Part shown: positions 1 through 64,000 of the stretch, piece after piece
How the letters are laid out: every line of letters starts with the position of its first letter
How positions within the stretch are numbered: position 1 is the first letter of the stretch
Assembly (NCBI RefSeq): GCF_011064595.1
Contig: NZ_JAALJI010000003.1
Coordinates: forward strand, 310,001-374,000
DNA from: Paludisphaera soli
Lineage (GTDB): Bacteria > Planctomycetota > Planctomycetia > Isosphaerales > Isosphaeraceae
Direction: 5' to 3'
Length of the DNA: 64,000 nucleotides
Notes under the pieces: generated by a model
The model's input: the letters and a program-made list of their open reading frames with translations, nothing else
Told to the model about the DNA's origin: nothing
The model's database searches: none
Made by a program: the position numbers and the translations under genes

Positions 1-1145
1 TCACGACGCGCGGGAGGCTCGAAGCCCTTTCCGACGAGCAGGTCGCCGGCCTAGCCGAGAAGGCCGCGATGCTCGCCTCCAGGAAGGGCCATCCCGAGGC
101 CGTCGCCCGCGCCATGGTCGATCCGACGACCGAACTTGTCGAGGCGCTCGATCAGACGACCGGGGCCACGCGCCTGCTCCTTCGGCGTGAGGCCGAGGCG
201 GACCGAGTGCGGTTCGCCAACGTACAGCCCCGCAACGAGCCGGGCCGCCCTTTGCTCGTCGAGGCCGAGCGGGCCTCCTCGTTCGACCTGGGCCAGACGG
301 TGCGCGACGTCGAGGAGTTGAAGGCCGTCTACGGCCTGCAGGGAGTCGCGATCCGCGTGGAAGGGCCGGGGTGGGTGGACTCGCTCGTGACCGTCCTGAC
401 CGACCCTTATGTGAGCTGGCTCCTCCTGTTCATCGGCCTCTTCATGATGGTCCTGGAACTCAAGCTCCCCGGCATCGGGCTCCCCGCGATCACCTCGGCC
501 ACCGCCTTCATGCTGTTCTTCTGGAGCCATTACCTCAGCGGGACCGCGGATCAGCTCGAAATCATCCTGTTCCTCATGGGGCTGCTCTCGCTGGCCGTCG
601 AGCTCTTCGTGCTCCCCGGTTTCGGCGTGTTCGGCATGTCGGGCATCCTGATGATGCTGGCCAGCATCGTCATGGCAAGCCATACCTTCACATGGCCGAC
701 CCAGGAGTACGAGTATCGCGAGATGGGCCTGACGCTCATCCAGCTCACGCTCTCGCTCGTCGGCGTCTCCATCGGGGCGATGGTCCTTGCCCGGTACTTC
801 CCGGTCATCCCCATCTTCAACAGGCTGATCCTCAAGCCGGAACCCTGGGTCGCTGTCGAGGCCGCGGACCCCGCCATCAAGCCCTCGATGGAGGGCTACG
901 AGTCTCTGGCCTTCCTGATCGGCGAAACCGGACGCACCACCTCGCCGCTGCGTCCGACGGGCAAGGCGCGGTTCGGCAACCTGCTGATCGACGTCACCGC
1001 CGACAACTTCTACATCGAGCCGGACAGTCTCGTCGAAGTCATCGACGTCCAGGGCTCGCGCGTGATCGTCAAGCAGTGGAGCGCGCCCGAGAACACGACC
1101 GAGTCGGGGCCGAGCCTCGATTTCGACGCCGACCCGCTGGCCTGA
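1..1145 (+). CDS. NfeD-family membrane protein, ClpP-class protease type (5' partial)
   Basis: The frame is open from base 3 to the stop at 1145, so the gene begins upstream of the window; the first internal ATG at 69 is not the true start. What is visible is the C-terminal half of a membrane-bound NfeD protein. After about 125 soluble residues there are several hydrophobic segments (around bases 405-480, 500-540, 555-690 and 740-800). A beta-rich OB-like NfeD domain follows (about 915-1085), including the 'LIGETGRT' turn. In long NfeD proteins the missing N-terminal part is a ClpP/SppA-like serine protease domain, and the pair is thought to act in membrane protein quality control, often with an SPFH/stomatin partner. 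The protease active site is outside the window. The family call is firm; the protease part is inferred. Confidence 0.82.
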   Translation, partial: TTRGRLEALSDEQVAGLAEKAAMLASRKGHPEAVARAMVDPTTELVEALDQTTGATRLLLRREAEADRVRFANVQPRNEPGRPLLVEAERASSFDLGQTVRDVEELKAVYGLQGVAIRVEGPGWVDSLVTVLTDPYVSWLLLFIGLFMMVLELKLPGIGLPAITSATAFMLFFWSHYLSGTADQLEIILFLMGLLSLAVELFVLPGFGVFGMSGILMMLASIVMASHTFTWPTQEYEYREMGLTLIQLTLSLVGVSIGAMVLARYFPVIPIFNRLILKPEPWVAVEAADPAIKPSMEGYESLAFLIGETGRTTSPLRPTGKARFGNLLIDVTADNFYIEPDSLVEVIDVQGSRVIVKQWSAPENTTESGPSLDFDADPLA

Positions 1146-1191
1146 GAGTGGAGATAGGCGGGACGATCCGCCGGACCATCCCGGCCCCGCG

Positions 1192-1584
1192 TCAGTTGTC
1201 GTAGAACTTGCGCAGGGCCTTGTGGACCACGTGGACGACCACATGGCGGCTGACCGGCTTCTCCAGCACGCAGAAGGCGTGTTCGGAAAGCGCTCGCCGA
1301 AGCAAGCTCTCGTCACAGGCCCCGGAGATCAGGATCGCCGGCAGGGCCCCGCGCATCTGGCGGAAGACCGCGAGGGTCTCCAAACCGGATAGGCGGGGGA
1401 GGTGCATGTCGAGCAGGGCGATGTGGACCTGATTGTCGCGAACGATGTCGATCGCCTCCTCGCCGCTCTCGGCGAGGAACGTCCGATAGCCGTGCGGGAT
1501 CAGGATGTCGCGGAGGGTTTCGCGCACGCCCGCATCATCGTCCGTGATGAGGATCGAGTAATCGTGTACTGCTGGTGACGGCAT
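1192..1584 (-). CDS. Stand-alone response regulator receiver domain
   Basis: A 130-residue single-domain CheY-like receiver. The acidic pocket 'DDD' is at residues 15-17, the predicted phospho-acceptor Asp59 lies in 'LLDMHLP', the conserved Ser/Thr position is Ser87 in 'LISGA', and the conserved Lys109 is in 'LEKPV'. There is no output domain, so it probably relays phosphate or acts by protein contact, as single-domain receivers do in planctomycetes. No histidine kinase is adjacent. The ATG at 1584 is the natural start. It lies head-away from the DUF1571 gene on the same strand with a 204-base gap, so co-transcription is uncertain. Its 3' end faces the NfeD gene. Confidence 0.85.
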   Translation of the reverse strand: MPSPAVHDYSILITDDDAGVRETLRDILIPHGYRTFLAESGEEAIDIVRDNQVHIALLDMHLPRLSGLETLAVFRQMRGALPAILISGACDESLLRRALSEHAFCVLEKPVSRHVVVHVVHKALRKFYDN

Positions 1585-1788
1585 ATTCCCGACCCACGTT
1601 TGATCCGCTCCGAGGATTCTATCCGGAAGATCGCACGCAAAGGGCGGGCCAATCTCACGACCGGCCCTCCAACCGTCCTTCGTGATCGCAGCAAGCCGAT
1701 CGAAGATCAGACGTTAAGTCATCGGATCCTCAGGCTTTCGTGTCACGAGCCGATTCTCAAGGCGTCAGGGTGCCGGCCGTTTTGGCAG

Positions 1789-3201
1789 TCAACGCTGCGT
1801 GGTAGGCGCGGCGGAATCGGACCCTCCGGCCGCCGCCCTGGCGAAACGGGAGAAGAGACCCTTGGCCTCGCCCCAGCGCTTGTCGGGATCGAACGCGTCG
1901 GCGGAGGCCAACTCGGTGGGATCGGTCTTCAGGCCCTCATAACGGTAGGACTCAAGAAGCCCGCCGTCGGCCTGATGGGCCGTGACCACGACGGGCATCA
2001 GGCTCTCGGGATCGAGGTAGACCCGCCAGACTTCCTTGGCCGGCGTGATGCGCTGGATGAGGTGGCAGGCGTGGTCGACGTCTTGAGGCTTCTGGAGGCC
2101 CTTGTAGGTCAGCCGACCTTCGGCGCCGGTGGGGCGTCCCTGGGCGTCGACCTGCTTGGCGAGGTTCTTGAAGATGGTATCGAAGCCCGCCTCGGTGATG
2201 GCGTGTCGGCTGTTGCGGAGCGCCAGCGGGCTGTCCACCGGCAGGCTCATGCGGGGGATCGGGATGGCCGAATTGCCGACGTTGACGTGCATCATCCGCT
2301 CGTTGATGGCGGCGGAGTAGATGACCTCACGGCCCTTGTTGGCCCCTTCGGGCCATTCCAGTCGGACAGCCTTCGGGTTGCGACGGATGCTCAGCAGGGC
2401 CTTCTCCTCGGGGAGCACCTGGTTGCCGACCCGCTCGATCCGGGTGATGGACACCTGATAGGTCGACATGGCCTCCAGCCGCTCCTGGGCCTCGTCGAGG
2501 ATGGATTTGAGCGAAGGCTCGGCGGACCTGGCACGGGGTTCCTCCACGGGCTCCGACTGGGCGAGTTCCGGCGCGGGGGCCGCCTCGACCTCGACGGCGT
2601 GGGCCGGCCTCGGCTCGGGGGTCGGATCCGCCTCGGCGGCGGCGAGTTCCGGCGGAGCGGACGCGATGTCGGCCTCGGGCGCGGCCTCGAACGGTCGCGG
2701 GGCGACCGAAGGAGGAACCGCAGGCGTTGTGGTCGGAGCGGCTGATGCCAGGAGAGGTCCGGGCGAGCCGTCGGGATCGCGGAGGACGGGCAGGCTCTCG
2801 GGACGGCCCAGGGTCACCCGAACGCTCTCATCGGAGGTGCCGCGATGCCGAGGCCGCGATTCGGCGATCGCGGCCGCGGTGGATTGATCGGCCGCGACGG
2901 GCTCTTCGTCCACGGGCTCGCCGCCGTCGAGGCCGGGATGGCGGTCGGATGCCGACGCAAGGGCCTCGGCGTCCTTCACACTCTTCGACTGGGCCATGTT
3001 CTGCGCGTAGAGGTCGTATCCCGGCTGGGTCGGGGCCGTGGCGCGAGACCAGAGCATGCTCGACATCGCTCCGGCTCCCGCGCGCCAGCTCTCGCCGGTC
3101 GCGCAGCCGATCTCGGCGGTCACCGAGGCCGCCGCGGCAGCCAGGATCAGGACGGTTCGTCGTGCGGGATTCGCCCGCCGCGCGGCGTTCGCCGGATTCA
3201 T
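1789..3201 (-). CDS. DUF1571 domain-containing exported protein
   Basis: A 470-residue protein starting at ATG 3201; an in-frame TTG six bases earlier is possible but less likely, since a GAGGGGGA purine tract precedes the ATG. An Arg-rich N-terminus and an Ala-rich hydrophobic stretch (residues 16-30) look like a signal sequence. A Cys at residue 33 could be a lipidation site, but the residue at -3 is Glu, so the lipobox is poor. Residues 90-235 are a low-complexity Ala/Glu/Pro linker. The C-terminal 220 residues match DUF1571, a planctomycete-enriched domain with an LolA/LppX-like outline suggesting envelope lipid or lipoprotein handling. That role is inference. Transcribed in the same direction as the acyl-chain cluster but 182 bases downstream of it. 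Confidence 0.75.
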   Translation of the reverse strand: MNPANAARRANPARRTVLILAAAAASVTAEIGCATGESWRAGAGAMSSMLWSRATAPTQPGYDLYAQNMAQSKSVKDAEALASASDRHPGLDGGEPVDEEPVAADQSTAAAIAESRPRHRGTSDESVRVTLGRPESLPVLRDPDGSPGPLLASAAPTTTPAVPPSVAPRPFEAAPEADIASAPPELAAAEADPTPEPRPAHAVEVEAAPAPELAQSEPVEEPRARSAEPSLKSILDEAQERLEAMSTYQVSITRIERVGNQVLPEEKALLSIRRNPKAVRLEWPEGANKGREVIYSAAINERMMHVNVGNSAIPIPRMSLPVDSPLALRNSRHAITEAGFDTIFKNLAKQVDAQGRPTGAEGRLTYKGLQKPQDVDHACHLIQRITPAKEVWRVYLDPESLMPVVVTAHQADGGLLESYRYEGLKTDPTELASADAFDPDKRWGEAKGLFSRFARAAAGGSDSAAPTTQR

Positions 3202-3383
3202 GAGCAACGTTCCCCCTCGCTGGGGAAATCCGCCAGATTCGGAATCATCTGGACGGCGGCCCTGGAGCCCTGGCCTTTGGAAAGAAAAGCTGCCGAACCC
3301 TTACCAGATCCGGCCGGATGCGGCAAGCCGAACCGTCCCGGGGACGGCCTGGCGTGAGGCGATCGAAGGTTCGCCGTCCCGTC

Positions 3384-5078
3384 TCAGGAGCCGACGGCGG
3401 CGACCATCGGGAATCCGTGGATCGCCTCGACGTCGGGGATGAGGTGCGGCTGCTTGTATTGTTCGACGGTCCCCCCGCTGCGGGCGAGCCGGCGCTTCTG
3501 GAAATCGGACCAGGCTCCGTCCTGGATGCGGATCGTGCGGACGGGGCCGAGACGGAGGGAGTCTCGCTTCGCCGCGTACTCCACATTCAACTCGCGAAGC
3601 TGCTCCTCGACGGCCGCGGCCAGGCGGTCGGCCGCCTCGTCGTCGCCCAGGTCGGAGTTCTCCACCAGGAGCCCGTAGGAAGGGGGATCGCCCCAGAGCG
3701 GAAGCAACAGGTAAGACCGCAGCCTGACCCCGGCGGTTCGCTGGGCCGATTCGACGGCCGAGATCACCTGATGCTCCGAGATCTTCTCCCCCGTCAGGCT
3801 GGAGAAGTGCGCCCCCTTGTTGAGGAACTCGACCACCGGCGCCTCGCCGTGGAAGCCGACGCAGCGCACGAGGTCGGAGATATTGTAACGGTAAAGCCCG
3901 CCCGCCGTGGTCAGGAGGATGAAGTAGTTCTTCCCTTCCACGAGGTCCACCGCCTCCACCGTCCGGGGATCGGCCTGTTCGGCCTCTTCCTCGGGGATGA
4001 ACTCGAAGTAGTGGTGGCGGACGTCGAGCACGCCGGCGGGGGTGCCGTCCTCGATCGGGATCGTCATCCGGCCCTCGGACGCGATCAGCCCGACGTCGCG
4101 GACCGGCTTCTCGCCGAAGAACTCGGGATATCCGCGCAGGTAGGCCCGCATCGTCCCGCCCATCCAGTTCGACAGAAACTCCAGGTTGGGCCAGTAGTCC
4201 TTCGGGAGCAGGCGCCCGGTCTCGCCGACGATCGCTTCCAGGCGTCGCGAGGCCGCCTTGCGGCGGAATCGGGTCCGGAACCTCAGTTCCTTGCGCACGT
4301 CGTCAGGGATCGCCCACTTCGAGGAGATCGTCCCGTCGAACAGGTCGCGGATCAGGGTCTCCCGCTCGCGATCGCCGAGCCGAACCATGTTGAGGATGGT
4401 GCTGGGGTTCGCCGCGATGATCGTCCCGAGATTCTTGGCGATCGCGAACCGAAGCGCGACGTAGTACTTGGACTCGACGTCCTTGATCCGCGAGCCGCAG
4501 GGGGGCATGCAGTAGGTCGTCCGGATCATCCGCGACTGCATCGAGGCGGTCAGGCCGGTGATGGCCCCGCAGGGGATGCCGCCGGGGGTGTAGCTCTCAC
4601 GCCAGTCGCTGGCGATCTGGAGGATCGGGCGAAGGCCGTTCTGGATGATGCTCGGGTGGGAGTCGAACGCCTGAATGCCCCAGATGAGCCAGCCGTGGCG
4701 ATAGTTCTCCAGCGCCTCGCGCGTGACCGGGATCGTCTTGGGACGGTTCGTCGTCCCGGAGGTCATTGCGAACATCAGGACTTCCGTACCGGGCCCGAAG
4801 AGGGCCGACACGTCGCCGTTGCGGACCCGGTCGATGTAGGGCTCGTGCCGGGTGTAGTCGCCGATGGGCACCTGCCGACGGAAGTCTTCGGGCGTACGAA
4901 TCTCGCCGAAGCGATGATCGCGGCCGAAGCCGCTGTCGGCGTTGCGGGCGATGCGATCCAGGAGAAGCTTGCGCTGGACCACACCCGCTTGCTTGGCCTG
5001 GCCGTGGAACTCGACGGCCAGCGCGCGGGCGCGATTGGCGATCCGGCGGCCGACGAGCCGCTTGATGAAGGTCAGCAT
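3384..5078 (-). CDS. GH3 family acyl-adenylate-forming enzyme
   Basis: A 564-residue member of the GH3 family, whose plant members (JAR1 type) adenylate a carboxylic acid and transfer it to an amino acid. The ATP-binding signature appears as 'TSGTT' near residue 106; later motifs include 'LIASEG' and 'LYRYNISD', the GH3 equivalents of the YASSE and YRxGD motifs. The start is ATG 5078 ('MLTFIKRL'); the frame stays open upstream, but that stretch lies under the neighbouring hydrolase and is not GH3-like. It is the last gene of the minus-strand ketosynthase cluster, 29 bases after the hydrolase. By context it probably activates or conjugates the chain made there; the substrate cannot be read from sequence. 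Good confidence in family, low in substrate. Confidence 0.85.
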   Translation of the reverse strand: MLTFIKRLVGRRIANRARALAVEFHGQAKQAGVVQRKLLLDRIARNADSGFGRDHRFGEIRTPEDFRRQVPIGDYTRHEPYIDRVRNGDVSALFGPGTEVLMFAMTSGTTNRPKTIPVTREALENYRHGWLIWGIQAFDSHPSIIQNGLRPILQIASDWRESYTPGGIPCGAITGLTASMQSRMIRTTYCMPPCGSRIKDVESKYYVALRFAIAKNLGTIIAANPSTILNMVRLGDRERETLIRDLFDGTISSKWAIPDDVRKELRFRTRFRRKAASRRLEAIVGETGRLLPKDYWPNLEFLSNWMGGTMRAYLRGYPEFFGEKPVRDVGLIASEGRMTIPIEDGTPAGVLDVRHHYFEFIPEEEAEQADPRTVEAVDLVEGKNYFILLTTAGGLYRYNISDLVRCVGFHGEAPVVEFLNKGAHFSSLTGEKISEHQVISAVESAQRTAGVRLRSYLLLPLWGDPPSYGLLVENSDLGDDEAADRLAAAVEEQLRELNVEYAAKRDSLRLGPVRTIRIQDGAWSDFQKRRLARSGGTVEQYKQPHLIPDVEAIHGFPMVAAVGS

Positions 5079-5107
5079 GGTCGGCGCCCGGGGGTGAGGG
5101 AGGGGGT

Positions 5108-6199
5108 TCAGCGGTTGACGGAGGAAGCGACGTTGACGATCAGGCCCGGAGCCTCGCCGCACCCCTGCTCGGCGGTCTCGTAGCGGCCGAAGCCCGACCC
5201 CATCGACTCCGCCTCGACCTCGGCCAGCGGGCGTCGGGGGGCGTGCACGTCGACGAACTCGCCGAGGCGACGGGCGTATTCCTCGGGCTGGGCTTCGCGG
5301 CAGCGGTTGTGCTTGGCGCCGGCCACGAACCATTGATCCTTGGGCTCGCTCGCGAACGAGTAGATCTCGCGGGCGATGTCGGGGCCGATGTAGACGTCGC
5401 GCTCGCCGTGGATCTGGAGCCACGGACGGGGAGCCAGGCCGGCGACGGCCTTCTCGACGCTCGGATAGACGCAGTTGCGACGCCGCTCCGTCCCGCGCCG
5501 GGCGACGTCGCCGAGGATCGCGAAGATGAAACGAGGGACGATAGCCAGGAACCACCGGCTGCGGACGTAGATCTCGGCCCAGCGGACGATGTAAGCGGTC
5601 ATCGTCCCGCGAGTCGGGAAGGCCCCGTCGGTGACCACGCCCCAGACGTCGGCCTCGGCCTCCGCCACCAGCAGGGCGGTGCCGCCCCCTCGGCTGACCC
5701 CGAAGAGGCCGTAGCCCGCCAGGTCCCGGTCGGGCCGCGAGCGGAGGTAGTTCAGGGCGCTCTGCAGGTCTTCCACCTCGCGGTCGGATGCGTACTGGAG
5801 CGGCTCGTACGCGGGGTCGACTCCGCTCGCGCCATGGCTTCGGAAGTCGAAGCTGAAGACGTCGAACCCGCGATCCCGCAGGTGGTCCAGGTACGGCGCG
5901 TAGCTAAAGCGATCGCTGAGGAACTCGTGGCAATAGACGAGGACGCCCACGCGGGAGTCGGTCCGGGCCTTGAAATAGCTCCCCTTGAGAGTCAATCCGT
6001 CCGAGGTCCGGAAGGAGGCCGTCTCGCCGACGTCCTCGGGGAGGACCTTCAGCGGCTGGAACATCGGCCGTTCCTCGAAGATCCGACGGATGACCGGGCA
6101 GTACATCCAGATGGTGTACGCCAGGAATCCGCCGAAGACCAAGACCGGCAGGGTCGCCACGACCGCCAGGGCGATGAGAAGCGTAGAGAGGCCGATCAC
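5108..6199 (-). CDS. Membrane-anchored alpha/beta hydrolase
   Basis: A 363-residue protein with an N-terminal transmembrane helix (residues 5-30) followed by an alpha/beta-hydrolase fold. The oxyanion region is near 'YCHEF' (residues 89-93). The nucleophile elbow 'GVSRGG' places the catalytic Ser at 169, the acid is probably Asp268 ('HGERD') and the base His297 ('AKHNRC'). It starts with GTG at 6199, preceded by a GGGAG ribosome-binding site. It sits between the ketosynthase genes and GH3, all on the same strand with short gaps, so it is likely a cluster thioesterase or esterase acting at the membrane on the finished chain. The specific reaction is inference; the general fold is clear. Confidence 0.82.
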   Translation of the reverse strand: MIGLSTLLIALAVVATLPVLVFGGFLAYTIWMYCPVIRRIFEERPMFQPLKVLPEDVGETASFRTSDGLTLKGSYFKARTDSRVGVLVYCHEFLSDRFSYAPYLDHLRDRGFDVFSFDFRSHGASGVDPAYEPLQYASDREVEDLQSALNYLRSRPDRDLAGYGLFGVSRGGGTALLVAEAEADVWGVVTDGAFPTRGTMTAYIVRWAEIYVRSRWFLAIVPRFIFAILGDVARRGTERRRNCVYPSVEKAVAGLAPRPWLQIHGERDVYIGPDIAREIYSFASEPKDQWFVAGAKHNRCREAQPEEYARRLGEFVDVHAPRRPLAEVEAESMGSGFGRYETAEQGCGEAPGLIVNVASSVNR

Positions 6200-6305
6200 G
6201 GCAAGGCTCCCGTCGGATTCGTCCGGACCGTCCGAGGCCTGCCGGGGCCGCGCCTGCCACGGGGCGAGCGGGTCGTCGGTGGCGACGTCGGCTGCAAGAC
6301 TTCGG

Positions 6306-7592
6306 TCAATCGGTGTAGCGTTTGAGGATCAAGGTGATGTTCTGGCCGCCGAAGCCGAAGCTGTTCGAGAGCGCGACGTCGACCTGCTTCTTGCGAGATT
6401 CATGCGGGATGTAGTCGAGGTCGCAGTCAGGGTCTGGGTTGTCCAGGTTGATCGTCGGGGGGAGCAGGCCGTCGCGGATCGTCAGCAGGCAGACGATGGC
6501 CTCGACGCTGCCGGCGGCGGCGATCAGGTGGCCCATCATGCTCTTGGTGCTGGAGATCGGCACCTTGTACGCCGCTTCGCCGAAGGTCTTCTTGATCGCC
6601 AGGGTCTCGACCGAGTCGTTGACGGAAGTGCTGGTGCCGTGCGCGTTGATGTAGTCGATCTGCTCGGGCTTCAGGCCAGCGCCGTCGAGCGCCTCCTTGA
6701 GGCAGGCGATGGCGCCCCGGCCGTCCTCGTGACTGTCGGTGATCCGGAAGGCGTCGGCCGTCGAGCCGTAGCCCACGATCTCGCCGTAGATCTTCGCGCC
6801 CCGGGCCTTGGCGTGCTCCAACTCCTCAAGGACGAGCATGCCCGCCCCTTCGCCGATGATGAAGCCGTCGCGGTCGCGGTCGAACGGACGGCTGGCCTTC
6901 TCGGGCTCGTCGTTGCGGGTCGAGAGGGCGGTGAGCAGGATGAAGCCGGTGACGCCGAACGGGTGGATCATGCTGTGGGTGCCGCCCGACAGCATGACGT
7001 CGGCGCAGCCGTGGCGGATCATCTCGTAGGCCTCGCCGATGGCCTGGGAGCTGGCCGCGCAGGCGGTGAGGCAGTTGGCGTTCGCTCCCCGGGCCCCGAA
7101 CTTGGCCGCGAGGTGGGCGGCCGGGGTGCCCGGCTCCTGCTCGGCCTCGTGGATCACGTGCAGGTCGTGGACGCCGTGCTTGGTGAAGTCCTGGGTGGCG
7201 ACCTTGCCCGACTTCCCGGTCTTGTAGACCAGCTTCACGAACCGCTCGAAGTCCTGCTGCCCTTCGCCGGCCCCAAGATAGACGCCGAACCGCGTGCGAT
7301 CGAATTCGTCAACGGCGCGGGAAAGCCCCGAGTCGTCCATCGCCATCCGGCCGGCGGCGAGGGCGAACCGCGTATTGCGCGAGTGCTCTTTCCAGCGGTC
7401 CCCGTCCTCGATGTAGGAGCTGAGGTCGAAGTCCTTGACCTCGGCGGCGATCCGCGTCGGGAAGGTGTGGGCGTCGAACAGCGAGATCGCCCCGACCCCG
7501 CTGCGGCCTTCGAGCAGCGCGGCCCAGGTCGACTCGACGTCCCGGCCGACCGGGGTGACCATGCCCATTCCTGTGACAACGACGCGCCGCAT
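6306..7592 (-). CDS. fabF: Beta-ketoacyl-ACP synthase II (FabF-like), catalytically complete
   Basis: A 428-residue ketosynthase of standard FabF length. The active-site Cys is at 178 ('TACAAS'), the catalytic His at 318 ('NAHGTST'), Lys at 350 and the second His at 355 ('KSMMGH'). The glycine-rich C-terminal 'NSFGFGG' loop is present. It performs decarboxylative Claisen condensation of malonyl-ACP with an acyl chain. It lies 74 bases downstream of a second ketosynthase homologue that has lost the catalytic Cys. This arrangement, an active KS next to a degenerate KS, is that of KS/chain-length-factor heterodimers in type II polyketide and aryl-polyene systems. It may therefore be a dedicated cluster KS rather than the housekeeping FabF. 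Confidence 0.9.
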   Translation of the reverse strand: MRRVVVTGMGMVTPVGRDVESTWAALLEGRSGVGAISLFDAHTFPTRIAAEVKDFDLSSYIEDGDRWKEHSRNTRFALAAGRMAMDDSGLSRAVDEFDRTRFGVYLGAGEGQQDFERFVKLVYKTGKSGKVATQDFTKHGVHDLHVIHEAEQEPGTPAAHLAAKFGARGANANCLTACAASSQAIGEAYEMIRHGCADVMLSGGTHSMIHPFGVTGFILLTALSTRNDEPEKASRPFDRDRDGFIIGEGAGMLVLEELEHAKARGAKIYGEIVGYGSTADAFRITDSHEDGRGAIACLKEALDGAGLKPEQIDYINAHGTSTSVNDSVETLAIKKTFGEAAYKVPISSTKSMMGHLIAAAGSVEAIVCLLTIRDGLLPPTINLDNPDPDCDLDYIPHESRKKQVDVALSNSFGFGGQNITLILKRYTD

Positions 7593-7666
7593 GAAGCAAC
7601 TTCCCGGGACTGAGCCCGACCTTGGATGGAATGAATCGCGATCGGAACCGAGTCGAGGGCCGCGGA

Positions 7667-8992
7667 TCAGCTCGACGAGCCCTCAGGGGCGCCGCCCCGC
7701 ACGACGACGGCGGAGGCCTGGCCGTTGACGGTGACGTTGGAATTCACGAAGACCGGATTGTCGGTCGGCCGGGGTTCGCCCGTCACGACGTCGATGCCGC
7801 AACCCGGATCCAACTCCTCGCAGTTGAGCGTGGGGGGGATCAGGCCCCGATTCACGCCCACCAGGCTGGCGATCAGCTCGACCGCGCCGGCCCCGGAGGC
7901 GATGTTCCCGAAAAATCCTTTGAGGCCGACCACAGGCACCTTGCCCGGGCCGAAGACCCGTTCGAAGGCCCGCGCCTCGGCCAGGTCGCCGAGCTTGGAG
8001 CCCGACCCGTGCGCGTTGACGTGGCCGACCGCCTCCGGGCCGATGCCGGCCTCGCGGAGGGCCGACTTGACGGCGATCTCGGTCCCGCCCCCCTGGGCAT
8101 CCTGGCCGCCGGTCGGGACCGCGTCGCAGCCCGAGCCGGCCCCGAGGATCTCGCCGTGGATCTTCGCGCCGCGCCGCAGGGCGTGCCCCAGTTCCTCGAG
8201 AATCAGGATCCCCGCCCCTTCGCCGGCGAGCGTCCCGTCCCGACGGGCGTCGAACGGCCGAAGGCCCTCGGCGGGCTCGCCCCGCCATCGCGACATGGTG
8301 TCGTAGAGGGCCATCCGGGTCAGGCTGAGCGGGTGGATCTTGGAGTCGGCGCCGCCGGTGATCATGACGTCGGCCTTGCCGCGGGCGATGATCCGCGCGG
8401 CCTCGGCGATCGCCAGGTTCGACGAGGCGTCGGCCTCCGTGATCGTGTTGCTCGGCCCCTGACAGTCCATCAGGATCGAGATATGGCAGGCCAGCATGTT
8501 GGGCAGGTACTTGAGCAGCCAGATCGGCTCGATGACGCCGATCCCCTCGCGTCCCCAGATGGGGAACTCGAACTGGCCGGTGTTCGAGGAGGCCATGGCG
8601 ATGGCGGGCGCCAGCTCGTCCAGCTCGGTCGAGATCAGGCCGGCGCCCAGGTCGATGCCGATGCGGGTCGGCTGTACGCCGCCGTCGACCAGGCCGGCGT
8701 CGTCCATGGCTCGCTGGGCGGCGGCCACCGCGAGCTGGATGTCCCGGGCCATGTACTTGCGGCTCTTGCGCAGGGAGTTTCGATACTTCGGCAGGGCGTA
8801 GCCCTTCAGGAAGTCGAAATCGCGGATCTCGGCGACGATGTCGTTGGGCAGCCCCTCGACGGGGAACGCCTCGACGCGTCGCAGCGCCCCTTGGCCGGAG
8901 GCGAGCCGCTCCCAGATGCGATCCGGAGCGTCACCCAGGGGCGTGACGAACCCTAACCCGGTAATGACCACGCGGCGTTCGGAACCAAGCAT
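7667..8992 (-). CDS. Degenerate beta-ketoacyl synthase (chain-length-factor-like)
   Basis: A 441-residue thiolase-fold ketosynthase homologue. Aligning it by eye with the adjacent FabF and with E. coli FabF puts Asp188 ('TEADAS') at the position of the catalytic Cys and Asn363 ('KGFFGN') at that of the second catalytic His, while His328 ('NAHGSGS') and Lys358 are kept. It therefore cannot form the usual acyl-Cys intermediate. Known proteins of this kind are the KS-beta/chain-length-factor subunits of type II polyketide and aryl-polyene synthases, which pair with an active KS and set chain length; they typically carry Gln at the Cys position. The gene lies 74 bases upstream of the active KS on the same strand. 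Role as CLF partner is inferred from residues and context. Confidence 0.82.
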   Translation of the reverse strand: MLGSERRVVITGLGFVTPLGDAPDRIWERLASGQGALRRVEAFPVEGLPNDIVAEIRDFDFLKGYALPKYRNSLRKSRKYMARDIQLAVAAAQRAMDDAGLVDGGVQPTRIGIDLGAGLISTELDELAPAIAMASSNTGQFEFPIWGREGIGVIEPIWLLKYLPNMLACHISILMDCQGPSNTITEADASSNLAIAEAARIIARGKADVMITGGADSKIHPLSLTRMALYDTMSRWRGEPAEGLRPFDARRDGTLAGEGAGILILEELGHALRRGAKIHGEILGAGSGCDAVPTGGQDAQGGGTEIAVKSALREAGIGPEAVGHVNAHGSGSKLGDLAEARAFERVFGPGKVPVVGLKGFFGNIASGAGAVELIASLVGVNRGLIPPTLNCEELDPGCGIDVVTGEPRPTDNPVFVNSNVTVNGQASAVVVRGGAPEGSSS

Positions 8993-9170
8993 GAATGACC
9001 CGTCGAACTCCCCGGTGATGGTCCGCGACTCGATCCCCGAGGCCGCCCCGCCCTACTCGGCGAGTCGGTCGGGGGCTCCCAGAACCGCCCGGAATGGATT
9101 CGTCCCGCGAGGGGACCCTGAACTTGGAACGCGTACAGTCTACCGAACGAACGCGGCGATGGCGACCGAT

Positions 9171-9722
9171 TCAAGGCGTCGGGGCCGGCGTCGCCGTGGG
9201 GGGCTCGCCGTTGACCTCGCCGTCGACCGGCGCCCCGTCCAGCTCCTTGGCCCGCTGCTGCGCCTTGGCGAGATCGAGCACGCCCAGGAGCTGTTGCGTG
9301 AAGACGAAGTTCTTTGGGCCGAAGATCTGGTTGGCCCGGGTGTTGTCCAGGTGGGCGAAGACGATCTCGCAATCGGCCAGGAGGTCCCCGCCCAGGAACG
9401 CCTTGGCGTCGACCACCGCACCTTCCGAGCGGAGGTCCGTCAGGGTCACCTCGTAGATCAGCTGATCGCCGGCGCAGGCCACCCCGAAGAACTCGGCGCG
9501 GGGGATCTTGGCGAGCACCACCTTCTCCGTGAAGCCCCCCGCCTCGCCGACCAGGATCCCGCCGGTCTGAGCCAGCCCCTCGATGATGAGCGAGGCCGGC
9601 ATGACCGGGTAGCCCGGGAAATGGTCGTGCAGGTGCTCCTCGGCGAGGGTCAGGTTCTTGATCGCTCGCGCGAACTGACCGCTCCGAAACTCCGTGAATT
9701 TGTCGATCCAGATCCATCGCAT
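9171..9722 (-). CDS. FabZ-like 3-hydroxyacyl-ACP dehydratase (second copy)
   Basis: A 183-residue hotdog-fold protein starting at ATG 9722. The FabZ active-site helix is recognisable: His34 in 'HDHFPG' and Glu48 in 'IIEGLAQ', 14 residues apart as in FabZ. The usual 'MPG' is 'MPA' here. The C-terminus carries about 25 extra residues rich in Pro/Ala/Thr that are likely disordered. It should dehydrate 3-hydroxyacyl-ACP to the enoyl-ACP, or be a hotdog partner for the other dehydratase of the cluster. It sits between the acyl carrier protein gene and the ketosynthase pair, all on the minus strand. Confidence 0.85.
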   Translation of the reverse strand: MRWIWIDKFTEFRSGQFARAIKNLTLAEEHLHDHFPGYPVMPASLIIEGLAQTGGILVGEAGGFTEKVVLAKIPRAEFFGVACAGDQLIYEVTLTDLRSEGAVVDAKAFLGGDLLADCEIVFAHLDNTRANQIFGPKNFVFTQQLLGVLDLAKAQQRAKELDGAPVDGEVNGEPPTATPAPTP

Positions 9723-9887
9723 GGTCGAACGCGCCGCCAGGCAAAGGGGGGGAAGGAAGGAGAAGGGCCGGCCGTCCGGCCCGCGATCACCCGGAGACGC
9801 CGACCACGCCCGCGCGGATGGACGTGAGTCCACCCGCCGCGGCGTCGCGCGGCCCGTCCGCCTTTCGGGACGGCCGTCAGCCCTGGA

Positions 9888-10274
9888 TCAGGCGCCGACC
9901 TTGCTCTGCACGTACTGCACGAGCATGTCGACCGTGTAGAGGTCGCCCATCTTCTCGACGTCGGGATCGGCCTCGAACTTCGAGAGGTCGGCGAAGGGGA
10001 GCCGGGCCTTCAGCTCGGAGACGCCCTTCGACGTCAGGCGGCCGTCGGCGATCCACTCGGGGTCGGCGACCAGGTTCTCCGGGAACAGCTCGCCCCGGGG
10101 GATCTTGATCCCGAAGTTCCGCTCGAGGCGGAAGACGATGTCGAGGAAGTCGATCGACTCGGCGCCCAGGTCGCCCTGCAGGGTGGACTCGCGGGAGACT
10201 TCCTCCTCATCCACTCCCAGCGCGTCGACGAGAGTGGACTGGACCTTCTCGAAGATTTCTTCGTATGCGGGCAT
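9888..10274 (-). CDS. Acyl carrier protein, extended form
   Basis: A 128-residue carrier protein. The phosphopantetheine Ser is at position 40 in the 'GAESID' motif (instead of the common DSL), within an amphipathic helix 2 that ends 'VFRLER'. The first 85 residues follow the four-helix ACP plan; the rest is a charged tail not found in housekeeping AcpP of about 80 residues. The start is ATG 10274. It lies between two FabZ-like genes and upstream of the ketosynthase pair, so it is probably the dedicated carrier for the chain built by this cluster. It needs a 4'-phosphopantetheinyl transferase encoded elsewhere. Confidence 0.87.
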   Translation of the reverse strand: MPAYEEIFEKVQSTLVDALGVDEEEVSRESTLQGDLGAESIDFLDIVFRLERNFGIKIPRGELFPENLVADPEWIADGRLTSKGVSELKARLPFADLSKFEADPDVEKMGDLYTVDMLVQYVQSKVGA

Positions 10275-10642
10275 GTCATCCTCAGGATTTAGGGGAACAC
10301 GGGCTCGCACTCGATCCACGGCGAATCGGGGACGCGGACGGGCCTTCGATCAAGTCGGCTCACTTAATCGTCGGCGAGATCGAGCGGCGAACTTCAAGGG
10401 GGGTGGGTCGCAGGGTGGAAGCCCGATTCGCTTGGGGGGCGTTCCCGGATCCTTCGGCCGGAATCCGGGGTCGTCCTCGATTGTCCAGAAAATCGGGAAT
10501 CCTTGCAACCTCATCACGCTCAAGCAAGGATACGACCGGAATGGGCAAGATCGGCGAAGATTTCCGGCGCGTCCCCCGGGCTGTTTAACGACCTTGCGGG
10601 CTGGGGCGGTCGCGACTGCCGCGACGGCCCACGTCCTGCCGA
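10275..10642. other. 368-base intergenic stretch inside the acyl-chain cluster
   Basis: No convincing coding frame, tRNA or terminator was seen between the ACP and first dehydratase genes. The part next to the ACP start is the leader of that gene. The length suggests a separate promoter for the ACP-to-GH3 part, but I could not place a -35/-10 pair with confidence. Confidence 0.4.
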
Positions 10643-11170
10643 TCAGACCGACTTCGCCGCGGCCGGCTCGGGCGTCCGCGAGATCGCGCGGGCCCCGACC
10701 GAGCCCTTCCGGAGCGTGACGTAGAGGTCGCGCAGGCCGGCGACGATCTGGGCGTCGGTGTTGTGGAGCAGCGGATTCTTGTCGCGCAGGTTGTACCGCG
10801 TCAGGACGATCCGCCCCTTGACCATCTCCTGCCCGTCGATCACGCCCACCCCCTTCAAGGTGGCGTCGGTCGCGTCGCTGGACACCAGGTCGATCTTCAG
10901 CTCGAGCTGGCGGCCCGGCTCGACGAAGCTGCCGTACTTGATGGTCTTCGCGAGCTTCAGCACGATGATGCTGTGAGCGAAGTCCTCCATGTCCCGCAGC
11001 AGCCAGGCCCCGGCCTGGGTCAAGGCCTCCAGCATCAGCACCCCGGGCATGACCGGGAAACCCGGGAAGTGGTCGGCGAGATATTCCTCGGCGAGCGACA
11101 GGTTCTTCACGGCATGCAACGAACGCCCGGGTTGGACGTCGAGGATCCGATCGATCAGGACGAAACGCAT
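10643..11170 (-). CDS. FabZ-like 3-hydroxyacyl-ACP dehydratase (first copy)
   Basis: A 175-residue hotdog-fold protein. His34 ('ADHFPG') and Glu48 ('MLEALTQ') form the FabZ catalytic pair, with the intact 'MPGV' turn between them. It is about 25 residues longer than typical FabZ at the C-terminus. Its sequence is clearly related to the second dehydratase of the cluster, with the same residue numbering of the catalytic pair, so the two look like an old duplication that could form a heterodimer. It is the first gene of the minus-strand block and lies behind a plausible promoter about 100 bases upstream. Confidence 0.88.
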   Translation of the reverse strand: MRFVLIDRILDVQPGRSLHAVKNLSLAEEYLADHFPGFPVMPGVLMLEALTQAGAWLLRDMEDFAHSIIVLKLAKTIKYGSFVEPGRQLELKIDLVSSDATDATLKGVGVIDGQEMVKGRIVLTRYNLRDKNPLLHNTDAQIVAGLRDLYVTLRKGSVGARAISRTPEPAAAKSV

Positions 11171-11268
11171 GGAAGCTCCCGAAAGCTAGAAGGCGGAGAC
11201 TCAAGGGGCTCGACTCTCGAGCCGTCCGGGACCGGGGCGCCGGGGGAGTTGGCGGGTGGCGACCCGGC

Positions 11269-11298
11269 ATTTTACTCCCGGGAGAGCCGGGCTTACAA
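11269..11298 (-). promoter_or_regulatory. Candidate promoter of the ketosynthase/dehydratase cluster
   Basis: On the minus strand there is a -35-like TTGTAA (11298-11293), an 18-base spacer and a -10-like TAAAAT (11274-11269), about 100 bases ahead of the first dehydratase start. TAAAAT matches the sigma-70 consensus at five of six positions, TTGTAA at four. It stands out in a GC-rich region. Promoter activity is inference. Confidence 0.42.
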
Positions 11299-11475
11299 GG
11301 ACCGGTCGATGGTCCTCGGACTCGGCGTCAGGCCGCAACTCTTTCGAGGAACCATACAACCTGGGGACGACCGGTCAAATCCGGCGAGGCCCCCGGGCGG
11401 CCGATCGCGCCGCGGGTTCGGGCGGACGGGGTTGGGCGGGGCCCTTTTCAACTAGGAAGTCCCCGCCCACCCCCT

Positions 11476-11481
11476 TATACT
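11476..11481 (+). promoter_or_regulatory. Candidate -10 box for the PD40 protein gene
   Basis: TATACT lies 90 bases before the ATG at 11572, in the 401-base divergent region shared with the acyl-chain cluster. No good -35 is visible at 16-18 bases. Apart from this and the opposing candidate promoter near 11270-11300, the divergent region shows nothing recognisable. Confidence 0.3.
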
Positions 11482-11571
11482 TGAAGCGCGTCGTCGTCAC
11501 GCCGGGCGATCGACGCCCGGCCCGGACGCGGAGTCGGACCGCGTCCCCGTCCCGGCGGAGGCTTTCGGATC

Positions 11572-13626
11572 ATGTTGTCGAGCCTGGTCGGCCTCTCGCA
11601 CGTGCTGTCGGCCGCCCTCGCGACGGCCACATTCGGCGCCCCGATCGACTGGTCGAAGGACGGCAAGTGGATCGCCCATCTCGCCGTCGCCTCGCCCGAC
11701 GCCCCCGCCCTGCCCCCCGACTGGATGCTGACGCCGGGCGGAGCCGCCGCGAGCGCCGACGCCTCCGCCGCGGGGAAGTCCTACCGCCTCTGGGCCACGC
11801 GGGTCGAGGGGAACGAGTCGGTTTTGATCGAGGAATCGGCCCATCCCCTGTCGTCGCCGACCTGGTCGGCCGACGGCCGGTCGCTCGTATACGGTCGGTT
11901 CGTGCCCTTCGAATCCCAGGGTGGGTCCGCCCTGCGGGGGCGGTACGAGGTCGTCGTCCAATCGGGCCTCGATCGAAAACGTTCGGTCGTGGTGCACCCC
12001 GGCCTGGAGCTGGACGCCGCGGCGCTCGCGGCCCTGAGCCTCCAGAAGCCGGCGATGAACGTCGACGGCCGTCGAGTGGCCCTCGTCAGGCCCGGCGGCG
12101 ACCCCGCAGTCTGGATCGTGGGCATCGAGAGCGGCCTCGTCACGACGGTCGAGGGTGCCCGGTCGCCCGCCTGGTCCCCCGACGGCCAGCGTCTGGCGTA
12201 CCTTCGCCCGAATCCCGGACCGAACGGCGAGGCGGCCGTTTCACTCCACCTGCTGGGGGTCTCCGGCGGTGAGCGGCTGCTGAGCGGCGACCCCTCGCTG
12301 ACCCCCTCGGCTCCGGTCTGGGGGATCGACGGCCAGTCGATCCTGATGCTGGCCGCGCCGATGCGCGGGCCCTTCCGTCACACCCAGGTCGATCTCATGC
12401 GAATCAGCCTGGAAGGCTTCAGCGCCCGGATCTCGACCCTTGAGGCCGCAGCCCCCGCTCCGGTGAACGCCCCCCAGCGATTTCGGGGGCCGATCACCCA
12501 TTTCGGCGAGCGGCCGCCGGCCCTGCGCGTCGATCTCGCACTCGACGGCGAGCAGGAGCAGGGGGCCTGCCTGATCGAGTCGGACGGCCACGATCAGTCC
12601 GTGAAGTGGTACAACGTCCGCACGCAGAATACTTTCAAGAAGATCCACCCGCTCGACGCCGGCCTCCGGCTCGCCTCCCCGTCGCTCTCCCCAGACGGCC
12701 AGACGCTGGCCTTGCGGGTCGATGACGGCAGCGTCGCGGGCCTCGCGTTCCTCTGCGACCTGAACACGGAGGCGATCACGCTCCTCGCCCCGGACGAGGC
12801 GACCCGAGAGCGATGGCTGGACCGCCTCGCCGCCTGCGCCGTCGACCATCTCCAGACCTGGCTGCCCATGACGGCCGGCGACAGCACGACCGTCCGCGCC
12901 ACGGTTCTCCCCCTCATGGCCGAACTCGGCGGCATCCATCCCCGTCAGTACCGTCTGCAACGGATCGCGAAGTTCGCGCTCTCGCTGCTCGATGATAAGG
13001 CGAGCGACAGTGTCGGGGACCGGTCCGGGGTCTACCGACTCTTCTTCAGTTACCTGAACCGGGATTACGACTCGGCCGAGCGGCATCTCGCCGCCGTGGA
13101 GGCCTCGGCCGACGATCCCGCCGCCCGCCTCCGGTGGCTCTGTCTTCGGGCCCAGGTCCTCCTCGGGCAAGGCGAGTTCGAGCGGGCTCGGGGCCTGATC
13201 GCCTATCTCGATCGCGAGACGACGTCGCGCACCCTGACTCTCGAAGACTCGCCCATCGGCCCGGCCCTGACCGGCGTCCCCAGCCCCGAGAACGTCTGGG
13301 CGAAGCACCTGGAGCAAAAGTCCGGCCCCGGCGCCCTTCAACGGGCGCAGACCGGCCTGGACGGGCTCGACGTCGAAGACGGCCGCGACCCCCTGCAGGG
13401 CCTCGATCCGGCGGAACGGCTGCCCAACCTTCCCTTCGCCCCGAATCCGGGCCTCGGCAGGGATCTCGAACCGATCGCGCCCGACGAGTTCGGCGGCCAG
13501 GCCCCACAGCGTCCCCGCCGTCGAATCTTCATCGAGCCTCAGGATCCGGGCGAGGGGCCGGCGGGAAGGCCGTTCCGGGCCCCGACGCAGGTGCCTCCCG
13601 TCCTGCGACTCGAAGTCGAGGGTTGA
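11572..13626 (+). CDS. PD40/TolB-like beta-propeller protein
   Basis: A 684-residue protein with repeated propeller blades of the PD40/TolB type: 'WSKDGKW' (residues 23-29), 'WSADGRSL', 'WSPDGQRL', 'WGIDGQSI' and 'LSPDGQTL', spaced 60-110 residues apart. A short hydrophobic N-terminus (residues 1-23) may be an uncleaved or weak signal. After about residue 430 the protein becomes helical, including a TPR-like stretch ('YLNRDYDSAERHL', then 'GQGEFERARGLI'), and ends in a Pro/Arg-rich tail. Its function is unknown; PD40 propellers usually mediate protein binding in the periplasm. It ends three bases before the convergent M28 peptidase gene. Confidence 0.72.
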   Translation: MLSSLVGLSHVLSAALATATFGAPIDWSKDGKWIAHLAVASPDAPALPPDWMLTPGGAAASADASAAGKSYRLWATRVEGNESVLIEESAHPLSSPTWSADGRSLVYGRFVPFESQGGSALRGRYEVVVQSGLDRKRSVVVHPGLELDAAALAALSLQKPAMNVDGRRVALVRPGGDPAVWIVGIESGLVTTVEGARSPAWSPDGQRLAYLRPNPGPNGEAAVSLHLLGVSGGERLLSGDPSLTPSAPVWGIDGQSILMLAAPMRGPFRHTQVDLMRISLEGFSARISTLEAAAPAPVNAPQRFRGPITHFGERPPALRVDLALDGEQEQGACLIESDGHDQSVKWYNVRTQNTFKKIHPLDAGLRLASPSLSPDGQTLALRVDDGSVAGLAFLCDLNTEAITLLAPDEATRERWLDRLAACAVDHLQTWLPMTAGDSTTVRATVLPLMAELGGIHPRQYRLQRIAKFALSLLDDKASDSVGDRSGVYRLFFSYLNRDYDSAERHLAAVEASADDPAARLRWLCLRAQVLLGQGEFERARGLIAYLDRETTSRTLTLEDSPIGPALTGVPSPENVWAKHLEQKSGPGALQRAQTGLDGLDVEDGRDPLQGLDPAERLPNLPFAPNPGLGRDLEPIAPDEFGGQAPQRPRRRIFIEPQDPGEGPAGRPFRAPTQVPPVLRLEVEG

Positions 13627-13629
13627 CCC

Positions 13630-14826
13630 TCAGAACAGGGTCATGAGGACCAGGCGGGCGGCCTGGATCATGCTCGATCGCTCCGAAGGCGTGACCACGC
13701 CTCGTTCAACCACGCCTTCGAGCGACTTGAGCGTGCTGGCGATCACGAAGCCCTGCGCGGCATTGATGCCGAGCAGGCCGCGGTTGGCGTCGAGGATCCG
13801 CAGGACGTCGCGGATGGTGACGACCTCCTCGATGGGGCGATCGATCTCATCATTCCAGCGCGGCAGCGAGGGGGCGTCGGCCGACCGGGCGATCACGGCG
13901 TGGATCAGCCGGCTGATCTCGGTGAGCTTCGGATAGTCGAGCGTATCCGGGGTGTCGCTCGGGGCATGGTAGCGCGGATTCTCGCCGGTGCTGAAGAACA
14001 GGAACGGGATCTTGCGGCTCCGGAACGGCCCGTAGTCGCTACGGTTCAGCACCAGCAGGTCCGCCCCCAGGATGCCAAGCGTGAGCGGCTTCCCGGCCAC
14101 CGCCTCGAACAGCCAGGGCCTAAGCGTGGGGACGTGCTCGGTCCCCATGACGAAGACGAGATCCTCGCAGACCCCGCCGAGCGACCGACCGATCATGTCG
14201 GCCGTGACGAACAGGTCGACGCCCTCCAGCGGGAACGGCGGATTCGCGGCGAAGTACCGCGAGCCGTAGAGCCCGACCTCCTCCTGATCGAAGGCGACGA
14301 AGACGACCGAGCGTCGAGGTCGGACGCCCGACTCGACCAGGGCGCGGGCCGTTTCCATGAGCATCGCTACGCCGGAGGCGTTGTCGTCGGCCCCGGGGTA
14401 GAGGACGCCCCCGCGTACGCCGAGGTGGTCGTAATGGGCCGAGACGATGACGCAGCGATCCTTCAACTCGGGGTCCGACCCCTTCAGGATCGCGCCGACG
14501 TTCCGCCCGGGCGCGTCGACCGGGGGCGCGGCCGGGACTTCCTGAGTGAACCGCCCCTGGAAGAGCGGCTCCAGGCCGAGCCGGCGGAACTCGTCGGCGA
14601 TGAGGGCGGCGGCCTTTCGGGCCCCTTCCCCGCGTCGCCCCTCGAACTCCGGCGAGGCCAGCAGGCGGACCCAGCGTTCAAGCTCGGGGCGTTCGGGGCG
14701 GACGGGCTCGGACGCGCCGGCCGGGGAGATCGCCAGGGCCGCCGCGATCGTCGCGACCGCGAGCCGGAGTGCCGTCGGGACGACCCGCGGCGAGGACCTG
14801 AAAGGGCGAATCGGCGCGTCGTGCAT
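13630..14826 (-). CDS. M28 family zinc aminopeptidase, exported
   Basis: A 398-residue peptidase beginning at ATG 14826; a longer in-frame reading begins upstream, but the Arg-containing, Ala-rich signal peptide (about residues 12-38) fits this start. The M28 metal ligands are present in order: His in 'SAHYDHLG', bridging Asp in 'GADDNASG', catalytic Glu pair in 'DQEEVG', Asp in 'TADMIG' and His in 'YHAPSDT'. It should release N-terminal amino acids from peptides outside the cytoplasm. About 90 residues follow the catalytic domain with no recognised fold. It is convergent with the PD40 gene and divergent from the small secreted protein gene. Confidence 0.88.
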   Translation of the reverse strand: MHDAPIRPFRSSPRVVPTALRLAVATIAAALAISPAGASEPVRPERPELERWVRLLASPEFEGRRGEGARKAAALIADEFRRLGLEPLFQGRFTQEVPAAPPVDAPGRNVGAILKGSDPELKDRCVIVSAHYDHLGVRGGVLYPGADDNASGVAMLMETARALVESGVRPRRSVVFVAFDQEEVGLYGSRYFAANPPFPLEGVDLFVTADMIGRSLGGVCEDLVFVMGTEHVPTLRPWLFEAVAGKPLTLGILGADLLVLNRSDYGPFRSRKIPFLFFSTGENPRYHAPSDTPDTLDYPKLTEISRLIHAVIARSADAPSLPRWNDEIDRPIEEVVTIRDVLRILDANRGLLGINAAQGFVIASTLKSLEGVVERGVVTPSERSSMIQAARLVLMTLF

Positions 14827-14931
14827 AACCGCTCCTCGATGGGGAAAAAGATTCGCGCAACCGCCGCCAGCCGGGATTCCGTGTGTCATCCTACTCCTGG
14901 ATTGGGTTGGTTCCCTACACGGAGGTGGAAC

Positions 14932-15264
14932 GTGTCGCGAGGCTCATGGATCACGGCGTTCGCGCTGGCCCTGGCGTTCATGCTGGCCGGCTCGGCGAAG
15001 GCTCAGGATTGGAACGATTACCTGCACTGGCCGTACGTGCCCCCGCAGGTCCCGGGGAACGGGTTCGAGTACAACGGCCTCTACGACGGCTGGTACAAGT
15101 ATCCCCGCGAGCAGCGGATCGTGCCCCAGATTCAGGGCCCGTACTACCGGAACTACTACGGCGGCTACCGCGTGCTCGACAAGTTCCGGCACCCCCACGG
15201 CTGGCACGACTGGAACAAGAAGAAGTTCTACAAGGGCAATCACTTCACCATGGACGTCTTCTGA
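14932..15264 (+). CDS. Small secreted Tyr/Trp-rich protein
   Basis: A 110-residue protein that starts with GTG at 14932, chosen because a perfect GGAGGTG ribosome-binding site lies five bases upstream and a signal peptide follows at once (hydrophobic residues 8-19, cleavage near 'SAKAQD'). The mature 86 residues are very rich in Tyr, Trp, His and Gly ('YNGLYDGWYKY', 'YYRNYYGGYR') and end with a Lys/Trp-rich tail. I recognise no characterised domain; similar small aromatic exported proteins occur in planctomycetes. Possible roles are cell-envelope or matrix binding, but nothing in sequence settles this. A strong terminator follows. Confidence 0.72.
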   Translation: MSRGSWITAFALALAFMLAGSAKAQDWNDYLHWPYVPPQVPGNGFEYNGLYDGWYKYPREQRIVPQIQGPYYRNYYGGYRVLDKFRHPHGWHDWNKKKFYKGNHFTMDVF

Positions 15265-15339
15265 TCCGGTCCAAGGATCGTCCGATCGGAAGGCCGGGCC
15301 GCATCCCCAGGATTCACGTCCGGGTTGCTCCCGACGGGA

Positions 15340-15386
15340 ACCGCCCCGCTCCCCCTCTCCCGGAGGGGGGGCCGGGGCGGTTTCGC
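15340..15386 (+). terminator. Rho-independent terminator
   Basis: ACCGCCCCG at 15340-15348 pairs with CGGGGCGGT at 15373-15381, with further C-tract/G-tract pairing inside, followed by a T-rich run (TTTCGCTTT). It lies 76 bases after the small secreted protein gene and is oriented to end it. Confidence 0.7.
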
Positions 15387-15417
15387 TTTCCCGGGCGCCG
15401 CGTCCGCTCCGGAGCGG

Positions 15418-16569
15418 TCAGCCCAGGCCGCGGGCGATCTGGTAGTACGCCTCGACGGCCGTCGTGACCTGATCGATCTCGACCCACTCGTCGCGGGTGT
15501 GCGCCTGGGCGATGTCTCCGGGGCCGAAGACGATCGCGGGGATGCCCACCTCCCCGAGCGGACCGGCGTCCGTGCCGTAGGGGACGCCGACGAGCGCCGG
15601 GGCCCTCCCGGTCGCCGCCTCGACGGCCTTCAGGAGCGGATCGAGCCAGGGCCCGAGCGGCGTTTCCAGCGCGGGCATCCGGCCCCAGGGCTCCTCGAAC
15701 TCGACCCCTTCAAGGCCCCCGGCTCGCGCCACGACCGCGGCCCTCGCCTGCTCGACGCAGCCTTGCCAGGTCTCGCCGGGGAGGATCCTGCGGTCGATCT
15801 CGATCTCGCAGAAGTCGGGCACGACGTTCACGCTCCGGCCCCCTTCGATCCGCCCGACCGAGAGCGTGGGCAGGCCGAGGCGGTCGTGCGGCGTCGAATC
15901 GGCCAGCTCGCGAGCGTGGCCCGCCAAGGCGTCCACGACGTGAGCCATCCGGTAGATCGCGTTGACCCCCAGGTCGGGCGTCGAGCTGTGGCAGGCGACG
16001 CCGCGGGTGCGGATCTTCCAGCGCACCGAGCCCTTGTGCCAGGGGACCAGGTCGAGCTTCGTCGGCTCGGCCACGATCGCCAGGTCGATCCCCTTCTGGG
16101 TCTCGGCCAGGAGGTCCGAGCCCAGGTGGGTGTACTCCTCGTCGACGGTCAGGGCGAGGACGACCGACGCCGAGCCGGCGGGCCTCTCGTTCCAGAGCCG
16201 GCGGAAGGCGAGCAACATGGCCGCCATCCCCGCCTTGACGTCGCAGGACCCCCGGCCATACACCCGTCCCCCTTCGACGCGGGGTTCGAACGGAGGGATC
16301 GTCATCCCCTCCACTGGCACGGTGTCCTGATGCACGTCGAAGAGGAGCCGACGCGCGCCCGGCTCGGGCGACTCGAAGCGGGCCAGCAGGTTCACCCGCC
16401 CGGGTGCCACGACCTGGCGCTCGACCGGGATGCCGGCCTCGCGCAGCCAGGCCTCGAGGAAACCGCCGATCCGGGCTTCATAGTACTCGGGCCCCGACAC
16501 CGACCTCCCCATCGGGTTCACGCTGGGGATGGCGATCAGGTCGGACAGCAGGCGGGTCGATTCGTCCAC
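15418..16569 (-). CDS. M20 family metallopeptidase / ArgE-DapE-type deacylase
   Basis: A 383-residue amidohydrolase of the M20 group. Metal-binding landmarks are 'DVHQDTVP', 'GRGSCDVKAG', the catalytic Glu pair in 'DEEYTH' and a C-terminal His in 'AQAHTRDE'. The central dimerisation lid domain is present (about residues 175-290). Members remove N-acyl groups or cleave short peptides (acetylornithine deacetylase, succinyl-diaminopimelate desuccinylase, carboxypeptidase G2); the substrate cannot be fixed here. It starts with GTG at 16569 with no strong ribosome-binding site. No arginine or lysine pathway genes are nearby; elongation factor P lies 93 bases upstream on the same strand. Confidence 0.85.
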   Translation of the reverse strand: MDESTRLLSDLIAIPSVNPMGRSVSGPEYYEARIGGFLEAWLREAGIPVERQVVAPGRVNLLARFESPEPGARRLLFDVHQDTVPVEGMTIPPFEPRVEGGRVYGRGSCDVKAGMAAMLLAFRRLWNERPAGSASVVLALTVDEEYTHLGSDLLAETQKGIDLAIVAEPTKLDLVPWHKGSVRWKIRTRGVACHSSTPDLGVNAIYRMAHVVDALAGHARELADSTPHDRLGLPTLSVGRIEGGRSVNVVPDFCEIEIDRRILPGETWQGCVEQARAAVVARAGGLEGVEFEEPWGRMPALETPLGPWLDPLLKAVEAATGRAPALVGVPYGTDAGPLGEVGIPAIVFGPGDIAQAHTRDEWVEIDQVTTAVEAYYQIARGLG

Positions 16570-16662
16570 GGGCCGCGCCCTTCCGGTCGATGGGATTTCA
16601 GCGGGACCGGCGCGACGTCGCGCGGTCCCGACCCTGTCGGCGTCGCGAGGCGACGTCGGTCG

Positions 16663-17226
16663 TCACTTCACGCGTTCCAGGTACTCGCTGGTCCGGGTGT
16701 CGATCCGGATCTTCTCGCCCGGCTTGATGAACGGCGGGACCTGGACCTTGAGCCCGGTCTCCAGCGTCGCTTCCTTGTACTGGTTGGTCGCCGTGGCGCC
16801 CTGGAGCGCGGGGGGCGTGTCGGTCACGCACAGCTCGACCGAGTCGGGGATCTCGATGGAGACCGGCTTGTCGTTGATGTACTTGACCGAGACCTTGCTG
16901 TTGGGCAACAGGAACTCCATCGCCGTCCCGATGATCTCGGGCGCGAAGTGGAGCTGGTCGTAGGTCTCGGTGTCCATGAAGACGTGCTCGTCGCCCGCCG
17001 AGTACAGGTACTCGTACGGCTTCGTCTCGACGTAGGGGACCTCGATCTGGTCCACCGAACGCAGACGCTTGTCGATCAGCGACCCCGAGTTCATGTTGCG
17101 GAGCTTGGTCTGGACCATGGCCCGGAGGTTGCCCGGGGTGTGGTGGGCGAAGTCGACCACGACGAAGTTCACGCCTTCCATCGTGATCACCATGCCGCGG
17201 CGGATATCGGTCGCTTTGATCATCAT
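16663..17226 (-). CDS. efp: Elongation factor P with Asn at the modification site
   Basis: A 187-residue EF-P of normal length with the KOW-like domain I, OB domain II and C-terminal domain III ('LETGLKVQVPPFIKPGEKIRID'-type ending). EF-P binds the ribosome between the P and E sites and relieves stalling at polyproline. The loop that carries the modified residue reads 'HHTPGNLRAM', so Asn33 occupies the place of E. coli Lys34; neither Lys nor Arg is available there. Divergent loop-tip residues are known in EF-P subfamilies. No modification gene (EpmA/B, EarP, YmfI) is seen nearby. The start is one of two consecutive ATGs at 17226 and 17223. Confidence 0.93.
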   Translation of the reverse strand: MMIKATDIRRGMVITMEGVNFVVVDFAHHTPGNLRAMVQTKLRNMNSGSLIDKRLRSVDQIEVPYVETKPYEYLYSAGDEHVFMDTETYDQLHFAPEIIGTAMEFLLPNSKVSVKYINDKPVSIEIPDSVELCVTDTPPALQGATATNQYKEATLETGLKVQVPPFIKPGEKIRIDTRTSEYLERVK

Positions 17227-17595
17227 GGCTAGTTGCGTCTCTCTCTGGGATCGTCAAGACGGGTCGGCGAGTCCCTCCGGCCGATCCTGTCGATGCGGGA
17301 TGATTTCAAGGGCGGCGGAGCGGCGTCAGGCGCGGATCCGAAGCCCGAATTTACTGGCCCCGCGTCGTTCTGCCTAGCCCGCCTTCCACTTCCGGCCGAC
17401 CGGACGGACCTTCCTCGCCGAGCTCGGACGGACCGATTTCTCGCTGGCGACCTCATCGCCCCCGCCCCGAGGCGTTCGGGTGCGCCTGCCCGGAGGGCCC
17501 AGGATTTTGCGGCCGGGCCCCGCCGTTTCTCGGCCCAAACCTACGTCCCCGAAGGGATTCGGGGTGATCTCGGGAGTCCGGCGAAATTCGACGCC

Positions 17596-17624
17596 TTGAC
17601 GTTTTTCGACGAACCGTCAATAAT
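17596..17624 (+). promoter_or_regulatory. Promoter with overlapping palindromic operator for the TetR gene
   Basis: -35 TTGACG (17596-17601), a 17-base spacer and -10 AATAAT (17619-17624). A 25-base imperfect palindrome with TTGACG and CGTCAA arms (17596-17620) covers the -35 and runs into the -10, where a TetR dimer would block polymerase. The predicted transcription start falls on or near the ATG at 17631, suggesting a leaderless or near-leaderless mRNA. In the rest of the 404-base gap back to the efp start nothing else could be called. Confidence 0.6.
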
Positions 17625-17630
17625 CCCCGC

Positions 17631-18368
17631 ATGAGCACGATGACGCGAAAGCAAAAGGAGATCCGTCAGCGCGAGGCGTACCTGCTGGACGTCGCCCGGA
17701 AGATGCTGATGGAGCAAGGATTCGCGGGCCTGAGCATGGACCGCCTGGCCGAGGCCACCGAGTATTCCAAGGGGACGATCTACCAGCACTTCTCGACGAA
17801 GGAAGACCTCGTCGCGGCGCTGGCGGTTCAGAGCATCGAGCACCGTCGGGAGCTGTTCGAGCGGGCCAGGGCCTTCGAGGGCCGCGCCCGCGAGCGGATG
17901 TTCGCCATCGGCGTGGCCGACGAGCTGTTCGGCCGGCTGCACCCGCAATACTACCAGGCCGAGATGGTGATCCGGCTCGCGAACCTGCAGGACCGCGCCG
18001 ACGTCCAGAGGCGGAAGCTCCTGCGGGAGCGGGACCGCCAGTGCGCCGGCTGGGTCCGCGAGATCATCGAGTCGGCCGTCGCCGACGGCGACCTCGCCCT
18101 TCGCGAGCCCTGGACGCCGCAGGGCCTGACGACCGCGACCTTCGCGGTGGCCGTCGGCACCCACCTGGGACTGCTCAACGCCGACCCGCTGTTCAACGAG
18201 TGCCCCACGGAGCACACCTGCCAATTGAAGCGGGAGAGCCTCAACATGATGTTCGACGGCTTCGGCTGGCGGCCGCTCTATTCGGAGTGGGATTACGCCG
18301 CGACCCGCCTCCGGGTGATGGAGACGATCTTCCCCGAGGAGTGGCGGGTCATCAACGACGAACCCTGA
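17631..18368 (+). CDS. TetR/AcrR family transcriptional regulator
   Basis: A 245-residue regulator. The N-terminal helix-turn-helix (about residues 12-60) has the TetR signature: 'GFAGLSMDRLAEATEYSKGTIYQHFSTKEDL'-type order with the Tyr-Gln-His-Phe recognition segment at residues 50-53. The C-terminal ligand and dimer domain is about 180 residues. It stands 134 bases ahead of the RND adaptor and pump genes and has a palindrome over its own promoter, so autoregulation and control of the pump genes are likely. The ligand is unknown. No ribosome-binding site precedes the ATG, consistent with leaderless initiation. Confidence 0.9.
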   Translation: MSTMTRKQKEIRQREAYLLDVARKMLMEQGFAGLSMDRLAEATEYSKGTIYQHFSTKEDLVAALAVQSIEHRRELFERARAFEGRARERMFAIGVADELFGRLHPQYYQAEMVIRLANLQDRADVQRRKLLRERDRQCAGWVREIIESAVADGDLALREPWTPQGLTTATFAVAVGTHLGLLNADPLFNECPTEHTCQLKRESLNMMFDGFGWRPLYSEWDYAATRLRVMETIFPEEWRVINDEP

Positions 18369-18502
18369 GCCTTTCTTCTTCCCGCCGGACCGTATGGGCC
18401 GGCGGCGCGCCTCACTTCCCATGACCACGGGCCCTCGCGACCCCCTTCGCGAACGGGCCCCAACCCTCCGACGGAGGACGCCCCGCGCGGGGCCGGGAGA
18501 AC

Positions 18503-19942
18503 ATGGATACCACGACCGCCTCGCGAAGACGCTCCCGCCGGAGCCTCGGCCTGATGGGCCTCGCCCTTGTCTGGGGAGCCGCCGGCTCGGGCTGCTCGAA
18601 GCACGAGGCGCCGAGGACGCCCCCCCCTCCCCTCGTCGGCGTCGTCGAATCCCGGCGGATGGACATCCCCGTCATCGACACGCCCAACGGCACGACGGTC
18701 GCCCTGGAGCAGGTGACGCTCCGGGCCCGCGTCCGGGGGTTCATCACCGAGCGGCTCTTCGAGGAGGGCTCGTTCGTCAAGAAGGGCGACCTCCTCTTCG
18801 TCATCGAGGAGGAGCCGTACAAGATCGCGCTCGAATCGGCCAAGGCCATGCAGGCGCAGGCCGAGGCCGCCGTCCGCAAGGCCGAGCAGTCCAAGGTGCG
18901 GGAGACGAGCGCGGCACGAGTGGCCCTGGACGTGGCCCAGCTGAACCTCAAGCGGATCGAGGAGCGACGGGCCCGGGCCCTGCTCGCCCGGAACGCCGGC
19001 TCCCAGGAGGACCTCGACCGGGCGGAGGCCGACCGCAAGCAATATGAGGCCCAGGTCGAGGCCGACCAGGCGAACTACGACCAGGCGATGGCCGACTACG
19101 AGATCGCCATCCTCGCGGCCAAGGCCCAGCTCGACGCCGCCAAGGCGGGCGTCCGCGACGCCGAGCTGGACCTCGGATACTGCCGCATGACCGCCCCGAT
19201 CGACGGCCGCATCGGCATCGCCCTCGTCAAGGTGGGGAACCTCGTCGGCCCCGGGCAAGAGGGGGGGAGCTACACCGAGCTGGCCACCATCCAGCAGCTC
19301 GACCCGATCGCCGTCGACATCCGCATCAGCTCGCGATACCTGGACCGGGCGACCCAGCTCGTCCAGCAGAAGACCCCGGTGGAGCTGACCCGTCCCGGGG
19401 TCGAGGGCGAGGAGCGGCACCAGTACAACGGCCAGCTCTACTTCATCGACAATTTCATCGACGAGACCACCTCGACCTTCCTCTCCAAGGCGAGCATGCC
19501 CAACCCCAACGGCACGCTCCTGCCCGGCGAGTACGTCAAGCTGAGGATGGAGATCGAGCAGTTGAAGGACGTCGTCGTCGTGCCGGCCCAGGCCGTCACC
19601 GAGAGCGAATCCGGCCCGGTCGTCTACGTCATCGACAAGGAAGGCAAGGTCGCCGTGCAGGGGGTGCAGGCCGGCCTGACGACGTATCAGGGGATGCGCG
19701 TGCTGTTCGGCGGGCTGGAGGCGGGCGTCCCGGTCATCGTCGAGGGCCTGCAGATGATCCGCCCCGGGATGCCCGTCACGGTCCAGCCCGCGACCCTCGC
19801 CCGGCCCGTCGAGACCCCCACCACGGCCGGAGCCGACGCCCCGACCGAGGCCCCCGCCGCGACCGACGCCCCCGCGTCCGCCGCCCCGAAGGCCGCCGCG
19901 CCGTCCCCGAAGAAGGCCGAGCCCGCCGCCGGGGCGCACTGA
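18503..19942 (+). CDS. RND efflux periplasmic adaptor (membrane fusion protein)
   Basis: A 479-residue membrane fusion protein of the AcrA/MexA type. It has an Arg-rich signal peptide and a lipobox ending at Cys31 ('AAGSGC'), so it is a likely lipoprotein. In order there are a lipoyl half, a long alpha-helical coiled-coil hairpin (about residues 110-230, Ala/Glu/Lys-rich), a second lipoyl half ('MTAPIDGRIG'), a beta-barrel domain and a membrane-proximal domain ('VVVPAQAV'). A 50-residue Ala/Pro/Thr tail follows residue 425. It links the inner-membrane pump to an outer-membrane channel. It is 72 bases upstream of the pump gene in one operon. The ATG is preceded by GGGAG. Confidence 0.9.
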   Translation: MDTTTASRRRSRRSLGLMGLALVWGAAGSGCSKHEAPRTPPPPLVGVVESRRMDIPVIDTPNGTTVALEQVTLRARVRGFITERLFEEGSFVKKGDLLFVIEEEPYKIALESAKAMQAQAEAAVRKAEQSKVRETSAARVALDVAQLNLKRIEERRARALLARNAGSQEDLDRAEADRKQYEAQVEADQANYDQAMADYEIAILAAKAQLDAAKAGVRDAELDLGYCRMTAPIDGRIGIALVKVGNLVGPGQEGGSYTELATIQQLDPIAVDIRISSRYLDRATQLVQQKTPVELTRPGVEGEERHQYNGQLYFIDNFIDETTSTFLSKASMPNPNGTLLPGEYVKLRMEIEQLKDVVVVPAQAVTESESGPVVYVIDKEGKVAVQGVQAGLTTYQGMRVLFGGLEAGVPVIVEGLQMIRPGMPVTVQPATLARPVETPTTAGADAPTEAPAATDAPASAAPKAAAPSPKKAEPAAGAH

Positions 19943-20014
19943 CCCCGCGGCCGAGGAGTCGTCCTTACCCCATCCCCGAGGGACAGCCCCCAACCCAGCG
20001 AGCGCACTCTCATC

Positions 20015-23000
20015 ATGGTGAACTTCTTCATCGGCCGGCCGATCTTTGCGACGGTGCTGGCGATCCTGATGGTGCTCATCGGCGGCATCTGCGCGACGCT
20101 CCTGCCGATCGCGCAGTACCCCCCGATCGCCCCCCCGCAGGTCCAGGTCACCACGACCTACACCGGGGCCGACGCGCTCAGCGTCGCCCGGACCGTGACG
20201 ACCCCCATCGAGCAGCAGATCAACGGCACCAAGGGCCTGATCTACTTCAGCTCGGACAGCACCAGCAACGGCGTCTCGAACATCGTCGCCACGTTCGACG
20301 TCGGCTACAACCAGGACATGGCCGCGGTCGACATCCAGAACAAGGTACAGACCGCCAACGCCCAGCTTCCCCCCGAAGTCAAGCAGTACGGCGTCACGAT
20401 CAAGAAGACGTCGACCGACATGGTCTGCGTCGTCAACCTGATCTCGCCCGACGGCCGCTACGACGCCAACTTCCTGGACAACTACGGCCAGATCTACATC
20501 TCCGACATCCTCAAGCGCATCCCCGGCGTCAGCGACGTCATGTCGTTCGGCCGGAAGTACGCCATGCGGATCTGGCTCGACCCCGACCGCCTGGCCAACA
20601 TGCGGATCAGCAGCGACGAGATCCTCGCCGCCGTCCGCTCCGAGAACCTCCAGGCCGCCGCCGGCAAGATCGGCGGCTCCCCCGTCCCCGAGGGCCAGGT
20701 CCGCGAGTTCCCGATCACCGTCAAGGGGCGGCTCTCCAAGGCGGCCGAGTTCGAGGAGATCATCGTCCGCCGCAACGACGACGGCTCGATCGTCCGCCTC
20801 AAGGACGTAGCCCGCGTCGAGCTGGCCTCGGAGAACTACGAGACCGCCGGCTTTCTGGACGGCCAGCCCGCCGGCGCCATGCCGGTCTTCCAGTACGCCG
20901 ACGCCAACGCCCTGAACATCGTCGAGGCCGTCCACCACGAGATGGAGCGGGTCAAGAAGGACTTCCCCGAGGGCCTCGACTACGCGATGGCCTACGACAC
21001 GACCAAGTACGTCGAGGAGAACATCGAGGAGGTGCAGCACACCCTCCTAGAGGCCTTCGGCCTGGTCATGATCGTGGTCTTCGTCTTCCTCCAGGGCGTC
21101 CGGGCCACCATCATCCCGTTGATCGCCATCCCGGTCTCACTGATCGCCACCTTCGCGGCGATGGCCCTGTTCGGGTTCTCGATCAACTCGTTGACGCTCT
21201 GCGGCCTGGTCCTGGCGATCGGCCTGGTGGTCGACGATGCGATCATCGTGGTCGAGAACGTCGAGAAGTTCCTCCATCGCGGCTATCGGCCGCTGGAGGC
21301 CACCCGTGCGGCCATGGCCGAAATCACCACGCCGATCATCACGATCACGCTCGTCCTCGCCGCCGTGTTCGTCCCGGTCGCCTTCATGCCCGGCATGACC
21401 GGCCGGCTCTACAACCAGTTCGCGATGACGATCGTCTTCTCGTTCGTGTTCTCGGCCATCAACTCGCTGACCCTCAGCCCGGCCATGGCCCGGCTCTTCC
21501 TCAAGCCCAAGCACGGCGAGACCCGCTTCTTCCTCTTCCGCTGGTTCAACCGCGGCATGAAGTGGATCGAGGACTCGTACGACTCGGTCCTCCTGTTCAC
21601 GGCGAAGCACTGGTGGACGATCGTGGCACCTTCCGTCCTGCTGCTGGCCCTGACCGTCTACATGGTCGGGGTCCGGCCCAAGGCGTTCGTGCCCACGGAG
21701 GACCTGGGCTACCTGATCGTCGTCATCCAGACGCCCGACGGCACCAGCCGCGAGATCACCTCGAAGGTGGTCCACCAGGTCGCCGAGATCGCCATGAAGC
21801 TCGACGGCATCCAGCACGTCGTGGCCCTGGACGGCCTGAACATCATGAACTCGACGACCCAGAGCAACGCGGGCGTCGTCTTCACCCCCCTCAAGCCCTG
21901 GTCGGAACGCCGGTCGCCCGAGCTGCGGGCCGCGGCGCTCTCGCAGAAGTTCCAGGGGATGCTGTTCTCCCAGATACACAACGCCCTGCCGCTGGTGCTC
22001 CAGCCCCCGCCGATCCGCGGCCTCAGCCAGACCGGCGGCCACGAGATCGTCATCGAGGACCGCGCGGCCAAGGGGGTGGACGCCCTCCAGCGGGTCGTCG
22101 ACCAGTTCCAGGACGCGGCCAGCAAGCGGCCCGAACTGGCCAGCGTCTTCACCTCGTACACGGCCCGCGTCCCGCAGCTCCGGTTCGAGCTGGACCGCAC
22201 CAAGGCCCGCCGGCTCGACGTGCCCGTGGCCGACGTCTTCGCCACCCTGCAGGTCAACCTGGGGGCCTATTACGTCAACGATTTCGACCTCTACGGGAAG
22301 GTCTGGCGCGTCCTCATGCAGGCCGAGGGGGGCGTGCGGAGCAAGCCCGAGGACATCCAGAACCTCTACGTGCTCAACCGCAAGGGGGAACGCGTGCCGC
22401 TCAGCAGCCTGGGCGAGGTGCACTACACCCTCGGGCCGATCGACGTCCCGCACTACAACCTCTACACCTCGGCCAAGATGATCGGCAATCCCGCGCCCGG
22501 CTTCAGCTCGGGCCAGGCGCTCACCGCCCTTCAGCAGATCGCCGACGAGGTGCTCCCCGAGGGCTTCGGCTACGAGTACACCGGCACCACGCTCCAGGAG
22601 GTCAAGACCGGCAACCAGGCGACCTACATCTTCGGCCTGTCGGTCGTCTGCGTCTTCCTGTTCATGGCGGCCCTCTACGAGAGTTGGATTCGGCCCACGG
22701 TCATCATCCTCACGGTCCCCCTGGCCATGTTCGGGGCGATGGTCGGGCTCTGGATCTACGACATGCCGCTGGACGTCTTCGGCCAGATCGGCCTCGTCAT
22801 GCTCATCGGCCTGGAGACCAAGAACGCGATCCTCCTGGTCGAGTTCGCGGTCGAGCAGCGCGAGAAGCACGGCAAGAGCATCATCGAATCGGCCATGATC
22901 GCCTCTCGCGAGAGGCTGCGGCCGATCCTCATGACCTCCTTCGCCTTCGTCATGGGCGTGCTGCCGATGGCCCGGGCGACGGGTGCCGGCGCCTACAGCC

Positions 23001-23266
23001 GGAACTCCCTCGGCGTGGTGATCGCCTTCGGCATCGCGGTCAGCACCGTGCTCGGCCGGTTCGTGATCCCGATCTATTACGTCCTCGGCGAACGCCTGGC
23101 CGACTACCTGCGGAAGCTCCGCAACGGCGACGAGGTCGACGACGATCACGAGGCCGAGCCGGCCCACCACGACGCCCGCCCCGTCCTGGCGGGAGCCACC
23201 GCGAACGGGAACGGCCTGGTCCACTACCCCTCCACCGAGGGCGCCGGCCACGCCGCCCGAGATTGA
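20015..23266 (+). CDS. RND multidrug efflux permease, HAE1 (AcrB-like) family
   Basis: A 1083-residue inner-membrane pump of full AcrB length, with 12 predicted transmembrane helices and two large periplasmic loops. TM4 carries the proton-relay Asp pair ('GLVVDDAIIVVE') and TM10 the partner Lys ('GLETKNAILLVE'). The N-terminus 'FFIGRPIFATVL' is typical. It exports hydrophobic compounds by proton antiport, as a trimer with the upstream adaptor. No outer-membrane TolC-like factor is encoded next to it, so that part must be supplied from elsewhere. The C-terminal 60 residues after TM12 are hydrophilic and His-rich. A terminator follows 27 bases later. Confidence 0.93.
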   Translation: MVNFFIGRPIFATVLAILMVLIGGICATLLPIAQYPPIAPPQVQVTTTYTGADALSVARTVTTPIEQQINGTKGLIYFSSDSTSNGVSNIVATFDVGYNQDMAAVDIQNKVQTANAQLPPEVKQYGVTIKKTSTDMVCVVNLISPDGRYDANFLDNYGQIYISDILKRIPGVSDVMSFGRKYAMRIWLDPDRLANMRISSDEILAAVRSENLQAAAGKIGGSPVPEGQVREFPITVKGRLSKAAEFEEIIVRRNDDGSIVRLKDVARVELASENYETAGFLDGQPAGAMPVFQYADANALNIVEAVHHEMERVKKDFPEGLDYAMAYDTTKYVEENIEEVQHTLLEAFGLVMIVVFVFLQGVRATIIPLIAIPVSLIATFAAMALFGFSINSLTLCGLVLAIGLVVDDAIIVVENVEKFLHRGYRPLEATRAAMAEITTPIITITLVLAAVFVPVAFMPGMTGRLYNQFAMTIVFSFVFSAINSLTLSPAMARLFLKPKHGETRFFLFRWFNRGMKWIEDSYDSVLLFTAKHWWTIVAPSVLLLALTVYMVGVRPKAFVPTEDLGYLIVVIQTPDGTSREITSKVVHQVAEIAMKLDGIQHVVALDGLNIMNSTTQSNAGVVFTPLKPWSERRSPELRAAALSQKFQGMLFSQIHNALPLVLQPPPIRGLSQTGGHEIVIEDRAAKGVDALQRVVDQFQDAASKRPELASVFTSYTARVPQLRFELDRTKARRLDVPVADVFATLQVNLGAYYVNDFDLYGKVWRVLMQAEGGVRSKPEDIQNLYVLNRKGERVPLSSLGEVHYTLGPIDVPHYNLYTSAKMIGNPAPGFSSGQALTALQQIADEVLPEGFGYEYTGTTLQEVKTGNQATYIFGLSVVCVFLFMAALYESWIRPTVIILTVPLAMFGAMVGLWIYDMPLDVFGQIGLVMLIGLETKNAILLVEFAVEQREKHGKSIIESAMIASRERLRPILMTSFAFVMGVLPMARATGAGAYSRNSLGVVIAFGIAVSTVLGRFVIPIYYVLGERLADYLRKLRNGDEVDDDHEAEPAHHDARPVLAGATANGNGLVHYPSTEGAGHAARD

Positions 23267-23293
23267 CCGCGGAAGCCTATCCTACGCCTCACG

Positions 23294-23334
23294 ACCCCAT
23301 CCCGCCGACCGGCCCGGATGGGGTTTTCGTTTCC
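23294..23334 (+). terminator. Rho-independent terminator of the RND operon
   Basis: ACCCCATCC (23294-23302) pairs with GGATGGGGT (23316-23324); a TTTTCGTTT tail follows. It lies just after the pump gene stop at 23266. Confidence 0.72.
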
Positions 23335-23636
23335 ACCCCTCGCCAGGCCTCGTCGTGTCGCTGCGGAACCGGTCGGCGGAGCGTAGGCGCCTCCTCAGTG
23401 ACCGCCGACTTCGACCTTGCTATCGAGGCCCCCCGAGTTCGTCCAGCGCGGCGAGTTCCCGCAGGTCGCTCTCAAGCGAGCCGCGACGTCCCCATTCGAC
23501 GATCGAGATGCATTGTCTAAGCTGCGGCGTTCCCGGACGCTCCCGCTCTTTGACAATCCGGAAGGACCCATCGGACTGCGCGAAAGGCCTCGGTGTCGGG
23601 AGTCCAGGGCCATCCGTGCGGTGGTCGGACGCGCCG

Positions 23637-23736
23637 AACGAACCCAATCCCCAGAGGCGAAAATCGACGCTACCTCCTACAAGACTGGCGGTAGCGTCGA
23701 TTGGCTTCGATTTGGGGTCCGGCAAACGAACCCAAT
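23637..23736. repeat. Inverted repeat flanked by short direct repeats
   Basis: AATCGACGCTACC (23662-23674) and GGTAGCGTCGATT (23690-23702) are a perfect 13-base inverted repeat around a 15-base loop. The 12-base sequence AACGAACCCAAT occurs on both sides, at 23637-23648 and 23725-23736, in the same orientation. The 477-base gap that holds this (23267-23743) has no convincing gene; several overlapping open frames exist but none resembles a known family. The structure resembles a small intergenic repetitive element; copy number elsewhere is unknown. Confidence 0.5.
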
Positions 23737-23743
23737 TTTGACC

Positions 23744-24589
23744 TCAGCGAGAGTCTTGGCGGGTCGGCCGCTGGGAGAGGCCCGGTTCGTCGCCGTAGGC
23801 GAGGACGGCGTCGTTGGCGGGGGGTGCGTTGCGGTTGGCGATCAGTCCGCGGTGCCAGGATCGCCAGGCGCGGTCGAGTTCGCGGACGTCGGCCAGGCCG
23901 TAGTGGTCCAGGGTGGCCGAGTCCCAGTCCGTCTCCAGGCCGTCGCGGACGAACTTGAGGAACCGGGGCCGGCCGCCGATCTCGATGAGGAATCGGGAGA
24001 TCGAGTAGCCCTGGCCGTAGAAGGCCATGAGGTCGCTGGGATACTCTTCGATTCGGAAGAGGTCGCCGAGGAAGATCTCGCCGCGGCGGGCGAGCAAGTC
24101 GACGGCGATCTGGTCGTGCCGGGTCCGCTCCCGCTCGTCCTCGCTCAGGAGCGAGGCGCCCTCGTCGGCCCAGCGCGGCATGGGGCCGCCGAAGAAGGCC
24201 GCGAAGACGGTGTGCGTGACCTCATGGGGGAGCGCCGAGGCCAGGATGCGGTCGAGCCGGCCCTCGACGACCATGCTCTGGTCGCTGACGTGGCCGTGAT
24301 CGAACCCGAAGGAGGTGAGGCCCCCGGCCTCGCCCCCGGTCAGCTTCACCTTCACCGGACAGGGGACCGCCCAGTCGGGGAGTTCGCGGCCGAGCCAGGC
24401 GAGGGCGATCGTACGTCGGCATTCCTCGGCATGTTCCGCAACCTTCATCGCCACGTCGCGGTTGGGGGCCTCGACGACGAAGTTCTTGGTACGGTGGGAG
24501 GCGCCGCCGAGCAGCGGCAGGAGGCCCAGGAGCAGGGCCGCGGCGGCGCGGGCGCGGGGGCCGGAAGACCGAACGCGATAGGCATCCAT
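23744..24589 (-). CDS. Exported gluzincin-like (peptidase MA-type) protein
   Basis: A 281-residue protein. The ATG at 24589 is favoured over a GTG three codons upstream, because GGAGGAG lies eight bases before it. An Ala/Leu-rich signal peptide (residues 8-30) is followed by a domain with the zinc motif 'HEVTH' (near residue 120) and, about 20 residues on, 'WADEGAS', which supplies the third ligand Glu in gluzincins of the peptidase MA family. It is probably a secreted or periplasmic metallopeptidase; the target is unknown. It is divergent from the CNNM gene with a 281-base gap. Confidence 0.72.
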   Translation of the reverse strand: MDAYRVRSSGPRARAAAALLLGLLPLLGGASHRTKNFVVEAPNRDVAMKVAEHAEECRRTIALAWLGRELPDWAVPCPVKVKLTGGEAGGLTSFGFDHGHVSDQSMVVEGRLDRILASALPHEVTHTVFAAFFGGPMPRWADEGASLLSEDERERTRHDQIAVDLLARRGEIFLGDLFRIEEYPSDLMAFYGQGYSISRFLIEIGGRPRFLKFVRDGLETDWDSATLDHYGLADVRELDRAWRSWHRGLIANRNAPPANDAVLAYGDEPGLSQRPTRQDSR

Positions 24590-24870
24590 GCGGCGCACTC
24601 CTCCATGAGCGTTCGCGGGTCGGGCTCGATCCTTCGAGCAAGCCAGGGACGAGGGCCGGACGTCGGGACGGCTCGGTCTCTCATCGCGGAGACTTTAGCA
24701 AAAACCCCCTCCGCTGTCGCCCCTTTTTCCGATCGGTCGCAAGCCTCGACCCGGCCTACAATTCGAGAGTGTCAGGCCGGACGCAATCGGTTAGAATCCC
24801 CGGATCGCGGGCGCATCGACGCCCGGGCCGAGTCCGCCCCGCACCCCGACAGGAACCCGGCAAGCCCGAC

Positions 24871-26226
24871 ATGGAGACGTCCCACTTCCTCATCATCTCG
24901 GGCTTGATCCTGATCAACGCCTACTTCGTCGCAGCCGAGTTCGCGCTGGTGAAGGTGCGGACCAGCCAGATCGACCAGCTCGCCCAGCAGGGGAACTGGG
25001 CCGCCCGGCTCACCAGCAAGGCCCTGGACCGCCTGGACCTCTACCTCTCGGCCTCGCAGATCGGCATCACGGTCGCGAGCCTCGCGCTGGGCCGCGCGAT
25101 CGAGAAGTGGATCGACCCGGTGATGGAACACCTGCTGGAGTGGGTCGGGCTCGGGCACTCCCGACTCGCCGTGGGGGGGATGTCGATCGCCCTGGTGCCA
25201 ATCCTCTCCCTCACGTTCGTCACCTTCCTGCACATGGCCCTCGGCGAGCAGGCGCCCAAGACCCTGGCGATCCGGGCTCCGCGCGTCGTCGCCCTGGTCA
25301 CGTCCCCTCCCCTCGTCCTGCTGGCCTACGTCTTCTGGCCGGCGATCTGGCTGCTCAACACGGCCAGCAACCTGACCCTCAAGGTCCTGGGGCTGGGGGG
25401 CGCGAGTTCCGAGGAGATCTCCCACACCGACGAGGAGATCCGTCACATCCTGGCCGAGAGCGTCGAGGGGGGCCACCTCTCGCGCAGCGAACGGGTGATG
25501 ATCGAGAACGTCCTGACCCTGGAGGAGAAGACCGCCAGGCGAGTCATGATCCCCCGGCCCGACATCGTCTACCTCAGCCTGTCCCGGCCGTTCGAGGAGA
25601 ATCTGCGGCTCGCCCGACAGGCCGGACATACCCGCTATCCGCTCTGCGAGGACGACCTGACGTCGGTGGTCGGCATGATCCACGTCAAGGACGTCTTCCG
25701 CAGCGGCGGATTCCAGAACGGCCGGGTCGACCTCCGCCAGCTCGCCCGCAAGGCCCCGTACCTGCCCGTGACGCTCCGGCTGGATCAGCTCCTCCTGGAG
25801 TTCCAGCGCAACCGGGTCCACCTGGCGATGCTCCTCGACGAGTACGGCAGCGTCGTCGGCATGGTCACCCTGGAGAACGTCCTGGAAGAGCTGGTCGGCC
25901 CGATCCAGGACGAGTTCGACCGCGAGGCCCCCGAGGTCACCCCGCTCGGAGACGGCGTCTTCGAGGTCGAGGCCTCCTGCCCGCTCGACCGCCTGGAGGA
26001 GGCCGTCGGCATCGAGATCCCCGAGACCGACGCCGAGACCACCGGCGGCCTGATCCTCGACCTGCTGGGCCGCCTGGCACACGCCGGCGATTACGTCGAG
26101 ATCGAGGGCCACCGCCTGGTGGTCCTCAAGGCCGATCCCACCCGCATCCGCAAGGTCCGGATCGAGCCGATCGTCCCGGCGGACGTCCAAGGCGAGCGGC
26201 CCCGCGACGAGCCCGAGTCGGCCTGA
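24871..26226 (+). CDS. CNNM/CorC (hemolysin C-like) membrane protein
   Basis: A 451-residue protein in three parts: an N-terminal DUF21/CNNM transmembrane domain (residues 1-200, with four hydrophobic helices and 'AAEFALVKVR'), a CBS-domain pair (about 210-335, 'RVMIPRPDIV' and 'LLDEYGSVVGMVT') and a C-terminal CorC/HlyC domain (about 350-430). Family members are linked to Mg2+ and Co2+ export or divalent-ion homeostasis, although older annotations say haemolysin. The start at ATG 24871 fits the first helix exactly; an in-frame upstream extension is non-membrane and unlikely. The lut operon follows in the same direction with a new promoter between. Confidence 0.9.
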   Translation: METSHFLIISGLILINAYFVAAEFALVKVRTSQIDQLAQQGNWAARLTSKALDRLDLYLSASQIGITVASLALGRAIEKWIDPVMEHLLEWVGLGHSRLAVGGMSIALVPILSLTFVTFLHMALGEQAPKTLAIRAPRVVALVTSPPLVLLAYVFWPAIWLLNTASNLTLKVLGLGGASSEEISHTDEEIRHILAESVEGGHLSRSERVMIENVLTLEEKTARRVMIPRPDIVYLSLSRPFEENLRLARQAGHTRYPLCEDDLTSVVGMIHVKDVFRSGGFQNGRVDLRQLARKAPYLPVTLRLDQLLLEFQRNRVHLAMLLDEYGSVVGMVTLENVLEELVGPIQDEFDREAPEVTPLGDGVFEVEASCPLDRLEEAVGIEIPETDAETTGGLILDLLGRLAHAGDYVEIEGHRLVVLKADPTRIRKVRIEPIVPADVQGERPRDEPESA

Positions 26227-26262
26227 CCTCGCCGGGTCGGTGCCCCCGGGCGCGGAGTCGGC

Positions 26263-26268
26263 TATAAT
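26263..26268 (+). promoter_or_regulatory. Candidate -10 box of the lut operon
   Basis: A perfect TATAAT stands in a GC-rich gap, 94 bases ahead of the lutA ATG. No matching -35 was found at the normal distance, so an activator-dependent promoter is possible. Confidence 0.45.
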
Positions 26269-26362
26269 CCCTGGTGTTCGCGACTCGCGGGATGCGCGGT
26301 CGGCCTTTCGGCCCGGCGGCTCGCCCCTCCCGGCCGCCGCGGGTCCGCCGGAGCTGGCGCCG

Positions 26363-27148
26363 ATGCATGTTTCGCTGTTCATCACTTGCTTCAACGACAC
26401 CCTGTTCCCCGGCACGGGCAAGGCCATGGTCGCCCTTCTGGAACGCCTCGGCCACACGGTCGACTTCCCGATGGGCCAGACCTGCTGCGGCCAGATGCAC
26501 TACAACACCGGCTACCAGCGCGAGAGCCTCCCGCTGATGCGACGGTTCGTGGATATCTTCCGGGATTCCGAGGTCGTGGTCTCCCCCTCGGCCTCGTGCG
26601 TCGCCATGGTCCACGAGGCCTATCCGAAGCTCGCCGCCGAGACCGGCGACGCCGGCCTCGTCCGCGAAGTCGAGGCGCTCGTCCCCCGGGTGTTCGAGCT
26701 GACCATGTTCCTGGCCGACAAGCTCGGGGTCGAGGACGTCGGGGCCTACTTCCCGCACCGGGTGACCTTCCACACGACCTGCCATTCCAAGCGGATGCTC
26801 CACATCGGCGACGCCCCGCTGAGGCTGCTGAGGAAGGTGCGCGGGATCGACCTCGTCGAGCTTCCCCGGGTCGACGAGTGCTGCGGGTTCGGCGGGACAT
26901 TCGCCGTCAAGAACGCCGACACGTCGATCGCCATGCTCTCGGACAAGATCCGCTGCGTCCTGGACACCCGCGCCGAGTACTGCGCGTCGGCCGACAACTC
27001 GTGCCTCATGCACATCGGCGGCGGCCTCCATCGCCAGCGAGCGGGGGTCAACCCGATCCACATCGCCGAGATCCTGGCCACGACCGAGGACGGCATGCCG
27101 GCCGGCGGCATCGCGGCGGCCGCGGCGGTCGCCGAAAGGAACGCTTGA
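26363..27148 (+). CDS. lutA: Lactate utilization protein A, (Fe-S)-binding
   Basis: A 261-residue LutA/YkgE protein made of two cysteine-rich domains: 'QTCCGQMHYNTG' in the first half and 'CHSKR' with 'VDECCGFGGTF' in the second, the CCG motifs that bind Fe-S in heterodisulfide-reductase-like subunits. With LutB and LutC it oxidises L-lactate to pyruvate in the cytoplasm. An Ala-rich tail of about 12 residues is extra. Its stop lies two bases before the lutB start, and the lutB ribosome-binding site (GAAAGGA) is inside its last codons, so the genes are translationally coupled. Confidence 0.92.
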   Translation: MHVSLFITCFNDTLFPGTGKAMVALLERLGHTVDFPMGQTCCGQMHYNTGYQRESLPLMRRFVDIFRDSEVVVSPSASCVAMVHEAYPKLAAETGDAGLVREVEALVPRVFELTMFLADKLGVEDVGAYFPHRVTFHTTCHSKRMLHIGDAPLRLLRKVRGIDLVELPRVDECCGFGGTFAVKNADTSIAMLSDKIRCVLDTRAEYCASADNSCLMHIGGGLHRQRAGVNPIHIAEILATTEDGMPAGGIAAAAAVAERNA

Positions 27149-27150
27149 TC

Positions 27151-28680
27151 ATGGCCCGACACGACCCGACGACCAACGCCGAACTGATGTCGCGCGAGGG
27201 GGTCCCCCCCCTCCCCACGAAGCAGCCGGCGATGAGCTTCCAGGACGCGGCGAAGCTCTCCCTGGGAGACTCCCAGCTTCGCTTCAACATGGGGAAGGCC
27301 ACGAACACGATCCGCGGCAAGCGGGTCAAGGTGGTCGAGGAGATGCCCGACTGGGAGGCCCTCCGCGAGGCCGGCCGCGCCATCAAGGATCGGACCCTCC
27401 GCCACCTCGACAAGTACCTCCTCCAGTTCGAAGCCTCGGTGGCCCGCGTCGGCGGCAAGATCCACTGGGCCGCCGACGCCGACGACGCCAACCGGATCGT
27501 CGCCGACCTCGTCAAGGCCCAAGGCGCGAAGGAGGTGGTCAAGATCAAGTCGCTGACCACCGACGAGATCGGGCTCAACGAGGCCCTGGCCCGCGAGGGG
27601 ATCACGGCGCACGAGACGGACCTCGCCGAGCTGATCATCCAGCTGGCCGACGAGCGGTCCTCGCACATCCTCGTCCCCGCCATCCACAAGAGTCGCGCCG
27701 AGATCCGCGAACTGTTCCGTCGCACCCTGGAGAACACCGAGGAGCTGACCGACGACCCCCGGGCCCTCGCCGCGGCCGCCCGCGCGCACCTCCGCAAGAA
27801 GTTCCTGACCGTGCCCGTCGCCGTCAGCGGCGTGAACTTCGGCGTCGCCGAGACCGGCACCGTCTGCATCGTCGAGTCCGAGGGGAACGGCCGGATGTGC
27901 CTGACCCTGCCCAAGGTCCTCATCTCGGTCATGGGCATCGAGAAGGTCGTGCCGACCTGGCGGGACATGGAGGTCTATCTCCAACTGCTCCCGCGGTCGA
28001 GCACCGCCGAGCGGATGAACCCGTACACCTCGTTCTGGACCGGCATCGCCCCTCCGGGCGACGGGCCGGATGAGTTCCACGTCATCCTGCTGGACGACGG
28101 CCGCTCCAAGGTCCTGACGGACCGCGTGGGCCGCCAGGCCCTCGCCTGCATCCGCTGCTCGGCCTGCCTCAACATCTGCCCGGTCTACGAGCGCACCGGC
28201 GGCCACGCCTACAACTCCGTCTATCCCGGACCGATCGGCGCTATCCTGACGCCCCAGCTCGTCGGCGTCGAGAACGCCGGCTCGCTCCCTTATGCATCGT
28301 CGCTCTGCGGGGCCTGCTACGAGGTGTGCCCGGTGAAGATCAACATCCCCGAAGTGCTCGTCCACCTTCGCGGCAAGGTCGTCCGCAAGAAGCAGGAGAC
28401 CCTGCGCGGGCAACTCGCCCCCGAGAACGTGGCGATGAAGACCCTGGGCCGCGTCTTCGCCTCGCCCCGACGCTATGCGGCGATGCAGAAGATGGGCCGG
28501 CAGGGGCAGAAGTTGATGGTCAAGGGGGGGGTGATCGAACGCATCCCCGGCTACCTCGGCGGCTGGACTTCCGTCCGCGACGTCTACCCGATCGCCCCCC
28601 AGACCTTCCGCGAGTGGTGGAAGCAGCGCGAGCGCAAGGTCCTGCCCAAGCAGCCCCCTCGCGAGGAGACCCGGCCATGA
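27151..28680 (+). CDS. lutB: Lactate utilization iron-sulfur protein B
   Basis: A 509-residue LutB/YkgF protein. The N-terminal LUD domain (about residues 60-300) resembles LutC. It is followed by two [4Fe-4S] ferredoxin-type clusters, 'CIRCSACLNICPVY' (near residue 331) and 'CGACYEVCPVKI' (near residue 388), and a C-terminal DUF3390-like tail. It passes electrons from lactate oxidation towards the quinone pool. It overlaps lutC by four bases (ATGA). The protein is of normal length with all eight cluster cysteines. Confidence 0.93.
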   Translation: MARHDPTTNAELMSREGVPPLPTKQPAMSFQDAAKLSLGDSQLRFNMGKATNTIRGKRVKVVEEMPDWEALREAGRAIKDRTLRHLDKYLLQFEASVARVGGKIHWAADADDANRIVADLVKAQGAKEVVKIKSLTTDEIGLNEALAREGITAHETDLAELIIQLADERSSHILVPAIHKSRAEIRELFRRTLENTEELTDDPRALAAAARAHLRKKFLTVPVAVSGVNFGVAETGTVCIVESEGNGRMCLTLPKVLISVMGIEKVVPTWRDMEVYLQLLPRSSTAERMNPYTSFWTGIAPPGDGPDEFHVILLDDGRSKVLTDRVGRQALACIRCSACLNICPVYERTGGHAYNSVYPGPIGAILTPQLVGVENAGSLPYASSLCGACYEVCPVKINIPEVLVHLRGKVVRKKQETLRGQLAPENVAMKTLGRVFASPRRYAAMQKMGRQGQKLMVKGGVIERIPGYLGGWTSVRDVYPIAPQTFREWWKQRERKVLPKQPPREETRP

Positions 28681-29339
28681 CCCCGCCCCGAGAGACCGTC
28701 CTGGCCAGGATCCGCGCCGCCCTGACGGACGTTCCGACGCTCGAACGCCCCGAAGACGTCGTGATCGATCGGTCCTACCGGCACATCGACGACGAGCCCG
28801 AACGAGCACGCCTCGAACGATTCATCGAGAGGGTCCGCGAGTACAAGGCTCGGGTCAAGGTCGCCCGGGCCGACGACCTTTCAAGGGCGATCGCCGAGTC
28901 GTGCGCCGAGAGGGGCGTCGCCCGCCTCGTCACACCGGCTGACCTCCCCGACGGGTGGGCGCCGCCGGGAGTCGAATTGATCCGAGAGCCCGGCCTGACG
29001 AACGACGAGTTGGAGCGGAGCGACGGCGTCCTGACCGCGTGCGCCCTGGGGATCGCCCAGACCGGGACGGTGGTCCTCGACAGCGGACCCGGCCAGGGCC
29101 GACGGGCGATCTCCCTCGTGCCGGACTACCACCTCTGCGTGGTCTTCGATCGACAGGTCGTCGGCCTGGTCCCCGAGGCCGTCGTGAGGCTCCAGGCCGC
29201 GGCCGAGTCCCCCGCGCGGCCGATCACGTTCATCTCCGGGCCGTCGGCCACGTCCGACATCGAGCTCAACCGCGTCGAAGGCGTCCACGGCCCCCGGACC
29301 CTGGAAGTCATCGTCGTGACCGAGCTGGACGTCTCCTGA
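28677..29339 (+). CDS. lutC: Lactate utilization protein C
   Basis: A 220-residue LUD-domain protein (LutC/YkgG), the third subunit of the lactate oxidation system. The start is the ATG in the ATGA overlap with lutB. Conserved stretches are 'GIAQTGTVVLDS', 'LVPDYHLCVV' and 'FISGPSATSDIELNRVEGVHGP', the family signature at the C-terminus. The operon ends here, facing citrate synthase across a hairpin. No lactate permease or LutR regulator is in the window. Confidence 0.92.
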   Translation: MTPPRETVLARIRAALTDVPTLERPEDVVIDRSYRHIDDEPERARLERFIERVREYKARVKVARADDLSRAIAESCAERGVARLVTPADLPDGWAPPGVELIREPGLTNDELERSDGVLTACALGIAQTGTVVLDSGPGQGRRAISLVPDYHLCVVFDRQVVGLVPEAVVRLQAAAESPARPITFISGPSATSDIELNRVEGVHGPRTLEVIVVTELDVS

Positions 29340-29351
29340 GCCCGGAGGCTC

Positions 29352-29392
29352 GCTGATTTCTGGAGGCGGGAACGCACCCCCGCCTTCGCGAA

Positions 29393-29397
<5 letters not shown>
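29352..29397. terminator. Convergent hairpin between lutC and citrate synthase
   Basis: GCTGATT (29352-29358) pairs with AATCAGC (29391-29397), with a second inner stem AGGCGGG/CCCGCCT. It fills the 53-base gap between two converging genes and reaches into the last codon of citrate synthase. It lacks a clear T-tract, so termination is likely but not certain. Confidence 0.45.
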
Positions 29398-30718
<1,321 letters not shown>

Positions 30719-30884
30719 GGACGGACCCTCGACGGGGAGCCAGGGAAGAGCGGGGAAGGCGATCGCGGAGCGGGCCTCGCCTCGAATCGGGGAGGGTTTG
30801 CGGCCGAGGCGTCGGGGGCGGGGGCGGGAGGGCGCGAGCGGCGGGCGGGCCTGGGGCCGCGCCCGCCGCTCGGGGATTTCGGCG

Positions 30885-32441
30885 TCAGCCGCGCTTGGCG
30901 ACGACGGTGGAGCCGTCGGGGGTGGCGTCGGAGGAGTAGTCGAACCACTTGGGGTCGAACTCGATCCGGCGGTTCTCGCGCATGGCGATGTTGGTGGTCA
31001 GCGCGATGACCGCGTCGGCCAGGGCGACCTCGCCCTTGCAGCGGGGCTGGTGCTCCGAGTCGGCGTGGAAGTTGGAGGCGTCGCCGTGGCGGACGCAGTA
31101 GGCGAAGTGCTCCAGCTCCTCGCGGTAGCCGCGGGAGGGGTCGGCCGTGGCCAGGCCGCCGATCGCCGTCGCGGCGCTGGGGCCGGCGGTGCTCGGGCTT
31201 GTCTCCAGGACCGGCTTCTTGTTCTGGGTCTCGACGGTGACGCTGGTCGTCTTCGAGAGGGCGGCGGCGCCGGCCTCCTTGTACAGGAGGATCTCCTTCT
31301 CCTGATAGACGACCATGGTCCCCTTCGAGCCCATGACCTGCTCGCCGTATCCGTCGAACGAGTTGGTGTTGATGGACGAATACGTCACGACGATGCGGTC
31401 CTTCGCGTCGGTCCCGGGGAACTCGAACATCGTGAAGACGTGGTCGTCCGCCTCGCGGCCGTCCTTGTAGAAGAAGTTGCCGCCGACGCCGGTGACGGCG
31501 ATCGGGTGCTTCTTGCCCAGGAAGATCGAGCAGGCGTCGAGCTGGTGGCTCCCTAGCTCGGCCATCAGGCCGGCGCCCGTGCGGTTGTAGAGCCGCCAAT
31601 TGATCAGCTCGTCCAGGCTCTTGTAGCCGTAGGCGGCGAAGTCGATGCTCTTGTCGTCGTCGGGGTAGATCCGCTTCCAGGAGTCCTGGTAGATCAGGTT
31701 GCCCTTCTCGTCGTGCATGTACTGCGGGAGCCCGGTCGCCATGTCGTAGATCGGGCTGCCGGACGCGTCGCGAGCGACGCGGGGCTGGGCGTTGTTGCGG
31801 TGCCAGAGCGCGCGGATGTGGCGGACCTCGCCGAGCACGCCGTTGGTGAGCAGGAAGTTGGCGTTGTCGTAGAGCGCCGAGTAGTGCCGCTGGTGGCCGA
31901 CGGCCAGGAGCTTGTTGGTCTCCCGGGCGACCCGGCACATCTCCTTGCACTCGCCGATCGAGTGCGCCATCAGCTTCTCGGTGAAGACGTGCTTGCCAGC
32001 CTTCATGGCCTCGATGGCGACCGGGGCGTGCAGCCAGAGCGGCAGGGCGATGACGACGACCTCGACGTCCGGGTCGGCGTACATCTCCTCCTTGTTCTGA
32101 TACTGCTTGATGGTCTTGGCGGCGGCCTCGCCGTATTGCTTGTGGGTGGCGAACTCCTTGCGGGCCCGCACCTGCTGCGACGGCCGGATGTCGCAGAAGC
32201 CGACGAAGTCCATGTAGTCGCGGTTGTGGTAGCGGATCATGGCCTGGCAGCCTTCGTCGCCGGTGCCGATGATCGCGGCCTTGACCGGGGGCTTGTCTCC
32301 CAGGCCCTGGTAGCCGAAGTAGTACGCCCCCATGGCGGGCGCGGCGGCGGCGGCGGCCAGCCAGTCGCGGCGGCTCATGCCCAGGGCCCGGTTCGCGTTC
32401 TCGCGGCCCAGAATACGCTGCTCGGCGGTCAGATTCGTCAT
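30885..32441 (-). CDS. Gfo/Idh/MocA family oxidoreductase with Tat signal
   Basis: A 518-residue NAD(P)-dependent dehydrogenase of the Gfo/Idh/MocA superfamily. A twin-arginine signal ('SRRDWLAAAAAAP', residues 24-36) indicates export in folded form, common for planctomycete members. The Rossmann motif is 'IIGTGDEG' and the catalytic Lys is in 'FTEKLMAH'. The C-terminal alpha/beta domain holds 'AELGSHQLDAC'. The substrate is likely a sugar or inositol derivative, unknown here. It is 42 bases downstream of the DoxX gene and probably in one operon with it and ApbE. Confidence 0.9.
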   Translation of the reverse strand: MTNLTAEQRILGRENANRALGMSRRDWLAAAAAAPAMGAYYFGYQGLGDKPPVKAAIIGTGDEGCQAMIRYHNRDYMDFVGFCDIRPSQQVRARKEFATHKQYGEAAAKTIKQYQNKEEMYADPDVEVVVIALPLWLHAPVAIEAMKAGKHVFTEKLMAHSIGECKEMCRVARETNKLLAVGHQRHYSALYDNANFLLTNGVLGEVRHIRALWHRNNAQPRVARDASGSPIYDMATGLPQYMHDEKGNLIYQDSWKRIYPDDDKSIDFAAYGYKSLDELINWRLYNRTGAGLMAELGSHQLDACSIFLGKKHPIAVTGVGGNFFYKDGREADDHVFTMFEFPGTDAKDRIVVTYSSINTNSFDGYGEQVMGSKGTMVVYQEKEILLYKEAGAAALSKTTSVTVETQNKKPVLETSPSTAGPSAATAIGGLATADPSRGYREELEHFAYCVRHGDASNFHADSEHQPRCKGEVALADAVIALTTNIAMRENRRIEFDPKWFDYSSDATPDGSTVVAKRG

Positions 32442-32483
32442 CCCAAGCTCCTCAGAGATCGATAAGCGTCATTCGGGGTCGAG

Positions 32484-33566
32484 TCACGAAACGGACCGTT
32501 CCAGGTTCCGGGACGAGCCGGCGGCCGTGCGGTCTTCGTCGCCTTCGAGGAGCCCCTCGCGACGGGCGAGGCGGCGACGGCGACGGCCGCCGAAGAAGAG
32601 GGCGTCCAGACCCACCCAGTGCGCGCTCGGCGTGGCCGCGATCAGTAGGCAGGCGATCAGCTCGATGAGGTTCTTGCTGACGATCCAGTAGTGCCCCTCC
32701 ACCTTCGGGCTCTCGGGCAGGCCCGGCCAGGGGGGCATGGAGAAGTAGATCATCGCCAGGAACCCCGCCGCCGCCAGGGCCGAGAGGGGGGTCAGGAAGC
32801 CCAGGATCAGGCACGCCCCCATCAGGATCAGCCCGTACATGGTCAGTACGTTGGCCACGTCCAGAAAGGTCGTCGGCGGCTGATATTCGGCTCGACGGGC
32901 CAACCATCCCTCGTACTTCGCGGCGGCCTTCGGCGGGAGCGAAGACTTCAGCCAGGCCATGTCGAGCCAGGAGGTGCGGGCCTGCTTCTGGTCGGGCGGG
33001 ACCAGCCCGACGACGGCCGTCTTGAGATCATCGCCCTGGGCCACGATCGGCGCGGTGAGCGTCTTCCGCTCGGCGTTGAGCGCCTGCCGGGCCTCCCAGG
33101 CCCGCTCGCGTTCGAAGGACATGGACTTGGGGTCGCGCTCGACCAGCATGGCCTCGCGGAGGTCGTGCAGGTACTTGTCGCGGCCCTGAACGTTCACGGG
33201 GTTGTGAAACCAGTAGTCGGCCCAGACGTAGGCGTCGTCAAGGAGGATCTTCGCCTTCCCCTTCTGGTCCTCGTCGAAGTCGTAGTGGCGGCCGATCCCG
33301 TCCACCATGTCGGCCCAGGACTTCTTGAGTCGAGCCTGGTCCAGCATCTCCAGGCCATTGGCGTCCGGCAGCATCCCCCGGAAGTAGGGGGCCATCGGCC
33401 CGCTGGAGTTCCGCAGGTAGATCTCGGCCGAGAACGGCTTGCCGTGCTCGCCCGACTCGTACTTGTCGAGCCCCTCGGTGAGGAAGTGCCAGCCGATCGC
33501 GATCCGGAGCAGGACGAGGAAGAGCGCCCCGAGGAAACCTATCTGGTAGCGTCTGGCGGCGTTCAG
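32484..33566 (-). CDS. DoxX family membrane protein with large extracytoplasmic insert
   Basis: Read from CTG at 33566 the protein has 360 residues and begins with a good transmembrane helix ('YQIGFLGALFLVLLRIAIGW', residues 7-26). The first ATG in frame, at 33395, would remove this helix and 57 residues. No ATG, GTG or TTG lies between the stop at 33582-33584 and that ATG, and AAAGGAGG stands six bases ahead of the CTG. A soluble, charged insert (about residues 50-220) separates helix 1 from the remaining DoxX helices ('VLTMYGLILMGACLILGF' onward). DoxX proteins act in membrane redox; the insert is unusual. Operon: ApbE, this gene, Gfo/Idh/MocA. Confidence 0.78.
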   Translation of the reverse strand: MNAARRYQIGFLGALFLVLLRIAIGWHFLTEGLDKYESGEHGKPFSAEIYLRNSSGPMAPYFRGMLPDANGLEMLDQARLKKSWADMVDGIGRHYDFDEDQKGKAKILLDDAYVWADYWFHNPVNVQGRDKYLHDLREAMLVERDPKSMSFERERAWEARQALNAERKTLTAPIVAQGDDLKTAVVGLVPPDQKQARTSWLDMAWLKSSLPPKAAAKYEGWLARRAEYQPPTTFLDVANVLTMYGLILMGACLILGFLTPLSALAAAGFLAMIYFSMPPWPGLPESPKVEGHYWIVSKNLIELIACLLIAATPSAHWVGLDALFFGGRRRRRLARREGLLEGDEDRTAAGSSRNLERSVS

Positions 33567-33572
33567 GGGACG

Positions 33573-33580
33573 CCTCCTTT
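33573..33580 (-). promoter_or_regulatory. Strong ribosome-binding site selecting a CTG start
   Basis: AAAGGAGG on the minus strand ends six bases before CTG at 33566. It is the only strong site in the 31-base gap after ApbE and decides the start of the DoxX gene. Confidence 0.65.
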
Positions 33581-33597
33581 CTACGTTCGTGAGGCGG

Positions 33598-34662
33598 TCA
33601 GGAGGAAGCGAAGTCTTGCGGGCCCAGGCCCATCGCGACGACGCGAGGGGAGCGGTCGGCGGGCCCTCGCTCGACGAACACGACGCCGACGTCGGGACGC
33701 CTGGCGACGAGGTCCCGCCCGGCTTCGGGCCCGAGGACGTACAGGGCCGTCGAGAGCGCGTCGGCCTCGGCGGCGGTGGGGGCGAGGACGGTCACGCTCG
33801 ACGGGCCGTCGGCCGGCTCGCCGGTGCGCGGGTCGAGGATGTGGCCGTACGAGCGGCCCTCGGCCTCGAATCGCTGGTAGGCGCCGCCCGAGGTCCCGAC
33901 CGCCCGGTTCCGGACCCGGAACACCCCCAGGGGGGATTCGGGGTCGGACGGGTTCTGGAGGGCGATCTCCCAGCGGCCGGCGAACCGCCCGGGGGGGGAG
34001 CCGAGGGCGAACAGGCTCGATTGGCCCCCGTGCACCAGGGCCGACGTCGGCAGGACGTGGCCGCGGAGGACGTCGACGGCGCGGTCGATCGCGTAGCCCT
34101 TGCCGATGCTCCCGAAGTTCACGACCAGCCCCGGGGTCTCGAAGCCGACGGTGCGGCGCGCCCGGTCCAGCCGCAGCTTGCTCCAGCCGGTCCTCGCCAT
34201 GGCGTCGGCCCGCTCCGCGTCGCTCGGCACGCGCTTCGGGCCCCGGACGAATCCCCAGGCCTCGGAGAGCGCCCCGGCGGTCACGTCGTAGGCCCCCCCG
34301 CTCCACTCGGAGACGGCGCGGGCCAGTTCCAGGAGATCGAACAGACCAGGCTCCACCTCGACGGGCCCTTCATGGGCGGAGCGGTTGAGGCGGCTGACTT
34401 CGGAGTCGTCGCGATACACCGTGAGCTGGGCTTCGAGGGCCTCGATCCGGTCGAGCGCGCGGGAGGCCAGCTCGACCGCGCCGAGCAGGCGGGCGCCGAG
34501 CCGGATCTCGAAGAACGAGCCCATGCCGGGGCGATGCACGCGGAGCAGGTCGGAGGGCCCGACGGCCCCGGGCGTGTGGGATCCGGCCCCACGCGCCTCG
34601 GCCCCCAGGCGTCGGAGACGCATGAGGTCGCGACGATTCACTCCGCTTCGTGGAGCCTTCAC
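33598..34662 (-). CDS. apbE: FAD:protein FMN transferase (ApbE family)
   Basis: A 354-residue ApbE. Flavin-binding and metal motifs are present: 'GSIGKGYAID', 'LVHGGQSS', 'HILDPRTGEP' and the Mg2+-binding 'ADALSTALYVLG'. The enzyme attaches FMN from FAD to a Thr/Ser of exported redox proteins. The N-terminus contains an Arg-rich region ('NRRDLMRLRRLG'). It starts with GTG at 34662; ATG at 34623 is an alternative. No obvious FMN-acceptor motif (D-G-x-T-G-A-T type) was seen in the neighbouring proteins, so its target is elsewhere or divergent. It is the first gene of the ApbE-DoxX-Gfo operon. Confidence 0.9.
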   Translation of the reverse strand: MKAPRSGVNRRDLMRLRRLGAEARGAGSHTPGAVGPSDLLRVHRPGMGSFFEIRLGARLLGAVELASRALDRIEALEAQLTVYRDDSEVSRLNRSAHEGPVEVEPGLFDLLELARAVSEWSGGAYDVTAGALSEAWGFVRGPKRVPSDAERADAMARTGWSKLRLDRARRTVGFETPGLVVNFGSIGKGYAIDRAVDVLRGHVLPTSALVHGGQSSLFALGSPPGRFAGRWEIALQNPSDPESPLGVFRVRNRAVGTSGGAYQRFEAEGRSYGHILDPRTGEPADGPSSVTVLAPTAAEADALSTALYVLGPEAGRDLVARRPDVGVVFVERGPADRSPRVVAMGLGPQDFASS

Positions 34663-34763
34663 GGCGGGGGCCTTTATGCAAGGGAATGCAGTGCGGGCCG
34701 GGCAGGCCCGAGGGTTCGGGGGCCCCGAGGGATCGCGGCTCGCCGGTCGGACGCAGACACTGG

Positions 34764-34793
34764 ATTATAGGAAAAGCCGCAGCGTCGCGTGAA
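34764..34793 (-). promoter_or_regulatory. Candidate promoter of the ApbE-DoxX-Gfo operon
   Basis: On the minus strand: TTCACG (34793-34788), an 18-base spacer and a perfect TATAAT (34769-34764), about 100 bases upstream of the ApbE GTG. In the remaining 34794-35071 stretch, ahead of the small plus-strand gene, nothing else was recognised. Confidence 0.5.
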
Positions 34794-35071
34794 GAGGCCA
34801 AGCCGAGATTCGGCGGGGCCCCGGCGGGATGGGCGGGCCGGACGGGAGGTCGGGCCGCAGGCCGGCGAATCCGCGCGGGGATCCGGGGGAATTCCTGATG
34901 ATCGGGGCCTCCGAGGGCCGATGGATGGTGTCGTCAGGATCGAGCCGGGTGCGTCGAAATCACGTCTTTATCGACGCCCCCAGGACTCTTGCTCGGCCCT
35001 CGAGCGGATCACGAGACGGCCAGGGTCCGCCCGGACCCGAGGTCGCGGCAAAGCACGGAGGACGAAGAACG

Positions 35072-35296
35072 ATGGCGACTGCACGTCTGCGACTCTTCCC
35101 CTACACCGAGGAAGATCACGAGGAAGTCGAGGCTCCGTCCATCCCCATCCGGCTCTGCGACCTCTACCCCCTGCTCGCCCAGGCGTACCGCGACAATTAC
35201 GTCTGGCTCCGCGACTTCGAAAACGACGAACTGCTCGTCAGCGGAGACCTGTACGAGGTGATCCGCGCCTTCTCGAACTGTCGTCCGTCGGCCTGA
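35072..35296 (+). CDS. Small conserved-type hypothetical protein, 74 residues
   Basis: Starts at ATG 35072 with GGAGGA nine bases upstream. The protein is acidic with two Leu/Tyr-rich helices ('LCDLYPLLAQAYRDNYVWL' near residues 29-47; 'DLYEVIRAF' near 59-67). No signal, membrane segment or known motif. Good ribosome-binding site and codon use typical of its neighbours support a real gene. Function unknown. Confidence 0.6.
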   Translation: MATARLRLFPYTEEDHEEVEAPSIPIRLCDLYPLLAQAYRDNYVWLRDFENDELLVSGDLYEVIRAFSNCRPSA

Positions 35297-35476
35297 TCCG
35301 GGACCTGAAGCCTCGCCGCCCGCCTCCGCTAGTCGCCTTCGAGGGTGCGGCCGAGGCGGCCGGGCCTTCGACCTTGTCGCCGCCTCGCGGAAGCGCTAGG
35401 CTAGGTGGGTGGCTCCACAAGGACGTCCCACTCCATCTCGGTCCGACTCGGCACTTCCACGAAGCGAGCTTCCACG

Positions 35477-35857
35477 ATGGTCACCAAGAAAACCAGCACC
35501 GATGAGGCTTTCACGATCGAGCGTCATGGCGACGTGACCGTCATCACGGCGACGCCGGCCCTGGAGAAGCTCTCGTTTCGCCTCGAAGAACAGGCCGCCG
35601 ACCTGATCCTCGACCCCATCCGGAGGCAGGACAACCCGCTGATCGTCTTCGACCTCAGCCGGGTCAACTACTTCGGCTCGATGTTCCTGGCCCTTCTGAT
35701 CCGCACCTGGAAGCTGGCCTCGGCCCACGGCGGCTCGATGGCCCTCTCGGGCGTGACCGCGAGGACCCGCGAACTCCTCAGGGTGACCTCGCTCGACATC
35801 GTGTGGCCGATTTACGACACCCGCAGCGAGGCCGTCGCGGCGTTGGAACTCGACTGA
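35477..35857 (+). CDS. STAS domain protein (anti-sigma factor antagonist-like)
   Basis: A 126-residue single STAS domain. The conserved strand-loop reads 'DLSRVNYFGSMFL', where classical SpoIIAA-type proteins have a D-S-S-G phosphorylation site; only one Ser remains, so phospho-switching may be altered. The ATG at 35477 is chosen; an upstream GTG would add 24 residues without homology. Such proteins act in partner-switching with anti-sigma kinases. No kinase or phosphatase lies adjacent. Confidence 0.8.
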   Translation: MVTKKTSTDEAFTIERHGDVTVITATPALEKLSFRLEEQAADLILDPIRRQDNPLIVFDLSRVNYFGSMFLALLIRTWKLASAHGGSMALSGVTARTRELLRVTSLDIVWPIYDTRSEAVAALELD

Positions 35858-36049
35858 CCGCTCCCGACCGACCCGACCCCCCCGGGTCGGCTTTCGTCGC
35901 CGGACGGCGGCGCCCTCTCGGTGGCGCCGGCGTCCGTCGTCGCGCCTGCCGTTGACAGTTTCGTCCGCCGTCCCGATGATGACCATGAGGCCCTCGGCCG
36001 AATCCCGACGCGATCGCCGATCGTCCCCTTTCCCGGGAGCGGAGCCAAG

Positions 36050-36970
36050 ATGGGGATTTACGACCGCGAATACTATCGTGGTGAAAAGAGCGGTCCCGGC
36101 TGGTTCAGCGGCCCCGCGCCGTGGTGCAAGACGATCATCGTCCTCAACGTCGCGATCTTCCTGCTCAGGGCGATCTTCCACCCCGATCAGGGATTCATCT
36201 ACGAGTGGCTCGCGGCTTCCCCCGAGGGCATCTTCCGGCAGGGCCGCGTATGGCAGCTCCTGACGGCCACGTTCCTGCATGATCAGCTGTCGATCTGGCA
36301 CATCCTCGGCAACATGCTGTTCCTGTGGATCGTCGGCCGAGAGATGGAGTCGATGTACGGCAGCCGGGACTTCCTGGCGTTCTACCTGGCCGCCGCCGTC
36401 TTCAGCACGTTCTGCTGGGCCGTGGCGGAGTCCACGGCGAGCGATCAGGTGCCCATGATCGGAGCCTCCGGCGCGGTGATGGCCGTCCTGACGCTGTACA
36501 CTCTCTACTACCCGCGACGCGAGATCTTGTTCTTCTTCATCCCCATGCCGATGTGGGTCGTCCTGGGGATCTATCTGTTCTGGCCGCTGCTGGGCGGCGG
36601 CCGCGGCGACATCGCCATCGAGTCCCACCTGGCGGGGGCGGTCTTCGCCCTGGCGTTCAAGCACTTCGACCTGAGATGGTCGCGGCTGGTCGACGGTCGA
36701 TTCAATCGGCCGCGACTCAAGGTGGTCTCGCCGCCGCGCTACGAGGCCACCACCCGCCCCCGCACTCCGGTCCCGACCCGTGCCGGCGAGACCGGGGGTG
36801 CCCGAGCTTCCTCGGTCTCCGTCCTGCCCGAGGAACAACTCGACGCCCAACTCGACGAGGTGCTCGCCAAGATCGCCCGCGAGGGCCGCGACGGGCTGAA
36901 CGAGAGCGAGCGCCGGGTCCTCCAGGAGGCCAGCCGCCGAGCCCGCGACCGCCGGAGCGACCGACCCTGA
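36050..36970 (+). CDS. Rhomboid family intramembrane serine protease
   Basis: A 306-residue membrane protease starting at ATG 36050. Six hydrophobic segments span residues 25-205. The catalytic Ser140 is in 'GASGA' and His193 in 'ESHLAGAVF'; the 'HILGNMLFLW' segment holds the conserved oxyanion Asn and the family's His. The cytoplasmic tail from residue 225 is Arg/Pro-rich, then helical and Glu/Arg-rich. It cleaves transmembrane substrates within the bilayer. Its stop codon overlaps the next gene by one base (TGATG), indicating translational coupling to the GNAT gene. Confidence 0.93.
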   Translation: MGIYDREYYRGEKSGPGWFSGPAPWCKTIIVLNVAIFLLRAIFHPDQGFIYEWLAASPEGIFRQGRVWQLLTATFLHDQLSIWHILGNMLFLWIVGREMESMYGSRDFLAFYLAAAVFSTFCWAVAESTASDQVPMIGASGAVMAVLTLYTLYYPRREILFFFIPMPMWVVLGIYLFWPLLGGGRGDIAIESHLAGAVFALAFKHFDLRWSRLVDGRFNRPRLKVVSPPRYEATTRPRTPVPTRAGETGGARASSVSVLPEEQLDAQLDEVLAKIAREGRDGLNESERRVLQEASRRARDRRSDRP

Positions 36971-37491
36971 TGGCCCCGACGACCCCGCCCGCACCCGCGT
37001 TCACGATCCGAGACGCGGAGCACCAGGATCTCGACGTCATCGTCGAGTACAACCGAAGGCTCGCCGAGGAAACCGAGGGGAAGTCCCTGGACCCGTCGAT
37101 CCTTCGCAGCGGCGTGTCGCGCGCCCTCGCCGACCCCGACCGCCTCCGCTACTGGGTCGCCATCGATCCGGACGGCCGCGTGATCGGCCAGACGGCCATC
37201 ACACGCGAGTGGAGCGACTGGCGGGACGGCTGGCTCTGGTGGCTCCAGAGCGTCTACGTCGAGGCCCACTACCGAGGTCAGGGCGTGTTCAAGGCGCTCT
37301 ACCATCGCATCCGGGTCGAGGCGAAGGCCTCGGGAGACGTGATCGGGATCCGCCTCTACGTGGAGCACGAGAACCAGCGAGCCAAGGAAGCCTATCGCGG
37401 GCTCGGCCTGGAAGCGGCCGGCTATTCGGTCTTCGAAGAGCTGTGGATCGGCACACCCGTTGACGAGGCCGACAGTCAGGGCGCCCCGTGA
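36970..37491 (+). CDS. GNAT family N-acetyltransferase
   Basis: A 173-residue GCN5-related acetyltransferase. The acetyl-CoA-binding motif A appears as 'SVYVEAHYRGQGVFKALY' (about residues 91-108), followed by motif B 'VEHENQRAKEAYRGLGL'. Substrate unknown; the one-base overlap with the rhomboid gene suggests a shared transcript. Its 3' end overlaps the end of the convergent trpD gene by 16 bases. Confidence 0.88.
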   Translation: MAPTTPPAPAFTIRDAEHQDLDVIVEYNRRLAEETEGKSLDPSILRSGVSRALADPDRLRYWVAIDPDGRVIGQTAITREWSDWRDGWLWWLQSVYVEAHYRGQGVFKALYHRIRVEAKASGDVIGIRLYVEHENQRAKEAYRGLGLEAAGYSVFEELWIGTPVDEADSQGAP

Positions 37492-38507
37492 GAACGCGCC
37501 GCCCATCGTTCCAGCAGACCCGCGGCGTCGCCCGAATCGATCGCCAGCGCGGCTCGCTCGACGGCCGCCGGTAGGGACGTCCCCTCGACGACCCAGATCG
37601 CCGCGGCGGCGTTCGCCAGCAGGTAGGATCGCACGGGGCCGGGCTCGCCTCGGAAGGCTTCCCGCAGCAAGCGGGCGCTCTCCGACGGGCCTTCGACCCG
37701 CAGGTCCGTAGCGGGCGTCTCCGGCAGTCCGAAGTCGGCGGGACTCCAGGCGAGCGGCTCGATCCGGCCGCCGTCGACGAGCAGGACCTCCGTAGGCCCG
37801 GCGAGTGTCACCTCATCCAATCCGTCCTCTCCCCGCACGACCGCGGCGCGACGGATCGTCGCGGTCTTCGCCAGCACCTCCGCCATGCGCCGCGCGTGCT
37901 CGGGCCGGGGAGCCCCGACGAGTTGGAAGGCGGGCGACGCCGGGTTGCAGAGCGGGCCGACGAGGTTGAAGACCGTGCGGAACGGGAGCCGACGGCGGAT
38001 CGGCGCGACCGCCTTCATGCCGGGGTGAAACCTCGGCGCGAAGAGGAACGCGACGCCCAACTCGTCCAGGGCCGCCCGCAGGACGGCGGGCTCCGCCTCC
38101 ACCGCCACGCCCAGTTCCGTCAGCACGTCCGAACTCCCCGACGTGCTGGACGCGGCGCGGTTGCCGTGCTTGACCACGGGGACTCCGCAAGCCGCCAGGA
38201 TCACGGCGGCCCCCGTCGAGATGTTCACGGTCGCCGCGCGGTCGCCGCCGGTCCCGCAGGTGTCGATCGCGTCGCTCCGGCCGGAGTCGAACGGGATCAT
38301 CCGTTCCCGGATCGCTTCCACGGCCCCGAGAAGCTCCTCGCCCGTCTCCCCCTTGACGTGCAGCGCGGTGAGGAAGGCGGAGGTCTCGACCTCGCCGGCG
38401 AGGCCGTCCAGGATCGCGGCCACCGCGATCCGGGCCTGCTTGGTGCTCAGGGGACGTGACGAGGCCAGGGTTTCGATCGCGGTCGAGAACGAATCGTTCG
38501 GATCCAT
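37476..38507 (-). CDS. trpD: Anthranilate phosphoribosyltransferase
   Basis: A 343-residue TrpD joining anthranilate to PRPP in tryptophan synthesis. Signature motifs are 'DTCGTGGDRAATVNIST' (near residues 81-97), 'VKHGNRAASSTSGSSDVL' (near 112-129) and 'NLVGPLCNPA', with acidic metal ligands in 'GEDGLDEVTL'. Of normal length. It lies three bases after the HtrA gene on the same strand and no other trp genes are nearby, so the pathway is dispersed. Confidence 0.95.
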   Translation of the reverse strand: MDPNDSFSTAIETLASSRPLSTKQARIAVAAILDGLAGEVETSAFLTALHVKGETGEELLGAVEAIRERMIPFDSGRSDAIDTCGTGGDRAATVNISTGAAVILAACGVPVVKHGNRAASSTSGSSDVLTELGVAVEAEPAVLRAALDELGVAFLFAPRFHPGMKAVAPIRRRLPFRTVFNLVGPLCNPASPAFQLVGAPRPEHARRMAEVLAKTATIRRAAVVRGEDGLDEVTLAGPTEVLLVDGGRIEPLAWSPADFGLPETPATDLRVEGPSESARLLREAFRGEPGPVRSYLLANAAAAIWVVEGTSLPAAVERAALAIDSGDAAGLLERWAARSHGAP

Positions 38508-38510
38508 GAA

Positions 38511-40073
<1,563 letters not shown>

Positions 40074-40408
40074 GAACGGACTCCGCGCCGATAGATCGGA
40101 AGGCGATTCGGCTCGCGCAAAAAAATGGGCGACGGACGCTCGCCAACGCCGGACCGGCTCCACCTCAATATACATCTCGTGGAGATCCCAAGTCAAAACT
40201 CCGACCCACGCCCGACTCCCCCATTCCAGTCCGCTGCGAATCGGAGCAGGCGTCCTCTCGTCGAATCCTTGAATCTCCGAATCTTGACTTCTTCAATATG
40301 CAAACTAGGAATTTGTATCGAGGGTTCTTGTCGTTGGTCGATACTTGACCGGCACCTCCGGGATCGAGGCGTGATTCGATCGATCGCTTGGTTGATGGGG
40401 GAGAGGCG
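40074..40408. other. Divergent intergenic region between HtrA and sulfatase genes
   Basis: 335 bases, less GC-rich than the coding sequence. On the plus strand TTGACT (40284-40289), a 16-base spacer and TAGGAA (40306-40311) form a weak candidate promoter for the sulfatase gene. No gene, repeat or structured RNA was recognised. Confidence 0.3.
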
Positions 40409-41746
40409 ATGCATGGCTTTGCGAGACGGATGGCCTGGGCGATTGGCCTGACGGCTGCGATGGCGGGCGGCTCGACGGCGTCGGCTTCCGACCGCAGGCC
40501 GAACATCATCCTCGTCGTGGCGGACGATCTCGGCTGGGGCGACGTCGGTTTCAACGGCCGGACGGAATGGAGCACGCCGCGTCTGGATCGGCTCGCACGC
40601 GAGGGGATCGTCCTCAACCGCTGTTACGCCCCGGCACCGATCTGCGCGCCGAGCCGTGGGGCCTACTTGACGGGCAAGTTCACCATCCACTCGGGGGTTT
40701 CGAAGAACAGCGACGACCTTCCCAGCGAACAGACCACGATCGCCGAGGCCCTGCGCCCCTCGGGTTATGCGACGGCCGCGTTCGGGAAGTGGCATCACGG
40801 CCGCCCCAAGCCGGGGACGCGCGAATACGTCCACCCGCTGGATCAGGGCTTCGACGAATTCTACGGCTTCACGGACGCCACTGCCGCCTGGGAGAAGGAC
40901 CCCAAGCAGCTGTGGAAGGGTCGCGAGCGGGTCCCGGTCGACGGTTACGCCGACGACCTGTTCACCGACCAGGCCCTGGACTTCGTGGACCGTCGCCGCG
41001 ACCAGCCGTTCTTCCTCTACTTGGCCTACACAGCGACCCATTTCACGATCGCCGCCCCGCCCGACGAGGTGGCGAAGCACGTGGGGAAGCTGCCCGAGCC
41101 GAGGGAGGGCCAGGATCTCTCGGCGCACTACGCGGGGATGGTGACGCGGCTCGACGCGAACGTCGGGCGAGTCCTCGATCGCCTGGATGTCCTCGGGCTG
41201 CGCGAGGACACCTTGATCGTGTTCACGAGCGACAACGGGGCGACCTTCGAGTCGGGGAACCTCGGCGTCAGCGCCCTGCTCGACGGCAATCGACCGTTCC
41301 GGGGTCAGAAGCGAACCCTCTGGGAAGGAGGGATCCGCGTTCCAGGGGTGGCGTCGTGGCCCGGTCGATTGCCGGCCGGGACCGTGTCTTCCGTGCCGAT
41401 CAGCCTGATCGACCTCCTTCCGACCTTCGCCGCGGCGGCTGGGGCGACGGTCGATCCCTCGTGGAACATCGACGGGGCGAACCTGCTGCCGTCGTGGCAG
41501 GGTCACGAGTCCTTGAAGGCCAGGAAGCTGTTCTGGGAGTGGCGGGCCGAGGGCTCGGATCAGGTCGCCGCGATCGAGGGTGATTACAAGTTGGTCGTCA
41601 CTCGCGGCGGCAAGCCCGAACTCTACAACGTGACGAACGACCCGGCCGAACGCCGAGATGTGGCCGCCGAACGACCCGACTTGGTTACGGCCCTGAAACG
41701 CGAACTTGACGCTTGGCTCCGAAGCGAGCCGTCGCCGGGAGGATGA
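40409..41746 (+). CDS. Type I (formylglycine) sulfatase, exported
   Basis: A 445-residue arylsulfatase-type enzyme. Start ATG 40409 is preceded by GGGGGAGAGG; an upstream in-frame TTG is less likely. A signal peptide (residues 9-28, 'GSTASAS') is followed by metal ligands 'ADDLGWGD' and the formylglycine motif with Cys79 in 'CAPSRGAYLTG'; 'TSDNGA' carries the later metal ligands. Planctomycetes use many such enzymes to desulfate polysaccharides. A formylglycine-generating enzyme is not in the window. It is probably co-transcribed with the TIGR03067 gene 90 bases on. Confidence 0.93.
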   Translation: MHGFARRMAWAIGLTAAMAGGSTASASDRRPNIILVVADDLGWGDVGFNGRTEWSTPRLDRLAREGIVLNRCYAPAPICAPSRGAYLTGKFTIHSGVSKNSDDLPSEQTTIAEALRPSGYATAAFGKWHHGRPKPGTREYVHPLDQGFDEFYGFTDATAAWEKDPKQLWKGRERVPVDGYADDLFTDQALDFVDRRRDQPFFLYLAYTATHFTIAAPPDEVAKHVGKLPEPREGQDLSAHYAGMVTRLDANVGRVLDRLDVLGLREDTLIVFTSDNGATFESGNLGVSALLDGNRPFRGQKRTLWEGGIRVPGVASWPGRLPAGTVSSVPISLIDLLPTFAAAAGATVDPSWNIDGANLLPSWQGHESLKARKLFWEWRAEGSDQVAAIEGDYKLVVTRGGKPELYNVTNDPAERRDVAAERPDLVTALKRELDAWLRSEPSPGG

Positions 41747-41836
41747 TCGTCCGGCGATTGATTTCCGGCAGGGAGGTCTTCGTGGCGTGAAGGATCGTTG
41801 CAGCGGTTTCTCGACGCGAGACGCGAGGGTAAGCTG

Positions 41837-42328
41837 ATGAAGAGGTTCCAGTCCGGGCTGGCGGTGGTTGGGCTCCTCCTTGTGGGTGTATCCGCCAGCG
41901 TGGCGGACGAAGGCGGCCTGGGCGGCGACGTCGCCAGGCTTCAGGGGAAATGGGAATGCCGCGCCGGGACCTCCCGCGAGTTCCAGGTGAGCCTCGACGT
42001 CGATGGGAAACGGGTCGAGGTCCTGATCCAGACCCCGCAGGGGCTGAAGCTGCAGGCGCGTGGCGAGATCCGACTCGACGAGACGACCTCACCCCGGAAG
42101 ATCGACTGGATCGACTTCTCGGCGGGCGATTTCCAGGCCTTTCCCGAAGTTCAGGGCGTCTACAAGATCGAGGGGGACTCGTTCGTGATCTGCAACGGCG
42201 GCTTCAACGGCGCGCGGCCGGTCGACTTCATCCCCGGAGACGGCCCGCTCGCCGACGTCGTGACCTTCCGTCGCAACGATTCGGCCAAGGTGGCGGACGC
42301 GAGCCCGTCGGGCGAAGCCAAAAAGTGA
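41837..42328 (+). CDS. TIGR03067 domain-containing exported protein
   Basis: A 163-residue protein beginning at ATG 41837 with a signal peptide (residues 5-23, 'SASVADE'). The TIGR03067 pattern is visible: 'LQGKWEC' near the mature N-terminus, 'RLDETTSPRKIDWIDF' in the middle and 'GVYKIEGDSFVICN' later, a lipocalin-like beta-sheet family found mainly in planctomycetes. Function unknown. It lies between the sulfatase and MobA-like genes on the same strand. Confidence 0.82.
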   Translation: MKRFQSGLAVVGLLLVGVSASVADEGGLGGDVARLQGKWECRAGTSREFQVSLDVDGKRVEVLIQTPQGLKLQARGEIRLDETTSPRKIDWIDFSAGDFQAFPEVQGVYKIEGDSFVICNGGFNGARPVDFIPGDGPLADVVTFRRNDSAKVADASPSGEAKK

Positions 42329-42370
42329 CCGTCTCGGACGTCCAGAACTCCGCTCGCCGGGAACTGAGCC

Positions 42371-42991
42371 ATGGTTGAAGTGGCCGCCATCGTGTTATGC
42401 GGCGGCGAGAGCCGGCGGATGGGAACCTGCAAGGCCGATCTGCCCTTCGGACCCGAGACGCTCCTGCAGCGGTCCGTCCGGCTCATCGGCGGCGTCGCTC
42501 GGCCTCTGGTCGTCGCAGCGGCCCACGATCAGCCGATCCCGCCGCTGCCGGCGTTCGCGATCGTCGCTCGCGACCCGCCCAGCCGTCGCGGCCCTTTGCA
42601 AGGCCTGGCCTCGGGGCTGGCGGCGCTGGGACGGGATGTGGATCTCGTGTATCTCGCCTCGGTAGATGCCCCATTCTTCAAGCCTCGCTGGCTGGAGACT
42701 CTAGTCGCGACGATCGGCGATCACGACGCGGTCGTCGCGGTGATCGAGGGCCGGATCGACCCGCTCAACGCCCTCTATCGAGCGGCACCGACCCGTTCGG
42801 CCGTCGAAGGCTTGCTGGGGCGGGGCCAGCTTCGCGCGTCGACACTGTTCGATTGCCTGAATACCAGGGCGGTCGCCGACTCGGAGCTGCGGCGGCTCGA
42901 TCCCGACGGGAGGGCGCTCGCGAACCTGAACACCCCTGAAGACTACCGCCGAGCCCTCGACTTGTTGGAGGGTAGAGCCCCCTCGAGTTGA
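42371..42991 (+). CDS. mobA: Molybdenum cofactor guanylyltransferase (MobA-like)
   Basis: A 206-residue nucleotidyltransferase with the MobA signature 'LCGGESRRMGTCKADLPFG' (residues 9-27), then 'ASVDAPFF' for the metal-binding Asp and 'NLNTPEDY' near the C-terminus. MobA attaches GMP to molybdopterin. Related enzymes use CTP for MobA-like cytidylyl transfer, so exact specificity is not certain. It follows the TIGR03067 gene by 42 bases; no other molybdenum-cofactor genes are seen. Confidence 0.87.
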   Translation: MVEVAAIVLCGGESRRMGTCKADLPFGPETLLQRSVRLIGGVARPLVVAAAHDQPIPPLPAFAIVARDPPSRRGPLQGLASGLAALGRDVDLVYLASVDAPFFKPRWLETLVATIGDHDAVVAVIEGRIDPLNALYRAAPTRSAVEGLLGRGQLRASTLFDCLNTRAVADSELRRLDPDGRALANLNTPEDYRRALDLLEGRAPSS

Positions 42992-43090
42992 CCTAACATC
43001 TCTCGCAAACGGCGGCCAATTCTTCCAAAGTCCTTTCCCGCCAACGCCTTGGCAGCGTGACGCGAATCGCCGAAAACCCGCCGGATTTCG

Positions 43091-43120
43091 TTGGGAGCCA
43101 CATCGGGCGTTGGGTATACT
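43091..43120 (+). promoter_or_regulatory. Candidate promoter of the RNA-binding protein gene
   Basis: TTGGGA (43091-43096), an 18-base spacer and TATACT (43115-43120, five of six matches). Transcription from here would leave a leader of about 150 bases before the TTG start at 43281, room for post-transcriptional control. No known riboswitch fold was recognised in it. Confidence 0.48.
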
Positions 43121-43280
43121 CAAGGGTGGCTGGGAATGGATGCGTTCGCGAAACCGATCCCTCGGGGACACGCTCGTCGACCCTTCTCCCTTCCTCCCGG
43201 GCCGCCATCCGGCCCCTTTCGCCTCGGCCTAGAAAGTAAAACGAGGGCCGCTTTCACGTCCAGGCTCAGGAGATTGCAAG

Positions 43281-43661
43281 TTGGGCAAGAAATTGTACGT
43301 CGGTAACCTGACCTACGGGGTCGCCGATACCGACCTTGAGCAGCTCTTTTCCCAGTTCGGGACCGTCCAGAGCGCTCAGGTGATCACCGATCGCGAGACC
43401 GGTCGCAGCAAAGGCTTCGGATTTGTCGAGATGGACACGGATGCCGAAGCTCAGGACGCCATCCGCGCCCTGCACGACCAGGAACACAACGGGCGTCGGC
43501 TCACCGTCAATGAAGCCCGGCCTCGCGAGCCTCGCTCGGGCGGCGGCGGCGGCTACGGCGGTGGTGGCGGCGGCGGCTACGGCGGCGGCGGCGGCGGTCG
43601 CGGCGGCTACGGCGGCGGTGGCGGCTACGGCGGCGGCGGCGGTGGTCGGGGTCGTTATTGA
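43281..43661 (+). CDS. Glycine-rich RRM RNA-binding protein
   Basis: A 126-residue protein translated from TTG 43281, eight bases after an AGGAG site. Residues 4-80 form one RNA-recognition motif with RNP2 'LYVGNL' (5-10) and RNP1 'KGFGFVEM' (44-51). The last 40 residues are almost entirely Gly with interspersed Tyr and Arg, an RGG-like low-complexity tail. Such bacterial RRM proteins (cyanobacterial Rbp type) bind RNA and often respond to cold. The encoding DNA is a GGC/GGT/TAC tandem array prone to length change. Real gene: RRM complete, codon use normal. Confidence 0.9.
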   Translation: MGKKLYVGNLTYGVADTDLEQLFSQFGTVQSAQVITDRETGRSKGFGFVEMDTDAEAQDAIRALHDQEHNGRRLTVNEARPREPRSGGGGGYGGGGGGGYGGGGGGRGGYGGGGGYGGGGGGRGRY

Positions 43662-43871
43662 TCCTTCGATCTCTGGGCGTGGACGATCGAATCTGAGCGA
43701 TTGTCGGCTTACCGCGTGATGTCCAACTGACTCGCCGGGATCCAGGGTCTGCTTGTTCGAGAGCGGCTCTGGGTCTCGTCGTACGATCCGCGAATGAGGG
43801 CTGGCCCTCACGCTCGTGATCGCCCAGGGTCGGACGCCTGACCTGGGACGACTCAATGCATCAAAAACAAC

Positions 43872-43905
43872 GCAGGCCGGCGAGGGGAAACCCTTCGCCG
43901 GCCTG
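43872..43905 (-). terminator. Strong terminator hairpin of the DksA/TraR-like gene
   Basis: GCAGGCCGGCGA... (43872 onward) pairs with ...CGCCGGCCTGC (to 43905) around a GAAA-centred loop, about 14 paired bases. On the minus strand it is followed by GTTGTTTTTG, so it ends the gene starting at 44431; it may also stop RNA-binding-protein transcripts coming the other way. Confidence 0.78.
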
Positions 43906-43948
43906 CATCATTTGAGCGTCGAATCAGATTCCAGTCGCGGGCCCGCGA

Positions 43949-44431
43949 TCAGCGGGCCGAGTCGCTGAAGTCCATCTCGAAGTCGCTGAGATTGATCTTG
44001 GCGTCGCCTTCCTCGTCGGCAGGCTTGGAGAAGACCTTCGCCCAGCGGAGCGAGTCGGAATCCATACCACGCCCCTGGCCGAGCCGCTCGTTCTCGCGCT
44101 GGCAGTCGATGCAGCTGTTCGTATACGGCAGGGCGTTCAGCCGGGGTTCGGAGATCTTGCCGCCGCAGAATTCGCAACGGCCGTAAACTCCGGCCGCGAT
44201 CCGCTGCAGGGCATGCTCGATCTGTCCGAGTTCGCGGCTCTCGATCTCGACGAGGCGGGAGCTGATCTCATCGTTGGCGGAATCGACCGCGGCGTCCACG
44301 TTGTCGCCCACGCCGCCCATATCCGAAAACTTCCGGAAGCCGTCGAGGTCCCCGGAGAGGGCCTTGCGGAGAGCGTCTCGTCGCGCGATCAACCGAGAGG
44401 TCAAGCGAAGCAGAGCGTCTTTGCGGGCCAT
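43949..44431 (-). CDS. TraR/DksA-type zinc finger protein
   Basis: A 160-residue protein with a helical coiled-coil N-terminus (residues 5-80) and a four-cysteine zinc finger: Cys86, Cys89, Cys107 and Cys110 ('CEFCGG', 'CIDCQ'). DksA-type proteins bind the RNA polymerase secondary channel and modulate initiation with ppGpp. The DksA coiled-coil tip Asp pair is not clearly present, so a general TraR/DksA-family or YocK-like role is safer. The start ATG 44431 has an excellent AGGAGGTG site. Confidence 0.85.
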   Translation of the reverse strand: MARKDALLRLTSRLIARRDALRKALSGDLDGFRKFSDMGGVGDNVDAAVDSANDEISSRLVEIESRELGQIEHALQRIAAGVYGRCEFCGGKISEPRLNALPYTNSCIDCQRENERLGQGRGMDSDSLRWAKVFSKPADEEGDAKINLSDFEMDFSDSAR

Positions 44432-45006
44432 GTTACACCTCCTGGTGTATTTCTTCTGGGATCACTGAGACTCGGCCGCCGCAGATCGAGGGTCCGCATC
44501 ACCGTCGAGCGCCAGCGCAGGTATGAATCGGCTCGGAGACGATATCAAGAGGAGGATAGCTCATCGCGGGGTCCACGGCGGCGAGTCGTCAAAGATCCCA
44601 GGCCGATCTTCGGGCCTCGAACGGTCGGCGCGGGGATCATCGCCTTACGCCAAAAGGTAGTAGCACACGAGATGCCATCAGAAACTCTGGGGCTGTCATT
44701 CTCTCCAAAGCCGTGGGTATTACGCTGACGGCCTCGAAAGGTTTGACGAATTCGCTAGGATTTCCGTTCCCTCTGCTCCAATAGATGAGCAGGGCCCCCC
44801 GGCCTCGAAACGCAAAGTCTGCAACTCGTTTCGATTAGGCCGCGGAACTCGTCGGAACGACGAGCGGTCTCGGCTTGAGAAATCGAGGAGGGCGACGAGG
44901 CGGGAAAGCGTCGTTATTCTGGACCCCGCTCGCCGGAAATCAATCAAAAAATCTCCCGGCACGGGGATTTTATCGAGAATCGGCCGACCCGAGCGACAGG
45001 ATCGGC
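44432..45006. other. Gene-free 575-base region
   Basis: No convincing coding frame. It should hold the DksA-type gene promoter; TTGATA (44548-44543, minus) with a poor -10 17 bases on is the best candidate. A terminator for the gene starting at 46608 lies at 44947-44971. Confidence 0.35.
44947..44971 (-). terminator. Candidate terminator
   Basis: AAAATC/GATTTT arms with an inner CCC/GGG stem and one bulged base; on the minus strand GATTTTTTG follows the hairpin. It lies about 35 bases after the stop at 45007. Confidence 0.5.
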
Positions 45007-46608
45007 CTAGAAGGATTCGATCGGCAGGACGAAGTCCGAGGCCACCCGCGGGGTCGAACTCCCGGGGACGTAAAGGAAATTGACATACCTCCGTTGCCGG
45101 GTCTCCAGGAAGATCCACTGCAGAATCACCCGCCCCTTCGTGGCGATGATGGTCCGGGAGGTCGGCTCGACGCCGAGGACGGCCCGGACTTCGGGCGGGG
45201 TCTTGCCTCGCAAGCCCTGGTCGCCCTCGACGGGCGGGCTCGTCGGCTGAGCGGAGGCCTGGGCGGGGGCGTCCTTCACCCACTCGTCGCCCGCGAGTCG
45301 GTAGCCGCGGAGCTTGAACGCCTCCGTCACCTCGGCGGAGCCGGGGGCGATCTTCCAGGCCCTTTCCAGGAGCTGCCGGGACTGCTCCGAGTCGCGCAGA
45401 AGTTCCTCGTATTGCCCGGCCAGCGCAACCGGGCCCTCGGCGTCTGTGTCGCGGAGCCGATCGCGTTGCGCTTTGAGCCAGTCTCGATACAGCTCGATCG
45501 CGCCATCGGGGTCCTTCGCCCGGTCGGAGAGCAAGGCGCCGATGGTCTTGACCTCGGCGAGACGCAAAGACGGCAGGTTCGCGGCGGCCCTCTCGCGCAC
45601 CTGACCGATCAGCCTGGCGGCGAGCTGGGGACGGTCCGGCACGAGATCGCCTGCCCTGTCGACCACGCGCAAGGCCGACTGGACGTCCTGGACGACCTGA
45701 AGTTCGAGCGACCGCTCGACGACGTCCGCCCAAAGTTCGCGGTCCATGGACGTGCGGACTTCGGGCGTCGCGGCCCGATAGCTCCCGGCCGGGTCCTGAG
45801 CGTAACGGTCACGCCACGAGGCGACGTCCGCTCCCCCTGCCGCGAGGGGCTGTGCGGAGGCCGGGAAAAACCGCTCGACCTCGGTTTTGAGCGATTCCAG
45901 GCCAGCGGGCGAGTTCGCGGCAGCCAGCATGGAACGGAAGGCGCGATGGGCCAGCGCCGAGGGTTCCGGCTCGGCGACGCCTCGTTTGCGGCCGTCCTGG
46001 GCCAGATTCAGCCATTCCCCGGGGGCGTCCACCGTGACCCGCTGGGCGTCGGCCTGGATCTGCAGGGCCTCGACCTCGACCGCCCCGGCCCGGCGTGCGA
46101 GTTCCTTGTCGCCGAAGTCGCGGGCCCGCTTCGAGGCCCATTGCACCCACGATCGCCTTTGGGCGAAGTCTCGCGCCGGGAGCGCGGCGACGGCCTTGTC
46201 GAACCGCTCCACGTCCGCCGGCTGGAGGCTCAGGGATGTCGCGTCCAGGTGGAGTCGCGTGCCTTCGCGGGTCAGGCGGCCCTGGACCACGACGGCCGGG
46301 TTGCGGGGCGGGGACTCCGGCCGCAGCTCCTCAGGGAGGCGGACGGCGAGGGGCGTGCGCTTCAGGTAAAGCTCGTCGAACCCGACCTTGGGATGGTGCT
46401 GGAAGAACTTGATCCGGTCGTCGACGACCACGAGCTTACCCACCAGATCCTCCCTGCGAGTCAGCTCGGCCGGCTCCACGGGGACGGGAGCTTCCTGCCG
46501 GCCGCTCGCCTCGCCCGTGAGGCCCGCGCCCAGCAGCAAGGCCAGGGCCGCGGCCAGGCCCCGGGCGTCGGAAGCGAATCGGAAACGCCCCAGCGTGATC
46601 GTGGTCAT
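45007..46608 (-). CDS. Exported protein of unknown function, 533 residues
   Basis: The ATG at 46608 overlaps the stop of the upstream gene (TGATG); a GTG one codon earlier would give a GTGA overlap. A signal peptide is likely (residues 15-37, Ala/Leu/Gly-rich, 'GEASGRQ'). The N-terminal third is beta-rich with 'GKLVVVDDRIKFFQHH', suggestive of an OB-like or SLA1-homology fold; the middle is helical and TPR-like ('EQSRQLLERAWKIAPGSAEVTEAFKLRG'-type order near 405-432). The C-terminus has 'VILQWIFLETRQRRYVNF'. No enzyme motif. Translational coupling points to a shared job with the zinc-ribbon protein upstream. Function unknown. Confidence 0.68.
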   Translation of the reverse strand: MTTITLGRFRFASDARGLAAALALLLGAGLTGEASGRQEAPVPVEPAELTRREDLVGKLVVVDDRIKFFQHHPKVGFDELYLKRTPLAVRLPEELRPESPPRNPAVVVQGRLTREGTRLHLDATSLSLQPADVERFDKAVAALPARDFAQRRSWVQWASKRARDFGDKELARRAGAVEVEALQIQADAQRVTVDAPGEWLNLAQDGRKRGVAEPEPSALAHRAFRSMLAAANSPAGLESLKTEVERFFPASAQPLAAGGADVASWRDRYAQDPAGSYRAATPEVRTSMDRELWADVVERSLELQVVQDVQSALRVVDRAGDLVPDRPQLAARLIGQVRERAAANLPSLRLAEVKTIGALLSDRAKDPDGAIELYRDWLKAQRDRLRDTDAEGPVALAGQYEELLRDSEQSRQLLERAWKIAPGSAEVTEAFKLRGYRLAGDEWVKDAPAQASAQPTSPPVEGDQGLRGKTPPEVRAVLGVEPTSRTIIATKGRVILQWIFLETRQRRYVNFLYVPGSSTPRVASDFVLPIESF

Positions 46609-47921
46609 CACTCGTCTCCGATTTCGGGGGCGGGGGCCGGTTCGATCGCATCGGGCCAGCCGAGCGACTCCAGGGCTTCGTGGAACTGGACGAAGAGGCC
46701 GCTGTCGGGCTCCAGGCGAACGACCCAGGCGTTCTTCGCGGCGTCGAACTCGAGGGCGGCGAGCCGGGCCCCGAAGACGACGTGGTCGCCGACCTTGGGG
46801 CGGGCGAGATCGAAGAGCTGGAAGCCCTCGAAGTCGATCCGGGCCGACCGTTCAGGGCGGGCCCCCCCCGCGCGGAAGCTACCGGCGTCGGCCGTGGGGA
46901 GGACGACGTAGTCGATCTCGTAGCGTTTCTCCGGGCTTTCGGGCGTCGCCTTGATCCGCGAGTCGAACACGACGCCCCGGCCTCGATGCTGGTCGTCGAA
47001 CCGGGAGGCCCAGGACTTGGGGTTGGTCCTGGCCGCCTCGTCAAGCAGCTCCTCGAGGCCGGCGTTCGAGAGGTTGACGTAGAGCGAGGCCTCGTCGGCG
47101 GCCTGGCGGATCCGATCGGCACCTTCCACCTCGCCGCCAAGGGTATCGACCGCTTGCTTGGCGGGGGCGAGGAGCTGATAGGCCTTGTCGAAGTCGCCGG
47201 CCTCCAGCGCGGGGATCCCCTCGACGCGGCCCAGCTCGGCGACCTGGGGCAGCCCCTGGAGGTGGATCCGCCAGGCTCGATAGGCGACCGTCGCCACGAC
47301 GAGCAGGGAGACGACCGCGAAGAGCCGCAAGGGCCGCCACGCGGAGCGGCGTCGGCCCCTGGGCTCGATCTCGACCACGGGACGGCTCGGGGAATCGCGT
47401 CTGGCTCGGGCCGCCGGGGCCGCTTCGCTCAGCACCGCGGGCTCGACGACTCGCGACGGGCGGCGGCGTGGCGCCTTCGCCGCGGGTCGGGCCCTGGCGG
47501 GGCTCGAGGCCGCCTCCTCGTCGACGGGGTCGACGCCGCGATCGGGCGAGGCCGCCTCGTCTTCCCAGGAAATCTCGGCGTCCGGGTGGGGGATCGCGTC
47601 GGCGATCTCGACCGTGACCTCGTCCGCGTCGTTCAGCTCGATCGGCCCTTCCTCGATCGCCCGGGGCGGCGAATAGGACTCGGTCGACCTGCCACGCCCC
47701 GTCGTCGTCGAGATCCGCGGCCCGGGGTCCGGCAGCGGGCTGACGGGCAGCACGAACACGCCCTCGCCGCAGGCCGGGCAACGGAGCGCCTGATAGCCTT
47801 CGGTTCGCTGGCCGCGAACGCGATGTCCAAGCGGGCACACCACGTTGAAATACTGGACCTCGGCCTCCGACGTCGTCGCCAGGCCCTTGATCAAGTTCCT
47901 CGCTCGGCCGAAGAGACCCAA
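46608..47921 (-). CDS. Zinc-ribbon, single-pass membrane protein
   Basis: Probably 437 residues, read from TTG 47921, which follows a GAGG site by six bases; the frame stays open to a TTG at 48050, but that part is unlike protein. An N-terminal zinc-ribbon-like motif ('VVCPLGHRVRG' then 'LRCPACGEGVF') is followed by an acidic, then Arg/Pro-rich linker (about 70-200), one transmembrane helix ('LFAVVSLLVVATVAYRAW') and a C-terminal domain of about 210 residues, helical then beta-rich. It resembles other planctomycete membrane proteins with cytosolic zinc fingers. Coupled to the downstream gene. Function unknown. Confidence 0.62.
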   Translation of the reverse strand: MGLFGRARNLIKGLATTSEAEVQYFNVVCPLGHRVRGQRTEGYQALRCPACGEGVFVLPVSPLPDPGPRISTTTGRGRSTESYSPPRAIEEGPIELNDADEVTVEIADAIPHPDAEISWEDEAASPDRGVDPVDEEAASSPARARPAAKAPRRRPSRVVEPAVLSEAAPAARARRDSPSRPVVEIEPRGRRRSAWRPLRLFAVVSLLVVATVAYRAWRIHLQGLPQVAELGRVEGIPALEAGDFDKAYQLLAPAKQAVDTLGGEVEGADRIRQAADEASLYVNLSNAGLEELLDEAARTNPKSWASRFDDQHRGRGVVFDSRIKATPESPEKRYEIDYVVLPTADAGSFRAGGARPERSARIDFEGFQLFDLARPKVGDHVVFGARLAALEFDAAKNAWVVRLEPDSGLFVQFHEALESLGWPDAIEPAPAPEIGDE

Positions 47922-48150
47922 AGACCACCTCTTCCCCGCCGAACCGCGACGCGGTGCGGTCGATCGACGACCAACCTGGCGGGGTTCGAACCATGACGAC
48001 CGTAAGACAGGCGTTTCTCGAATTATGGAGACCTGTGCGTCGAACGTCAACGATCCGCGCCCCTTGCCGGCAACCGGGCTGGAAAGCGAACGGGCCGCGG
48101 CCTCTGGCGAGGCGACGACCCGTCGTGGAGGGAATCGTGCGGAGTCGTGA

Positions 48151-48807
48151 TCAGTAGCGGAGGATCGCCGCCAGTCCGGTCTCCGTCGGCATCCGATCGG
48201 GGGGCACGACCACCACCTCGCCCTTCATGCGAAGGACGCCCTCGGCCAGGTCGTCGATCAGGTCGTCGATCAGGTCGTCGACACCGGGGTCGTCGATCGA
48301 GTGGGCCTTCTGGATCTTGCCGTTCTCCAGCTCGAGCTTCCCGGGGACGACGCGATCGGCCTCGACGAGCAGCGTGGCGATGCGGCCGGCCGCCGCTTCG
48401 CGGGCCGCCTCGGCCAGCTTGCTCACGGCCTTGCCCGCCGCCTGGGCGGCCTGAAATCGCTCGCTTAACATGGAAGCTCCGCCACCACCGGTTCCGCGAC
48501 CGGCCGTTGGAGCTGATAGTCGTGAAAGGCGTCGGCCGAGCGGAACAGCGCCAGGCCGTCCTGTTGATGGGTCCAGAACTGGTAATCGTCGAGCAGCCGG
48601 CGGCATCGGCTCCAGCAGGGCGTCGACCTCGCGTGCCGGATGCTTCTCGCTGAACGATCGCTCGGCGCGGGTCAGGAGGTTCTTGTAGCGGATCAAATCC
48701 TGGCCGTTCTCGGGATTCGCGCGGTGAGTCGGCTCTTACAGCGACACGACTGGCGCCGCGACGGGTCCCAGAAGTCCCCGGAGGTCCTCCGTCGTGATGT
48801 GGGGCAT
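48151..48807 (-). pseudogene. Decayed BaeRF family 3 (eRF1-like) gene
   Basis: Three pieces of one BaeRF3 protein lie in order on the minus strand. Piece 1 starts at ATG 48807 ('MPHITTEDLRGLL') and is cut by TAA at 48738-48736, exactly where the family has a Tyr before 'PTH'; the frame then goes on with 'EPTHRANPENGQDLIRYKNLL'. Piece 2 ('LLDDYQFWTHQQDGLALFRS') is in another frame, so a frameshift lies near 48590-48605; it ends at 48465. Piece 3 (48471-48151) is the family C-terminus ('ATLLVEADRVVPGKLE' to 'VVVVPPDRMPTETGLAAILRY'). About 200 residues between pieces 2 and 3 are missing. Piece 3 has an ATG and could still be made. Confidence 0.78.
48247..48282. repeat. 12-base tandem repeat, three copies
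   Basis: CAGGTCGTCGAT is repeated three times in phase (48247-48258, 48259-48270, 48271-48282, the last ending in C). On the minus strand it encodes repeated 'DDLI' in the C-terminal remnant of the BaeRF3 gene. Confidence 0.7.
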
Positions 48808-48889
48808 TCGCATTCTCCGGATCAAGATTCACGGTCTGTCGGAGAATGAGAAGCAACTCTGGGACCGGGCTCGATCGTGGCGGATTCGA

Positions 48890-49279
48890 TCAGCCGCGGG
48901 TGATCGCCTCGAACAAATCGTCCGGGCAATGCTCGTCGAAGCGGACGCGGACGAAGTGCCCCCCGTCGCCCGTCGGCGAGACCTCCAACACCTCGCCCAC
49001 GGCGCAGTCGGAGGGGGCGGCCTTCGCCGCCTTGAGCCAGACCTCGTCCCCCGGCGCGGGGGGAGTGGGGGTCAAGATGCGGGCGCCCCCCCGACTGAGG
49101 TTGAGGACCAGCGAGCCGACCGTCGCGAACTCCGACTCCGAAGCCCACCAGCCGAGCCAGGTCCGGCCGTCGACCGCCGGCAGCCTGGGCTCGGCGCGAC
49201 GTTCCAGCGAGATGTGCGGACCCCGCCCGCGGCTCGGGCCCGACACCATGCGCCTCTCGGTCGACCTGTCGAGCTTCAT
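48890..49279 (-). CDS. PilZ domain protein
   Basis: A 129-residue single PilZ domain. The c-di-GMP motifs are present: 'RRAEPR' (residues 27-32, R-x-x-x-R) and 'NLSRGGARI' (residues 60-68, N-x-S-x-x-G). It should bind c-di-GMP and signal to motility, adhesion or matrix production. ATG 49279 has GGAGGG eight bases upstream; an in-frame TTG 15 bases earlier is less likely. Confidence 0.82.
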   Translation of the reverse strand: MKLDRSTERRMVSGPSRGRGPHISLERRAEPRLPAVDGRTWLGWWASESEFATVGSLVLNLSRGGARILTPTPPAPGDEVWLKAAKAAPSDCAVGEVLEVSPTGDGGHFVRVRFDEHCPDDLFEAITRG

Positions 49280-49480
49280 CGTGCGACCCTCCAATCCTGG
49301 ACGCCGGCTATCCCGGAGCCGTCGAGGGCGAGGACCGGACCCGCCCCGGCTCCCCGCCCCTCTCTTCGCAACCCTAGGGTGCGGTTCGGGGGCGGGACGG
49401 CCGCGTTGAGAATAAACACGATCCGTCGCCCGACGTCACCCGTCGCACCGCGGCGACCGGGCGGCCTTGGAGGCGAGAGG

Positions 49481-49843
49481 TCAGGCCCGGAGCGTCTCCA
49501 TGGAAGTCCTCAGGTCGCGGTCGACGCCGAAGAGTCGGTCGAGGTTCGAGGTCCGGAAGACCTGCTGGAGCACGGGGGACAGCTCGCAGAGTCGGAGCTT
49601 GCCGTGGGTGCCGTCGACCCGGCGCTGGAGGAGGATGAGCTTGCTCAGGAGGGTGCTGGAGATCAGGCCGACGTCGCTGAAGTCCAGGACGAGTCGGATC
49701 GGCTTGCCGTCGTTGGGGAGGTTTGCGGCGATCTGCTCGGCCGCTTCGCGCACGGTCCGCTCGTCGAACAGCTGGCGGTCGTGGAAGCGGACGACCTTGA
49801 CCCCGTCGACCTCCGTCATGCTGATCCGGTCTGCTGGAGGCAT
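49481..49843 (-). CDS. STAS domain anti-sigma factor antagonist
   Basis: A 120-residue STAS protein. The phosphorylation-loop region reads 'DFSDVGLISSTLLSKL', keeping the Ser-Ser-Thr cluster of SpoIIAA/RsbV-type antagonists. The start ATG 49843 is preceded by AGGA. It lies 19 bases downstream of a second STAS gene on the same strand, so both are likely made together; no anti-sigma kinase gene is next to them. Confidence 0.85.
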   Translation of the reverse strand: MPPADRISMTEVDGVKVVRFHDRQLFDERTVREAAEQIAANLPNDGKPIRLVLDFSDVGLISSTLLSKLILLQRRVDGTHGKLRLCELSPVLQQVFRTSNLDRLFGVDRDLRTSMETLRA

Positions 49844-49862
49844 TTTACTGATCCTGTGAAGA

Positions 49863-50348
49863 TCATTCGGGTTCGGTTGCGGATCTCTTGCGGCGGAGGC
49901 GACCGAGACGGTCCGAGGCCGGCCCGGCCGGACGAGGGCGGTTCGATTCGACTTCGGCCGTAGGCTCGGACCTGGAGGAGGTCTCGGGCTCCCCCCTCTC
50001 GATCGCCGCGAGCGCGGCATCGCGATCGACGAGGAACTCGAAGAGCTTGTCGAGCTTGCTCGCGCGGAAGACTTCGGCGACCGTGGGTTCGACGTGGCAG
50101 AAGACCACGCGGCCCCCATTCTGCCTGGCGCTCCGGTGGAGTGCCACGAAATTCCCGAGCGCCGCCGAACCGGCGAAGCCGACCCCCGCCAGGTCGATCA
50201 CCACGAACGGCCGGCCTTTCGCCTTGAGATGCTCGTCGTACCGATGCCGAAGTTCCAGGGCGGGCGCCGGGTCCAGCCGGAGGCAGTCCCAGAACTCCGC
50301 CAGGAGCACGCCGTCCACGTTATGGACCTGAACGGTTGGCTTCAACAT
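49863..50348 (-). CDS. STAS domain protein with basic C-terminal tail
   Basis: A 161-residue protein: a STAS domain (residues 1-115) with the loop 'DLAGVGFAGSAALGNF', retaining one Ser, and a 40-residue Arg/Glu/Pro tail that is probably disordered. Paired with the following STAS gene. The two differ at the switch site, so they may bind different partners or one may be non-phosphorylatable. Confidence 0.82.
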   Translation of the reverse strand: MLKPTVQVHNVDGVLLAEFWDCLRLDPAPALELRHRYDEHLKAKGRPFVVIDLAGVGFAGSAALGNFVALHRSARQNGGRVVFCHVEPTVAEVFRASKLDKLFEFLVDRDAALAAIERGEPETSSRSEPTAEVESNRPRPAGPASDRLGRLRRKRSATEPE

Positions 50349-50876
50349 CGATCGATCACCTGTGCCTGACGGTTAGATAAGACGTCCCGTCCGCCCGGGC
50401 CGTGGGGCGGCTTCGTGCAGGCGGTCGCGACCTTGCCGCTCGGTGGAAGGCCGACGTCGACGACCGATTCCTCGCCCCCGCCCCTCGAGGGCGCCGGGGT
50501 CATCCTAGCAGCGCCCTCGGGTCCCGAACAGGGACCTGTCCGAACCGTCGCGGGCGTCAAGTCGCGAAGAAACGCTGCATCCCGCACCGGCCGCGAGTGG
50601 TCTCGCGGGATCGGCTGCGGAGGTCGTCGAGGCCGGACGATCTCACCATTTGGACGCCCGTTCGATGCGGTCCCTCGGCACTCCGATCGAGGTGCGGCGC
50701 GGCGCTCGGGTCGACGGCTGGGACGGCGGCCTCGCCGTACCTCGACTCCAGGGTACAATGTCTGGACCTCGCCCGGACCCGCGGGCTCGGATCGGAGTAC
50801 GAGCCCAGGTCGCCGTCGGGGTCCCGCCCCGAACGGAGTCGGCCCCGCCCGGCGGTGCCCTATTGGAGTCGCTGCG
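50349..50876. other. Divergent 528-base region before the DUF1573 gene
   Basis: Open frames cross it but none has a start, ribosome-binding site or resemblance to a family. TACAAT at 50754-50759 (five of six matches to a -10 box) lies 118 bases ahead of the DUF1573 start; no -35 was identified. Nothing else was recognised. Confidence 0.35.
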
Positions 50877-51878
50877 ATGCGTTCGATGAGACTCAACGCG
50901 TGCTGCCTGATCCTGCTGGCAGCCTCCTTCCCCGCGACCTTCGGCCAGGACTACAGCTGGCTCGACACGGCCTTGCCCGAACGCGCCTACGATTTCGGGA
51001 CGGTCGCCCGCGGCTCCCAGCTTCGACACGCCTTCCCGGTCGTCAATCGGACCTCCCAGGAGATCCGGATCCTCGAGTGGCGTACGAAGTGCGGCTGCAC
51101 CGACGTCAAGGTCGGTGCCAAGGTGATCCCCCCGGGGACCCAGACGACCGTCGAGGTGACCGTCGACACGACCCGATTTCTGGGCCACAAGCCATCCGGT
51201 CTGACGCTGATCTTTGAAACGCCGTCTTACGTGCAGGTCGACCTGAACACCTCGTGTTTCATCCGGGGGGACATCGTGACGACCCCCGGCCAGCTCGATT
51301 TCGGGATCGTCCGGCGTTCCGAGAAGGCCCCGACCGCGGCCCTGACGCTGGCCTACGCCGGCGGGCGGCCCGATTGGCAGGTGACCCGCATGAACACCCT
51401 CTCCGACCACATCAAGGCCGAGTTCAGCGAGGTCGGCCGCACCGCGGACGGCCAGATCAACTTCTCGCTGACCGCGACCCTCCAGCCCAGCGCCCCCAAC
51501 GGCTATTTCAAGGACGAGATCACGCTGGAAACCAGCGATCAGCAGAAGATCCCGATCTCCGTCGTCGCCAACATCCAGAGCGCAGTGGCCTTGACGCCTT
51601 CCATCGTCAACTTCGGGCAGATCAAGCCGGGCGAGAGCATCACCAAGACCGTGCTCGTCCGCTCCGCCCAGGCTTTCAGCATCACCAACCTGACGACGAC
51701 CAAGGCCGAGCTTCAGGGCGACGACCAGACGAAAGGCTCCCAGGCCGTTCATCAGGTCAAGCTCACGCTCAAGGCCCCGGATCAGCCGGGGGCGTTCCAC
51801 TCCCTGATGACCGTGAAGACGGACATCCCCGACGAGCCCGAAGCGGTCCTGAAGACGTTCGCGACGGTCGGTCCATGA
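50877..51878 (+). CDS. DUF1573 domain-containing exported protein
   Basis: A 333-residue protein starting at ATG 50877, with GGAG nine bases upstream, and a signal peptide (residues 5-22, 'SFPATFGQD'). The N-terminal domain has the DUF1573 pattern, 'YDFGTVARGSQLRHAFPVVNRT' in order and the 'CGCT' motif near residue 78; two further Ig-like beta domains follow, one with 'VNFGQIKPGES'. DUF1573 is an ASPM/SPD-2/Hydin-like fold, typically binding or scaffolding outside the cytoplasm. It overlaps the glycosyltransferase gene by four bases (ATGA), an unusual coupling for an exported Ig-like protein. Confidence 0.85.
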   Translation: MRSMRLNACCLILLAASFPATFGQDYSWLDTALPERAYDFGTVARGSQLRHAFPVVNRTSQEIRILEWRTKCGCTDVKVGAKVIPPGTQTTVEVTVDTTRFLGHKPSGLTLIFETPSYVQVDLNTSCFIRGDIVTTPGQLDFGIVRRSEKAPTAALTLAYAGGRPDWQVTRMNTLSDHIKAEFSEVGRTADGQINFSLTATLQPSAPNGYFKDEITLETSDQQKIPISVVANIQSAVALTPSIVNFGQIKPGESITKTVLVRSAQAFSITNLTTTKAELQGDDQTKGSQAVHQVKLTLKAPDQPGAFHSLMTVKTDIPDEPEAVLKTFATVGP

Positions 51879-53032
51879 GGTCGGAGGGCCTGTCGCTCGC
51901 GGTCGCCGACGTCAACTGGTTCAGCACCGAGAACCTCTTCCGCGAGCTGGACGAGCCCGACGTCCGTCTCCTGACCCTGCGGTGCATGGACTATCGCAAC
52001 GGCTGGCGGAAGGGCGTGCATCCCTGGTCGGCTTCGTGCCGCCGCCGCCGCGTGGGAGAGCGTCGCTGGGCGCGCGACGTCCTCCTGCCCCCAGGCTGGA
52101 TGAAGCAGTTCCCGAGCGTCGGGATGCTGCCGATCGCCCGGACGATCGGGCGGTTCTGGGAGCGCCGCGGGGGCCGCCGCGGGCTGGTCGCGACCTACCC
52201 GCACTATCGCCATCTCGTCGACCTCGCCGAGCCCGACGCCACGCTCTACTACAACCTGGACGACTACACGCTCTACTGGCCCTCGCGCGCCGACGAATTG
52301 CGCGCGCTCGAACACGACCTCGTCGAGCGCTCGACCTCGACGGTCTGCGTGGCGTTGGCCCAGGCGGAGGCGTTGCGTCAGGCGGTCCCCTCCGCCGCGC
52401 ACAAGATCCACCACATCGGCCACGGCACGCCCGCCGCCTTCCTCGCCGACGAACCGCTCGACCGGCCCGCGCCGCCCCCCGCCGACGTGGCGGACCTCCC
52501 CCGGCCGATCCTGGGCTACGTCGGTTCCCTGGAGGACCGGCTCGACTGGCCGCTGCTGGAGTCCGTAGCCCGCGCCTTCTCGAAGGCCTCGCTCGTCGTC
52601 GTCGGCAGGCCGCCCGAACCCGGCGACGAGCCCTGGCGCGAGTCCTGCCTCCGGACCTGCTCGCTCCCCAACGTGCACGTCCTCGGCTGGCGTCCTCAGG
52701 CCGAGCTCCCGTCCTATTACCAGACGTTCGACGTCAACCTGATCCCCTATCTGGTGGACCACCCGTTCAACCGGGCCTGCTCGCCCACCAAGATCATGGA
52801 CGGGATGGGGGCGACGCGGCCCATGGTGGCCACCGCCGTCCCCCAGTGCCGGCTCTACTCCGAGTTGTTCGACGTGGCGGAATCCCGCGACGCCTTCCTG
52901 GAGGCCGTGACGCGGATCCTCGACCGGGGCTCGGACGACGGCCGGGCGGCGGACCGCTTCGCGCACGCCGCCGACAACGGCTGCGCCGCCGTCGCCTCGC
53001 GCGTGGTCGCGACGCTCGACGTCGCATCCTGA
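51875..53032 (+). CDS. TuaH-like glycosyltransferase (GT-B)
   Basis: A 385-residue GT-B glycosyltransferase resembling TuaH of teichuronic acid synthesis and other cell-surface sugar transferases. N-terminal 'LYYNLDDYTLYW' and 'HDLVERSTSTVCVA' are family landmarks; the C-terminal nucleotide-sugar half has 'ILGYVGSLEDRLDW', 'VHVLGWRPQAELPSYYQTFDVNLIPY' in order and the acidic 'ACSPTKIMDGMG' region. It works on a cell-surface polysaccharide or lipid acceptor; donor and acceptor are unknown. Start ATG overlaps the DUF1573 stop. Confidence 0.82.
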   Translation: MRSEGLSLAVADVNWFSTENLFRELDEPDVRLLTLRCMDYRNGWRKGVHPWSASCRRRRVGERRWARDVLLPPGWMKQFPSVGMLPIARTIGRFWERRGGRRGLVATYPHYRHLVDLAEPDATLYYNLDDYTLYWPSRADELRALEHDLVERSTSTVCVALAQAEALRQAVPSAAHKIHHIGHGTPAAFLADEPLDRPAPPPADVADLPRPILGYVGSLEDRLDWPLLESVARAFSKASLVVVGRPPEPGDEPWRESCLRTCSLPNVHVLGWRPQAELPSYYQTFDVNLIPYLVDHPFNRACSPTKIMDGMGATRPMVATAVPQCRLYSELFDVAESRDAFLEAVTRILDRGSDDGRAADRFAHAADNGCAAVASRVVATLDVAS

Positions 53033-53161
53033 AGCCTCTCTGGCGGGCGGCCGAAGCGGGAACCCGGTGGCTTTGCAAGCCGTGCGCCGCTAGAGTCGTT
53101 CCCCAGAACACGCCGAGTAACTCGAGCCGGTGAGAACGTCCGCGACCGAAGGAGGACCCTG

Positions 53162-54556
53162 ATGAGCCTTGGCCTGCGCGTGCGCCTGTCGATCATGATG
53201 TTCCTGCAGTACTTCGTCTGGGGCATCTGGCTCCCCATGCTCGCCCAGCGGCTGGGGAACAACGACCTGAAGCTGGCCGGCGGCGAGATCGGCTGGATCT
53301 TCACCGTGTACGGCTTCGGCTCGATCGTCGGCCCGCTGATCATGGGCCAACTCGCCGACCGCTACTTCGCCACGGAGCGCGTCCTGGCGTTCGCCCACTT
53401 CGTCGGCGGCCTGCTGCTCATCGCCACGGCGTACGCGACGACCTTCTGGCCGATCTTCCTCCTGCTGCTGGCCTACTGCCACCTGTACATGCCGACGATG
53501 GCCCTCACGAACTCGCTCTCGTTCCGCAGCCTGGGCGAGGCCAACCAGGCGTACTTCCCCTCCATCCGCTTCTGGGGGACGATCGGCTGGATCGCGGCCG
53601 GGCTGTTCTTCACCATGTACCTGGAATATGAAGACCTGCCGTTCTTCCGGTCCGTCTTCGACCTCCTGGGGCTCCACGGGGTGTTCGAGGGCTTCATGGG
53701 CTTCTGGAAGTCCTCGATCGTCCCGATCTGGCGATCGCTCTTCGCGCTCTCCTTCGTGGGCGAGCCGAGCTACCGGGACTGCCTCCGCGTCTCCGGATTC
53801 TTCTCGATCATCTACGCTTTGTACTGCTTGACGCTCCCCCACACGCCCCCCACCCCGGCGAGGGAGTCCGACCCGATCGACAAGCGTTCGGCGATCGTCG
53901 AGTGCCTGGAGCTGATGAAGTTCCGCTCGTTCGCCGTCCTGATCGGCGTGGCCGGCCTCGTCGGCATCATGTTGGCCTTCTACTTCGCCTGCGAGAGTTA
54001 CTTCCTCGTCTCGATCGGGGTCGCCCCCACGCAGACCGGCGCGTACATGGCCATCGGCCAGGTCGCCGAGGGGGTGGTGATGCTCCTCATCCCCCTGTCC
54101 GTGGCGAAGCTAGGGTACAAGAACACGATGCTGCTCGGCATGGCCGCCTGGGCGACCCGATTCGGGCTGTCGGCCCTCGGCTACCCCTTCTGGCTGATGA
54201 TCTCGACGCTCGTGCTCCACGGCTTCGCGTTCGGCTTCTTCTTCGTCGTCGCCCAGATGTTCGTCGACCGTGCGTCGAGCAAGGACATCAAGGCCTCGGC
54301 CCAGTCGCTCCTGGTTTTCGTCATCTACGGACTGGGGACGGTCGTCGGCAGCGCCGTCTCGGGATACATCCGCGAGTACTTCTCGACGCAGGCGAACGGC
54401 CTGGCCGTCGAGAACTGGAGGGGGATCTGGATGGGCCCCTTCCTCCTGACGCTGGGCTGCATGGCGATCTTCGCCCTGCTCTTCAAGGAGCAGCAGATCG
54501 GCGAGATCCGCGAGGACGCCGAGTCGCACTTCGAGCCCAGCGTAGCCTCGCATTGA
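53162..54556 (+). CDS. MFS transporter, nucleoside:H+ symporter type
   Basis: A 464-residue, 12-helix major facilitator of the NupG/XapB-like group. Typical features are the N-terminal 'LQYFVWGIWLPML', 'GQLADRYF' loop 2-3, 'SFRSLGEANQAYFPSIRFWGTIGWI' in order and 'FVDRASSKDIKASAQSLL' late in the protein. Helices 6-7 flank an unusually long loop (about residues 165-250). It may import nucleosides or related compounds; the group in planctomycetes is of untested substrate. GGAGG precedes the ATG; a terminator follows. Confidence 0.88.
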   Translation: MSLGLRVRLSIMMFLQYFVWGIWLPMLAQRLGNNDLKLAGGEIGWIFTVYGFGSIVGPLIMGQLADRYFATERVLAFAHFVGGLLLIATAYATTFWPIFLLLLAYCHLYMPTMALTNSLSFRSLGEANQAYFPSIRFWGTIGWIAAGLFFTMYLEYEDLPFFRSVFDLLGLHGVFEGFMGFWKSSIVPIWRSLFALSFVGEPSYRDCLRVSGFFSIIYALYCLTLPHTPPTPARESDPIDKRSAIVECLELMKFRSFAVLIGVAGLVGIMLAFYFACESYFLVSIGVAPTQTGAYMAIGQVAEGVVMLLIPLSVAKLGYKNTMLLGMAAWATRFGLSALGYPFWLMISTLVLHGFAFGFFFVVAQMFVDRASSKDIKASAQSLLVFVIYGLGTVVGSAVSGYIREYFSTQANGLAVENWRGIWMGPFLLTLGCMAIFALLFKEQQIGEIREDAESHFEPSVASH

Positions 54557-54581
54557 TCGCCCAAACTCCTTGATCGTCGCT

Positions 54582-54616
54582 GGGGGGGCGATTCGTCGCC
54601 CCCCCTTCGCTTTTCG
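54582..54616 (+). terminator. Rho-independent terminator after the MFS gene
   Basis: GGGGGGGCGA (54582-54591) pairs perfectly with TCGCCCCCCC (54596-54605) around a TTCG tetraloop, with TTCGCTTTTCG after it. Confidence 0.85.
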
Positions 54617-54703
54617 AACGGCGTCGTCGCTGCGAGTGGCTTTGGGATAAGCTGGAAAGGTGACTTGGTTCGTCGTCGCCGCTCGTAGGTCGGGGGTCCT
54701 GGA

Positions 54704-57121
54704 ATGGTCTCGTCGTCTGCCTTGCGTGCCGTGATCCGGAAGGCCGTCATGACCTGGCTGACGCTAGTCGCCCCCACGGTCGTGGGCGCCCAGACTCCCG
54801 AGGCGGACGCGGAGACCGACAGTCACCTCGCCTCGTTGCGGGATCGGCTCGAAGACCGGACGATCGAACTGCCCGTGCGCGAGGATCTGGCCCTGGAGAT
54901 GACCGGGACGCTCGACCGCTCGGCGCGAGCGGCGACCCGCCTGGAAGCCAAGCAGGCCCGCTGGGACTCGGCGGTCGCCCTCCTTGACGAGTTCGACCGC
55001 AAGAATCCCGACCACCCTCGCAAGCGGGAGTTCGGCCTCCAGGCGGCGGTCTATCGCTGGGCGCAGGCCCGCACCTGGCACGATCGGCGCGAGCTCTTCC
55101 CGACCCAGACCCAGTCCGTCACGAAGGAAGCGGAGGCCCTCGACGACGCCATCGCCCGGCTTCGCCTGCTGGTGGGCGGGGCCCCCGGCGGGCTCGCCGA
55201 CAACATCCGATTCCGACTCGCCTGGGCCCTGACCGACCGTGCGGCGCTCGAAGACGAGGGAGCCCCCACGGCCGCCCTCCGCCGCGAAGAGGCGCTGGAT
55301 TTGTTGAAGGAGCCGCCGACCGAGCCCTCCCTCGCGGGCTTCCACGCGCTCCTGAAAGCCGAGCTGCTTCGCGAGGCCGGCAAGCTCGACGAGGCCGCCG
55401 CACAGGTCGATCTCGCCCTCAAGGCCGACCCCCCGCCGCCGGAAGCCGAGGTGATGGACCTCCTCGTCCAAATCTTCGTCGATCGAGGTCGATTCGACGA
55501 GGCGAGGCGACGAGTCGAGGCGTCGGGGATTTCTGGCCCCCGTAAAGATCTGCTCAAGGTTCGCATCGGCCTCGCTGCGTGGGCCGCCGAACCGGCCGAT
55601 CCCGGGCGACGCGAGCGACGTCGGACGATCGAGGAGGACCTGGTCCAACGGATTCGGGCGCTCCGCGAGGCGAACACGACGGAGGTCCGCAGGGCCCTGG
55701 CCGACCTCGCGAGGTCGGCAGCGGAGTTCGATACCGACGCACCACACGCCCTCCGCGACGCGATGGCGGAGGGCTTCGAGATCCTGGGAGACCTCGACAA
55801 GGCCGCCGAATCCGCCGAGAAGGCCGCCGAACGCGCCGAGCAGGTCGGGCGGCGGGACGAGGCCGGCGCGTCGCGACTCCGGGCCGGCGGGTACCTGTTC
55901 CAGGCCGGTCGCAACGTCGAGGCCGCCGCCGTCCTCGGGAAGGTCGTGGCCGACACCGGTGCCGGGGACTCCCGTGCGAAGGCGGGGCTTCTGCAGACGC
56001 TCGCCCTCGGCCGGGCCCTCGCGGCCGGCTCGGGCGACGTCCCCCCCGACGCCTACGCGCGAGCCCTGGAGCGCCAGCTTCGAGACTTCCCGGACGACCC
56101 GACGGCCGACGAGGCTCGCTGGATGCTCGGGATGCTGGAGCATTCGAAGGGACGACGTGACGAGGCCCTGGCCCTCTGGAAGGCCGTGCCGGTGAAATCC
56201 CCGCGATGGATCCAGTCCCGGATCGCCGCCTGCGACGGCTTTCGCCGCGCGCTGGAGGACCAGATCGCGGCCGAGGAGCGCGACGGCCTGGAAGCTCGGT
56301 TCGCCGAGGCCTCCGCCTTCCTGGACGAGAGCCTGGCCCTGGGACGCGACCGACCGGACGCCGATCGGGCGGACCTCCTACTGGCTGGCGCCCGCCTGAA
56401 TCTCGTGCCCGTCGTCGGGAAGGCCGCGCTCGCCCGGGACGCCGCCGAGCAGTGCTCGGCGATGAACGTCAGCGCGGACCGCCGGTATGAGGCGCGACTC
56501 GCCCGACTGATCGCACTCGCGGTGCTCGGTCGATACCTCGAAGCCGAGCGCGAGGCTCAGCAGCATGCTGGGTGGGCCGTCGCCTCGGGACGCCCGGCGC
56601 TGCTGGATTCCCTCCGTCAGATCGACCTGGCGGCCTCCGCGGCCGACAGCGATCTATTGCAGCGGCGGCTCGGGTTGATCGCTCGACACCTGATCCAGCC
56701 GCTCCTCCAGGACGAATCGATCTCCGACGACGAGCGCAACGAGTTGACGTTCCGGCTGGCCCGCGCCCTCCTCTTCCAGGGCGACCCCAGGTCGGCCCAG
56801 GCCACGCTGCAGGGCTGGGCTCCATCGACCCGCAAGGCCGACGACCGCTTCCTCAAAGATCTGGCCGACACCTACTTCCGGCTCGAAGCCAACGAGCTGG
56901 CGATCGACGTGGAGCGGCTCCGCCTCAAGAATCTGACCGCCGGGGCGCCGGCGTGGTTCGACGCCCGTTATGGGCTCGCCCTGGCCTACTATCGCCTCGG
57001 CCGGAAGCAGGACGCCTTGCAGCTGATCGAGGGCACGGCGATCCTCCACCCCGACCTCGGCGGGGGGAGGCTGCGCGACAAATTCATCCGCCTCCGTCAA
57101 CGCCTCGGCTCGGGCCCTTGA
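54704..57121 (+). CDS. Exported TPR-repeat protein, 805 residues
   Basis: Begins at ATG 54704 with a hydrophobic signal (residues 13-29, 'PTVVGAQ'). The rest is almost all helical with many TPR-like units ('KLDEAAAQVDLALKADP', 'AAESAEKAAERAEQVG', 'LARALLFQGDPRSAQATL'), no catalytic motif. Ala and Arg content is very high. It may act as a scaffold in the envelope; partner unknown. Its last 38 bases overlap the end of the convergent esterase gene. Confidence 0.75.
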   Translation: MVSSSALRAVIRKAVMTWLTLVAPTVVGAQTPEADAETDSHLASLRDRLEDRTIELPVREDLALEMTGTLDRSARAATRLEAKQARWDSAVALLDEFDRKNPDHPRKREFGLQAAVYRWAQARTWHDRRELFPTQTQSVTKEAEALDDAIARLRLLVGGAPGGLADNIRFRLAWALTDRAALEDEGAPTAALRREEALDLLKEPPTEPSLAGFHALLKAELLREAGKLDEAAAQVDLALKADPPPPEAEVMDLLVQIFVDRGRFDEARRRVEASGISGPRKDLLKVRIGLAAWAAEPADPGRRERRRTIEEDLVQRIRALREANTTEVRRALADLARSAAEFDTDAPHALRDAMAEGFEILGDLDKAAESAEKAAERAEQVGRRDEAGASRLRAGGYLFQAGRNVEAAAVLGKVVADTGAGDSRAKAGLLQTLALGRALAAGSGDVPPDAYARALERQLRDFPDDPTADEARWMLGMLEHSKGRRDEALALWKAVPVKSPRWIQSRIAACDGFRRALEDQIAAEERDGLEARFAEASAFLDESLALGRDRPDADRADLLLAGARLNLVPVVGKAALARDAAEQCSAMNVSADRRYEARLARLIALAVLGRYLEAEREAQQHAGWAVASGRPALLDSLRQIDLAASAADSDLLQRRLGLIARHLIQPLLQDESISDDERNELTFRLARALLFQGDPRSAQATLQGWAPSTRKADDRFLKDLADTYFRLEANELAIDVERLRLKNLTAGAPAWFDARYGLALAYYRLGRKQDALQLIEGTAILHPDLGGGRLRDKFIRLRQRLGSGP

Positions 57122-58058
57122 GGCCGAACGCCTGGCGCAAGGCCCCGGCGATTTCGTCCACGGCCTCGCGGCCGCGGTCGAAGAACGGATAACGGCGCAG
57201 GAACCCGTGGATCATCCCGCCGTAGCGGGTGAGCTTCGCCGGCGTCCCGGAGGCCGACAAGCGCTCCGCGTAACGTTCGCCTTCGTCGCGGAGGACGTCG
57301 TGGCCGGCGGTAAGCACCAGCGCGGGGGCGAGCCCCGAGAGGTCGGTCGCCCGCATCGGCGACGCATAAGGTTCGTACCGCAGGCCCGGATCGGGGACGT
57401 ACTGGTCCCAGTACCACAGCATCTCCGCGCGGGTCAGCATGCAGCCCTCGGCGAAGAGGCGATAGCTCTCGGTCTCGAAATCGCAGTCGAGGATGGGGTA
57501 GGCGAGGATTTGCAGGGCGAGGGCCGCTCCGCCCCGATCGCGCGCCGTCAGGGCGGCCACGGCGGCGAGATTCCCCCCGGCGCTGTCCCCGCAGACCGCG
57601 AGGCGGGTCGGGTCGCCGCCGACCTCTCCCGCGTGCTTCGCGAACCAGGACAGTGCGGCGTAGGCGTCGTCGGCGGCGGCCGGGTATGGGTGCTCCGGGG
57701 CGAGTCGATAGCCGACCGAGGCCACGATCGCCCCGGAGGCGTTCGCCATCGCGCGGCAGACCCCTTCATGCGAGGCCAGGTCGCCGACCACCCAGCCGCC
57801 GCCGTGGTAATAGACCACCACGGGCGCCGGTCGCTCGTCGAGGTTCACCGGCGTGATCACACGGATGGGGAGCCCGCCGCCGGGCCCCGGGATCGTCCGA
57901 TCCTCGACTCGGCCGACTCGCGGCAGGCGACCCAGGAAGCGGGTGGAGACCCCCATCTGCGTTCGGGCCTGGGACGGGGTCATCTGATCGACCGTGGGGA
58001 GGCCCGACGCCGCCAGCTTGCCGAGGAACTCGCGCACCTGAGGGTCGAGGGGGGTCAA
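57084..58058 (-). CDS. HSL-type alpha/beta hydrolase (acetyl esterase-like)
   Basis: A 324-residue esterase of the hormone-sensitive lipase (bacterial family IV) group. 'YYHGGGW' (residues 83-89) is the oxyanion motif, 'GDSAGGN' (near 158-164) holds the nucleophile, with Asp in 'GHDVLRDEG' and His in 'MIHGF'. Hydrolyses short acyl esters. It starts with TTG 58058, seven bases after GGGGAG; no ATG or GTG in this frame fits better. It lies 39 bases after the CoA-disulfide reductase gene. Confidence 0.9.
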   Translation of the reverse strand: MTPLDPQVREFLGKLAASGLPTVDQMTPSQARTQMGVSTRFLGRLPRVGRVEDRTIPGPGGGLPIRVITPVNLDERPAPVVVYYHGGGWVVGDLASHEGVCRAMANASGAIVASVGYRLAPEHPYPAAADDAYAALSWFAKHAGEVGGDPTRLAVCGDSAGGNLAAVAALTARDRGGAALALQILAYPILDCDFETESYRLFAEGCMLTRAEMLWYWDQYVPDPGLRYEPYASPMRATDLSGLAPALVLTAGHDVLRDEGERYAERLSASGTPAKLTRYGGMIHGFLRRYPFFDRGREAVDEIAGALRQAFGLKGPSRGVDGGG

Positions 58059-58097
58059 GGCCGCACTCCCCGGCGGACGCGTCCTGCATAATGGTTG

Positions 58098-59756
58098 TCA
58101 GGCATGTTGATTCGTTGCGGGATGGTGGAGTCGATAGGTCTTGTAGCCGCCGCCCAGATTGTACGCGTCGAGGCCTGCCTCCCGCAGGATCAAAGTCGCC
58201 ATGTAGCCGCGCATCCCCACCTGGCAGTAGGCCACGACCGGACGATCTCGGGGGAGCTCGCCGAGCCGCTCGCGAAGCTCGTCGATCGGCATGTTCACCG
58301 CGGCGGGGATCGCGCCCGCCTGGAACTCCTTCGGCGTGCGGACGTCGAGGATCAACGCCTGGGAGTAGGTTTCGCTCTCCAGGTCCTCGACGTGGATCTG
58401 GGGGTAGAGACCGTCGGCGACATTCGCCGCGACGAAGCCGGCCATGTTCACCGGATCCTTGGCCGAACCGAACTGCGGCGCGTAGGCCAGCTCGACCTCC
58501 TGCAGATCATGCACGGTCATCATCGCCTGGATCGCCATCGCAAGGACGTTGATCCGATTGGCGACCCCCTCGGTCCCGACGACCTGGGCGCCGAGCAGCC
58601 GGTTCGACCCCGGCTCGGCCAGGAGCTTGATCGAGAGGGGCTTCGCGCCGGGATAATACCCGGCGTGGTGATTGGCGTGGACGTAGACCTTGAAGAACGC
58701 GGTTCCGACGCGCTCCAGGGCCTTCTGAGTCAGTCCGGTCGCCGCAAGGGTCTGGTCGAAGAACCCGACGATCGAGGTTCCCTGCGTCCCACGGTAGCGG
58801 CTCTCGCGGCCGAAGATGTTGTCGGCGGCGATGCGCCCCTGACGATTCGCGGGACCGGCGAGCGGGACCTGAGTCGGAGTTCCGGTCACGTAGTCCCGGG
58901 TCTCCACCACATCGCCCACCGCGTAAATCGACGGATCGCTCGTCCTCATGCGCTCATCGACCTGGACGCCTCCGCGCGGGCCCACGTCCAACCCGGCCTG
59001 GGCCGCCAGTTGGTTCTCCGGCCGGAGCCCGATGCCCAGGACGACCAACCCGGCCTCGAGCGTTCCGCCGGACTTCAGGGCGAGTGTGAGTCTCCCGCCC
59101 GAAGCGTGGATGGAGTCGATGGAGTTCTGGAGCAGCACCTCAGCGCCTCGCGAAACGAGGGCCTCCACGAACGGAGCCGTCATCTCGCGGTCGACGACGG
59201 GGAGCACCTGATCCTGCAACTCCACGACGGTGGTGCGCAGCCCCCTTCGCAGGAAGTTCTCGGCGAGTTCCAGGCCGATGAATCCGGCCCCCACGATCAC
59301 CGCGTGCTCGACCCCCTGGTCGACTACGGCCTTGATCCGATCAACGTCGTCCAGGTTTCGGAGCGTGTAGACGCCAGGCAGGTCCGCCCCCGGGATAGGG
59401 GGCTTCACCGGCACCGCGCCTGGGGCCAGGATCAGCGCATCGTATGAAAGCTCGGTCGTCGAGCCGTCGGCAAGGTTTCGCGCGGTCACGGTTCTGGCCC
59501 GGCGGTCGACCGCGATCGCCTCGGTCCGGGTGCGGACGTCGATGCGGTAACGCCGCCTGAGCAGGCTCGGCGTCGTGACGATCAACTTTTCGCGTGCGGC
59601 GATCTCGCCCCCGATGTAGTACGGCAGGCCGCAATTGGCGAACGAGACGTCGGGTCCTCGCTCCAGGATTACGATCTCGGCGCTCTCCGAAAGCCGCCTG
59701 GCTCTCGTCGCCGCCGAAGCTCCGCCCGCCACACCACCGATGATCACCAGCTTCAT
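58098..59756 (-). CDS. CoA-disulfide reductase/rhodanese fusion (FAD-dependent)
   Basis: A 552-residue flavoprotein. N-terminal FAD motif 'IIGGVAGGASAA', active Cys42 in 'SFANCGLPYY' typical of CoA-disulfide and NADH oxidase/persulfide reductases, NAD(P)-binding 'VIVGAGFIGLELAE' and 'AVGDVVE' at the FAD C-terminal part. The last 95 residues are a rhodanese domain whose Cys is in 'YCQVGMRGY'. Such CoADR-Rhd fusions reduce CoA disulfides or polysulfide/CoA-persulfide. Start ATG 59756. No sulfur genes are near. Confidence 0.93.
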   Translation of the reverse strand: MKLVIIGGVAGGASAATRARRLSESAEIVILERGPDVSFANCGLPYYIGGEIAAREKLIVTTPSLLRRRYRIDVRTRTEAIAVDRRARTVTARNLADGSTTELSYDALILAPGAVPVKPPIPGADLPGVYTLRNLDDVDRIKAVVDQGVEHAVIVGAGFIGLELAENFLRRGLRTTVVELQDQVLPVVDREMTAPFVEALVSRGAEVLLQNSIDSIHASGGRLTLALKSGGTLEAGLVVLGIGLRPENQLAAQAGLDVGPRGGVQVDERMRTSDPSIYAVGDVVETRDYVTGTPTQVPLAGPANRQGRIAADNIFGRESRYRGTQGTSIVGFFDQTLAATGLTQKALERVGTAFFKVYVHANHHAGYYPGAKPLSIKLLAEPGSNRLLGAQVVGTEGVANRINVLAMAIQAMMTVHDLQEVELAYAPQFGSAKDPVNMAGFVAANVADGLYPQIHVEDLESETYSQALILDVRTPKEFQAGAIPAAVNMPIDELRERLGELPRDRPVVAYCQVGMRGYMATLILREAGLDAYNLGGGYKTYRLHHPATNQHA

Positions 59757-60039
59757 CGCCGTTCCTCCGTGACGCAGGGCGTCCGCCTCGCATCCTTCGA
59801 GTGCGGAAGTCGATGCGGCGCCCTGGTCCCTGCCTCAGGAGGTCATCCTACGTCCCAACCCCCAGGATTGCCACGGCTACGAATCAAGCCTCGCGTGCGA
59901 CCAGGTCGACTGCTCCTCGAATCGTTCGAAACGAAACAGGACCGGGCCCGCGCGACTCCGGAGAGGAGAGTCGAGCGGTTCCCGGCCCGTGTCTCAAGGC
60001 GATTCAGCCAGGGATCGGCCACTTGGGCCGAGTCGCTTG

Positions 60040-60900
60040 TCAGCGAGGCTGGACGGTGGTCGCGGGGGCCGCGGCAGGAGCCGGGGCCGGGGTCCGCTCG
60101 ACCGCCTGCTTCACCTGATTCGTGATCGAGTTCGCGGGCTCGGGGACCTGGAGGTTCTTCAGCTCGCCGACGATCACCCGCACGCCCGACTGCAGCTCTT
60201 CACGGGAGAGCTGGCCGTCGTTGTTGGCGTCCATCACGCGGAAGACCACGCTGGCCGGGTTGACGATGGCCTTCTCGAACTCGTCGCGGCTCACCGCGCC
60301 GTTGTTGTCGAGGTCGGCCGTCTGGAAGGCGGCCTGGAGGCCGGCGCGGCCCAGCTCGACGGCGGCGCCGTTGAGTTCGGCCGGGTCGAGCTGGCTGTCG
60401 CCGTTCCGATCCGCGGTCAGGAAGAGGCTCTGGACGCCGGTCTGCACGGCCTGGCGGAGCTCGGTGGCGTCGAGGGAGCCGTCCTGATTCGTGTCGATCG
60501 CGGCCATGGCGTTCTTGCCGGCCTTGTCGATCTCGGGCTTGCTTCCCTGAGCCGCCGTCTCCTGCTCGGCCCGCTGCAGGACGAAGCGGAGGATCGGGCG
60601 CTGATTGAGGAGGTTCTCGCGAGCCTGATCGCCTTCCTCCTTCGTCACCTTGCCGTCGCCGTTGGCGTCGGCGCGGAAGAAGAAGCCGCCGACCAGCAGG
60701 TTGCCCGCGTCGACCGCCTCCTTCTGCGAGATCAGGCCGTCGTTGTTCACGTCGGCCATCTTGAAGAGCATCTTGGCCGAGTCCTGGACGTCGCCCAGGC
60801 TGTCGATGGGTCCGATGGGATCCTTGTCGTCGGCCCGCGCGACGGTGAAAGTACCGGCGACGAGCAGCGTCGAGAAGATGGTCAGAGTCCCTTTGTGCAT
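60040..60900 (-). CDS. Secreted protein with six EF-hand motifs
   Basis: A 286-residue protein starting at ATG 60900, seven bases after GGAG. Signal peptide at residues 5-23 ('TVARADD'). Six calcium-binding loops are visible: 'DVNNDGLISQKE', 'DANGDGKVTKEE', 'DTNQDGSLDATE', 'DRNGDSQLDPAE', 'DLDNNGAVSRDE' and 'DANNDGQLSREE', spaced as three pairs between residues 50 and 245. All keep acidic positions 1, 3 (or Asn), 5 and 12. An Ala/Pro tail ends it. Likely an exported calcium-binding protein; role unknown. Confidence 0.87.
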   Translation of the reverse strand: MHKGTLTIFSTLLVAGTFTVARADDKDPIGPIDSLGDVQDSAKMLFKMADVNNDGLISQKEAVDAGNLLVGGFFFRADANGDGKVTKEEGDQARENLLNQRPILRFVLQRAEQETAAQGSKPEIDKAGKNAMAAIDTNQDGSLDATELRQAVQTGVQSLFLTADRNGDSQLDPAELNGAAVELGRAGLQAAFQTADLDNNGAVSRDEFEKAIVNPASVVFRVMDANNDGQLSREELQSGVRVIVGELKNLQVPEPANSITNQVKQAVERTPAPAPAAAPATTVQPR

Positions 60901-61599
60901 CTCATGTCTCCTTGTCTGATCTTATGTTACGAAACTCTTCCTGAAGCTCAAGGCAGGCAGTCGTCCACATCAGGTACGGCTCAACAGTCCGAGTTCCGTG
61001 ACCACCTACGAGGGACACATCTATTGCAATCGGAGTACCATCGAGCTCGAAACCTCGAAGACTCTCCGTGAGTTTCACGGAAATCCGGATTAATTCGTTG
61101 ATGCTTCTCTATAGCGGAAAGCGGAGGTCCCAAATCCGTTGAATCCCTCGGCACTTCGAATTCCCTCATCCGCCCAGGCTCCGAGTCGGACCGGGTAGGG
61201 TGAAGCCCGGTTCTCGAACGTCGGGAAGCGGATCGCTCGGGGTGCAATAAGGTCCGAAGCTAACGGGCAAGCCCTCGCCGATCGCCAGGCCGAGGCCCCG
61301 CGTCGGCTGGGTTGATCGCCAAGTGCTCAAGACTTGTTGATCAACGACGGCGTCTTGAACACCATCGCGACATCCCTCACAACGCCCGCGAGGAACTTGT
61401 CGTGGTCTTCATGATGAGCGATGTACCTACGCGGAAAATCGACTCGTCGATGCCTGCATTTACTTCGACATCAAGGGTCGGAGGGCGGTACGGGCTTTGC
61501 TGTACGGATGCGAACCTGTCAGGCTTCCGAGTCCCTCTCCATCCATATGTGGCTCTCAATAGCCCGGCCGGAAGGTCGGGCCGAGCCGCGGGAGGCATC
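60901..61599. other. Gene-poor 699-base divergent region
   Basis: Lower in GC than its surroundings. Open frames run into the recQ start, but none resembles a family. A 10-base palindrome GTTGATCAAC lies near 61337. Promoters for recQ and the EF-hand gene must lie here; only the latter could be suggested. Confidence 0.35.
60924..60951 (-). promoter_or_regulatory. Candidate promoter of the EF-hand gene
   Basis: On the minus strand TTGAGC (60951-60946), a 16-base spacer and TAACAT (60929-60924), about 25 bases ahead of the ATG. Confidence 0.4.
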
Positions 61600-63075
61600 A
61601 TGCCCGAGTCAATCGACGTCGCGGTACCGGTCGCGGATCGCGGCGAGCTTACCCGGCGTCTTCGTTCGTTGTTCGGCTTCCGCAAGTTCCGACCCGGCCA
61701 GGAGCGAGTCGTGCAGGCTGCCCTGGAAGGGCGCGACACCCTCGTCGTCATGCCGACCGGATCGGGCAAGAGCCTTTGCTTCCAGCTCCCGGCACTGGAG
61801 TTACCCGGGGCGACCATCGTCGTCAGCCCTCTGATCGCACTCATGAAGGATCAGACCGAAGCCCTCCAGGCCCGCGGATTCGAGGCGATCGCGATTAACA
61901 GCACGCTCTCATCGGCCGACCGAGCGGCGGCCGAGGATCGTCTTCGAAACGACTTTCACGGATTCATTTACACGACGCCCGAGCAGCTCGCCTCCGCCGA
62001 ATTCCGTTCACTCCTACGCGGGTGCCTGATCGACCTCTTCGTGGTCGACGAGGCTCATTGCGTCAGCCAGTGGGGCCACGATTTCCGGCCCGAGTTTCTC
62101 ACGCTCGGTTCGGTCATCGAGGACCTGGGGAATCCCACGGTGCTCGCCCTGACCGCGACCGCCACGGCCTCGGTTATCGAGGACGTCTTGAAGCAGCTGC
62201 GCATCCCGGACGCAGGCGTGGTGCACACCGGCTTCTACCGGGATAATCTGCACCTGCTCGCCTGCGAGACCAACGGCGAGGAGGACAAGGTCGAGCGGAT
62301 CGCCTCGCTCCTGATCGCCAATCCGGGGCCGGGCATCATTTACGCCGCGACCGTCAAGAGCGTGAAGGAGATCAGCGAACGGCTGGCCGAGAAAGGGCTC
62401 GTCGTCACCTCGTATCACGGCCGCATGCGGAAGGCCGAACGTGAGGAGAATCAGGATCTCTTCATGAGCGGCAAGATCCCCATCATGGTCGCGACGAATG
62501 CGTTCGGCATGGGAATCGACAAGCCGGACGTCCGATTCGTCATCCACGCCCATCCCCCAGCGACGATCGAGGCGTTCTATCAGGAGTTCGGCCGCGCCGG
62601 CCGCGACGGCGAGGCCGCCCGTTGCGTCCTGATGCACCACGGCGACGACTGGAAGCTCCACAACTTCTTCCAGGCAGGCCGCTATCCGTCGGGCGAAGAT
62701 CTCGTCAACGCCCACCACGCCCTGAAGCGGTTCGACGCCGAGCCCCCCACGTTCGAGCAGTTGACGAGCCTCTCCCCCCTGCCCCGGACGAAGCTCAAGA
62801 CCGCGATGAACTTCTTCCGGAGCCAGGGGATCGTCAAGGAAGACCTCGCGGGCAAACTGCACCTGCTCCGCGCCGACATGGACCTCGACTCGCTCACCCG
62901 CCTGGCCAGGCACTACGAGGAGAAGGACGAGGTGGACCGCATGAACCAGCAGCGCGTCGTCGAATACGCCGCGATGCGGTCTTGCCGCTGGTCCGCCCTC
63001 CTGGATTACTTCGGCGACGAGGAGTTCGCCGCCGCTTGCGGACGCTGCGACAACTGCCACGGCCACGCGGCCTGA
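61600..63075 (+). CDS. recQ: RecQ family ATP-dependent DNA helicase (short form)
   Basis: A 491-residue helicase. Walker A 'MPTGSGKS' (51-58), '[17 protein letters not shown]' (motif II and aromatic-rich loop), 'LALTATAT' (motif III), '[15 protein letters not shown]' (motif V) and '[10 protein letters not shown]' (motif VI). The C-terminus has the RecQ zinc cysteines 'CRW...CGRCDNC'. There is no HRDC domain and the winged-helix is short or absent, so it is a RecQ core form, shorter than E. coli RecQ. ATG 61600 follows GGGAGG; upstream in-frame sequence is not helicase-like. Confidence 0.9.
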
Positions 63076-63093
63076 CCCGCTCTTCGCACCCCT

Positions 63094-63140
63094 GCGACCG
63101 CGCGAGCCTCCGCCAGGCTCGCGCGGTCGCTATTGTTTTG
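63094..63140 (+). terminator. Rho-independent terminator after recQ
   Basis: A perfect 15-base stem, GCGACCGCGCGAGCC (63094-63108) with GGCTCGCGCGGTCGC (63116-63130), 7-base loop, then TATTGTTTTG. Confidence 0.88.
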
Positions 63141-63276
63141 ACGCCCGCCCCTTTCGGCGTTCCGATTCCGACAGGGGGCTTCGAAACGAAAAGGAGCCCC
63201 GCCGAAGACGACCCACTCTTGGCGGGAGATCCTTGACGGGGCTTGCTCTGGTCTTGATCGTCCTGAACGGGACGGC

Positions 63277-64000
63277 TCAGCGGCCGGCGTTCCGGCCCTT
63301 GTCGTCGATGTTCACGTCGCCGTGCTTGTCGACCTTGAGCTGTTCCTTACGGACAGTGCCCGAGGCCTGCTCGGTTCCCTGAACTTTCCGCTTGCCGACG
63401 GAAACCTCGTCCGTGACGACGGTCTCCTTCTCGACGTCGATCTCCTCACGCCTGACGGGGATGCGGACCTCCTCGGAGCCGGAGGCCGAGATGCCGCCAG
63501 GTACGGCGCGGCCGGAGCCGGGACGACGCTCGACGACGATCTCCTCACGCTCGACCGGGACGGTGACGGTCTTGTTCTCCGTGACGACTTCCTTGCGCAC
63601 CGAGACGTCGCCAGCCTCGACCGAGTGCTTGCCGACCTTCAGCCGCTCCTCGTGAAGCTTGAAGGTGCGGTCGTAGGCGCTGCGGACGGCGTCGCGGGCC
63701 TGGTCCCAGGTCACGCTGGCGGCGTGCTTCGTCTTGCCCCAACCCTGCTTGAGGTCGTTCTCGACCTCGGCGAAGGGCCGGCCGCCGTACTGGTTGTACG
63801 CATCCCCGCCGTAGCGGTTCGCGGACCGGTAGTCGAAGACGTCCTTCACGGCGTGCTTGGCCTTGTCCCAGGTCAGGGAGGCCGCATGCTTCGTCTCGCC
63901 CCAGCCCTTCTGCAGGTCGCCTTCGATCTCGTCGTAAGGCTTGCCGGAGTAGCGGGCCTCCGATTCGCCGGCGTAGTGGTAGGCGGGCTCGTAAGTCTCG
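63277..64000 (-). CDS. DUF2382 (YsnF/AvaK-type) stress protein, 5' partial
   Basis: The frame is open to the window edge, so the N-terminus is missing; GTG at 63849 is an internal codon, not the start. The visible part has two tandem copies of an approximately 50-residue unit, each with 'GWG-TKHAAS-TWD-A' (63887-63950 and 63710-63770 regions), then a C-terminal domain of 120 residues of alternating Glu/Val/Lys/Arg strands typical of DUF2382 ('VPVEREEIVVERR', 'IPVRREEIDVEKETVV'). DUF2382 proteins are general stress proteins with charged beta strands. Function unknown in detail. Confidence 0.75.
   Translation of the reverse strand, partial: ETYEPAYHYAGESEARYSGKPYDEIEGDLQKGWGETKHAASLTWDKAKHAVKDVFDYRSANRYGGDAYNQYGGRPFAEVENDLKQGWGKTKHAASVTWDQARDAVRSAYDRTFKLHEERLKVGKHSVEAGDVSVRKEVVTENKTVTVPVEREEIVVERRPGSGRAVPGGISASGSEEVRIPVRREEIDVEKETVVTDEVSVGKRKVQGTEQASGTVRKEQLKVDKHGDVNIDDKGRNAGR

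Follow-up and report, generated by a model that had tools for sequence, protein, structure and literature searches.

Does the stretch at 48807-48151 on the minus strand of the window, the 64,000-nucleotide piece of the Paludisphaera soli genome analysed here, hold a working gene, a dead gene, or a dead gene with one part still in use? We conclude that this locus is very probably an ordinary pseudogene, a no longer working member of the Balon-like (BaeRF family 3) genes for ribosome hibernation factors. Elsewhere, such a protein makes ribosomes dormant under stress.

Layout and lesions of the remnant

When compared with intact BaeRF_family3 genes from related bacteria, the remnant aligned as three pieces that lie in two frames. 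Its features are as follows.

48607-48807, minus strand: N-terminal part, 67 codons, with the start codon at 48807 and a TAA at 48738-48736
48603-48606, minus strand: first frame change, placed by tblastn and alignment
48477-48602, minus strand: remainder of the N-terminal domain in the shifted frame, placed by tblastn and alignment
48455-48478, minus strand: site of the second frame change, where the ends of the large deletion are joined, with an ATG (48471-48469) out of frame relative to the old FHVK codons
48151-48471, minus strand: C-terminal part, open for 106 codons and ending at the usual C-terminus of the family; predicted Balon-like C-terminal domain
48247-48281, minus strand: in-frame 12-base tandem repeat of 2.9 perfect copies, which adds four residues compared with nine aligned relatives
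48811-48848, minus strand: old ribosome-binding-site region and an inverted partner upstream, with 9-base arms, the second arm being the ribosome-binding-site region

Reading from the remnant start, we found 23 residues, then the TAA at codon 24, and then the continuation of the N-terminal domain. The first-pass annotation, made from the letters alone, had described the remains of a BaeRF3 gene that carries a nonsense mutation, a frameshift and a deletion, and the tblastn pieces, the PF18845 relatives and the alignment all agree with that description. The stop that it placed at an N-terminal Tyr corresponds to Tyr in 80 of the 86 copies aligned, and the frameshift that it placed near 48595 maps close by, at 48603-48606. 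Our analysis added a further frame change at about 48476, the 12-base repeat, the link to the Balon family and the emptiness of the site in four of five congeners.

The annotation had also proposed an alignment with the family as a check of homology, and tblastn matched the relatives in frames -2 and -3. The C-terminal piece was matched by all ten relatives at about 48468-48154 in frame -2 (E 1e-18 to 4e-24). In the N-terminal region, five of the ten (L005, L007, L009, L010, L014) matched both frame -2 (about 48783-48607) and frame -3 (48602-48477) at E 7e-10 or better. Three others (L008, L011, L013) matched both frames, at least one of the two weakly (E 5e-4 to 0.08), while L006 matched frame -2 only and L012 frame -3 only. 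A family-profile search of the genome found the three remnant pieces at 1.2e-33, 8.9e-14 and 1.9e-8. These matches show homology of the remnant to intact Balon / BaeRF family 3 members. Compared with those homologues, it carries several disabling lesions, as a pseudogene does, and the three-domain architecture in one frame is absent.

The motif GGAGAAT stands before the remnant start; it also occurs in L008, L010 and L012 among eight relatives shown. A candidate start-site hairpin at 48811-48848 was set aside because it folds no better than shuffled sequences (z-score -0.73). A consensus scan found no promoter or terminator pattern.

Loss of the middle domain

The loss of the middle third, already claimed in the annotation, was confirmed. 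The gap between the N- and C-terminal parts corresponds to a median of 172 missing residues (range 153-189) in comparison with 85 intact copies, and the same figures were obtained with 86. Relative to L007, the deletion spans residues 127-298, and the PF18845 stretch spans 143-327, so that 156 of its 185 residues fall inside the deletion and very little of the middle domain is left. Relative to the model of L072, counterparts of residues 23-132 and 306-405 are kept and 133-305 are gone.

A Pfam scan of the three remnant stretches outside the N-terminal 67 codons gave no match. Since PF18845 covers mainly the deleted part, this is the expected outcome; the remnant has no PF18845 match above the cut-off, and three intact relatives used as a positive control pass it. 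The stop and the frame change break the N-terminal domain, and the deletion removes nearly all of the middle domain. With lesions in both domains, no protein that blocks the A site can be made.

Relationship to Balon

To which family did the gene belong? The three intact relatives matched PF18845 (BaeRF family 3) at 4e-39 to 1.1e-47. Intact relatives also passed the cut-offs of families 6, 7, 8 and 11 at lower scores, family 3 being the best. The N- and C-terminal parts of the remnant are homologous to intact members of family 3, but most of the Pfam domain is deleted and the remnant cannot be translated as one protein.

A profile built from 31 intact relatives matched Balon (8rd8_B) with an E value of 1.6e-36 over positions 8-383 of 383, and the family profile of the C-terminal part matched the same chain at 1.3e-7. 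The single surviving C-terminal piece gave E 0.66 against 8rd8_B by sequence. The model of the intact relative L072 (mean pLDDT 83.8) had Balon chains as its three best fold matches, and the C-terminal piece itself was predicted at a mean pLDDT of 89 from a 40-row alignment, with Balon 8rdw_B as its best fold match (TM-score 0.80 by query length). The Balon link is therefore drawn from the family profiles and the predicted fold. In the sequence library, chain B of 8rd8, 8rdv and 8rdw carries the molecule name 'Methyl-accepting chemotaxis protein'; despite this label, the fold search gives the 8rd8_B entry as Balon on the ribosome.

Balon is described as a ribosome hibernation factor of Psychrobacter urativorans that occupies the A site together with EF-Tu (PMC10901736). 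Its N-terminal domain is assigned to the decoding centre and its middle domain to the peptidyl-transferase centre, and its C-terminal domain contacts EF-Tu (PMC10901736). According to the same source, Balon occurs in about 20% of representative bacteria; it carries a slight cost when growth is good and is of benefit early in recovery (PMC10901736). The baeRF clade is reported to have spread widely via lateral transfer; the phrase 'family 3' is absent from the main text of that report (PMC6514570). By their resemblance to Balon, the intact relatives would act as ribosome hibernation factors.

Compared with Balon (8rd8, 8rdv, 8rdw), the family of the remnant is alike in its full-length profile match and in the predicted C-terminal-domain fold of the surviving piece, but the middle domain of the remnant is nearly gone and its N-terminal domain is broken. 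At the position that would correspond in our alignment to the HP motif of Balon, the remnant has NP. Of the intact copies, that of G025 likewise reads NP, and that of G003 reads FP. The model of the C-terminal piece has strands at 43-47 and 52-55, which may be equivalent to the beta-hairpin described for Balon. On this model, the piece appears to be a C-terminal domain with a beta-hairpin insertion, as in Balon. In our literature search, no paper was found on Balon pseudogenes in ribosome hibernation or on planctomycete Balon hibernation.

Origin of the gene

The remnant lies between the gene at 46608-48050 and the PilZ gene at 48890-49294. In four of five congeners, the counterparts of these genes are adjacent and the site is empty, with 133-289 bases between the matches compared with 842 here. 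In the fifth congener (G003), the two counterparts lie apart. Two of the five congeners (G002 and G003) carry an intact copy, 398 codons long in one open frame and 477 in the other, both at other places in their genomes. When 45 genomes of the taxonomic family were searched with the C-part profile, 11 had a match, the remnant included, and two of the 11 matches were weak.

In a tree of 40 of 87 rows, picked by hand and including L056, the remnant paired with the copy of G025, which belongs to another genus of the same taxonomic family, with a support of 97/90. The FastTree support for this pair was 0.94 with all rows and 0.83 without the faulty L056 row. The AU test on the same 40 rows gave p values of 0.038 against a clade with both congeners' copies, 0.012 against a clade with G003 alone and 0.064 against a clade with G002 alone, the last not being rejected. 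In the C-terminal part alone, the remnant differed less from the copy of G017 than from that of G025.

Window genes were compared with the 16-kb neighbourhoods of eight intact copies, and no match was found; this comparison took in 20 window frames picked by a script and, with a threshold of E 1e-3, the PilZ gene, one STAS gene and five other window genes. Taken together, the empty site in four of five congeners and the grouping with a copy from another genus suggest that lateral arrival of the gene before its death is likely, though not proven, on evidence of about 210 columns.

A different origin would be vertical: the ancestor would already have had the gene at this site, the congeners would have lost it, and the remnant would be all that is left of that inheritance. 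We consider this rather unlikely. The clade with the G002 copy stands unrejected at 0.05 in the AU test, as this origin would allow. Against it stand the empty sites, the location of both intact congener copies elsewhere, the lack of any match between the tested window genes and the eight neighbourhoods, and the pairing with G025. It concerns only where the gene came from and is compatible with a dead gene.

Two further ideas about the surroundings were set aside. The first was a stress operon: ten neighbours in five intact-copy neighbourhoods were enzymes, repeat-domain proteins, DUF proteins and one protein without a match, with no HPF or Hsp20 among them. The second was a match over 55 bases between the remnant and the G001 flanking gene (E 2e-5), which was taken as chance. 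Beside the site, the PilZ gene and two STAS-domain genes lie side by side at 48890-50348 on the minus strand. The counterpart of the gene 46608-48050 in congener G005 (L044) has one TGA inside.

Fate of the C-terminal piece

The annotation had noted that the C-terminus stays translatable with an ATG of its own, and the frame is indeed open from 48471 to 48151 for 106 codons; the same frame is open further upstream of the ATG, for 194 codons in all. Its suggestion that a small protein may still be made from this piece found no support.

If it did persist, the 106 residues would form a free small protein with the Balon C-terminal fold that could touch EF-Tu or the ribosome. Such a protein would accord with the ATG-started open frame and a GGCGGAG stretch just upstream, with 106 codons free of stops and with the confidently predicted fold. 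However, the ATG straddles codons that read FHVK in the old frame, and it is thus a by-product of the deletion join. The four extra residues from the 12-base repeat lie beside a conserved helix. Given two lesions in 327 bases of the N-terminal part, zero lesions in the 318 bases of the C-terminal part has a chance of about 0.14. Among the 80 other loci listed, there was one closed-end copy consisting of the C-terminal part only (L067), and it is itself a remnant; four more loci are truncated at contig ends.

Selection on the two parts was compared through the end branch of the remnant, with the topology fixed to that of FastTree. This branch measured 0.52 in the N-terminal part and 0.76 in the C-terminal part, and the N/C ratio of 0.69 was ordinary (median 0.82, rank 43 of 66 end branches). 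In the C-terminal part, it was the fifth longest of 86. The same test with L056 kept gave rank 39 of 66, a median of 0.76 and sixth place of 87. The C-terminal part therefore evolves no slower than the dead N-terminal part.

At columns conserved in at least 90% of copies, the remnant was changed at 3 of 13 in the N-terminal part, in addition to the stop, and at only 2 of 19 in the C-terminal part, which speaks for the small protein. As many breaks as in the remnant were seen in 5 of 85 copies for the N-terminal part and in 14 of 85 for the C-terminal part. These columns lean slightly, and weakly, towards better preservation of the C-terminal part. The codon-position differences between the remnant and ten copies were like those among the ten, in both parts. 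On this scale, the gene thus seems to have died recently, and little can be read from the intact appearance of the C-terminal part. Overall, we regard a persisting small protein as very unlikely. Slightly less probable still is that a free-standing Balon C-terminal domain, given a start of its own by the deletion, is still made and acts on EF-Tu or the ribosome while leaving the A site unblocked.

Least probable of all is a working gene misread through sequencing or assembly error: the genome is a draft of 197 contigs and the lesions were read from the assembly, but there are several separate differences, single-base errors would hardly explain about 172 missing codons, and the remnant lies inside a contig of 394,590 bases between flanking genes that match their congener counterparts.

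We also observed that 48154-48268 has 83% DNA identity over 115 bases to L099, from a Trueperaceae MAG of another phylum. This was the best-scoring DNA match to the remnant among the 86 coding sequences compared, from the matches listed.

Search for other copies and HPF/RaiA-type genes

An intact copy elsewhere in the genome, which the annotation had suggested looking for, was not found: two whole-genome searches (intact protein and family profile, E up to 1) returned only pieces of the remnant locus. Elsewhere in the genome, there was a weak PF18845 match (17.1 bits, below the 31.5 cut-off) and two weak matches to the C-terminal piece (E 0.05 and 0.3). In each of the six genus genomes examined, two HPF/RaiA-type matches exceeded the family cut-off. 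With two such genes, hibernation by that route probably remains.

The history of the dead gene would be as follows. It would have arrived laterally and been dispensable in a genome that still has two HPF/RaiA-type genes; its death would be recent compared with its separation from the intact relatives, the C-terminal open frame being a leftover. Within one genus, a gene of the Balon kind is thus present, absent and broken, and it is intact in two of five congeners at other places. This pattern fits published reports that such a gene costs little in rich growth and that its clade has spread laterally.

Broken copies among the relatives

The relatives were taken from 96 loci among the matches listed of a public-genome scan. 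Ten were left out (L058, L060, L066, L067, L079, L086, L100, L103, L111, L129) and 86 were kept. L060, L066, L103 and L111 were excluded as having a stop inside; the stop actually precedes the start codon, and they were still left out. L079, L086, L100 and L129 are partial and cut by contig ends. L056 has a frame change before the C-terminal part; it was dropped, and the branch test, column counts and missing length were redone with 85 copies, with results that agree.

Among the matches listed, the 80 other loci contained three further broken-looking copies (L067, L058 and L056). L067 (3800-4300, Rhodopirellula sp. SM50) is a separate remnant. Like the window remnant, it retains the start and the C-terminal part (131 residues) and has lost the middle, but its break points are different, which suggests an independent event. 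Short 'BaeRF' open frames can therefore be remnants, and this should serve as a warning.

In L056 (Ottowia beijingensis), the frame changes at about 4004, between the middle and C-terminal parts, reflecting either a broken gene or a sequencing error. L058 (3460-4300) is a copy without the N-terminal domain, located just behind the end of an apparent membrane transporter gene, which we take by eye to be NhaA-like.
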